Shown here piece by piece: positions 1-31,325 of a stretch of 31,325 nt of DNA (positions are counted from its first letter, which is position 1; each line of letters begins with the position of its first letter). The translations under genes and the position numbers were made by a program. The stretch comes from a virus, in the IMG/VR virus record IMGVR_UViG_3300045996_000489, positions 1-31,325 of that record; one strand, written 5' to 3'. The notes beneath the pieces were generated by a model, which ran no database searches, had not been told where the DNA came from, and saw nothing but the letters and a program-made list of their open reading frames with translations.

Positions 1-1714
1 ATCTTACAACCACCTTCCTCCACGCTGCGCCGTCAAACTCATAGGTATCTCCGTTGTGCTGCTGGCGGTCACCCTTCTGCGGCCCTCCCGCTGAAGGCTG
101 CTGCCCGATTCCAAGATTCACTCCGATTCTCGCCGCCCCGGCGAGTGCTTCAGGACTCAACGGGTAGGAGTCGTTGAGATTCCTCTTGCGAACATTGCGA
201 TACCGTTGGTTGCCCTCGTTGTACCGCGCCTGAACCGTGTGCCCCATCTGTCCAATCGCCGCCATAAAATCTGACAGCGGCAGATCGTTGTTCAGCATCT
301 TTTCGGCAGACTCGCGGTCCTCTGCATAAAGGGCGCGATTGTTCAACAGGAAGGATTCAAACTCCTTCTTGACCGGCTCAATCGCAGCAAGCGCTTTGCG
401 ATATTCCGGAGAGTTGGTGTGCGACCGTAGCCAGTTGATCGAACGGTTCAGCACCGTAGCATTGGTCTGCTTCAAGTGCTCCATCGCATCGACCGCAGCA
501 CCGGCATGCTCCAGGAATGTTCCAAAGGACTGGAGTTGGTCCGCGCCCTTGCCGTTGGCCCAGAAGTCCTCCGTCTTGATCTGGCGGTCGATCTCGGATG
601 TGTTGAACTTCGGGTTAATCTGCATGGCGCGGTCATACAGCCGAAGCCGCTGATCGCCACGAAGGGATGCGATATCCCTCAGGCGGGACAGGTCGCCATT
701 CGCGAGAGACTGCGCCACGCGCTCTAGCATGGCCTCGCCCTCACCGGAGTTGATAAAACTATTGACCTGCGGGCGCTTTTTGGCGACTCCCTTGAGCGTG
801 TCCTGGAACTTGACTGCGCCCGTGACCTGATCGCGCCCGACCGTGGTCACGTCGCCCGTGCTCTCGTCTACGTGGCTCTCAAACTTCAATCCACGATCCT
901 TCACCTTGCTCTCGTAGATCCGGACGTAGGAGTCAACCTCCGTGGGCGGAACCTTGAAGTCTGCGGGGAGCCCAAGTGACTCCGTGACTTCCTTTGGCAG
1001 CGGGCGATACGTCGCCTGCATCGCATCATTCTTCGCGGCAGTTTCCTCTTTGACCCGCTGCGTGCGCGAGGGGAAGAAGACCTTCTTGCCTCCGACCGTC
1101 AGCGCACTTCCCTCGCGCGGTGGTGCGGGCGGTCCATTGGGCGCCTGCGGATTGTCGGGCTCCAGTTCGCCGCCGCGCTCCACAGCGGTCGTGACCGCGT
1201 TCGCGTCGTAGTTCTCGGCTTGCTTGCCCTTCAAGGCGCTCGACGCCATCGTGTCCGACACATCGGCAGCGCCCTTGTCAGCCTTTGCGCGAACCGCAGC
1301 GGGTAGCGCCGCCGCGGAAACCTTGTGTTCGTAGTCTGCCTTCTGACGTGAGTACCCGGAGTCCCAAATCTTCTCCGAGAGGTCGTTACCCAGGAACCCG
1401 CCCGTCAGAGCTTCTCCGATACTGCGCAACTTCCCGTGCTGTGGATGCTGCGGGGGAGGCTGGCGAACGGCGTCCAGGTACTTCTGCGTGTCAGGATCGA
1501 GTTCGGGGCGATACGTCACCGGCTTGAACTCACCGCCCCCCAACTGAGAGGCGGCTGATGCCGGAGGCTTCGCGGGGGGCTCCCCTCCGCTTGCGCTGTC
1601 AACCTCTTCTTCCGCGTATTCGTCTGGCAGGAACGGCGGCGTCCGATAGCTCGTCATCCCCGGTCGCGGGACGAGAGCCTTGCCGATACCTCCGAGAAAT
1701 GTGCCGAGTCCCAT
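1..1714 (-). CDS. Large virion (internal/ejection-type) protein, 3' end outside window
   Basis: The frame is open from an ATG at 1714 to the window edge (571 codons, no stop), so the C-terminus is missing. An AGGAG site lies 5 bases before the start, and the preceding gene stops 10 bases upstream. The N-terminus (MGLGTFLGGIGKAL) is followed by a Pro/Glu-rich stretch. Residues about 320-420 form a helical region of the kind seen in large podovirus-like virion proteins (SLANGDLSRLRD, then MQINPKFN). The visible C-terminus has a G-D-T-Y-E-F-D-G-x-x-W-R-K-V pattern, common near the ends of phage structural proteins. No catalytic motif is seen. The position after the tail genes and beside another large helical protein suggests an ejected internal virion protein, by analogy with P22 gp16/gp20. 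The reading frame is certain; the role is inferred. Confidence 0.8.
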   Translation of the reverse strand, partial: MGLGTFLGGIGKALVPRPGMTSYRTPPFLPDEYAEEEVDSASGGEPPAKPPASAASQLGGGEFKPVTYRPELDPDTQKYLDAVRQPPPQHPQHGKLRSIGEALTGGFLGNDLSEKIWDSGYSRQKADYEHKVSAAALPAAVRAKADKGAADVSDTMASSALKGKQAENYDANAVTTAVERGGELEPDNPQAPNGPPAPPREGSALTVGGKKVFFPSRTQRVKEETAAKNDAMQATYRPLPKEVTESLGLPADFKVPPTEVDSYVRIYESKVKDRGLKFESHVDESTGDVTTVGRDQVTGAVKFQDTLKGVAKKRPQVNSFINSGEGEAMLERVAQSLANGDLSRLRDIASLRGDQRLRLYDRAMQINPKFNTSEIDRQIKTEDFWANGKGADQLQSFGTFLEHAGAAVDAMEHLKQTNATVLNRSINWLRSHTNSPEYRKALAAIEPVKKEFESFLLNNRALYAEDRESAEKMLNNDLPLSDFMAAIGQMGHTVQARYNEGNQRYRNVRKRNLNDSYPLSPEALAGAARIGVNLGIGQQPSAGGPQKGDRQQHNGDTYEFDGAAWRKVVVR

Positions 1715-1724
1715 CGATTCTCCT

Positions 1725-3464
1725 CTACTTCGGCTTCATCTGCGCGAAGCTGTTGATTACAGGGGCAACGTGCTTCGCCCACCCACCCGGCGCGTTCTTA
1801 TTGCCCAGTTCCCAAGCCGCTGAGCCATTCGTGGCCGCCTGCCGCCCCTGCTGTGTTTGCTGCCGGTTCGTCAGGAGGTTCTGGTTGTTCTGCTGCGCCT
1901 GCCCGCCTTGGTACTGCTGCTGGCCGGTGTAATAGTTCCGCGTTTCCGCCTGCCCCGTCCGTCGCGCATCCGCGATACCCCGGCTCGTGTCAGCAAGAGT
2001 CGCGTTCACTTGATACCCGCGATTGAACTGGTTGCCCTGATTCGCGAACCCCACGCCCTGCCGGTTGGTGGCGATCCCCGCTGCACGGTCAGCTTTGGCC
2101 GCTTCCGCATCGCGCGTGGCCCCGTACGCCATCGACTGATTAAATTTCCCGGCGTCCGCTGCCCGTCCCGCCCAATCCCGCTCTGTGCCAAGATTGGCGT
2201 CCGTCGTGTACATGGCGTTCTGCTGGCCCATCTGCCCCAGTTGCGAAGCTGCCCCGAGCCGACGATTGGAGATATCGCGCGTCGAGTTGAGGCGCATGTT
2301 CTCCTTGTTCGTCTCGGCGTCGATTGCCATGTTGCCGAGATCCATACCGGCGCCCATCTGCGCGTTGGTTTTGTACCGCTCCGCCCCGAGGCGCGTGTTC
2401 TCGACTCCGGTTGCGGCGTCACGCTGCTGCGCCCTCGCGGCCAGTTTTAGTTGCCCTACCGCATCTGCCTGCCCGACGGCGTTCTGGTCCTCGAACTGAG
2501 AGCGCATGGCCGCTACGGCAAGCGGGCTCGCATTCCCCGAAGCAGCCGCCTGCCGCTCAAGATCCTGCACGGCGGAGCGATACTTCGCGCCAAGCGCCTG
2601 CCCGCCTATTGCGGCGGTGTCCTCAACCTCTTGATCCGACATCCCCGCTTGGCGGCCATACTCGCCGCTCATGTCGAGGTCTTTGTTCGTCGCGGCGCCC
2701 CACACCTTGTCGCCCGTGACGTTCTGAATATTGCTGAGATCGTCCTGGTACCGGCCCGAGAGCTTCAGGTCCTCGCCGATGGCTCCGTTCAGACTGTCCT
2801 TCGTGACGTCGTAGTTCTGGTTCAGCTTGTCCTGTGCGTTGTCGATGTAGCCCCGCGAAGCGTTGAACGCCGTCGTGTTCGTGTCGTTCAGGATGTTCGG
2901 GTTGAGTTCGTTCCGCGCCGCGTACGGATCGCCCCGCATCTCTTCCTGCTCTTGCGGGGTGAGGAAGTTCGATCCGTAATCGACATTCAGGAGGTCACGG
3001 AAGTTATTGCCGCCGTCCGGGCGATTACCCATCTGCGCGTCAATCTCTTCCTGCGAGTAGCCGGGGGTCTGTTCCAGTTGCCCGTAAAGCTGGTTCGACT
3101 TCAGCGCGGCGGCGTTTTCCAGTCCAAGGCGGCGACTCGACTCCCCGCCGAAGTACTGCTGGAACATGTCGCCTTGGTTCTGCTCTGTATTCCGATTGTT
3201 TTGGAACTGTTTGGCGATGTCTGTGCCGTCGTAGTACGGAACAGATGAAGGCGGAAGACTGGAGATTGGCGAGCCAGAGATGGAGCGACTGTAGAAGTCT
3301 TCGTAGCTCGTGTCGGGGAGTCCACCCGTGGGGCTGGCGTTGGGTTGGTAGGGTGAGGCTGGTTCGGTGGGTTGGCCGTAATCGACGGCGTAGCCCTCTT
3401 CTTCAGGAATGGCCGGCTGGTATCGCCGCGCCTTGGACGTTGGTTCTGGGGTAGAGCGTGCCAT
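1725..3464 (-). CDS. Q/N/A-rich structural protein, putative internal virion protein
   Basis: 579 aa. The start is an ATG with a strong GGGAGG ribosome site 4 bases upstream. Residues 1-80 are Pro/Ser/Tyr-rich and look disordered. The remainder is rich in Gln, Asn, Ala and Arg and is predicted helical, with loosely repeated LGAxxxxxxNxxM patterns around residues 350-480 and a very Gln-rich tail (about 505-550). No enzyme motif, signal peptide or membrane segment is visible. It lies between a 78-aa gene and the large partial virion gene and is probably co-transcribed with the latter (10-base gap). Composition and position fit a DNA-ejection or internal core protein. No named family is recognised. 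Confidence 0.8.
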   Translation of the reverse strand: MARSTPEPTSKARRYQPAIPEEEGYAVDYGQPTEPASPYQPNASPTGGLPDTSYEDFYSRSISGSPISSLPPSSVPYYDGTDIAKQFQNNRNTEQNQGDMFQQYFGGESSRRLGLENAAALKSNQLYGQLEQTPGYSQEEIDAQMGNRPDGGNNFRDLLNVDYGSNFLTPQEQEEMRGDPYAARNELNPNILNDTNTTAFNASRGYIDNAQDKLNQNYDVTKDSLNGAIGEDLKLSGRYQDDLSNIQNVTGDKVWGAATNKDLDMSGEYGRQAGMSDQEVEDTAAIGGQALGAKYRSAVQDLERQAAASGNASPLAVAAMRSQFEDQNAVGQADAVGQLKLAARAQQRDAATGVENTRLGAERYKTNAQMGAGMDLGNMAIDAETNKENMRLNSTRDISNRRLGAASQLGQMGQQNAMYTTDANLGTERDWAGRAADAGKFNQSMAYGATRDAEAAKADRAAGIATNRQGVGFANQGNQFNRGYQVNATLADTSRGIADARRTGQAETRNYYTGQQQYQGGQAQQNNQNLLTNRQQTQQGRQAATNGSAAWELGNKNAPGGWAKHVAPVINSFAQMKPK

Positions 3465-3510
3465 GAGCCTCCCGCGACCGATGCGGGCTGCTCCAGGTCG
3501 TCAATCTCAG

Positions 3511-3530
3511 AATACTACACGATTAGTATT
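3511..3530. promoter_or_regulatory. Inverted repeat AATACT-N8-AGTATT, degenerate CTAC-N4-GTAG dyad
   Basis: A perfect 6-bp inverted repeat with an 8-base centre begins at the 3' end of the 78-aa gene, 47 bases before the 579-aa gene. Its core (3515-3526) is CTAC-ACGA-TTAG, one base off the CTAC-N4-GTAG dyad found elsewhere in the window. It could be an operator, or a weak RNA hairpin between the two genes. No convincing -35/-10 pair was found beside it. Confidence 0.4.
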
Positions 3531-3766
3531 TACGAAATAGGGATCAGGCGCTTCCCTTGGATGTCCAGCTTGAACCGCTGCCCATCGGGGGCTCCCGCCC
3601 TTCCCGCGATGACCTTAGCTAGTCCGTCGAGCGATTCCTGCGCTGACCGAAATGCCTGCATGGCAGAATTGGCACGCGCCAAATACGGTTGCATCAACTG
3701 TAGTTCGCCGTCGCTCAGGGGAATCGTCGGAGGGGCGCTCTTTGCGGGCTTTTGCGGTGCCTTCAT
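3530..3766 (-). CDS. Small hypothetical protein, 78 aa
   Basis: 78 aa, starting at ATG 3766. The N-terminus is Lys/Pro-rich (MKAPQKPAKSAPP), followed by an amphipathic helical stretch (about residues 18-52) and a short C-terminal beta-like end. No metal site, signal peptide or membrane segment is seen. There is no good Shine-Dalgarno sequence; the start follows closely on a partial CTAC-N4-GTAG dyad at 3776-3787. Similar small helical proteins are common beside ejection proteins, but no family is recognised. Confidence 0.6.
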   Translation of the reverse strand: MKAPQKPAKSAPPTIPLSDGELQLMQPYLARANSAMQAFRSAQESLDGLAKVIAGRAGAPDGQRFKLDIQGKRLIPIS

Positions 3767-3775
3767 AGCTATATT

Positions 3776-3787
3776 CTATGCCAGTAG
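3776..3787. promoter_or_regulatory. Partial CTAC-N4-GTAG dyad before the 78-aa gene
   Basis: CTAT-GCCA-GTAG, one base off the dyad, 9 bases upstream of the ATG at 3766. No flanking promoter boxes of the kind seen at the stronger copies are visible, so it is a weak member of the set. Confidence 0.3.
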
Positions 3788-3810
3788 TAGAAGTTGCGAT
3801 ATACTGAACT

Positions 3811-3958
3811 TGCGTCTATCCGAGGCCGCACGCAAGCCGGACTTTCCACCCGGCGATCCAAAGCGCGCGGCCTCTTCCCATTTAAGCCTTGCGTTTTGGC
3901 GAGCCTTATTTTACATTCGTAGTAGCAACCTTGGAAGGTTGCCGGACAGATAGACGCA
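3811..3958. ncRNA. Candidate structured RNA element closed by a 10-bp stem
   Basis: Complementary arms seen directly: TGCGTCTATC (3811-3820) with GATAGACGCA (3949-3958), 10 bp, closing the element; GAGGCCGC (3822-3829) with GCGGCCTC (3867-3874), 8 bp; inside it GCCGG (3836-3840) with CCGGC (3850-3854), 9-base loop; and GCAACC (3925-3930) with GGTTGC (3937-3942), 6-base loop. Between the last two branches lies TTAC-ATTC-GTAG (3911-3922), a partial copy of the phage dyad. Nested, separate stems inside one closing stem look like a multibranched RNA. The transcribed strand cannot be decided, and no known RNA family is recognised. A CRISPR or tRNA explanation does not fit. Confidence 0.4.
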
Positions 3959-4331
3959 TCCGTAGAAATGGACGCGCAGGGAAGCGGGGAACCGTCAAGG
4001 ATGACCTCGCGAAACTGGCGGTATGTCAACGATGCCAGCGGAATCCTGGGTAGACCCCGCTAGAGGCACGTCGGGCTTTCCGTGGGGAACACCTTCAAGC
4101 GCGTTAGCGTTGCCGGGGTTCGTTAGGTGCAACTCCAGACTCGGCAGAAGAGGGAAAACGCTGGTATGCGCGGAAGCTCGAAGCATACCCGCTCGTGAAA
4201 CTCCTGGCTCCGTTACGCAGGGAATTCGCAAGCGTGCCGAGATCGGGAAGATAGGTCTCGTGCGCCCGCTCATCAGCCTCCACCACCCGCAGTATCCTCA
4301 ACCAGGAACTCCCCCTAGTCCAGTCGCGGTA

Positions 4332-4363
4332 TTGCGCGAGGGAGCGAAAGGCGGGATTATATT
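4332..4363 (+). promoter_or_regulatory. Promoter-like sequence for the plus-strand secreted gene
   Basis: TTGCGC at 4332-4337 and TATATT at 4358-4363 (20-base spacing), or GATTAT ending at 4360 with a 17-base spacing. The ATG follows TATATT by only 6 bases, so transcription from it would start at or near the start codon (leaderless). A GGCGGGA run lies too far upstream (13 bases) for a good ribosome site. This is inference from base patterns. Confidence 0.35.
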
Positions 4364-4369
4364 GCTGCT

Positions 4370-4726
4370 ATGAAATGGCTTTTACTGCTGTTGATGGTCG
4401 CCGCGCCGATGCTGCCCGCCGCATCCTGGGACGGCACACATGGAGACTTGACCGTCATGACCATGATGCCGCCGCCGAGCGTGCCTGGACTGCCGGGAAT
4501 CGTGGTCTATAGGGTAACCCAGATTTTCGTGCGCTCAACGGACGAGACAGTTGTCGCATACCGCGTGGCAATTCAGGTTAATGGGAAACCTGCCATGACG
4601 TACATCGCAGAGAAGTTGCCTCGCGGATACATGAGCGTGGCGCTTTTCTTTAACGTGGACATCAGCGAGATCAAATCGGTGGCGATCACCAAACTGCACG
4701 ACGGCGAAACTACCACCATAAATTAA
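4370..4726 (+). CDS. Secreted small protein on the opposite strand (moron candidate)
   Basis: 118 aa, the only supported plus-strand gene. The first 19 residues are a textbook Sec signal peptide: Lys2, then a Leu-rich core (WLLLLLMVAAPML), then a Pro-Ala-Ala-Ser cleavage region. The mature part of about 99 aa has alternating hydrophobic residues typical of beta strands (VVYRVTQIFVRS, VVAYRVAIQVNG), no cysteines and no transmembrane segment. It converges on the tail-fibre gene, and the two stop codons overlap within a TTAA. A single gene with its own promoter-like sequence, antisense to a structural operon and coding for an exported protein, is what a lysogenic-conversion moron looks like. That role is inferred and no family is recognised. 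Confidence 0.65.
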   Translation: MKWLLLLLMVAAPMLPAASWDGTHGDLTVMTMMPPPSVPGLPGIVVYRVTQIFVRSTDETVVAYRVAIQVNGKPAMTYIAEKLPRGYMSVALFFNVDISEIKSVAITKLHDGETTTIN

Positions 4727-6171
4727 GCGATCAGCCCGTGCCCGCCAGCCGCGAAGCTGAGCGTGTTGATGAGCGCCACGATGGCGGCGCGTGCCTGGAC
4801 GTCAATCACACCCCCGCCAGCCGGAGCAGCGATCCCCAGCATTCGCGCCTTGACTACCTGCGTTCCCGCGACTCGATAGACGCCACTCACGTTACCGTCG
4901 CCCGTGACATCAGCGGCATATGCTGGCGCTGTATTGCCGCCAAGGCGGGTGAATCCGCTCTGGTCAATAATCGCCACTACAGCCGGGGCCGCCGCCGCGT
5001 TAGGGGTCGTCTCGAAAACAAGCCGCGTCCCCTGCGCGCCACCAGCGTGATTCTCCGTTGCGACCACCCTAAAGCCAGCGGCATAGGATGTCTCATCACT
5101 CCCGTCGTGGCCGAACCCCACCAATCCACCGATGGTATCGCCCGACTGTGTGGCTGTCGGAGAGGTTAGAGTTCCCCGCCGCTGCCGCAAAGATACCAGC
5201 GGGCCGTACTCGGTTGCTGCCGTGTAAGCCCCAAAATGTACAAGCCCCTGACTAGCCGCGAGCGATTCAGAGCGGAACTCACCGCCGATTTGTGCGTCCC
5301 AGTTAAGCTGATACGAACCGCCGCTCGCCGGAGCCGCCGTTTGGAAAACCGCTCCAGCCGCCGTGATAATAGTGAGGTAGTCCCCGGCGCCGACTTGATC
5401 GAGCGTGATAATGCCATCCGCCAAGATCGTGCGGAATTGGGGTGGTCCGACGGTTTCCTCCAGGATGGTGATACTGCCATCGTTCGGGTCAAGTGTGATC
5501 GTCGCGCCCGTGCCGTTCAAGGAGATCAATGCGTCGGTGATACTCAGCGTGCCGTCCACATCCACCCGAAATGGCGCATCCCCAAAATACGTCCCGCCGC
5601 AAGCGAACTGCGCCAGCCATCCTCCCTGGAACAGCCGCGTCATCTCGCCGCCCGTCGTGTCCCCTGCGAAGCCTCCAGTGACCGTGAACTCATCCGGATT
5701 GGGAACCGTGTCCACGATGTAATACCCGTCGTTCGTCACCGTGCCCTCTATGAGCACCGCCGCGTTAACCTTCAATCCGTGGTCCGTCGCGGTCGTCACT
5801 ACGTCCGACGTGATATCCGTAATGCTGATCGGCGTAGCATCTAGCGCCGTGCCGATCCAGCCCGCGCCCGCGTAGCTTGGCGGCCCGCCGAACACCGCCA
5901 GTTGGCCGGGGCCGAACTCAGAACCAACGAAAAGGCTCGCGATGTCCGCCGCGTCCACTTGCAAGTACGACAGCCCCGGACTCTTCCCCCGCAGCGTCTC
6001 CTGAATATTATCGAAGGCGAACTGAACGCGCTCCAGCATCTCGCGGAGGATATTCCCGCTTGGGCCGCCAAGTTGTCCGAGGTAGGGACGGATGTCGAGA
6101 AGCGCGGGGGTATCGTACTCCTGGAGGGGGTTGAGGTTCAGTGTCGAAGAGGGGAAGGTGTTGGGGGGCAT
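4723..6171 (-). CDS. Tail fibre / receptor-binding protein
   Basis: 482 aa. Residues 1-75 are a compact N-terminal part with a helix (LREMLERVQFAFDNIQETL), probably for attachment to the virion. Residues about 114-180 match the small beta domain also seen in the neck-like and tailspike proteins of this window (TTATDHGL, DGYYIVDTV, DEFTVTG). The rest is Gly/Thr/Ala-rich beta sequence typical of trimeric fibres. Near the end is the pattern NTAPAYAADVTGDGNVSGVY, which is characteristic of phage fibres just before the tip. The start is 8 bases after the stop of the transpeptidase gene. No chaperone or autoprotease motif is seen. Confidence 0.85.
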   Translation of the reverse strand: MPPNTFPSSTLNLNPLQEYDTPALLDIRPYLGQLGGPSGNILREMLERVQFAFDNIQETLRGKSPGLSYLQVDAADIASLFVGSEFGPGQLAVFGGPPSYAGAGWIGTALDATPISITDITSDVVTTATDHGLKVNAAVLIEGTVTNDGYYIVDTVPNPDEFTVTGGFAGDTTGGEMTRLFQGGWLAQFACGGTYFGDAPFRVDVDGTLSITDALISLNGTGATITLDPNDGSITILEETVGPPQFRTILADGIITLDQVGAGDYLTIITAAGAVFQTAAPASGGSYQLNWDAQIGGEFRSESLAASQGLVHFGAYTAATEYGPLVSLRQRRGTLTSPTATQSGDTIGGLVGFGHDGSDETSYAAGFRVVATENHAGGAQGTRLVFETTPNAAAAPAVVAIIDQSGFTRLGGNTAPAYAADVTGDGNVSGVYRVAGTQVVKARMLGIAAPAGGGVIDVQARAAIVALINTLSFAAGGHGLIA

Positions 6172-6179
6172 TTGTTGCT

Positions 6180-7430
6180 CTACCTTCGGCCCCGCAGGGA
6201 AAACATCGAGGGGAGGAGAGACATCCCCCCAACCGGCTGCATATTCGGCTTGGGTGCAGGTGGAGGAGGAGGGGCCAGCGGGGTATCTAGGATAGCAACG
6301 GGATCTCCCGGCCCCACCAGCTTCGCCAACTCCGCCATATCGCTATTCCTCAACTGAACGCAGCCCTGTGTAGTGGTTTTCCAACTTGTGTCGTGCCCCT
6401 TTTGCCACTCTTTTATGTCCTGCGCATTAGGCTCATCAGCCCCAGAATTTCGGTACTTCCAGCCGTGGAATCCGTAATACTGATCTTTCTCGCCGGGATG
6501 TACGTCTTTCGCAAAGCTAATGAACCCTGGTCCGTAATACCACTCAAAGTTGGCGTCCAAATTTTCCATCACCCTATACTGCCCACGGGGAGTTGGCGTC
6601 TTGGCGTTGCCTATGTAAACCGAATACTCTCGCAAAACCTCACCCTTGGGGCCACGAACGACTATTTTTTTGTCCGGGATACTCACAACGACGGTATTCC
6701 CTGACCGCCTTTCTGGCTTCAGCATTGGTGAATGTGGGTAGTTAAGTGCTTTGCTGACATTCGACACCGTTGCCTTCGCCTGCGGCTTCGGGGTAGCCGA
6801 GGTCGCCCGCGCGGGGGCCTTCGCTGACGGCGCAGCACCAGCCAGAGCATGGGGGAGCGATTTTGCCACATCCATCCCAACTGCGTGATATACATCACCC
6901 ACTGGTTTCTGCATGACTGCCGGAATATCCGCAGGGTTTAGCGGTGGGATCGATGGCGCATCAGGCAAAACGATTGGCTGGTCGGGTGTCTCTGTAGTTG
7001 GAATTGCCGGTGGCTTAAACGGACGCGGAGGCAGTTTGATCGGGGCGTCCGTCACTTGTCCACCAATCTCTGATCCAATAGAACTACGCGGGAGTGGTTC
7101 GGGTATCGGAGCAGGCGGGAACTCGAACGGCTTCTCGGCGCTAGCGGGCGGGAGTGGGCTTGGTGTATACGGACGCGAAAGCCGTGACTCCACAGGCGAC
7201 TGGTGATAGGCGAGAGTGTCGGATTTCCCAGTAATGGCTACCGAGTATGGCGAAAAGTCGTCCGACTTGGTGATTTCCTGTTGTCTGGGAAGTGGTCCGT
7301 CAGCCTGTGGACTGTCCAGCGTTGACGAAACGGGCGCGCTCCAATACGGAACTGGATCAGCATTGGCTGATACCGTGACTGGATCGGTCTTGATTCGAAG
7401 GCGTTCGCCTGCGGTGATATAGGGCCTCAT
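6180..7430 (-). CDS. YkuD-type L,D-transpeptidase domain protein in the virion module
   Basis: 416 aa from the ATG that overlaps the upstream stop (ATGA at 7427-7430); an upstream in-frame extension exists but lacks support. Residues 1-240 are a Pro/Ser/Ala-rich, probably disordered arm without a signal peptide. Residues about 245-382 form a YkuD domain: a strand start (NTVVVSIPDKKIVV), TPTPRGQYRV, a His-Gly (YGFHGWKYRNS, His322) and the catalytic Cys in TTTQGCVQLRNSD (Cys357). The Arg usually following Gly-Cys-Val/Ile is Gln here, with an Arg two residues later. YkuD enzymes form or exchange 3-3 cross-links in peptidoglycan or attach proteins to it. Lying between the hub-like protein and the fibre, it is likely virion-borne and acts on the wall during entry. 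It is not a normal endolysin. Confidence 0.85.
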   Translation of the reverse strand: MRPYITAGERLRIKTDPVTVSANADPVPYWSAPVSSTLDSPQADGPLPRQQEITKSDDFSPYSVAITGKSDTLAYHQSPVESRLSRPYTPSPLPPASAEKPFEFPPAPIPEPLPRSSIGSEIGGQVTDAPIKLPPRPFKPPAIPTTETPDQPIVLPDAPSIPPLNPADIPAVMQKPVGDVYHAVGMDVAKSLPHALAGAAPSAKAPARATSATPKPQAKATVSNVSKALNYPHSPMLKPERRSGNTVVVSIPDKKIVVRGPKGEVLREYSVYIGNAKTPTPRGQYRVMENLDANFEWYYGPGFISFAKDVHPGEKDQYYGFHGWKYRNSGADEPNAQDIKEWQKGHDTSWKTTTQGCVQLRNSDMAELAKLVGPGDPVAILDTPLAPPPPPAPKPNMQPVGGMSLLPSMFSLRGRR

Positions 7431-9418
7431 CTCTGAACCACCCACTCGTCCGAATAGAACACCTCTAAGCCCGCCAGCTTGAACCACGCATCTGCCACAC
7501 CGTTATTGCTGAACTCCAGGAAAGCCCCCTCACTCTGCACGTCACAAAGTACGAGTGGAAACTTCCCAGGAGCCGTACTCGCAGTGATCGTTGCGAGCAC
7601 ATGCGACCTCGTGTTGTCCAGCGTGTACACGGTCGGGATGATTGACCCGTTGCCGGTGATCCGGGGGCGGAATCCATGGATCTGCCGAGGCTCCGGTGAA
7701 GCGGGGGGAAGCCCGGCAGTGCGGTACCGACTGAGGTATCCCGCGCCGTTGTCGTTGTAAATGCTCACGTCACCAGCGGCAGCGCTCTTGGACCTGAAGA
7801 CGGCGCCTGCGGAATACCTGCTCAGGTAGATTTCGAACACCTTCGCCGTCGGGTTCCAAACATTTGCGATGGCCCCAATGTTGGCGAATGCGGTCGAGTC
7901 CCACAGCCCGCAGTAGTTCACGCGATTCCACGCGCGACCCTGCGAGTAATCCCATGCCAGCATTGCATTTGCCGAGGATGCACCGTCGAGAGGGACCTTA
8001 ACGAGCACGATCTTAGCAGCGGGAAAATCGAGGACCTGGACCGTGCCTTGTGCTGCGGCCCAGTTTATGCGGGACCAGTCAGCAGAGTTGAGGTAGGAGA
8101 TGGGCAGCGTGCCGTAAGCGCCCCCCTCGAAGACGTACAAGCCGTCAGTGGCGGCGACAAAGGCATAGCCGAGCGACGAATTGGCGCAAACGCCGAACAC
8201 CGACGGCGTTCCAATGCGCCCATCCACTTGCTGTGGGGGCGCCCACGATACAGGAAGACTGGTATTGTCGCTGCACGCATACGTCCAGCCAGGCCCGACG
8301 AGATACAGCGAGCCACGGAGGACGAATCCCGTCGTGATCTGCCGCTTTTCTTCTAGCTGAATCAGGTGGTTTGCGAGAGTGATCCATTGGGGCGCATTCT
8401 TGTTCGACACGAACACTCCGCTCGTGCCATCGGAGAGCGTGGCGAAATAGACCGCTCTGTCCGAGTATCCCAAAACCTTGAACGGCGAAAACGGCCCGTT
8501 TCCGCTGGCGTCCTGTGAGTACAACCCGAAATAGTTCTTAGCTGCGGTGACAGCCTCAACGGAGGACGATGATCCCAAGATGGCGTCGTTTAGGTTGATG
8601 TCCGGGAATGTCACTGTGCCCGCTCCGCCACCCGTGACGGCCGCCGTGCAACCCGGAACGAAGAAGTACCGCGCGTTGTTCTGCACTGTGGTCATCAGCA
8701 ACGCGGCGGAAACGAAGTTCGTCGGCCATGTTCCGCTAGGGGTAATCTGGACCCGCAGCGTCTTATTGCCAGAAGCCGTGACGCTGCCGGCCACGAGATC
8801 GGCGATCGATCCCGACGAACCGAAGCCAGCCGTAACCGGACAAGGCCGCGTCTCGTATCCCGTGCGCGTCGTGAAAACGACGGCGAGCTTGTGGACACCC
8901 TTAGAAACCGTGCCAGCCGCAGGCTCAGACGTCGAGAACGACATCGCCGTGCTCGCCATTGGGGGCTCGAAGGCTTTATCCGCAGAAGCGGGAGCGGTCA
9001 CACCATCCCAGATACGGGCTTGTGCCGCCCCTGCCCCTGCGGAGGTGATCTGCGCGAAGAGGAGGCGGGCGCCGAGCGAGGCGAAATCCGCAGTCTCGGC
9101 AGTGCTGCCAGTGAGGATGTCTACCTCGGTCCCCGCCGTGAGGTTGCGGAGCGTTACGATGCCGTCAGTCTTATTGAAGTAGGCAATCCGATTCGCCGCC
9201 GCGAGAATCCAGTTGAACATCGACGTGATGCCCTTGTTTGGATTCCATGCCGCGCCGAACCCACGTCGTCCCTGAACCTGTGCGTCCAACTGGATCTCGA
9301 CGTTGTGCGCGAGTTCCGCGAAGTCTTCAATGCCGGATTTATCAAATTGATCCGGGAGACTAGCCGCCCCCCGGATCTTGCTTAGAACAAAGCGCTGGCA
9401 CTCAGCGATAAGCGACAC
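7427..9418 (-). CDS. Large structural protein, probable tail hub/nozzle
   Basis: 663 aa from a GTG at 9418 that has AGGAG (9425-9429) 6 bases upstream; a longer frame to 9556 would run deep into the upstream gene. The N-terminal 45 residues are helical (LIAECQRFVLSKIRG). The rest is rich in short beta strands with repeated aromatic/Gly turns (GVFVSNKNAPQWITL, LVGPGWTYACSD, GLYVFEGGAYGTLPISYL) of the kind seen in beta-propeller tail hubs such as P22 gp10 and T7 gp12. It ends in a beta domain (DAWFKLAGLEVFYSDEW). It overlaps the transpeptidase gene by 4 bases. Fold and role are inferred from pattern and gene order. Confidence 0.8.
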   Translation of the reverse strand: MSLIAECQRFVLSKIRGAASLPDQFDKSGIEDFAELAHNVEIQLDAQVQGRRGFGAAWNPNKGITSMFNWILAAANRIAYFNKTDGIVTLRNLTAGTEVDILTGSTAETADFASLGARLLFAQITSAGAGAAQARIWDGVTAPASADKAFEPPMASTAMSFSTSEPAAGTVSKGVHKLAVVFTTRTGYETRPCPVTAGFGSSGSIADLVAGSVTASGNKTLRVQITPSGTWPTNFVSAALLMTTVQNNARYFFVPGCTAAVTGGGAGTVTFPDINLNDAILGSSSSVEAVTAAKNYFGLYSQDASGNGPFSPFKVLGYSDRAVYFATLSDGTSGVFVSNKNAPQWITLANHLIQLEEKRQITTGFVLRGSLYLVGPGWTYACSDNTSLPVSWAPPQQVDGRIGTPSVFGVCANSSLGYAFVAATDGLYVFEGGAYGTLPISYLNSADWSRINWAAAQGTVQVLDFPAAKIVLVKVPLDGASSANAMLAWDYSQGRAWNRVNYCGLWDSTAFANIGAIANVWNPTAKVFEIYLSRYSAGAVFRSKSAAAGDVSIYNDNGAGYLSRYRTAGLPPASPEPRQIHGFRPRITGNGSIIPTVYTLDNTRSHVLATITASTAPGKFPLVLCDVQSEGAFLEFSNNGVADAWFKLAGLEVFYSDEWVVQR

Positions 9419-9429
9419 GGGCCGCTCCT

Positions 9430-10014
9430 TTACAGGATCGTTACCGCGCCAACGTTCGGCAGCACCGTGTAGAAAACGGTGTAGGTCGTTTCGGTGAGCG
9501 AACCTGTCGGTTGAAGTTTGACCGTTGCTTTCCCTGTGCCCGTGACGAAAGTCCACGAGAGCGTCAGAGTCCCCGAAGAAACAGCCTTGGCGTCGGTCGT
9601 AGCGAGGTCCGTGATGGCGAGGGTCTTAGTCCCCGCCTTGTCCACCGCCGCGTAGTTCACGGTTACCTGCATAGCCTGATGGTCCGTGCCGTCCGAGGCA
9701 AAGATCGTAGCGAAAATCGTCCCCCCGCAATAGGAGTCATTGGCGAGGGCAACGTCAAAGAGCGAGGTGGCAGATCCATCGACAATCGTCTTGGCGACGA
9801 CATTGAAGACTGCGCGACCGCCCGCCACGACAGTTGAGTCGGTAGCGTCAGCCTTAATGAGCGGCACTACACCCGTACCTGCGGCGTTGATCGACTCCAG
9901 GGATTCGTTGCTAATAAGATCGGGCGGCTTCTCCAGGCGCACATCGGCGTCAGGGACGACTTTCCAGAACTTTAAGGCCGCTCGTGAAGTGGGGCGAAGG
10001 CGTTGTCCTGCCAT
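9430..10014 (-). CDS. Beta-rich structural protein of the head-tail module
   Basis: 194 aa from the ATG at 10014, preceded by AAAGGG; an ATG at 10035 adds seven residues but has no ribosome site. The N-terminal 35 residues are basic with a Trp (ALKFWKVVPDADV). After that the protein is built of Thr/Val/Ala strands (TVVAGGRAVFNVVAKTIV, QVTVNYAAV, TLTLSWTFVTGTGK), consistent with an immunoglobulin-like or jelly-roll virion protein. It is followed after 11 bases by the hub-like gene. It could be a head decoration or tail accessory protein. No family is recognised. Confidence 0.75.
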   Translation of the reverse strand: MAGQRLRPTSRAALKFWKVVPDADVRLEKPPDLISNESLESINAAGTGVVPLIKADATDSTVVAGGRAVFNVVAKTIVDGSATSLFDVALANDSYCGGTIFATIFASDGTDHQAMQVTVNYAAVDKAGTKTLAITDLATTDAKAVSSGTLTLSWTFVTGTGKATVKLQPTGSLTETTYTVFYTVLPNVGAVTIL

Positions 10015-10156
10015 GGGTTTGGCCCTTTCATCCAAGCCGGGTTGACCGGCAGTGGTCAGGGAGGACTCATTCCCGACCTGAACCCAGTGTACCCTTAAAA
10101 CTACAAATGTAGAGAATTATGTTTTAAACGAATGCAGGGGACAATGTTCCGGCGGC
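10015..10156 (-). promoter_or_regulatory. Intergenic control region: promoter boxes plus nested dyad
   Basis: On the minus strand a -35-like TTGTCC (10139-10144) and a -10-like CATAAT (10116-10121) are 17 bases apart. The perfect dyad CTAC-AAAT-GTAG (10101-10112) follows 3 bases after the -10. A wider inverted repeat TTAAAAC/GTTTTAA (10095-10101 and 10121-10127) encloses it. This is the best promoter/operator arrangement in the window, and it precedes the gene starting at 10014 with a leader of about 85 bases. Confidence 0.55.
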
Positions 10157-10390
10157 CTAGCGCCTGTCTAGTTTGCCTTCGATGCGGGCGAGCCGCTGAT
10201 CGATGGACTGCATGTATACCCTGCTCGTTTCGGCGTCTCGCTCAACACGCTGGGAGCGCTCAACACTTTGCTCTGTCTGGGTCTGGAATGCCGACAGCCT
10301 GCTCTCGACCGTGAGCGCCCATCCGAGTACCGCAATCAATGCTGTCACGAGTATCCCGACCATCGCGCCCTTGCGTGTTTCCGATGCCAT
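10157..10390 (-). CDS. Membrane-anchored coiled-coil protein (holin/lysis-accessory candidate)
   Basis: 77 aa from ATG 10390, which follows the upstream stop by 4 bases; a start at 10420 would overlap the upstream gene. Residues about 8-26 form one transmembrane helix (GAMVGILVTALIAVLGWAL). Residues 28-75 are a charged coiled coil (heptad-like VESRLSAFQTQTEQ, ending IDQRLARIEGKLD). Small proteins with this layout in phages are often holin-associated (XhlA-like) or virion membrane-channel proteins. The sequence does not decide between these. Confidence 0.7.
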   Translation of the reverse strand: MASETRKGAMVGILVTALIAVLGWALTVESRLSAFQTQTEQSVERSQRVERDAETSRVYMQSIDQRLARIEGKLDRR

Positions 10391-10394
10391 CGCT

Positions 10395-11372
10395 TTAGTA
10401 CCTTTCCACCGGCCCCGCATTCCTGCGCGAATTTCTCCACCCGGAAAGCACCACCGGGTTTCGCGCAGCGCTTCTGTCCTTTGATCGAATCAGCAGCCCG
10501 TACAGCCCACCGAGATCCGCATGCTGCTCCGTCGGCCCGAGGGCAATCTGATTGAGTTGCTTGAACTTCCCCGTCGCGCCCACGCGATCGAGAGTCGCCA
10601 ACGCCGCGCCGCGATATGCCAGGAATCCGAGGCAGTCATCGAAGCCGAGCGATGCCGTTGGGGTCGCATACGTGGGGGCGCTGGCCGAAAGATAATACAC
10701 CATCTTTATCTGCCGAATAGTAGTCGCCGGAGGCACGCGGAACGCCCCATTGATCCAGGCGTACACGCCCAGGCTCCCGCCGGGAGTCTGCGGGAAATTA
10801 CTGACCTCCGGGACGCTCAGCACTTCCGTCCAATCCTGGGATGATTTGGTAGCCGTGCCGCCGCTGGAGTATGTTCCGGTCGCGGTACAGCCCATCAGGT
10901 CGAACGTGTCGGCGCTCTGAACCACGATTGACCACTGGTCGTTCACGTCGTCCGTCAGCCCCACGATGCCGAAGATGAGCACCATGTCGCCCGTCGTATA
11001 GCCGTGCCCAACCGCCGTGATGCGAACGAATGGCGCTCCCGGAGTTGCCGTGTTCGGAGCGGCGCCGGTGATCGCTACGGAACCTGCGGAGTCCCGCTCC
11101 CAGAGCGGATTCATCGTGGGCTCAGAGAAGTTCGCCGCTCCCATTGTGGAAGGCTTGATGAACGACGTGTACGCTGGCAGGTTGCCGTAGCGCGTGCGCG
11201 TGATATTCTTCAGCCCGCCAGACTCCATCCCCTTGTAGAGTTCGGAGAATGCCTGCTGAAGATAGGGGTCGCACTTCCCCGAGGCGTCCGTCCACACCTG
11301 ACCCGCAGCGACTTCCGTGTCCCCGAGGTGGACTCGAAACGCTGCGGTCACGTCCGTGTAGATCGGAATCAC
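10395..11372 (-). CDS. Head-tail connector (neck)-like structural protein with inserted beta domain
   Basis: 325 aa. The N-terminal about 80 residues include a helix (CDPYLQQAFSELYKGMES). Residues about 112-175 are a separable beta domain (VRITAVGHGYTTGDMVLIFG, then DTFDLMG, TYSSGGTAT). This resembles the small domain sometimes annotated in phage tail proteins as E1-FCCH-like, and related copies occur in the fibre and tailspike of this window. The C-terminal half is a mixed structural region without catalytic motifs. It overlaps the 66-aa gene by 4 bases upstream and sits between coat and hub genes, where P22 has its gp4 adaptor. The connector role is inferred from order alone. Confidence 0.7.
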   Translation of the reverse strand: MIPIYTDVTAAFRVHLGDTEVAAGQVWTDASGKCDPYLQQAFSELYKGMESGGLKNITRTRYGNLPAYTSFIKPSTMGAANFSEPTMNPLWERDSAGSVAITGAAPNTATPGAPFVRITAVGHGYTTGDMVLIFGIVGLTDDVNDQWSIVVQSADTFDLMGCTATGTYSSGGTATKSSQDWTEVLSVPEVSNFPQTPGGSLGVYAWINGAFRVPPATTIRQIKMVYYLSASAPTYATPTASLGFDDCLGFLAYRGAALATLDRVGATGKFKQLNQIALGPTEQHADLGGLYGLLIRSKDRSAARNPVVLSGWRNSRRNAGPVERY

Positions 11373-11569
11373 GGGTTTATGCTCCTCAAGTACGCTCCGA
11401 GTTCAATCAGAGACATCACGCCGCCACAATTGGTCACCCTCACGTTGCCGCGAGCGCGGATAACCGTCAAGATGAGTTCCAATTGCTCTATCCCAATGCA
11501 GCAATTGGCGAAATTGATGTGCGGCTCCTCATCTGCGACGACGGACGCCACTATTGACGGCGAGAGCAT
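11369..11569 (-). CDS. Small hypothetical protein, 66 aa
   Basis: 66 aa. Its ATG begins directly after the TAG of the upstream gene, and its stop overlaps the downstream ATG (ATGA), so it is locked into the operon. The composition is hydrophobic with Ile/Val strands (LELILTVIRARGNVRVTN) and a C-terminal helix (MSLIELGAYLRSI). Three Cys (two adjacent) are present, but no clear metal site. No transmembrane helix is evident. Function unknown. Confidence 0.65.
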   Translation of the reverse strand: MLSPSIVASVVADEEPHINFANCCIGIEQLELILTVIRARGNVRVTNCGGVMSLIELGAYLRSINP

Positions 11570-12424
11570 CTACTTCGTCGCCCCCTGTTGCCCCGCCTTC
11601 TCTGCCCGCATCTTGGCGTTATTCGCCTCGATCCGCGCCTTCTGATCGCGTTGGAACGCGAACACGCCGGGATCGACGTCTTCCGTCACTTCCATGCCGA
11701 TGTCGCGGTAGAACTTCACGAGGTTCTGATCGCAGTGTTTGCACACCGTCGCCATCGAGTTGATGTCCTCGTAGCACGCCGGGCACTTCTTGAGCAGCAC
11801 CGTGTCGATCTTCTTGTACCACTCGCGGTCTTCCGACCCGAGCCAGCGGAGCGCCCGACGGTGGTCGTTGGTGATGAACTCCCGCTTGCCGGTGATCCAG
11901 TACTCGTCGGCCTTCATGACGAGCCAGCGGAAGTACTCCGTCTGGACAGCGACGAGTTGGTCCAGTTCGAACCGCGTGGGCTTCTCACCCTGGAGCACCA
12001 TGATCCCCGGCTTCGCACCGCTGGCGTTCCCCGGGGCGTCCTGCGCCCACTGGCGCAACAGGTCTTCCGCCACGCCGTAACAGTGGACCGGCGACTGTTG
12101 CATGTCGTAGGCGTTCGGGTCGGTCGGGTCATTGCCCGCGCCGGCAGCCTTCGACAGATCCCGCGTCAGGGTGAAGGTGTCGTATACCTTCAGCAGCGCG
12201 TAGCTACCCTTCGGGACTGCGGGAATCCGATACTCCTTGCGCCCGCCACCGTGGTTCATGATGTGGCGCAACTCCTCCGGGAAGATCGAACAGAGGGTGA
12301 CGTTGTTCGGGATGTAAGGCCGACCACCCGTAAACGGGTTGGGCATGAATACGTCGGCTTCGACGGTGATGCAGTTTTCCAGCGGGATCGAGGAAGCGGG
12401 CTGCTCCAAGACGTTTGTGCTCAT
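11570..12424 (-). CDS. Zinc-ribbon-containing head-module protein
   Basis: 284 aa, start overlapping the upstream stop (ATGA). Residues 1-205 are mixed alpha/beta with several Trp/Tyr-rich helices (VQTEYFRWLVMKADEYWITG). A zinc ribbon follows: Cys214-P-A-Cys217, ten residues, then Cys228-K-H-Cys231. The C-terminus is a charged helix (DQKARIEANNAKMRAEKAG). It lies between the capsid gene and the neck-like gene and is probably a virion or assembly protein. A small zinc ribbon near the C-terminus could bind DNA or another protein. No named family is recognised. Confidence 0.75.
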   Translation of the reverse strand: MSTNVLEQPASSIPLENCITVEADVFMPNPFTGGRPYIPNNVTLCSIFPEELRHIMNHGGGRKEYRIPAVPKGSYALLKVYDTFTLTRDLSKAAGAGNDPTDPNAYDMQQSPVHCYGVAEDLLRQWAQDAPGNASGAKPGIMVLQGEKPTRFELDQLVAVQTEYFRWLVMKADEYWITGKREFITNDHRRALRWLGSEDREWYKKIDTVLLKKCPACYEDINSMATVCKHCDQNLVKFYRDIGMEVTEDVDPGVFAFQRDQKARIEANNAKMRAEKAGQQGATK

Positions 12425-13089
12425 AAAGTGACCAGATTCTCTCCAGATTGATGTTTGGGCCTGAACATGACCGCCGGCAGCGACACATTGCCGTTGCGCT
12501 TGCCGGGGTCGGGACTGACTGGCAGGGCATCCGAGATCCGCTCGCGGATGTTCTCCTGCCGCTTCTGATCTTTCTTCTGCTCCCGCGATTCGAAGGCATT
12601 GGCGATATCGGACGCCTTGATTTCACGGGATCGCTGACGAGCGCGGATGAGCGCCATGTTGAAAATCTCGCCGGGAACCGTCCCGGGCGGCATGGCGACC
12701 GTGCGCGTCTCTGTCTCTACCGGCGCCCACGACCCGTTCTTCGGGTAGGGCAGCCGCGTGCCAAAGGTTTCCAGCCACTCGCGCGGCGACATCGGGTACT
12801 GCAACGAGCAGAGCACCCACTGATCCTCCATCGTTGGGTCCGTCTTGCGAATCTCCCACCGAGGCTCGGCAATGACCAATCGCCCCGCCACGCATTCCGC
12901 AGAATGCACCGAGACGTTCAGCCCGCACGGACAGCGGTAGTCCCATACCGGCGTGCCATCATCGTTCATCGAACGCATGGCCCGCTTGAAGTCTGCCGAC
13001 TCGCTGTGAATCCATCGGTACAGCGGATTCTGCCCTAACTCCGCGAGGAGCATTCGGTTCAGCTTGGAGATGTGTCGTTCGGTCGTCAT
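12421..13089 (-). CDS. Head-module protein with Cys/His motif
   Basis: 222 aa, starting 5 bases after the stop of the sponge-like gene and overlapping the next gene by 4 bases. The N-terminal helix (ISKLNRMLLAELGQNPLYRW) is followed by a compact Cys/His cluster at residues 53-66 (Cys53, Cys55, His62, Cys66) that may hold a metal. The middle part is Trp/Pro-rich (QWVLCSLQYPMSPREWLETFG). The C-terminal third is a charged helix with many Arg/Lys/Glu (residues about 150-195). It shares Cys motifs and operon position with the downstream 284-aa protein, and the two may act together. Function unknown. Confidence 0.75.
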   Translation of the reverse strand: MTTERHISKLNRMLLAELGQNPLYRWIHSESADFKRAMRSMNDDGTPVWDYRCPCGLNVSVHSAECVAGRLVIAEPRWEIRKTDPTMEDQWVLCSLQYPMSPREWLETFGTRLPYPKNGSWAPVETETRTVAMPPGTVPGEIFNMALIRARQRSREIKASDIANAFESREQKKDQKRQENIRERISDALPVSPDPGKRNGNVSLPAVMFRPKHQSGENLVTL

Positions 13090-13094
13090 TGAGT

Positions 13095-13472
13095 TTACTT
13101 CGCGTGCGTGCCCTCAACGCCGCGCTTGATCCGCGCCACAGTGCGCCGCTGGAGCCACATTAGGGCATCTTCGCAGTGCGTGAGCGCGATGGCGTTCTCG
13201 CGGCAGGAGAACGGCCCCGCCTGGAACGACCGCAGCCGGTCGATCACGATGGCGAGCAGCGCCTCCTGCGTGATACCGTTGACGCCGAATTCTTTGATCG
13301 GGCCGTTCTGGAACGAGATGCGCAGCGCATTCAGCGCCTTTTCCCCGTCAACGGCGCAGGTCGAAACCTCATACTCGTGGTTCGCTCCGCCCGCTCCCGG
13401 CTCATCCAAAACAGCTACATGCAACTGCACGGCTTGGTCGCCGCTTACAATGTGATCCGATAATGTTCTCAA
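13095..13472 (-). CDS. Acb2/Tad1-like cyclic-nucleotide sponge (anti-CBASS/anti-Thoeris candidate)
   Basis: 125 aa from a TTG at 13472, chosen because AAAGGTGG lies 7 bases upstream; the upstream frame extension overlaps the capsid gene and a hairpin. Residues 17-56 are beta-like (NHEYEVSTCAVD, LRISFQNG). The conserved block I-S-F-Q-N-G-P-I-K-E-x-G-V-N-G-I-T (52-68) follows, then a helical hairpin (EALLAIVIDRLRSFQAG, FSCRENAIALTHCEDALMWL) and a closing RRTVARIKRGVEGTH. I recognise this layout from small phage proteins assigned to the Acb2/Tad1 hairpin group, which sequester immune cyclic nucleotides (CBASS cyclic oligonucleotides, Thoeris gcADPR). The family call is from memory, and ligand choice cannot be read from sequence. 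It sits between the capsid gene and the next head gene. Confidence 0.7.
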   Translation of the reverse strand: MRTLSDHIVSGDQAVQLHVAVLDEPGAGGANHEYEVSTCAVDGEKALNALRISFQNGPIKEFGVNGITQEALLAIVIDRLRSFQAGPFSCRENAIALTHCEDALMWLQRRTVARIKRGVEGTHAK

Positions 13473-13494
13473 AGCAAAACCACCTTTCAAAATC

Positions 13495-13526
13495 AGGGGC
13501 GGCCCCGGAGGATTTGGACCGCCCCT
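13495..13526 (-). terminator. GC-rich hairpin between capsid and sponge-like genes
   Basis: AGGGGCGG (13495-13502) pairs with CCGCCCCT (13519-13526), 8 bp, with possible further pairing inside. On the transcribed strand it is followed by GATTTTG, a short U-rich run. It lies 14 bases after the capsid stop and 23 bases before the TTG start. It could be a leaky terminator that lowers expression after the abundant capsid message, or a 3'-end stabiliser. Confidence 0.45.
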
Positions 13527-13539
13527 GCCCTTACGGGGA

Positions 13540-14904
13540 TTACCAGCCAGTTGGCACAGCCAAACTGTCAATTACTCCATCGGCCCCCGGATCAAGAGAT
13601 CCGAAGTCATACGACGCCTCGACAAAGAACTCCGTGAACGACTGCACCGTACCATCGGTGCCGCGTCCCTCGAAGAACTTGCTGCCCGAGTTCGCGTCGG
13701 TGTAGAAGCGAATCGGATGGAGCTCGGCGCGGAACCACTTCGGAAGGTTCAGGAAGTCGATCTTCGCCTTGTCCTGCCGCTTAGAGATCAGGAGCGGGAT
13801 GCCGCAGAACCGCACCTCGTCCTTGTAGCCGTGGTTCGTCGGCAGCAGATCCTTGCCCTTGCCAGCGTCGGTCGCGCCCCGGTCGATGAACACGTTGTTG
13901 ATCGTGGTCCCGAGCTTCTGGATCGCCGCCCGCTGCGCCATGTGCGTGACGCCGAGCAGATCGTCGCCGGAGCTGATCGTGCGCCGCTGGATGAGTTGGT
14001 CGATCATCAACTGGCCGTGATCGAAGGTGACACCGCCGGACGACCCGTTGACACGCGAGCAGTTGATCTGCGGGACGCTCGAACGGAGCACGCCGAGGTA
14101 GTAGTCCGTGCCGGTGATGGAGTGGACATAGCCCATTCCGTGCCGGTAGGAGTCGCCGCCGATGCCGCCCGCAACCGTCTTGTCGGGCCAGGTAGAGGCG
14201 AACGAGGTCGGGGTCGCCGGGCCGTAGGACTCCAGACCCACGATCGTAATCACGTTGGTCTGCGAGTTCATGCCGGTGACGGCCTGATCCACCGTGACGG
14301 TCTTCGCCGTGTAGTCGATGGAGTTGATGCGGACATTGGTCATCGCCGCAGTGAGGTTGACGGACAGATCCGACTTCCACACATCCACGACCATGCCCTC
14401 GCGCAGGAGGTTGACGCCGAGCGTGTCGCTGGCGCCGGCGAACGTCAGAACGGTGGTCGTCTGGGCGCTCGAAGCATTCGTGAGCACGCCCGTGCCGTTC
14501 TGGTGCAGCGCGATATCGTCATCGATCATCGCGTCATCGATCGCGTGCGCCACGGTTTCGCTGAGCACGTCGATGGTGGACTGAGCGGAACTGCCGCTCG
14601 TGTTCTGCTGCTCGCGGGTCACCCGGTACCCACGGTAGGTCGTGATGTAACCCGCCGTGAAGTTGCCGAGCACCATGCCGGTGCCCTTGCCGAGCGAAGC
14701 GCTGTTGGCGCTGGCCTTCCGGAGCGAACCGCCACGGAAGCGCATGTACGGAGCGCGGTACAGATACCGCGAAACGTTCTTGACCTTCGAAGACTTCTTG
14801 ACGCGAGCAGAAAGCTGGTCGGACTCCTCGAACAGGAGCTGCATTTCCTTTTCGACCACTTCCAACTGCGCCGGGGTGATATCGGTAATGGCTGGACTTG
14901 CCAC
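13540..14904 (-). CDS. Major capsid protein
   Basis: 454 aa from a GTG at 14904 with GAGGA 8 bases upstream. The N-terminal helical region (ITPAQLEVVEKEMQLLFEES) precedes an HK97-fold-like body: an arm with RAPYMRFRGGSLRKA, then helix-rich and strand-rich parts (ETVAHAIDDAMIDDDIAL, LMIDQLIQRRTISSGDD, FIDRGATD) and a C-terminal beta part (FFEGRGTDGTVQSFTEFFVEA). Residues about 165-215 look like a small beta insertion domain (VVDVWKSDLSVN, KTVTVDQAVTG). Position after portal and scaffold-like genes, and length, support the coat assignment. HK97-fold membership is an inference from gene order and pattern. Confidence 0.85.
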   Translation of the reverse strand: MASPAITDITPAQLEVVEKEMQLLFEESDQLSARVKKSSKVKNVSRYLYRAPYMRFRGGSLRKASANSASLGKGTGMVLGNFTAGYITTYRGYRVTREQQNTSGSSAQSTIDVLSETVAHAIDDAMIDDDIALHQNGTGVLTNASSAQTTTVLTFAGASDTLGVNLLREGMVVDVWKSDLSVNLTAAMTNVRINSIDYTAKTVTVDQAVTGMNSQTNVITIVGLESYGPATPTSFASTWPDKTVAGGIGGDSYRHGMGYVHSITGTDYYLGVLRSSVPQINCSRVNGSSGGVTFDHGQLMIDQLIQRRTISSGDDLLGVTHMAQRAAIQKLGTTINNVFIDRGATDAGKGKDLLPTNHGYKDEVRFCGIPLLISKRQDKAKIDFLNLPKWFRAELHPIRFYTDANSGSKFFEGRGTDGTVQSFTEFFVEASYDFGSLDPGADGVIDSLAVPTGW

Positions 14905-14935
14905 GGTATAAATCCTCTATGAAAACAACTGGTTT

Positions 14936-16393
14936 CTAGTTAGGGCTGAGAGCCCCCGCAAGACGTCGCTGCATGTATTCCGCGCGATCTTCTCCGGGCT
15001 TCCGCGTAATCGTCACACTCGGGACAATGGATTGCGGGGGCGCCTGCCCTCCGTTCACTGCCGGTGCGGTTTGCGCGGCTGCTGCGGATGCCGTTGCGTG
15101 CAGGGCTCCGTTCTGGCGCTCTACTCCTGTCGCCAGTTCCTGTAAAACGGTGCGATAGCGAGCCTGAATAGCCTGCCGAGCGGTCTGCTGGTAGACTTGA
15201 ACCGGCGCCGTGCGCGCATCTGCGCCACGGGCGGTTCGGGCTGCTGACAACTTGAAATTGAAGTCACGTGTTGCTACGTGATTTTTGCGGACAGCTTCCT
15301 GGATCTCGCGCTTGAAGTCGTTGACGGCAGCGCGGAACACCCGCTCCGACATGCCCGCCTTTACGCTTGCAAGCGCCTTTTCGCAATCCCTGGTGAGATT
15401 CTGGTCGATGGTGCTGAAGATGTCGTTCTCGACGGCCTTCTGCGCTTCGCTCTGCTGCTTCGTCCGCCAGGCGCTCAGGCGGCGCTCTTCCTCCGCCACC
15501 GCCGCCTCGCGTTCTGCCAGAGGATCAGCCGCGCCCGGAGGGGCTAACTTGCTGTCATCTCGAAACTTGCCGAACATGTCCGCTTCAACAAACCGGGCCG
15601 CGTTTATTAGGCTTTCCCGCTCGGCGGTGTCGCCTGTCTTAGTGGCCCGGGTGTAAAGCCCATCAAGATACTGCTGGAGCAGAGGATTAAAAACAGCGCG
15701 ATGCAGGGCGACCGCCTGCTGCGCAAGTTGCTGATTGCCGGTGCGCTCGGCATGGGAGAATGCCTGATCGAGCACCTGCGGCACGTTGGCCAGCACCTTG
15801 TCCACGCCCTCGCGGAAATTGCCCGTCGCGTCCGGCCCGAACCAGTTCAGCGCAAACGACGCGGGGTTCGTCACGAACTCCTGTGTCATCGCGTTCCAGT
15901 CGGAGTGCGCCCGGTGATAATCCTTGATCTGCTCCGGAGTCGGCATAAAGCCGAGTCCGCCCTTGTTTTCGCCGGTCGCCGGATCGAAGTTCGGCGCTTC
16001 TTTCAGGACGCGCTCGGACTTGTAGATCGCCAGCAAGTTGCGCCCGCGATTCGTCCGCATGAAGGCGTCTTCGACTTGCTTCGGCAGTCCGTTGGCCTTC
16101 AGGAGCGCGGAGAGTTCGGCTGCCTCCTTGTCCTCTGCTGGCGCAGCGGGCGCGGCAGCTTGGGGAGGCGCAGGCTCCTCATCTTCAAACGTCAGCTCGG
16201 GCTCATCCTCAAACGTCAGTTCCGGCTCGGTCGCCACGGGAGCGGCTGGCGTAGCTACAGGCTCCGGAGTTGACGGGGCGGCCGGTTCAGGGGTTGTGGC
16301 GGCGGGGGTGGAAACGGCAGATTCTGTTGGCGCGGACGTGGGCATAGCGCTCACTGCGCTGCTCATTCGTTCGGCCATCGATGCGACGTCCAT
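14936..16393 (-). CDS. Scaffold-like head assembly protein
   Basis: 485 aa, ATG with AGGAG 5 bases upstream. Residues 1-90 are Ala/Pro/Thr/Glu-rich and disordered, with an eight-residue acidic repeat (ELTFEDEP, ELTFEDEE) encoded by a 24-bp direct repeat at 16179-16226. The remaining part is long helix with many Gln/Glu/Arg (AEREAAVAEEERRLSAWRTKQQ), and the C-terminal end is basic (ITRKPGEDRAEYMQRRLAG). High helix content, acidic/disordered N-terminus, basic C-terminus and place between portal and coat are all typical of scaffolding proteins. No protease motif is seen. Confidence 0.75.
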   Translation of the reverse strand: MDVASMAERMSSAVSAMPTSAPTESAVSTPAATTPEPAAPSTPEPVATPAAPVATEPELTFEDEPELTFEDEEPAPPQAAAPAAPAEDKEAAELSALLKANGLPKQVEDAFMRTNRGRNLLAIYKSERVLKEAPNFDPATGENKGGLGFMPTPEQIKDYHRAHSDWNAMTQEFVTNPASFALNWFGPDATGNFREGVDKVLANVPQVLDQAFSHAERTGNQQLAQQAVALHRAVFNPLLQQYLDGLYTRATKTGDTAERESLINAARFVEADMFGKFRDDSKLAPPGAADPLAEREAAVAEEERRLSAWRTKQQSEAQKAVENDIFSTIDQNLTRDCEKALASVKAGMSERVFRAAVNDFKREIQEAVRKNHVATRDFNFKLSAARTARGADARTAPVQVYQQTARQAIQARYRTVLQELATGVERQNGALHATASAAAAQTAPAVNGGQAPPQSIVPSVTITRKPGEDRAEYMQRRLAGALSPN

Positions 16394-16533
16394 CGGTTCT
16401 CCTGTTCACTCCACTTCTGCGGAGTGAGCCCAACTACGACAACAGTCGAAGTTGCATCTACTACAAACGTAGATCATGGCCAAACCAAAAGCAAGCGGAA
16501 ATGTTTTGGAGAGAGTAAGTTGGGCGGGCCCAG
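16394..16533 (-). promoter_or_regulatory. Control region before the scaffold/capsid unit
   Basis: Minus-strand boxes TTTCCG (16496-16501) and CATGAT (16473-16478) are 17 bases apart, and the perfect dyad CTAC-AAAC-GTAG (16461-16472) directly abuts the -10-like box. A hairpin TCACTCC/GGAGTGA (16406-16427) lies in the leader just before the AGGAG ribosome site and could limit its access. The portal terminator-like hairpin is at the other end of the gap. This suggests separate transcription of the scaffold and capsid genes. Confidence 0.5.
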
Positions 16534-16535
16534 CT
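16518..16535 (-). terminator. Hairpin overlapping the portal stop codon
   Basis: On the minus strand AGCTGGG (16529-16535) pairs with CCCAACT (16518-16524), 7 bp including one G-T, with a 4-base loop. Only a pyrimidine-rich TACTCTCTCC follows, not a T-run. The next promoter-like region begins just beyond it. Possible terminator of the portal unit. Confidence 0.35.
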
Positions 16536-19071
16536 ACTGAATCGTCCCCGGAGGCGGGCCGACAGGCATCGCGTTAGGGGGCGGTGCGGTCATGCCCGCC
16601 TGATTCGGTGGAGGGGGAGCGACGATGCCCTTCTCGTCAGGTGGCGGGGCATTCGGTCCTTCTGGCGGTGGAGGCCCGCCCGGTCCACCTTCAGGTGGCA
16701 TTGGCGGAGGCGGCGGGTTCGCAATGAGCATCCACGCCTGCGTGTAGGCGAGAACATTCTCAAACCCCCCAGGCGACTGATCTGGCAGTAGCCCCTGCTC
16801 GGCTTCCCGCCCCTTGTCGCTTACCAGCCAATCGCGGAGCACGGCCACGGCGAATGGAGCGTCGAATATGGTTGTATTCGGCGCGATCGATGGCTGCGGT
16901 GGAGGCGGCGGACCAGGAGGCAGCGGATTGCCCATCGGGTCGAACTCCTGCATGGGCGCCTGCTCCATCGGCTCGCCCTTGACCAACTGCCCGATGATGT
17001 CGAGTAACCGTTCGCGAGCGGCGAGTCCTGGCACCTGCCAATCCGGCAAGCCTACGGCATCCTGCAACTGCTCCACGTTCGCGGGCAGCGGGTTGCCAGC
17101 GGGGTCGGTGAGCCCCAACAGGGGCCACGCCTGCGGAGGACGGGACAGCATGGACTCCACCTGTTCCTGCCTTTGAGCCCACGTCATCGGCATCGCTTCT
17201 TCGCACTCGATCTCGATCCCGCCCTGCCCGAGTTCCCAGATGCCGTCCAACTCTTCCAGTTCAATCACGCCACCGCGATTCATGACGAGCTTCCCGTTGG
17301 AGTACTGCGCGAGTAGCCGAATCCCGTTCTGGTACGTGTTGCTCCAGAAGTCCCGCATGTAGTTCCACGGCACGTTCAGTTGCATGAGCGACTGATTACG
17401 CCGGATTTTCGCAACGCCGACCGCCTCGTCGGCATCCCCTCCGCCGTAGATCGCCGGCATGATCCCGACGTTCTCTCGGTTCTTTTCGATGTAGAACTCC
17501 ATGAACTTCAGGAGCGATTCGTTCAACTCGCTGCCGGAGATGCGGAAGAAACTCTGCGAGAGTTGACTACCCACGCCCCGCTTGCCTTCCAGGAACTCGC
17601 CGGTCTGGACGGCCCGGTTGCGGAGGTAATCCGGGTCCACGATGTCGGGATCGAAGAACGTGATCGGGTTCGACTTCTCAGCCTGTTGAATCAGCATATT
17701 CAGGCAGTCGTTCACCACATCGACGCCCTGAATATAGTCGTCAAACACCGCATCCCGGTAGATGAAGTCGCCGGTATCCGGCTGACAGACAGTCCACCGC
17801 TCGGGGATGGAGGCTCCCCGGATATCCGCGAGTTTCCCACCGACGTAGATCAGGTGCAACCCCTTCGGGTACTTCGCCTGCAACTGCTCTCGGACATCCC
17901 CCGACTTGTCGTCATCGGCCGACATCGCCTCCAGCATTCCGGGGGATAGGAAGTACTGCCCGAAAGATGCCAGCGACTTACGCTCAAACGGCTCGCCCGT
18001 GGGGGAGGACAGCGTATTGGTCGTTCGCCGGATCTCAGCGGTACTGGCACCGCCCGCCATCGCTCCGGACGTTGTGTCCGTCAACAGGTGCCCACGCAAC
18101 TCCGTCCGGAACTGCGCCTCTGGCGAATTGTCGCCCTGCTTCGGAGCTGGCGCGTAGGCGCGGACCAGTTCATAGCGATTGACGAGGTATTCGTACCACA
18201 GCCACGGGCAGTGCTCCAGGTCCGCGATGTAGTACGGCGTTTTGACCGTCGCGCCCGTCGCAAGCTGAAGCTCAACTGCGCCGTTGGCATAGCGCTGCAC
18301 CGATGTCTGCACCAGGCCCGGAACCATCTCCGGTTCGCGGTAGTCTTCCGGCCCAAGCGGAAACTCGCATTGCGCGCACCGCTGCGTCTGTTGCGCCGTC
18401 ATCAGCGGATTTTCCGTCCCGCATTTGGCGCATACGAAATACGCCTCGCCAGCAGGGACCAGTTTCGTCTCGATCTTCGGGACTTCCGTGACGCCGTACT
18501 TCTTCTCGTCGGCGACGAAGTTGACGTAGCCGAACGTGGTACCGTTCACCGCCAGCGAATACGCGAGGTACCGCTGAAGGTTATCGGCTTTCCATGAGTT
18601 TCGTAGGTAGGAAACAGCGCGATCTCCGATGCGCGAGAGCCTGATTTGGTGGTCATCCCCGACCGTGCGGGGTTCACACTTTGCGTTTGGCGACCTGACG
18701 CCCAGGACACCGCACCATTTCCGAACATCCCCACGAAACAGCGGCAAGATGTTGTCATACATCTCGTCCTGCTGACCTTGCTGCGGAGAGAATGGAGCCA
18801 TTCCCCCACCGCTCACCGGGCGATAGTCCACAGAGCCATCCGGCAACTTGACCATCGTCAAATACTGCATTCCCCGGTAGTACAGATTGTTTCGACGGAT
18901 GCGCGCGAACACCTTTGACTGCTCCGGGTCGGACTCCGCCCGGATCTTCGTCTGAATGAGGTTCGCCAGCGCAACATTGACCTTGCTGTCGGGCTTGAGG
19001 ATCTGCGCCTTCGTGATCGCCTGCCGCGTCACGTCAAGGATGCCGGGGGCGTTCGGTGGTTGTGGGCTCAT
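16534..19071 (-). CDS. Portal protein with zinc-ribbon insertion
   Basis: 845 aa, start overlapping the upstream stop by 4 bases. The helical N-terminus leads to a body with portal-like features: FARIRRNNLYYRGMQYL, a substrate-facing middle with DAVFDDYIQGVDVVNDCLN, a long helical stem (ELNESLLKFMEFYIEKNRENVG) and NRGGVIELEELDGIWE. An unusual zinc ribbon is inserted at residues 214-235 (Cys-x2-Cys, 14 residues, Cys-x2-Cys). The last 60 residues are Pro/Gly-rich. It is long for a portal (P22 gp1 is 725 aa). Position between terminase and scaffold/coat supports the call. Confidence 0.85.
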   Translation of the reverse strand: MSPQPPNAPGILDVTRQAITKAQILKPDSKVNVALANLIQTKIRAESDPEQSKVFARIRRNNLYYRGMQYLTMVKLPDGSVDYRPVSGGGMAPFSPQQGQQDEMYDNILPLFRGDVRKWCGVLGVRSPNAKCEPRTVGDDHQIRLSRIGDRAVSYLRNSWKADNLQRYLAYSLAVNGTTFGYVNFVADEKKYGVTEVPKIETKLVPAGEAYFVCAKCGTENPLMTAQQTQRCAQCEFPLGPEDYREPEMVPGLVQTSVQRYANGAVELQLATGATVKTPYYIADLEHCPWLWYEYLVNRYELVRAYAPAPKQGDNSPEAQFRTELRGHLLTDTTSGAMAGGASTAEIRRTTNTLSSPTGEPFERKSLASFGQYFLSPGMLEAMSADDDKSGDVREQLQAKYPKGLHLIYVGGKLADIRGASIPERWTVCQPDTGDFIYRDAVFDDYIQGVDVVNDCLNMLIQQAEKSNPITFFDPDIVDPDYLRNRAVQTGEFLEGKRGVGSQLSQSFFRISGSELNESLLKFMEFYIEKNRENVGIMPAIYGGGDADEAVGVAKIRRNQSLMQLNVPWNYMRDFWSNTYQNGIRLLAQYSNGKLVMNRGGVIELEELDGIWELGQGGIEIECEEAMPMTWAQRQEQVESMLSRPPQAWPLLGLTDPAGNPLPANVEQLQDAVGLPDWQVPGLAARERLLDIIGQLVKGEPMEQAPMQEFDPMGNPLPPGPPPPPQPSIAPNTTIFDAPFAVAVLRDWLVSDKGREAEQGLLPDQSPGGFENVLAYTQAWMLIANPPPPPMPPEGGPGGPPPPEGPNAPPPDEKGIVAPPPPNQAGMTAPPPNAMPVGPPPGTIQ

Positions 19072-19571
19072 TGCGTTGTGAACTCCGGCCCGACGGGCAT
19101 CGCTTCAGCGCCGTTGCGAATTTGTGCGAGCATATCGGCCAGCACTTCGTTGGTGACACCCTTGTCCGTCTCGCGGGCGATCTCGCGGGCGATCTCGCGG
19201 GCCATCCGCTTGCCGGGCATCGCTTGCGGCTTGCTCTCCTGCTTCGGCTCGTCAGGCGGAGCGCCTACGCCAAACATTGGGCGACGGTGATAGAGCCCGC
19301 GTGCGAGCCAATCCACATTCGACTTCAGCGCATCGGTCAACTCCTCGTGGTAGCGATCCGCCCGTTCGTCAGACGACTGCCGCAACGCCCGCTCCGCGAT
19401 CAGTTGCTCCGACGCCTTCTGCTGCGCCTCGATGGATAACGCGAGGCGCCCGCGCAGATCGCTGATTTCGACAATTTGGTCGCTCACCTGCCGACGCAGC
19501 GCGGCGTTCTCGCGGGCGAGTTTCGAGAGCCACTGGTGTACCCAATTCCGCAGCAGTGCAAGGCGGCGCAC
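19068..19571 (-). CDS. Coiled-coil protein upstream of the portal gene
   Basis: 167 aa from a GTG 2 bases after the upstream stop, with GGGAGG about 10 bases before it. Residues 1-85 are a long coiled coil (LARENAALRRQVSDQIVEIS, LALSIEAQQKASEQLIAERA). Residues 120-140 hold a repeated Ala-Arg-Glu-Ile unit encoded by a 12-bp tandem repeat (19169-19204, three copies, the last with one change). There are no Cys or membrane segments. It overlaps the portal start (ATGA), so it is probably a head-assembly helper. No family is recognised. Confidence 0.7.
   Translation of the reverse strand: MRRLALLRNWVHQWLSKLARENAALRRQVSDQIVEISDLRGRLALSIEAQQKASEQLIAERALRQSSDERADRYHEELTDALKSNVDWLARGLYHRRPMFGVGAPPDEPKQESKPQAMPGKRMAREIAREIARETDKGVTNEVLADMLAQIRNGAEAMPVGPEFTTQ
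19169..19204. repeat. Three 12-bp tandem copies inside the coiled-coil gene
   Basis: The unit TCTCGCGGGCGA is repeated three times; the third copy has one base change. It keeps frame and codes for consecutive Ala-Arg-Glu-Ile/Thr units, so length variants would stay in frame. Confidence 0.85.
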
Positions 19572-19573
19572 GG

Positions 19574-19939
19574 CTACTCGCCTCCCTCAAGATCCATGCC
19601 GCCGGCGTCGTGATCCACGGGAGAGTCTTCCACGCCGCAGCACTTTGCTAAGGCGGAAAACATCTTGCTGAGCATCGCCTTGGCCTGCTCCTCCGAGGCG
19701 CCCGCCTCAATCAGCGGGGCCATCACCTCGGACAGCATGTCGCCCATCGATGCACTCGCCATCGGCGCTTCCGCCACGTCCTGCTCCGAGCGCCCTACGT
19801 CCTTCGGCGGCGCTGGATCACCCCCTTCCTCGCTCGGAGCGCGGCGCGGCGACTCCTTCGGCTCATCGGGCAGCGCCTTGTAGCGCGGCGGAGGCGGGCC
19901 TCCCGCCGTAATCATCAAGCCGATGCCTCGTTTCTTCAT
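19574..19939 (-). CDS. Small Pro/acidic protein, 121 aa
   Basis: 121 aa from ATG 19939, which has GGAAGGA 8 bases upstream; a TTG two codons earlier is too close to the ribosome site. The N-terminus is basic (MKKRGIGLMITAGG), followed by a Pro/Glu-rich disordered part, then a Met-rich helical part (MGDMLSEVMAPLIEAGASEE, AMLSKMFSALAKCCG) and an acidic tail. It lies between tailspike and coiled-coil genes. Composition suggests an assembly or accessory protein. Function unknown. Confidence 0.65.
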   Translation of the reverse strand: MKKRGIGLMITAGGPPPPRYKALPDEPKESPRRAPSEEGGDPAPPKDVGRSEQDVAEAPMASASMGDMLSEVMAPLIEAGASEEQAKAMLSKMFSALAKCCGVEDSPVDHDAGGMDLEGGE

Positions 19940-19954
19940 CGTCAAAATCCTTCC

Positions 19955-21535
19955 CTACGGCGTAAACTTCACGACGTTGGCAGATCCAGCGTCGTACCAG
20001 AGGCCCTTTGAACCGGGAGTGGAGGACGGCAGATCCGGCATGAAGATAGCCCCCGTGGTCGCGTCGATTTCGAGTGCCAATCCCGAACCACCGACCGCCG
20101 TGATCTTCAGTCGGTTCGTTGAGGCATCATTCGTGATCTGCCACTCCTTCTGCCCATTGTTCGAAGTGTTGTCGAGACTGATAATCACTCCACCGCCCGG
20201 GAGCGGCTTGAAGCGGGCGCCGCCATTCAGCGTGTTTCCTTGGGCATCTGGGACCGCATCGATCAGCCAGTCCGGATCGCTCACTTTATTGAAGCCGATG
20301 CGATTCCAGTTGTGCATGATGCCGTAGTTGTCGAAGCCCTTGACCCCGACCCCATTCGCCGGCCATGGCCCGTTCGTGTCCGGGTCGCCCGTTTCCCGAG
20401 TCAAGGGGAGAAACATATTCCCCGCGATCGATCCAGCCGCGACAACCGGCGTTCCAATGGGGTCCGTAAACCCCGTGGAGTTGATTGCCACCTTGAAGTT
20501 ATTCGCGTCCACGGCTTCGCTGACTTGCCGAAGGCCATTGAGCACGCTCCACTCGCCCGTGAACCCCGAGAGGTAGGCGTACTCGCCAGCCAGCGTGTAG
20601 CCGCTGCCAGCGGCCGTAATGGTTGTGCTGGCCCCTGCGGCAGCCGCGCTGATTGACCACGAGTCCGAATGCACCGTGCCGACGGCGATGTTCTTACAGG
20701 TATTCCCGCCGGGGAAGTTGTGGTTTCCCGCAACTGCCTTCCAGTACCACTGAACATTCGACCCGGCAGCACCCCAGCCCTGAATAGCAAAGTCCTCGAA
20801 TCCGCACGAATCGGCGTACTGGACAAGCACGCCATAGCCGCCGCTGGCATCAGCACCGATGATGTCGAAATCCTTGAAGTAGTTCCGTGCTACGTCGAAA
20901 ACTCCCGCGCCGTACGTCGCCGCTCCAACCACCAACCCGAACGAGGAGTTCCCCGACATCAACATGTTGACAGCGGTCCACGTATTCTCGCCGCAGCCCA
21001 TGGAAACGCCGCCTGCGAGATCCTGGTACGCCTGCACGCGCATCCCGACGCCCGTGCATCCGTAGATGCCGATCTGCGCCCCGTGGGACCGCCAGGCATG
21101 ATCCACCTTCAGCCCATCGCCGGCAACGTTGTTCCCGTCGAGCATCAGGTTGCGGATGCGAACCCCGCCAATCGGCCCGCGAATACGCATCATCAGGCCA
21201 CCAGCAGAGCCAATCCACTTGATCTTCGGACCCTTCGGGGGAGCCTCCCCGAAGTCGTTGAACATCCACCCGCCAGAACCCTCGATCTCGATGTTGTTCA
21301 GCGTGGAGTCCGTAGTGCTCGTCCCGTCGCCGATATTCCACGTTCCCGAGATCGCGTAGGACACGGAAGGCGTCGGGATGTAGACTCTGCCGCCCAGGGC
21401 AAAGGCCGCTGCCGTCGCCAAGTCGAACGCGGCGAGATCGTCGGTCGTCCCGTCGCCAACGGCTCCGTAGGCGCGGACATCGTGGAATGGCGCCCGCTTT
21501 ACCTGTGTCGGCCAATCGGTTTTCGTAGTCGCCAT
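19955..21535 (-). CDS. Tailspike with pectate-lyase-like beta-helix
   Basis: 526 aa, ATG with GAGG 8 bases upstream. Residues about 18-60 carry the classic start of the Pectate_lyase_3 fold (HDVRAYGAVGDGTTDDLAAF). Residues 60-290 are short Gly/Asn-rich rungs of a right-handed beta-helix (GVRIRNLMLDGNNVAGDGL, QIGIYGCTGVGMRVQ, CGFEDFAIQGWG). Around residues 300-375 there is a small beta domain similar to those in the fibre and neck-like proteins. The C-terminus is a beta-rich tip (NRLKITAVGGSGLALEIDA). Such proteins bind and often cleave surface polysaccharide; catalytic residues cannot be assigned. It follows the 104-aa adhesin-like gene with a 3-base gap. Confidence 0.85.
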   Translation of the reverse strand: MATTKTDWPTQVKRAPFHDVRAYGAVGDGTTDDLAAFDLATAAAFALGGRVYIPTPSVSYAISGTWNIGDGTSTTDSTLNNIEIEGSGGWMFNDFGEAPPKGPKIKWIGSAGGLMMRIRGPIGGVRIRNLMLDGNNVAGDGLKVDHAWRSHGAQIGIYGCTGVGMRVQAYQDLAGGVSMGCGENTWTAVNMLMSGNSSFGLVVGAATYGAGVFDVARNYFKDFDIIGADASGGYGVLVQYADSCGFEDFAIQGWGAAGSNVQWYWKAVAGNHNFPGGNTCKNIAVGTVHSDSWSISAAAAGASTTITAAGSGYTLAGEYAYLSGFTGEWSVLNGLRQVSEAVDANNFKVAINSTGFTDPIGTPVVAAGSIAGNMFLPLTRETGDPDTNGPWPANGVGVKGFDNYGIMHNWNRIGFNKVSDPDWLIDAVPDAQGNTLNGGARFKPLPGGGVIISLDNTSNNGQKEWQITNDASTNRLKITAVGGSGLALEIDATTGAIFMPDLPSSTPGSKGLWYDAGSANVVKFTP

Positions 21536-21538
21536 TCG

Positions 21539-21853
21539 CTAAACCTCTGCCGTCAACCCGAAAATAATGTCGTCCGCAGTAGGCGGGACCACCCACGTCA
21601 GCGTATTGCCAGTGATCGAGTAATCACCCGGCGTCGATTGCCGCAGGCCATTCCGTACAAGTACGGCAGGCAGCGCGTCAACCGTGAAGTCCGCATTAAC
21701 GCCGTCCTGCGTCCCGGTGATTGCCACCGACGAACTGGAAGCGTCGTCAATTACCTCAAGGTCAGCCGCAGCTTCAGCCCTGAACATGCCAAACCGCTGC
21801 ATATTGGGCTTTCGGGAGGCAGCCGTGTATGATCTGTATTTGAGCGTTGGCAT
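21539..21853 (-). CDS. Small adhesin-like tail protein, 104 aa
   Basis: 104 aa. Residues 45-100 match a beta unit common in phage tail adhesins: a Gly-T-Q-D-G-V-N-A-D-F-T-V start, then VLVRNGLRQSTPGDYSITG and NTLTW with a closing PPTADDII. The first 40 residues are basic and hydrophobic. It is directly upstream of the tailspike gene and may attach to or assist it. There is no Shine-Dalgarno sequence; a hairpin (GCCCGC-AC-GCGGGC, 21856-21869) lies 2 bases before the start codon. Confidence 0.7.
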   Translation of the reverse strand: MPTLKYRSYTAASRKPNMQRFGMFRAEAAADLEVIDDASSSSVAITGTQDGVNADFTVDALPAVLVRNGLRQSTPGDYSITGNTLTWVVPPTADDIIFGLTAEV

Positions 21854-21940
21854 AGGCCCGCACGCGGGCGCTCGTGCTGGCTGCTCAGGGCTCCCTAATG
21901 GGAGTTTACCTTAAAACGACGGCTGTAGGAAATGTTTTAA
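21854..21940 (-). promoter_or_regulatory. Control element before the tailspike cassette
   Basis: TTAAAAC (21911-21917) and GTTTTAA (21934-21940) form an inverted repeat around CGAC-GGCT-GTAG (21917-21928), one base off the CTAC dyad. This copies the layout at 10095-10127. A -35-like TTGATC (21955-21960) lies 17 bases before a weak -10 (AAACAT). The element begins at the terminase stop codon. Two hairpins follow in the leader (CTCCC-TAAT-GGGAG 21891-21904 and GCCCGC-AC-GCGGGC 21856-21869). Confidence 0.5.
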
Positions 21941-24024
21941 GACTGCGGGCCGGCGATCAACCCCTTAACCCGAGCGCGGGCCATCCGGCCTTGCCGAATC
22001 ACGTGAATGGGCTTGAGTTTGGCCGCGTTGCGGTCCTTCCACGCGGACTCGATACGGCGGTTGACCCAAACCAGATCGGCGGTGTCGTAGCCCGGGTTCC
22101 GCTGCTGCGCCTCCGCGACCTTCCGGCGCCGCAGAGCCTCGAAAGGTTCCGGCATGGACTGGCCCCGGAATGTCATCAGGAGATACCGCAAAGAGTCTAG
22201 GCTATCCAGCCCTGAAAAATGCTTTCGGCTCACATCCTCCGGATTCAGGTCGTCATGCTGTGCCTTCGGAATTGACGCGATCAGGCGGGGGCATCCGAGC
22301 TGCTGCGTAGAATCGGGGCGACCGTGCTGGTCGAGCGGCGGGCCGACAACCTGGAGTTTCGGCAGTACCTCGCGCTTCTGTTTGAATAGATTGAGGTATG
22401 CTCCGTATGCCTCCAGCCCCTTCTCGTAGGCAATCTTCGAAGCCAAGTTCGGATCGAAAATGTCCTTGATATCCGGCATCGTCTGCCGCCACCGCATCAT
22501 CGCCCGAACCAACTGCCAGCCAACGACGCGGTTGTCACGCATTCGGCGGATTGTGATGCCCATGCGCTGCTGCGATCGAATCCTCTGGAAAATCGCATCG
22601 GCCTCGCCGGAAGCGGTGGAATGCCCCTCCGCCTCCATCTGATCTTTCAGTTTGTCCACCATCAGGTCTGGGACGTGAACCATATTTGGCCCCAAGACGC
22701 GGGCTATGCCCCGGGCAATCAATTCCGCTACGGATCGGTCGTCCTGCCGGTGCCCGTAGGCGTCGTGCGACAACCCCATCGAGATCATGGGTGTCTCCAG
22801 CCCCGCCAAGATGCTTTTGGTTCGGCGGCCGACCTCTTCGCCTATAATGTCGGGCTCCGTCTCGCTGACCACCAGCTCATCCGTCACCCAAAACTGGTCA
22901 GTCTCTTGATCGTGGCAGCCCCAAACGGTCGAGCATTCGTGCGAATAGCCGTAGTCCATCGCCATTGTGCGCCACCACCACGGCTGAATCCGGTTTCTCG
23001 CGATATTGAACGGGACAACGTGATTGGCCTCTGGGGGCTCGCCGGGCTTCGGTCCCCTTGGCCTCCATGAGGCGAAAAATTCGCCCGACATCGCGTGCCA
23101 ATCCCCGAATAAGTACGCCCGCCGCTCCTCTTCATCGAGCGTCATCAGGCTGGCGATGTATTCTTTGTTGGACAGAGCCGCCGGATTGTCCTTGATGGAG
23201 GAGAACAAGAAAACCCGCGTAGACTCGATCACCTCTCCGGGGACGAACGGGTTCTCAAATTTTTCGATGATCGGCGTACCCGGGGGGATAATATTACCGT
23301 GCTCGTCAGTCGGTTCTACGTAGCGGTCCAGCACCCACCCGTGACCAGGGCCTCCGGGGTTGCACGTCGAGAGCATCTGGGCGCGCATCTCCGGGTACAC
23401 TGACCGGCAGCACGACTTCAGCATCTTCAGGCGCTTGATGTCCGGGATCTGCGTCACCTCTTCAAGCAGAAACCGGACAATGTTCATGCCCTGATACTTC
23501 ATGTAGGCGTTGTCTTCATCGTAGTGCCCGCAGAAGATCATCGCCCCGCCCGGGAACTCGAAACGGTTCTTGCCCTCCTTGAAGTCCCCGCCAATCAGCC
23601 CGTAGATCTCCTTCGCCTCACGCACCCAGTCAAGCAGATCCGTTGCGTTTCGCCGAATGACGCAGCCGAGGTATTTGGGGTGGTAGATGTAGCTGCGGTT
23701 AACGAGAATAGGGTTCCCGTCTTTGTCGTAATCCGGGAATGGGCATGCGCAGGGTAGCGCCTTGTGTGCAGGGCAATCGTCGGCATGGGCATTCCCTTTG
23801 ATAAGGAAATAGATCCCCGAAATCGTCTTGCCGCCAGCCTTTGCGCCGCCGATACAAATCTCGTGCTCATTGCGCAGTAGGGTCTGCACCTGCTTCGGCC
23901 AAAGCTGCCGCACTGGCTGATTCGCGGCCTTATCACCAGCCCTCTGGCGCAGGCGCTCGAACTCCTCCGGCGTCAGCACCATCCCGACGGGCTTTTTGAC
24001 TTCGGCTTGTTTTTTGGCTGCCAT
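21937..24024 (-). CDS. terL: Terminase large subunit
   Basis: 695 aa. The ATPase domain shows Walker A GGAKAGGKT (residues 59-67), Walker B FLLEE (185-189) and a coupling motif around STCNPGGPGHGW (219-230). The C-terminal nuclease domain begins around MAMDYGYSH (Asp357), with a second acidic site near SHDAYGH (Asp421). Between Walker A and B is an insertion with Cys84, His87, Cys92 and Cys94 that may hold a metal. It uses ATP to drive DNA into the portal and cuts concatemers. It starts 8 bases after the stop of a 59-aa overlapping ORF, with a poor ribosome site, so translation is probably coupled. Confidence 0.95.
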   Translation of the reverse strand: MAAKKQAEVKKPVGMVLTPEEFERLRQRAGDKAANQPVRQLWPKQVQTLLRNEHEICIGGAKAGGKTISGIYFLIKGNAHADDCPAHKALPCACPFPDYDKDGNPILVNRSYIYHPKYLGCVIRRNATDLLDWVREAKEIYGLIGGDFKEGKNRFEFPGGAMIFCGHYDEDNAYMKYQGMNIVRFLLEEVTQIPDIKRLKMLKSCCRSVYPEMRAQMLSTCNPGGPGHGWVLDRYVEPTDEHGNIIPPGTPIIEKFENPFVPGEVIESTRVFLFSSIKDNPAALSNKEYIASLMTLDEEERRAYLFGDWHAMSGEFFASWRPRGPKPGEPPEANHVVPFNIARNRIQPWWWRTMAMDYGYSHECSTVWGCHDQETDQFWVTDELVVSETEPDIIGEEVGRRTKSILAGLETPMISMGLSHDAYGHRQDDRSVAELIARGIARVLGPNMVHVPDLMVDKLKDQMEAEGHSTASGEADAIFQRIRSQQRMGITIRRMRDNRVVGWQLVRAMMRWRQTMPDIKDIFDPNLASKIAYEKGLEAYGAYLNLFKQKREVLPKLQVVGPPLDQHGRPDSTQQLGCPRLIASIPKAQHDDLNPEDVSRKHFSGLDSLDSLRYLLMTFRGQSMPEPFEALRRRKVAEAQQRNPGYDTADLVWVNRRIESAWKDRNAAKLKPIHVIRQGRMARARVKGLIAGPQS

Positions 24025-24032
24025 GCTATCGC

Positions 24033-24212
24033 TCAGAGGTAGGTTCTATCGCTCACCGGGTCGATTCCACCTGCGATGCGAAAGACCCATAGCATCTCGC
24101 GGTCCTCGCGGGTCAGGGCCGCGTCGAAAATGCGGTCGAAGGCGTTGGTGTCACGAACATCGCGGCGTTCTGGAGATCCGCTTTCGTTATGATTCCCCGC
24201 TTCAGCGCCCAT
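24033..24212 (-). CDS. Small ORF (59 aa) overlapping the diphosphohydrolase gene
   Basis: ATG at 24212, stop at 24033; about 100 bases overlap the 3' end of the upstream gene in another frame, and about 78 bases are unique. The protein starts MGAEAGNHNESGSPERRDVR and ends in a protein-like part (NAFDRIFDAALTREDREMLW, then FRIAGGIDPVSDRTYL). The unique stretch keeps normal codon use, and the stop lies 8 bases before the terminase ATG. It could be a helper of packaging. It is too short for a typical small terminase. Function unknown. Confidence 0.55.
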   Translation of the reverse strand: MGAEAGNHNESGSPERRDVRDTNAFDRIFDAALTREDREMLWVFRIAGGIDPVSDRTYL

Positions 24213-24556
24213 AAAATAAACCCGATGTTTGTCGCCGCGTGGCCGAGATGGGTTTCAAGAGGTTCCTTCTCGTCCCACGCGCAATCCATGAGGTGGTCGA
24301 TTGCGTGCCCCAGGCAATCCACGAAGAATTCCCGGCTACCCCGCATCCAGTTGTTCGGCCCGTACTTTCGATCCCCCTCCGTCCGCGTGGCCGCGACTTC
24401 CTCCATCAACTCCTTTGGGACTAGATGGTATGCTGGCCGGCGACCGTTTCTTTTTGCCCCCCCGAACTCCCTGTTTTGGTTTGTGCAAGGGGTGGCGGAG
24501 CCATCCATCTGCTGAGTCGTCGTCGTCAATTGGGATCTCTCCGGGCCACATGTCAT
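24113..24556 (-). CDS. dATP/dGTP diphosphohydrolase-like (MazG-type) protein
   Basis: 147 aa from an ATG overlapping the upstream stop (ATGA, 24553-24556); another ATG lies 16 codons in. Residues 35-121 show the all-helical nucleotide pyrophosphohydrolase pattern: PAYHLVPKELMEEVA, EGDRKYGPNNWMRG, then CLGHAIDHLMD and ETHLGHAATNIGFILWALKR. The acidic and His residues (ELMEE, H84, D87, H88, E101, H103) are those expected for metal and triphosphate binding. This matches the phage dATP/dGTP diphosphohydrolase (dGTP_diPhyd_N, MazZ-like) family, which converts dNTPs to dNMPs and can shape the nucleotide pool. No PurZ or DatZ partner is in the window, so base modification is not shown. Confidence 0.75.
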   Translation of the reverse strand: MTCGPERSQLTTTTQQMDGSATPCTNQNREFGGAKRNGRRPAYHLVPKELMEEVAATRTEGDRKYGPNNWMRGSREFFVDCLGHAIDHLMDCAWDEKEPLETHLGHAATNIGFILWALKRGIITKADLQNAAMFVTPTPSTAFSTRP

Positions 24557-24816
24557 TGTCCGTAAACCTGTTTTGTTATCCATGTTGAAAACACTGAGCC
24601 AACCGCCCCGCCGAGCACGTAGCCCATCCACGCCGATCTCGACTCGGCCTTGGCTACCTTCTGGATCAGGGCGAAATTCACACCGGCATAGAACAGGTCC
24701 GAGATAAAGATGCTGCCGTACAAGCCCTGCGCGATCATGCGCCAGTTCCACGTGATTAGCCCGTAGGCCAAGCACTGCACAGCGAAGAAGAAGGCGAACT
24801 CGCGGACTCGCCTCAC
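24553..24816 (-). CDS. Small integral membrane protein, three helices
   Basis: 87 aa from GTG 24816, overlapping the upstream stop (GTGA), with AGGGG 7 bases before it. Three hydrophobic stretches at about residues 7-22 (FAFFFAVQCLAYGLI), 30-50 (LYGSIFISDLFYAGVNFALI) and 64-80 (AWMGYVLGGAVGSVFSTWI) suggest three membrane passes. The pattern resembles a common class of small phage membrane proteins. A holin role is possible but not shown. It sits in the terminase operon. Confidence 0.75.
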   Translation of the reverse strand: MRRVREFAFFFAVQCLAYGLITWNWRMIAQGLYGSIFISDLFYAGVNFALIQKVAKAESRSAWMGYVLGGAVGSVFSTWITKQVYGQ

Positions 24817-25103
24817 TTCTTGCCCCTGGACTTGCTGCGCGGCTCTGTCTCCGGAGTCATCCAATAGACTCTAGTGCGCCTCCCATCCACGACCGTCGAG
24901 CGCACGCGCAGGATGCCGCCTGCCACGTAGTTATCAATCTCGGCCTGTGCCTTGCATCGCTTGCGCCCGTATTTCGAGCAGTACATCGACAGCGTGAACT
25001 CGTGCGGCTTCTTCGGTTCAATCGCGACTGGCTTGCAAATTCGCTCCAACGCCTCCCACGGATCACTCGGGGGCGTGAGATTAGTAATACGTCCGACAGT
25101 CAT
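24813..25103 (-). CDS. Small winged-helix-like DNA-binding protein
   Basis: 96 aa, overlapping both neighbours by 4 bases. Residues 35-85 read as a helix-turn-helix with a wing: EFTLSMYCSKYGRKRCKAQ, a recognition-like helix (AEIDNYVAGGILRVRS) and a beta wing (VVDGRRTRVYWMT). The C-terminal tail is Lys/Arg-rich. Small phage proteins of this kind replace or regulate; here it could be the missing small terminase or a regulator. Both options rest on position and fold pattern. Confidence 0.65.
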   Translation of the reverse strand: MTVGRITNLTPPSDPWEALERICKPVAIEPKKPHEFTLSMYCSKYGRKRCKAQAEIDNYVAGGILRVRSTVVDGRRTRVYWMTPETEPRSKSRGKK

Positions 25104-26299
25104 TTACTCTCTCCCAAAATTGAATAGGATGCCGTCGAAATCAGCCCTTCATCGGCATTCCACACATACGCCTCGGCAGCGCGGATCGATCCAATGTAGT
25201 GATTCTCTGCGGACCATGCGCAGGGCGGACGCAGTGACGGCAAAATTCGTACCGTAGCCCCTTTCATCTCGATCAGCCGCCTGTGGTGCTTGTCGCCTGT
25301 GTGCGCCTCGCGCCAGCGGGTGTCTCCCCACATGCGAGGCTGCTCAGCCGCCATCGTGGCGCCGTAATCCTCAAGCTTCCCCGCATTGCCGTGCGCCCAC
25401 ATGAGCATGACCTTCCCGTGCTGGCGATACTTCCGGACGGTTGGCGAAACGTCTACGATGACGTTCGGCGCCTTGCGAAACCAAGCCTCTAGCGTGTATC
25501 CCAATGTCCAAGACGTGAGCGGGTCATGGTTCCCCGGAATTATCCGGACTGTGACCCTCTTGGCTTGGCTCATCAAGAGTTCGATAGCCCACACCGAGCC
25601 GTCCCGCGAAACTTCAAAAACTTTCTGGTGGCGCCCGTCCATCTGCTGCGGCGTGCCGCGCTCGGTCGTGCCCTGCCGGTTGTCGGCATTCTGTTGATCG
25701 TTTCCGAGGATCAGCTCCGCTTCGTCCAGTTGCAAATGCGCCACTCTGGACGTGAGGGCCATGAATCCCTTCTGCCACTCAGATGCGGAAAGCTTTAGGT
25801 CCCAATCCGCCCCGCCCGTCTCTTTACCCCAGATCAACGCACCGTGATGGTGATCTACCATTGCGAACTCGCCCAGGTTGCCCGATTGCTTCAGCCTGCG
25901 CTTCGGTAGTGCTGGATACTTAGGGGCGTAGCCTTGCGCTTTCTTGCGGAGCGATTCGATCTCCACCTTGGCCGCAATGATGTGGTGCTTTCGCTTCAGC
26001 CATGCCTTGACCTGATATAGCGGGTGGATGCCGATATCGCCGGTTGGCCGCACCCAATCTCGAAGGTCCGCGCCTGCCTGTCGAGTAGCGCGCGGGAAGC
26101 CGCCGACTTCCCATTTATTGCAGACCCACCGCTCTACTTCCCACTCACTGCCATCCACCTCACAGAACACCAGCAATTGCTCAAGGGTGTGAATACGCTG
26201 CGGTGAAGATTTGGAGATGACACCCTTATCCGGGCCAAAGTCGCGAGTCTCTGCAATGTGCGGCTTGATCGGCGGTTCCGGCATCCTCACTTCACTCAT
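25100..26299 (-). CDS. Calcineurin-like metallophosphoesterase with helical N-terminal region
   Basis: 399 aa, overlapping neighbours by 4 bases on each side. Residues 30-110 are helical and may form a winged-helix-like module (HTLEQLLVFCEVDGSEWEVE, then LYQVKAWLKRKHH). Residues 143-395 are the phosphoesterase: VDHHHG (149-151), GNDQQNADN (199-207), GNHD (256-259), AHG (His303) and TGDKHH near 334-339, all in the order of a two-metal site. The first D-x-H is Asp149-His150-His151. Phages encode such proteins widely; they may act on nucleic acid or cyclic phosphodiesters. The substrate cannot be told. Confidence 0.8.
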   Translation of the reverse strand: MSEVRMPEPPIKPHIAETRDFGPDKGVISKSSPQRIHTLEQLLVFCEVDGSEWEVERWVCNKWEVGGFPRATRQAGADLRDWVRPTGDIGIHPLYQVKAWLKRKHHIIAAKVEIESLRKKAQGYAPKYPALPKRRLKQSGNLGEFAMVDHHHGALIWGKETGGADWDLKLSASEWQKGFMALTSRVAHLQLDEAELILGNDQQNADNRQGTTERGTPQQMDGRHQKVFEVSRDGSVWAIELLMSQAKRVTVRIIPGNHDPLTSWTLGYTLEAWFRKAPNVIVDVSPTVRKYRQHGKVMLMWAHGNAGKLEDYGATMAAEQPRMWGDTRWREAHTGDKHHRRLIEMKGATVRILPSLRPPCAWSAENHYIGSIRAAEAYVWNADEGLISTASYSILGESK

Positions 26300-26580
26300 G
26301 GCCTGACGCTTTCGTCTTCTTTCTGCTTCGCCAGTTTGGCTGCGGCTTCGATCTCCGGGGGGAGTTGCAGGAGCGCGCGGTGTTTCCTGTAAAATGCGTA
26401 CGCGCCCATCCCCCCCGTTAAAAGCGCCTGCCGACCGATCATCGACAAGTCAAGGGGATCATCCCAGTTGGCGGTCCAATCCCAGATCAACAGACCGACC
26501 GGCGCACACGCAGAGATCGCCGCCCAAAGGATGCCTAGAAGGAATACCTTCAACGGAATCTTTGCAATGGCTTCAGGCAT
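26296..26580 (-). CDS. Small membrane protein, two helices (holin candidate)
   Basis: 94 aa. A hydrophobic helix at residues 9-33 (VFLLGILWAAISACAPVGLL) and a second at 47-64 (MIGRQALLTGGMGAYAFY) are followed by a charged C-terminal helix (EIEAAAKLAKQKEDES). Two passes with a charged tail fit small phage holins, but no lysozyme lies next to it. It overlaps the phosphoesterase start by 4 bases and starts 4 bases after the upstream stop. Confidence 0.7.
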   Translation of the reverse strand: MPEAIAKIPLKVFLLGILWAAISACAPVGLLIWDWTANWDDPLDLSMIGRQALLTGGMGAYAFYRKHRALLQLPPEIEAAAKLAKQKEDESVRP

Positions 26581-26584
26581 GGCT

Positions 26585-27061
26585 TTACGCGATCCCCAAT
26601 TTGCCCTTAATCGCTTTCACGTCGGCCTTGATGGCGAGCACCTGCGCGAACAACGCTGCGAATCGGTCGTTGTCCTCCTGCTCTTTCACGGTAGCGGTGC
26701 TCACGATGCCAAGATTCGGCGTCGTTTCAGGCTTGACGTAGGGTGGCAGCGTCGGGGGCTGGATGCTTGGATCGGGCGGGAGCGTGTACACGATCCGCTC
26801 CGCGCTGTTACTGCCGTCGAACTCGACCACCAAGCGCTGTGGGACGGGGCGCGTGAATGGCGGGGCGACGTAGCCCTCCGGGTTCTGGCTCATCTCGCGT
26901 AGGCGAGTATGATTGGCGATCCACCCGTCGGCGGCCGTGAGGTAGTTCACCACTTCGGTGAGATACACCTTATCTGCGGTCGCCTGCTCGCCCGCGCGAG
27001 TCTGGAGCAGAAAATGAGGAGTGATGTATCGGTACGCAATCGGTTGTAATAGTTGGTCCAT
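26585..27061 (-). CDS. Hypothetical protein, 158 aa
   Basis: 158 aa, ATG with GGAG 5 bases upstream. Residues 1-55 are helical with aromatic residues (LLQPIAYRYITPHFLLQ). The middle holds a beta-like segment (PQRLVVEFDGSNSAERIVYT) and a Pro-rich linker (residues about 94-112). The end is a coiled coil (RFAALFAQVLAIKADVKAIKG). It starts 10 bases after the upstream stop and is followed by the small membrane gene. No family is recognised. Confidence 0.7.
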   Translation of the reverse strand: MDQLLQPIAYRYITPHFLLQTRAGEQATADKVYLTEVVNYLTAADGWIANHTRLREMSQNPEGYVAPPFTRPVPQRLVVEFDGSNSAERIVYTLPPDPSIQPPTLPPYVKPETTPNLGIVSTATVKEQEDNDRFAALFAQVLAIKADVKAIKGKLGIA

Positions 27062-27071
27062 ATAGACTCCT

Positions 27072-27353
27072 TTACTTCGAATCCTTCGCGCGCTTCACCC
27101 ATTCAGCAATCTCGTCGGGATCAGCAACGCACTTCGCAGCCTTGCATCGCACCAGCAGGCGCACTGTGCGGCCGGGGAACTCCACGCGCACGTTCGCAGT
27201 TCGCGGTTCGCGAACGGAGCAATCGCCGGGGCCGAATCCCTCGCAGTGGTTCTCGCGCCAGTACAGCGTGGCGTCCTCATAACACGCGGACCGCTCCGGA
27301 TTCAGGGCGAGCGCGAGACCAGCGAGAAGCGCGAGCAGGGCCAACGACTTCAC
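27072..27353 (-). CDS. Secreted protein with five cysteines
   Basis: 93 aa from a GTG overlapping the upstream stop (GTGA). A signal peptide spans residues 1-17 (KSLALLALLAGLALAL). The mature part has Cys24, Cys37, Cys45, Cys70 and Cys75, a beta-like middle (NVRVEFPGRTVRLLVR) and an acidic-basic C-terminus. Paired cysteines suggest disulfides in the periplasm. There is no lipobox. It could be a superinfection or lysis accessory protein; nothing in the sequence decides this. Confidence 0.65.
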   Translation of the reverse strand: MKSLALLALLAGLALALNPERSACYEDATLYWRENHCEGFGPGDCSVREPRTANVRVEFPGRTVRLLVRCKAAKCVADPDEIAEWVKRAKDSK

Positions 27354-27565
27354 GAGTCCATCCAGTCGCCGGAGTGCCGTGGCCGCATGTAGTTAGCCAT
27401 CGGCTGTACGTGGCAGGAGACCCACGGGACCGTGAAGAGCACGCGCGCCCCACACCCAGGGCAGGTATGCTCGTAAACGCCGGGGCTCAGACAAATCATG
27501 CTCGGCGGATCATGTTGCGGGTTCCGGCATGGCTCCGGAATGTCGGCGATCTTACGTAGCGTCAT
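27350..27565 (-). CDS. Small zinc-ribbon protein, 71 aa
   Basis: 71 aa from an ATG overlapping the upstream stop (ATGA), with AAGGGG just before it; a TTG five codons earlier is less likely. Ligands in order: Cys13, His18, Cys25, His33, Cys35 and Cys38 (HTCPGCG). Similar small zinc proteins are frequent in phage accessory regions, and their roles are mostly unknown. It is coupled on both sides. Confidence 0.65.
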   Translation of the reverse strand: MTLRKIADIPEPCRNPQHDPPSMICLSPGVYEHTCPGCGARVLFTVPWVSCHVQPMANYMRPRHSGDWMDS

Positions 27566-27795
27566 ATTCCCCTTATCCAATCGCCACGAAGGCGCTCAAC
27601 CTTGCGCCACATCTGCATCAGTGGAGTAAATGCTTCGTTCTCCGCGACGTCTATCGTTCCCGGCTTCACTTTATTGAAGGCGTTCGCCCACTTGATGAAC
27701 TGCTCGTTGAAGTTGTTCGCTACTGCGGCAAGCTGGTTCTTCGGCGATTCGTCCATCAAGGGAACTGCGAAAGCGAAGAGAGCGCGCCGGGTCAT
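27562..27795 (-). CDS. Small helical protein, first gene after a promoter-like dyad
   Basis: 77 aa from ATG 27795. The N-terminus is hydrophobic (ALFAFAVPLM), followed by a helical stretch with Asn/Lys (NQLAAVANNFNEQFIKWANA) and a Trp-rich end (LMQMWRKVERLRGDWIRG). No membrane segment of full length is seen. It begins 12 bases downstream of the dyad CTAC-ACCT-GTAG, so it is probably the first gene of the downstream operon. Function unknown. Confidence 0.6.
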   Translation of the reverse strand: MTRRALFAFAVPLMDESPKNQLAAVANNFNEQFIKWANAFNKVKPGTIDVAENEAFTPLMQMWRKVERLRGDWIRGI

Positions 27796-27922
27796 TCACT
27801 TCATTTCCTACACCTGTAGGATAACGCCGGGATGGCGGCACGGCAAACAAATTCGTGGATTTACGTTTTGGAGGGTTTCGCGGGCGGGCGCCCGTTCTCA
27901 GCGAGTGGTCCGGCGGATCAGG
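27796..27922 (-). promoter_or_regulatory. Control region with promoter boxes and perfect dyad
   Basis: Minus-strand TTGCCG (27841-27846) and TATCCT (27818-27823) are 17 bases apart. The perfect dyad CCTACACCTGTAGG (27807-27820, core 27808-27819) covers the end of the -10-like box and the expected start site. Translation starts 12 bases later. No gene is seen in the 127-base gap. Confidence 0.55.
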
Positions 27923-28180
27923 CTACCAAAGATCCTCAGAGAACAGCAGCCTGCCATGTCTCGGTAGCTTGCATTGCCCAGTCTCCAAGGCGCGGGATCG
28001 GGCTGTTTCTCGATCCAGGAATCGCCCCGACGCATCGACAAAGCCTTGGCCTTCCTGCGTCATGCGTACACCATCGGGAAGCGCGGGCGGCAGGTTAAAG
28101 TGCCTTGCCGGACGGAGAAGCGGGACCACCGTGCCATCATGGCAGCGGAAAGCCACGCCGATAATCTTGCTCGCTTCCAT
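27923..28180 (-). CDS. Widely distributed small phage protein, 85 aa
   Basis: 85 aa, ATG 28180. The sequence has the layout of a frequent but uncharacterised phage protein: an N-terminal strand with VAFRCHDGTVVPL, a His in PARHFNL, then QGFVDASGRFLDRETARSRA, a Gly-Gln and the C-terminal LLFSEDLW. I recognise this ending and the QGF-V-x-S-x-G-R-F-L block from phage genomes. The role is not known to me. The ribosome site is weak. Confidence 0.7.
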   Translation of the reverse strand: MEASKIIGVAFRCHDGTVVPLLRPARHFNLPPALPDGVRMTQEGQGFVDASGRFLDRETARSRALETGQCKLPRHGRLLFSEDLW

Positions 28181-28538
28181 GGCGTTTATCTTTGGAGCGG
28201 GCGGTCCAGTCGGAGGAACCGGAACCGCCCATGCGCGGACGAGGACGCGCTCAGTGCTCCATTCGATTGATGCTGACGTCCGGGTTAGGTCCCCGGTAGT
28301 CGCTCTTTACCGGCCCAGGTCGCGCCTGTATCCCCGGACTTAAGCGGCGGGAGCCGTGGGTATCACCCATCGGTTGTCGTGACGCCTACCCTACTCGCGA
28401 CTTCGGGTAGCCCGCACTGCCCGCACGATCCGTCGTGCCGACGCCAGCATCAAATTCGTGCCCGCCGTACGCCTCGCACGTTCAACGCATCGTCAGACGA
28501 CGCGCCGGCTGCCGGCCGAGACGTACGACGGGAGATCG
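28181..28538. other. Gene-poor stretch rich in inverted repeats
   Basis: About 360 bases with no convincing gene. Two tiny minus-strand frames (28251-28370, 39 codons, and 28137-28232, 31 codons) lack ribosome sites. Inverted repeats: CCGGTA/TACCGG (28293-28313), TGGGT/ACCCA (28357-28369), CTACCC/GGGTAG (28386-28410), GCACGA/TCGTGC (28423-28438, 4-base loop), CGCATCGT/ACGACGCG (28486-28504, one mismatch) and two GCCGGC copies (28504-28516). It may be a structured RNA, a packaging or origin site, or simply GC-rich spacer. Confidence 0.5.
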
Positions 28539-28871
28539 CTACAGCCTATTCAGGATCGACGCAAGCTGGTCATGCGCCACCTGCAACTCTTGCTCTGCGC
28601 GAGCAATGCAACTGGAAACTGATGGCAGGGGGCCATTTGCCTGCGGTGGCTGAATCGGGGCTGATTCTCCCTCCCCAAACAACTTCCCGCGAAGTGTTGC
28701 AAGCCGCATGTTGGTCTGCTCCATGCCTTCCGCCAACTGCGCGGCGCGAATATTGAGGGTTTGGTCCGTCGGCGGAGGTGCTGGTACTGCCCCTACGACG
28801 AAAGAACCGCCATTCAGTGTGGTGTTGCTGTACTGCTGTTGGTTATACATAGCGGCGGTCATCGACCGCAT
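28539..28871 (-). CDS. Hypothetical protein, 110 aa
   Basis: 110 aa from the ATG that shares a base with the upstream stop (TAATG at 28869-28873); the longer frame to 28946 lies within the zinc-finger gene. The N-terminus is Met/Gln/Asn-rich, followed by a beta-like part (LNGGSFVVGAVPAPPP), a helix (LNIRAAQLAEGMEQTNMRL), a Pro-rich linker and a C-terminal coiled coil (RAEQELQVAHDQLASILNR). No family is recognised. Confidence 0.65.
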   Translation of the reverse strand: MRSMTAAMYNQQQYSNTTLNGGSFVVGAVPAPPPTDQTLNIRAAQLAEGMEQTNMRLATLRGKLFGEGESAPIQPPQANGPLPSVSSCIARAEQELQVAHDQLASILNRL

Positions 28872-29053
28872 TATGAAATTTGAAATTTGTTGACGTGCGC
28901 GTTCTTCTTCAGTCGCCCCACATGCCATTCCCGGCACTCGATACACGGGTAGACATGGCCGCGATATTCAGGCTCGACTCGCAGTAGCGACCGCAGGTGC
29001 GCTTCCGCTGCGCCCTTCGATGGATGCCGGTGTTTCCCCGACGGGCACTGCAT
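28871..29053 (-). CDS. Small zinc-finger protein, 60 aa
   Basis: 60 aa, ATG with GGAGG 7 bases upstream. Cys3 and His8/His10 (QCPSGKHRHPSKGAAEAH) and Cys37-x2-Cys40-x3-His44 (PCIECREWHVG) flank a helix. The layout is that of small phage proteins with a Cys-His zinc fold and a K/R-rich tail. It could bind nucleic acid. It is coupled to the following gene by TAATG. Confidence 0.75.
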   Translation of the reverse strand: MQCPSGKHRHPSKGAAEAHLRSLLRVEPEYRGHVYPCIECREWHVGRLKKNAHVNKFQIS

Positions 29054-29144
29054 CGTTCTGCCTCCGCTGCCCCCACTTCGGGCCGAAAATCTGGCGCATC
29101 ACCTCGTCGCTCGGCGGTATCCAGCGCTTACTCGGCCTTCGCAT
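28968..29144 (-). CDS. Possible overlapping small gene, 58 aa
   Basis: ATG 29144 overlaps the end of the upstream membrane gene, and the 3' half overlaps the zinc-finger gene in another frame. The first 30 codons fall mostly in the short gap and read like protein (MRRPSKRWIPPSDEVMRQIF, then GPKWGQRR). No ribosome site is seen. The gap is filled if it is real. It may equally be a chance frame. Confidence 0.35.
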   Translation of the reverse strand: MRRPSKRWIPPSDEVMRQIFGPKWGQRRQNDAVPVGETPASIEGRSGSAPAVATASRA

Positions 29145-29373
29145 TGCGTTCTTGGGTGCAGCACTCACAAGGAAACGTCGCCCGCCGATGCCGGACCAAA
29201 GCGTAAGCATGTCCGCACTCCAGCGCCACCGACTGGTCCGTCTCGTTGAGCACCCGCCGGTACACTGGCGGCTGGAACTTTCGCGCCGACCGCAGCACCG
29301 CGAGCATGATGCCCACCGCCGCGCCGACAGCCACCGAACACATCAATATGAACGCTGCGTTCGTCATTGCCAT
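29128..29373 (-). CDS. Membrane protein with cytoplasmic Cys cluster, 81 aa
   Basis: 81 aa from ATG 29373 (an ATG two codons later is also possible; no clear ribosome site). One transmembrane helix at residues 7-27 (AFILMCSVAVGAAVGIMLAV) is followed by a basic stretch. The soluble part has Cys53, His55, His62 and Cys69/71/72, a likely metal site. It follows the zinc-ribbon gene closely. Function unknown. Confidence 0.6.
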   Translation of the reverse strand: MAMTNAAFILMCSVAVGAAVGIMLAVLRSARKFQPPVYRRVLNETDQSVALECGHAYALVRHRRATFPCECCTQERNAKAE

Positions 29374-29399
29374 ATCCAGCACTTAGAGGGTTTCCGCAT

Positions 29400-29585
29400 T
29401 CAAAAATACACCTCGAACGCCGGCCAGTTCCGCTTTTGGCAATACGGACATTTGGGCTTGCCAAAAAACGCCCACCTGACCGCATCGCGCGAACAATTGC
29501 CGCAGCGAAACGCCCACAACTTGAACCACGTCGTCGTGACGATTTGCGGAGCGTACACCACTGCTGGCTCGCAATACTTTCTCAC
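29400..29585 (-). CDS. Zinc-ribbon protein, 61 aa
   Basis: 61 aa from a GTG overlapping the upstream stop (GTGA), with GAGGAG 6 bases before it; a longer in-frame extension lies inside the upstream gene. Cys28-x2-Cys31 and Cys46-x2-Cys49 (RCGNC, KCPYCQ) form a plain zinc ribbon. Trp-rich strands surround it. It may bind nucleic acid or protein. Confidence 0.7.
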   Translation of the reverse strand: MRKYCEPAVVYAPQIVTTTWFKLWAFRCGNCSRDAVRWAFFGKPKCPYCQKRNWPAFEVYF

Positions 29586-29830
29586 TTCGGCTCCTCGTGC
29601 CCTCTCGTACAAACCACCTCGTTCCCCCGGAACAGCCACCAGAAGTTGTTCCCGTCCCGATGCGAAAACTTCACCCACTGGCATCCGCACGGCTCCAGAA
29701 ACATCACGTCGGCCACTACCGAAGAAAGGGGAGATTCTGGCTCCGGCGTTGGCTCCCACCCGTCGAGGATAAAGAACTCAATCGGCTGCGGCTCATGGCA
29801 ATAGCCGTTGAACGCATCGATAAATGTCAC
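29582..29830 (-). CDS. Small Cys/Trp-rich protein, 82 aa
   Basis: 82 aa, overlapping both neighbours by 4 bases. It has Cys48-x-Cys50, then Cys74-x3-His78 (EPCGCQW, VVCTRGHEE), probably one metal site, with aromatic strands (GNNFWWLFRG) between them. The first half is Pro/Glu-rich. No family is recognised. Confidence 0.65.
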   Translation of the reverse strand: MTFIDAFNGYCHEPQPIEFFILDGWEPTPEPESPLSSVVADVMFLEPCGCQWVKFSHRDGNNFWWLFRGNEVVCTRGHEEPK

Positions 29831-30201
29831 GCCTTCACCGCCCTATCCGGAGGAAGCATCGCCTCGAAGGAATCAAGAGTCAGCGCGAACGTGCTAGCCA
29901 TCGCGCGCACCGGGTAGAAGCGGAACGCCTTGGCCGCGCCGCGCTCGACAGCATCCCTAAAGTTCCCGCCATCTTGGAGCACCGCATCCGTGGGGTCGTA
30001 TGCGTATGCGACCACCGTCGCCATCGGCGCGCCGCTCGAATTGTACTCCCCGAGCAACCGGCGCCGCGCCTGCGGATCTCGCCACCACACCCATCCATCA
30101 GGAATCTGTGGCGCATTGTCCGGACGCCCAAGGAGATCCGCCACAACTGGATTCCCGTCCGAATGGAACCACCCCGCTATCGCCTTATCTGTTACGTTCA
30201 T
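29827..30201 (-). CDS. Hypothetical protein, 124 aa
   Basis: 124 aa, ATG overlapping the upstream stop (ATGA). The N-terminus has helices with Trp (KAIAGWFHSDGNPVVADLLG, GWVWWRDPQARRRLLGEY), followed by strands (PMATVVAYAYDPTDAVLQ) and a C-terminal helix (AKAFRFYPVRAMASTFALTL). No metal motif or membrane segment. Unknown role in the accessory operon. Confidence 0.6.
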   Translation of the reverse strand: MNVTDKAIAGWFHSDGNPVVADLLGRPDNAPQIPDGWVWWRDPQARRRLLGEYNSSGAPMATVVAYAYDPTDAVLQDGGNFRDAVERGAAKAFRFYPVRAMASTFALTLDSFEAMLPPDRAVKA

Positions 30202-30368
30202 GCGGACTTCACCGTCCCATCCGAATTCCGATCAGGGTGCTGCGCCATCTCCTCGGGAGTCATCGAGGCATGCAAGATCACCCGCCCGCCGTCTACCTCT
30301 GCGACGATCGCCCACACCCCAGCGCACTTGCCGTCCATCTGGTATACCGCGTACTTGCCTTCGTTCAT
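30198..30368 (-). CDS. Small hypothetical protein, 56 aa
   Basis: 56 aa, ATG 30368 with GGTGG 5 bases upstream; the stop overlaps the next ATG. It reads as a small beta protein (MNEGKYAVYQMDGKCAGVWA, VEVDGG-like turns, RVILHASMTPEEMAQ) with an acidic C-terminus. Too short to name. The coupling on the 3' side supports it. Confidence 0.6.
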   Translation of the reverse strand: MNEGKYAVYQMDGKCAGVWAIVAEVDGGRVILHASMTPEEMAQHPDRNSDGTVKSA

Positions 30369-30380
30369 GCCGCCACCAAC

Positions 30381-30581
30381 CTACTCCATCGGCTCATATC
30401 GCCTCTCGTGCGCCAACCCGCTATACCGCTGCCCAGACTTCGAAAGGTCCGGATCAGCTTCCCTATCCAAAACCCTGCGCATCCACTGCGCTAACTTCAT
30501 CCCCTCTTGGTTCGCTGCTTTTTGGTATGCCGCCCGCTGTGCAGGGGACACCCGAATCTGGATCACGTCGCTGTGTGTCAT
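30381..30581 (-). CDS. Ribbon-helix-helix (Arc/CopG-like) regulator
   Basis: 66 aa. A strand with alternating residues (VIQIRVS, 6-12) is followed by two helices (PAQRAAYQKAANQEG and KLAQWMRRVLDREA), the pattern of RHH proteins that bind DNA as dimers through the strand. The C-terminus is disordered. GTCATGACAT covers its start codon, and a run of overlapping TGTCATG units lies 20 bases upstream, so it probably controls itself. No toxin partner is seen nearby. Confidence 0.65.
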   Translation of the reverse strand: MTHSDVIQIRVSPAQRAAYQKAANQEGMKLAQWMRRVLDREADPDLSKSGQRYSGLAHERRYEPME

Positions 30582-30621
30582 GACATTACAAGCGTACGCC
30601 TGTTGTCATGTCATGTCAACA
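30577..30621. promoter_or_regulatory. TGTCATG repeats, likely operator of the ribbon-helix-helix gene
   Basis: GTCATGACAT (30577-30586, palindromic core TCATGA) overlaps the start codon. TGTTGTCATGTCATGTCAACA-type repeats at 30601-30621 carry overlapping TGTCATG units every 5 bases. Ribbon-helix-helix proteins typically bind such short repeated half-sites. An identical GTCATGACAT occurs at 31255-31264. Confidence 0.45.
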
Positions 30622-30798
30622 CATTGCCACACCTGATGGATTCAGGACCCACGCGGCAAGATCTTGCTCCGAAACCTCCACCCGCGCATCTTCCCGCATC
30701 CACCACAGCCACTCGTCTGCCCCGGTCGTCCTCATCCACCACCCGCCACAGTTCTCGTTGTGCCGCCAACGAACCACCGGCTTATCCTGCTCAGGCAT
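30616..30798 (-). CDS. Small Trp-rich protein, 60 aa
   Basis: 60 aa from ATG 30798; the frame continues upstream to 31041, but the added part is less protein-like and crosses a perfect phage dyad. The sequence is Trp-rich (VVRWRHNENCGGWWMRTTGA, EWLWWMREDARVEV) with an Ala/Leu end. No strong ribosome site. Its 3' end carries the TGTCATG repeats of the next gene. Function unknown. Confidence 0.5.
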   Translation of the reverse strand: MPEQDKPVVRWRHNENCGGWWMRTTGADEWLWWMREDARVEVSEQDLAAWVLNPSGVAMC

Positions 30799-31226
30799 GA
30801 AACTGGTGCGCGTGGAAAACCTCAAACCATATTCTCCTACTTCTGTAGTGGGGAAGCAATCCCTTCGATGGAACCACTTTCCCCGATCCCGAATGGGGGC
30901 ACCCACAAGCGAACAAACCCACAGGAAAAGCTCGTATCTGAGCGCGTGGCTACCGGAAAACTGCATATCTGTGGGCGTGGCTATACTCCAGCTTGACCCA
31001 CGGCGGAACCATTTCCAAAAAGGGGAAACGGGGGGGGCCACACCGGGGGCACAGGGCAGCGGTCATGCGCGCCGGCGCAATAGGAGGCGTACCGCAGGGA
31101 AGGCGGGCGGCCGCCTCACACATGCCACATGCGCAGGTGTCCGGTAAACAGGTGCATACCTGCGCGCTATCCATGTTACAAACACACACGTTTATGCGCG
31201 CGCTGAACATGCCCGGCAAACAGAAG
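30799..31226 (-). promoter_or_regulatory. Gene-poor control region with dyad and paired GGAACCA sites
   Basis: It holds the perfect dyad CTAC-TTCT-GTAG (30837-30848), 38 bases before the Trp-rich gene, without clear promoter boxes. Two near-identical short palindromes, GGAACCACTTTCC (30870-30882) and GGAACCATTTCC (31005-31016), lie 135 bases apart. A Cys-rich frame (30950-31252, up to 100 codons, TTG or ATG start) covers part of it with a CPRCG-like motif, but has no ribosome site; it is left unannotated. Confidence 0.4.
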
Positions 31227-31325
31227 TTATCCGGACGCTGGCTCAACATCAATCGTCATGACATCGCGTGGCGGCTCTGGAGCTGTAGCCCTAGGGATCT
31301 GTACCATGATTGCCAGGTTGACGTC
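31227..31325 (-). CDS. C-terminal end of a gene cut by the window edge
   Basis: The frame is open from the right edge to a TAA at 31227-31229 (32 codons visible): NLAIMVQIPRATAPEPPRDV, then MTIDVEPASG. Codon use is like that of neighbours. It may be the end of a longer gene, or a 26-aa gene from the internal ATG. GTCATGACAT (31255-31264) lies inside it. Too little to name. Confidence 0.4.
   Translation of the reverse strand, partial: DVNLAIMVQIPRATAPEPPRDVMTIDVEPASG

Follow-up and report, generated by a model that had tools for sequence, protein, structure and literature searches.

The phage DNA analysed here encodes a protein of 416 residues in which a YkuD (L,D-transpeptidase fold) domain follows a long Pro-rich arm, and which may best be read as a wall enzyme of the tail tip, with the arm as a tether and the domain cutting or trimming stem peptides rather than cross-linking them (probability about 0.42). 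From the sequence and the gene order, we infer that the protein is present in the virion, that the arm tethers it, that the domain is active, and that the reaction runs towards hydrolysis. The window corresponds to an entire IMG/VR record (31,325 bases, linear, probably a fragment), in which nearly all long genes lie on the minus strand. The features concerned are listed in Table 1.

Table 1. Coordinates in the window of the YkuD-domain protein gene, its parts, and the virion genes discussed in the text.
Feature	Position	Strand	Basis or remark
Ejection-protein-like gene	1725..3464	minus	Further downstream of the YkuD gene; position and composition as the matching genes of G005 and G011
Fibre-like gene, 482 aa	4723..6171	minus	Directly downstream of the YkuD gene; judged by position and composition, with a single weak tblastn hit (E 3e-2) to a gene for a tail fibre
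YkuD-domain protein gene, 416 aa	6180..7430	minus	ATG at 7430; open reading frame and ATGA overlap with upstream stop; Pfam YkuD
Pro-rich C-terminal tail, residues 385-416	6183..6278	minus	Pro 30% in residues 384-416
YkuD (L,D-transpeptidase fold) domain, residues 246-380	6291..6695	minus	PF03734, 56-58 bits
Gln359 codon, replacing Arg of transpeptidases	6354..6356	minus	Two residues after Cys357
Catalytic Cys357 codon	6360..6362	minus	Invariant column, 35-row alignment
Enlarged loop IV, residues 324-356	6363..6461	minus	Between His and Cys
Catalytic His322 codon	6465..6467	minus	Invariant column, 35-row alignment
Eight-residue insertion, loop III, residues 309-316	6483..6506	minus	Ahead of catalytic His; pairwise alignment with B. 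subtilis YkuD
Pro-rich N-terminal arm, residues 1-238 (about 235)	6717..7430	minus	Pro content, high TOP-IDP mean, hydrophobic segment absent
Conserved virion gene ("hub")	7427..9433	minus	Directly upstream of the YkuD gene; homologues at the corresponding position of G011 (1.9e-20) and G005 (1e-12)
Terminase large subunit	24024-21937	minus	phrog_979, E 2.9e-29

The match to PF03734 is far above chance (E = 7.4e-15; 56.2 bits against a cut-off of 23.4) and takes in positions 3-146 of the 146 of the profile, so that the domain proposed in the sequence-only reading is present as a whole. The invariant columns of the 35-row alignment include His322, Gly323, Gly356, and Cys357, and the catalytic His322 and Cys357 are thereby confirmed at the positions claimed, as is Gly323. 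The motifs YGFHG, GC, and LRNSD are kept in the domain, while the remainder is about 30% identical to its relatives. In its whole-domain match and in the retained His-Gly and Gly-Cys pairs, the protein is like the YkuD family (B. subtilis YkuD, E. coli LdtB, LdtD, and LdtE, and short acidobacterial enzymes). It is unlike this family in having Gln for Arg, loops enlarged by eight and 19 residues, a Pro-rich arm, and a tail-module context, and in the absence of a signal peptide.

The substitution of Gln for the usual Arg after Gly-Cys-Val, also remarked on in the sequence-only reading, holds as Gln359. Arg occupies the position two residues after Cys in 34 of the 34 aligned relatives, rows that were partly selected with a pattern permitting Arg or Gln. 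In a second sample taken without pattern selection (the YkuD domains of four bacterial genomes and five acidobacterial hits), Arg is found in all correctly read domains; the script returned nothing for L287 and read L264 and L288 incorrectly, the motif of L264 being SHGCIRM. E. coli LdtB, LdtE, and LdtD likewise have Arg at this position, and DpaA has Ala. This Arg is present in YkuD enzymes with transpeptidase activity and absent in DpaA-like amidases and carboxypeptidases (PMC8263019); by this mark the window domain does not qualify as an L,D-transpeptidase. A working transpeptidase, which would covalently join a tail or other phage protein to the wall or seal the entry site with 3-3 links, would be in keeping with the close relatives, all of which are of the transpeptidase type, and with the attachment of Lpp to the wall by LdtA-C (PMC8263019). 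The loss of the Arg of transpeptidases, however, speaks against such an activity, which is judged improbable.

The domain also differs in the loops around the catalytic His. The insertion of eight residues relative to B. subtilis YkuD is stable across three gap penalties; its exact site is uncertain, because MAFFT and tblastn put the gap elsewhere. Loop IV is longer than the B. subtilis YkuD segment by 19 residues, and the step from His to Cys is 35, compared with 16-19 in the controls, 8 in DpaA, and 16 in Csd6. The published spacing of the YkuD motif is H(S/G/D)X14-19C (PMC4599014), and 33 residues separate Gly323 and Cys357 in the window domain, the long His-Cys loop of which resembles neither transpeptidases nor hydrolases. 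A catalytically dead domain, retained as the peptidoglycan-binding tip of a tail protein, would agree with this aberrant spacing, the lost Arg, and a long branch in the tree, but His, Gly, and Cys and the three motifs named above are kept despite the low identity elsewhere, and a dead domain therefore appears quite improbable.

On the other side of the catalytic His lies loop III, whose length in YkuD hydrolases exceeds that in transpeptidases (PMC10653827, PMC4599014). The two features of the Csd6 and Pgp2 carboxypeptidases, a missing Arg and a long loop III, are both found in the window domain (Gln359; eight residues before His, with a gap position that depends on the aligner). In these respects it is like the YkuD hydrolases, namely the amidase DpaA/YafK and the L,D-carboxypeptidases Csd6 and Pgp2 (PMC8263019, PMC10653827, PMC4599014). 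It is unlike them in having Gln rather than Ala or Asn and in its His-Cys step, and it lacks the Trp two residues before His that belongs to the D-Ala pocket of Csd6-type carboxypeptidases, having Gly320 instead. Membership in the DpaA/YafK group was rejected on the grounds of Gln against Ala or Asn, a step of 35 against 8, and a tree in which the window domain is not joined with DpaA (both branches are long).

Ahead of the domain, Pro makes up 18.7% of residues 1-230, and the arm is probably disordered, as judged from its composition. No hydrophobic 15-residue window starts in the first 60 residues (maximum Kyte-Doolittle value 0.22), and therefore a signal peptide is not apparent. Both the long Pro-rich arm and the missing signal peptide of the sequence-only reading are thus upheld. 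An alternative GTG start at 7487 would lengthen the protein by 19 residues. The ATG start lies inside the stop codon of the upstream conserved virion gene (ATGA).

In the order of transcription, the window carries the terminase, a pectate-lyase-like spike, the portal, a scaffold-like gene, the major capsid gene, small genes, an adaptor-like gene, the hub, the YkuD gene, the fibre-like gene, and two ejection-like genes, several of these names being given by order and by homology to relatives, without family matches. "Hub" is a name by position, because the hub profile matches no solved structure; the hub homologue of one relative matches phrog_3287, 'virion structural protein'. The identification of the 482-residue downstream product as fibre-like is weakly supported, and no family match was found for the ejection-protein-like gene at 1725-3464. 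The claimed placement of the YkuD gene in the virion module is borne out by synteny with relatives. Its placement between hub and fibre genes stands as to position, the identity of the hub being positional and that of the fibre gene weakly supported.

Several other genes of the window may be mentioned. The gene at 13095-13571 (minus), which adjoins the capsid gene, matches the Acb2/Tad1 hairpin domain PF24729 (28.3 bits; cut-off 27) and phrog_2428 (1e-34), and its product is possibly an anti-CBASS or anti-Thoeris nucleotide sponge, as judged from these matches. On the opposite (plus) strand, between the fibre-like and ejection-like genes, 4370-4726 encodes a protein of 118 residues with a clear signal peptide and no family match. 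The protein at the portal position (16534-19071, minus) contains a CxxC...CxxC stretch of zinc-ribbon-like look, and there is a weak match to a double zinc ribbon in the gene at 11570-12424.

Viral contigs yielded no matches when the complete YkuD protein, the YkuD domain by itself, the terminase, or the capsid served as a single query; relatives were found by a terminase alignment scan, then a portal search, and then a capsid alignment scan. The terminase and portal searches yielded two relatives, G005 and G011, of 48.6 and 49.0 kb. Common to the relatives, and in the same order, are the terminase (1.6e-40, G005), portal (7e-21, G005), capsid (1e-40, G005), and hub (1.9e-20, G011). The capsid alignment scan gave 80 related loci of 309 confirmed, and the hub gene was recognised in 50 of these; the capsid of one relative matches 'major head protein'. 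This large uncultured phage group (L181-L260, L096, and L104), with genomes of ~45-49 kb, has 309 confirmed capsid relatives in IMG/VR, and its portal, capsid, and hub are almost without a GenBank phage match.

In the relatives, the genes that follow the hub form a variable tail module, with collagen repeats in 8 of 130 scanned proteins and many tail-fibre families. In most of 42 loci, the first post-hub genes have in common a short motif at the N-terminus of their products that is perhaps a tail anchor. When this motif was sought in the window proteins, including the YkuD protein and its neighbour, nothing significant was found. In G011 (L177-L179), a radical SAM-type gene lies within the tail module (post-hub, ~22048-23196). 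The tail-tip reading is favoured by the start-stop overlap with a conserved virion gene, by the tail-fibre character of the post-hub stretch in relatives, by the absence of a signal peptide, and by the completeness of the YkuD domain with His322, Gly323, and Cys357; it is weakened by the lack of the post-hub N-terminal motif in the YkuD protein.

The main rival to the tail-tip reading is a lysis enzyme of the endolysin type, made late, remaining outside the virion, and released by a holin into the periplasm. The absence of a signal peptide suits this role as well, and no other wall enzyme was recognised in the window, although the record is a fragment and an endolysin may lie beyond it. The lysis role is also kept in play because three relatives (L191, L227/G090, and G011) have small M15 peptidases, of the endolysin type, in the module behind the hub. 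These proteins, however, are compact (107-128 residues) and are not directly behind the hub, whereas the YkuD protein has an arm of 235 residues and the start of its gene overlaps the stop of the hub gene. Moreover, no holin or spanin was recognised beside the YkuD gene in the window, which is a fragment. A lysis enzyme is considered less likely than a tail-tip enzyme.

No YkuD gene was found in the 81 capsid-related records, and it is absent from 49 of the 50 records of the terminase-derived set, the exception, L005, having been recruited through the YkuD scan; many of the records searched are fragments. The GC3 of the YkuD gene (0.573) is the lowest of the genes measured, compared with 0.69-0.86 in the named structural genes and the exonuclease and 0.615 in one small non-structural gene. 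The absence from relatives and the low GC3 point to acquisition of the gene in this phage lineage. They would also suit a cargo (moron) gene, recently inserted into the tail operon, modifying the wall of the infected host and taking no part in entry or lysis, as would the secreted-type L,D-transpeptidase gene in the structural module of L005. That gene, however, keeps a signal peptide, which the window gene is without, and the arm and the overlapping start suggest that the window gene has been adapted to the tail operon; a moron is the least probable of the rivals considered here.

In L005 (IMGVR_UViG_2838214910) the gene, at 2402-3373, lies between the terminase and scaffold-like genes, in the expected place of the portal. 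As the sole viral contig from the YkuD scan, L005 was rejected as a counterpart of the window gene, its enzyme being of the secreted type with a signal peptide. Searches at tblastn sensitivity revealed no tail-module YkuD protein in 50,697 GenBank phage records, none was found in the literature searched, and no relative of the whole 416-residue protein was found. Among GenBank phage records, the YkuD hits discarded were those in CAKLQF/CAKLQH (among host metabolic genes), MK416017 (flanking host ErfK gene), and MT836940 (bacterial-looking record); L045, with 56% identity across 32 residues, was rejected as a chromosomal gene.

In the tree, the nearest rows are short acidobacterial enzymes (support 93/78, long branch), a join partly weakened by the recruitment of these rows with the window domain itself. 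With the window domain as the query, matches were obtained in 5 of 297 Acidobacteriota genomes at E 1e-6, and in 1 of 200 Gemmatimonadota and 0 of 299 Pseudomonadota genomes at E 1e-5. These results give a weak hint of an acidobacterial source or host for the gene.

In carrying a wall enzyme domain on a longer protein among tail genes, the window protein is like the virion-associated peptidoglycan hydrolases of tailed phages, and its gene is likewise encoded in a tail or virion module, as indicated by the ATGA overlap with the hub gene and by synteny. To our knowledge, known enzymes of this class use glycosidase, amidase, or peptidase folds. YkuD is already known, if rare, in phage lytic proteins: there are 10 such PhaLP entries, and one gut endolysin combines GH25, choline-binding, and YkuD domains (PMC8310338, PMC13284279). 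Unlike these lytic proteins and endolysins, the window protein is a single-domain arm-YkuD form in a tail module, a form not described there.

The nearest functional parallel, by analogy of fold and delivery, is Tlde1a, a type VI YkuD enzyme with tail-like delivery that trims and exchanges stem peptides (PMC9638812). Tlde1a shares with the window protein the YkuD fold, altered active-site loops and, if the tail-tip reading holds, delivery to the wall by a tail-like machine (PMC9638812); unlike the window protein, Tlde1a has a short step (His121-Cys131), is a toxin in bacterial rivalry, and has an immunity protein. This precedent for tail-like delivery of a YkuD enzyme further favours the tail-tip reading (PMC9638812).

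Under the tail-tip reading, the Pro-rich arm would tie the enzyme flexibly to the tail. The C-terminal domain, in this view acquired from a bacterial L,D-transpeptidase, would act on stem peptides at the point of contact between tail and wall. There, Cys357 would attack the bond after the third residue to form an acyl-enzyme. Because the groove Arg is replaced by Gln and the entrance loops are enlarged, water would be more likely than a second stem peptide to release this intermediate. The outcome would be cutting or trimming of the L,D-carboxypeptidase, 3-3 endopeptidase, or wall-protein amidase type. The hydrolytic direction is favoured by Gln359, in place of an Arg that is also missing in DpaA, Csd6, and Pgp2, and by the longer, hydrolase-like loop III; it is weakened by Gly320 in place of the Csd6-type Trp and by a His-Cys loop unlike that of either class. 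It also counts against the tail-tip reading that trimming by itself would not open the wall. Three roles had been offered initially: opening 3-3 linked wall, anchoring the tail, and sealing the entry site. The lost Arg and the longer loop III favour cutting over anchoring or sealing.

Tailed phages cut wall glycans and common stem-peptide links during entry. 3-3 links and wall-bound proteins occur in many bacteria, and we know of no described phage entry enzyme that targets either. It is a tentative and somewhat doubtful extension of the tail-tip reading, suggested by the sequence features, that a remodelled L,D-transpeptidase fold on a long flexible arm, lacking the groove Arg and bearing an enlarged lid between His and Cys, opens or releases the wall at the entry site by acting on 3-3 links or wall-bound proteins, as a virion counterpart of the tail-delivered YkuD effectors. 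If this is true, a virion enzyme of the YkuD fold would be a further route through the wall and a link between phage tails and the type VI YkuD effectors, and the altered motif would provide a natural test of what converts a transpeptidase into a hydrolase.

Follow-up and report, generated by a model that had tools for sequence, protein, structure and literature searches.

The window, a 31,325-nt stretch of viral DNA, carries on its minus strand a gene of the Tad1 family of sponge proteins (13095..13472), recognised from its translation, the Pfam family PF24729, phrog_2428, matches to Tad1 in the PDB and an AF2 model searched with Foldseek. The open reading frame is real and runs from 13472 down to 13095; the initial annotation had placed it correctly without naming the strand, and the plus-strand frame carries stop codons. 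A 125-aa product with the block FQNGPIKEFGVNG and an RGVEGTH ending had been described, and the translation bears this out in length and motif, its C-terminus reading RGVEGTHAK. The TTG proposed as the initiation codon is the right start, since relatives start at the corresponding residue, with ATG or GTG, and a good Shine-Dalgarno sequence, AAAGGTGG (13480..13487, minus strand, as read from the sequence), lies 7 nt upstream. A longer mechanical reading frame of 158 aa, beginning at 13571, overlaps the upstream gene, and relatives lend it no support.

The stop codon of that upstream gene ends at 13540, 67 nt before the tad1 TTG. Fold calculation places in this gap the hairpin noted earlier in front of the gene, a GC-rich stem of 12 bp (13494..13527, minus strand, read from 13527 to 13494) followed by a weak U-run (AUUUUG). 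The folding energy of the region, -34.7 kcal/mol over 80 nt, is only moderately unusual (z -2.17, with 7 of 200 shuffles folding as well), and the hairpin was not detected by a terminator scan; it is not a canonical terminator, and may act as a partial terminator or an RNA-processing element. Across 11500-16600 no match to a sigma-70-type promoter was found. On the other side of tad1 lies a gene of 222 aa (12421..13089, minus strand) with no family above noise, whose ATG stands 5 nt past the tad1 stop and which is likely to belong to the same transcription unit.

Upstream, the gene run has the layout of a packaging and head module. A terminase large subunit (TerL; 21937..24024, minus strand) is identified by phrog_979 (E 2.9e-29), although it is distant: the best-listed phage records show TerL identities of 23-28% by tblastn. 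It is followed on the same strand by an 845-aa portal candidate (16534..19071), named from gene order and size with no homologue, by a 485-aa scaffold-like ORF rich in Ala, Pro and Glu (14936..16393), named from gene order and composition with no family match, and by a 454-aa candidate for the major capsid protein (13540..14904), named from gene order only; neither the portal nor the scaffold candidate has detectable relatives. The initial annotation put the sponge directly behind the capsid gene. As a statement of gene order this stands, and because the order runs from TerL through a large ORF and an Ala/Pro/Glu-rich ORF to the 454-aa ORF, it is a reasonable call on a candidate capsid. The label itself found no backing: no homologue of the 454-aa ORF was found in PHROGs, Pfam, the PDB, phage records or viral and genome contigs, its single-sequence AF2 model, built with no alignment, is unusable (pLDDT 31), and hhalign comparison with four phage proteins, capsids or capsid candidates, gave no signal.

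Much of the remaining window is similarly orphaned, and besides TerL, Tad1 and one YkuD domain the scanned genes are without a clear functional family match. The YkuD domain, an L,D-transpeptidase (6180-7487, minus strand; E 8e-15), is unusual phage cargo; its neighbours may be tail genes by position, and the host cell wall is a conceivable target of its product. A 526-aa ORF lying between TerL and the portal candidate (19955-21535, minus strand) weakly resembles pectate lyases (E 0.004, which falls short of the cut-off) and may encode an oddly placed tail spike.

The 125-aa protein is homologous over its full length to Tad1 (Thoeris anti-defence 1), both its sequence and its predicted monomer fold being those of Tad1. 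Pfam places it in the Acb2/Tad1 hairpin family (PF24729) with 29 bits over residues 70-109 (13146-13265), just above the gathering cut-off of 27 bits, whereas PHROG_2428 matches nearly its full length (E 5e-35). Searching PDB sequences with phmmer returned CbTad1 (E 1.7e-24, covering residues 22-125), with CmTad1 (7.6e-23) and phiKZ gp184 (3e-15) as the other best matches; a profile of 56 sequences strengthened all three (5e-36, 2e-31 and 1e-21, respectively) and found nothing beyond them in the PDB at E 0.01. The AF2 model built from the 56-sequence alignment (pLDDT 89.3, pTM 0.81) has N-terminal strands at residues 17-21, 33-38 and 49-54, followed by the helical hairpin that the initial annotation had perceived in the sequence, with helices at 69-85 and 91-117. 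The stretch corresponding approximately to the hairpin domain (residues 69-109; 13146..13268, minus strand) takes in the first helix, a FQAGPFSCRENA loop and the start of the second. In a Foldseek search of the PDB all 20 significant matches were Tad1 chains, the best being CbTad1 (E 1.8e-11, TM 0.86), and the first non-significant match stood at E 0.2. Membership of the Acb2/Tad1 sponge group, as originally suggested, is thus supported by profile and fold, and can be refined to Tad1 because the N-terminal β part of Tad1 is present and no Acb2 structure was matched.

An Acb2-type sponge, restricted to CBASS nucleotides and sharing only the hairpin domain, is scarcely credible for this locus. 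The Pfam model does span both Acb2 and Tad1, whose hairpin domains are related, but Acb2 is a protein of 94 aa made of one short and two long helices (PMC12043709), shorter and all-helical, and lacks the β strands that, together with the whole-length match, belong to Tad1. An Acb2 identity was accordingly rejected for this 125-aa protein, no Acb2 chain appearing among the PDB sequence or fold matches shown.

Comparison with characterised sponges extends the likeness to the ligand-binding loops. CbTad1, from a Clostridium botulinum prophage (PDB 7uav/7uaw/8smd/8kbe-8kbh), is of similar length and has the same N-terminal β part and two-helix hairpin, although its host and genetic context are unrelated and the N-terminal 20 residues diverge. 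The two proteins are identical in 52 of 106 aligned columns (~49%), including FQAGPFS, RENA, R109, R110 and R114 (PDB-chain numbering); FQ-G, FQAGPFS-RENA and the R110/R114 block are found in both, and the ligand-loop block FQAGPFS-REN is the same but for one residue. Across the 56 aligned sequences F54, Q55, G57, G66, F83, Q84, N93, R110 and R114 are invariant, and the ligand-pocket residues among them (F83, N93, R110 and R114) are identical in CbTad1. Mutants of CbTad1 at F82 and N92 lose gcADPR binding, and these positions presumably correspond to F83 and N93 here. CmTad1 (PDB 8kbb-8kbd, with cA3/cAAG) shares family and fold (TM 0.72-0.80) but is only 32-38% identical in structural alignment.

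According to a review, gcADPR and cyclic dinucleotides occupy the same pockets of Tad1, cyclic trinucleotides have sites of their own at trimer interfaces, and Tad1 homologues retain gcADPR and trinucleotide binding (PMC12043709). The ligands reported for Tad1 are our best guess for the 125-aa protein too, and its likeliest predicted role is to sequester gcADPR, the Thoeris signal, and the cyclic tri- and dinucleotides of CBASS. A Tad1-type immune-signal sponge is, we are confident, the best explanation of the gene. By analogy with known Tad1 biology, its protomers would assemble into dimers and hexamers, in which loops and helices would bind gcADPR and some cyclic dinucleotides in pockets at the protomer interface, while cyclic trinucleotides would occupy separate sites at trimer interfaces; ThsA of Thoeris and the effectors of CBASS would then remain inactive, and the phage would escape abortive infection.

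Tad1 is an already known kind of protein; what stands out is its location inside particle-building genes. All five genes, tad1 and those for the capsid candidate, scaffold-like protein, portal candidate and TerL, point the same way, and tad1 is for this reason most likely carried on the same transcripts as the other four. Read from this co-directional run, Tad1 would probably be made together with the virion proteins, late in infection, a timing suggested by position. The initial annotation proposed that the dose of the sponge may be linked to the capsid message. The layout would allow this, given the co-directional genes, the lack of a sigma-70-type match, the 67-nt gap with its hairpin and the 5-nt gap to the next gene, and the proposal depends on the 454-aa candidate being the capsid. 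The triggers sensed by staphylococcal and streptococcal Thoeris systems are major capsid proteins (PMC12578639). Production alongside the capsid would therefore supply the sponge just as the alarm is raised, and late production would suit hosts whose Thoeris works in this way. Against late timing, most named phages whose context was examined have Tad1 among early or replication genes.

How far this placement is general can be judged from the relatives. A scan of viral contigs found 72 loci encoding one, with 49-78% identity over the 55 aligned. None of the window's virion genes is held in common with these loci, save one TerL at 27%, and tad1 therefore appears to travel independently of them. 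The converse search of viral contigs, for phages with the window's virion genes, served as a test of conserved capsid-tad1 synteny and found no relatives of the capsid candidate, TerL, the portal candidate or the 709-aa and 222-aa ORFs, with a single weak partial match for a 284-aa ORF. PHROG scans of selected, hand-picked tad1 neighbours nevertheless placed head or packaging genes beside or very near tad1 on unrelated contigs. The upstream neighbour is a portal whose stop overlaps the tad1 start, with a major head protein two genes on (L012), a portal/adaptor (L017), an adaptor (L034), TerS with a terminase-like gene downstream (L006), TerL with a portal/adaptor downstream (L022 and L066) or TerL immediately adjacent (L064); elsewhere a portal lies downstream with TerL 0.8 kb upstream (L055), a portal lies two small ORFs upstream (L063), or TerL follows 64 bp downstream (L068). 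At L014 and L016 such genes are slightly farther away, and at five loci (L011, L015, L038, L051 and L069) tad1 sits beside replication, recombination or partition genes. Of the named phages, CM1, OLIVR5/IG49, VPHZ6, PE002A and 1706 have Tad1 amid early, replication or otherwise non-head genes, and ABMM1 has it near a baseplate gene.

Close relatives are thus often, not always, inside packaging or head modules. This is a tendency and not an enrichment, because the neighbours were hand-picked and the sole control, in which Tad1 lay within 5 kb of TerL in 11 of the 26 contigs with a phrog_2 match, gave a one-sided KS P of 0.048 when compared with uniform placement on linear contigs, which does not suffice for a claim of enrichment. 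Nor did neighbour type cluster clearly on the Tad1 tree (42 of 500 shuffles were as low).

Placement among head genes also raises the question of whether the sponge travels in the particle, packaged with the head and injected so as to neutralise signals from the first minutes of infection, as for phiKZ gp184. This homologue of the 125-aa protein, from a Pseudomonas phage, is a validated virion protein injected into cells (PMC10449902) and has been described as a Tad1 injected into host cells (PMC13282480); homologues in Lactococcus phage 1706 (orf71), Bacillus CM1 and P59 and Klebsiella phage Eowyn are annotated as structural, and packaging or head modules often house close relatives. The structural annotations were possibly carried over, however, and a position in a head operon is no proof of packaging. 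Moreover, gp184 has an extra N-terminal part of ~110 residues, which readily suggests itself as a packaging domain: the homology (E 1e-21) is with its C-terminal half, spanning residues 112-226 of 230 and starting at profile position 13. Since the 125-aa protein is without this part, packaging is less likely than timing, and we regard a virion-carried sponge as quite unlikely in this phage.

The same adjacency of head genes, here and in relatives, together with the 'structural protein' annotations of homologues, could be read as a sign that the Tad1 fold now serves a different purpose, as a minor capsid protein or an assembly protein that no longer binds signals. We find this very improbable, as the ligand-loop residues are invariant among relatives with unrelated virion genes, and a common capsid-binding role is difficult to square with the occurrence of Tad1 among non-homologous heads.

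A signal-binding Tad1 sponge is accordingly the reading we retain, and a well-supported Tad1 is thereby on record for a phage in which hardly any genes can be recognised, extending the sponge to phages whose virion genes have nothing detectable in common. If placement in the packaging and head operon is functional, counter-defence would be tied to a Thoeris-triggering capsid or to the particle itself, and a virion-carried or capsid-timed sponge is a possibility. A broader scenario, which we offer tentatively and consider unlikely, is that a branch of Tad1 is spreading among unrelated environmental phages and has settled preferentially inside packaging and head operons, after portal or capsid or between terminase and portal, where the sponge would be made in step with a Thoeris-sensed capsid or loaded into the virion and injected.

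Three observations concern individual relatives. The order TerL-Tad1-portal recurs at L022, L055 and L066 with portals from different PHROG families (phrog_156, 1216 and 332). Orf71 of Lactococcus phage 1706 (L002, 7872-8225), labelled structural, lies amid mostly unknown or helicase genes, and could be another virion-associated Tad1 or bear a label carried over. Finally, gp131 of the Burkholderia jumbo phage FLC9 (L091, 3374-4390) is a 338-aa protein with a C-terminal Tad1 domain and a long N-terminal extension like that of phiKZ gp184.
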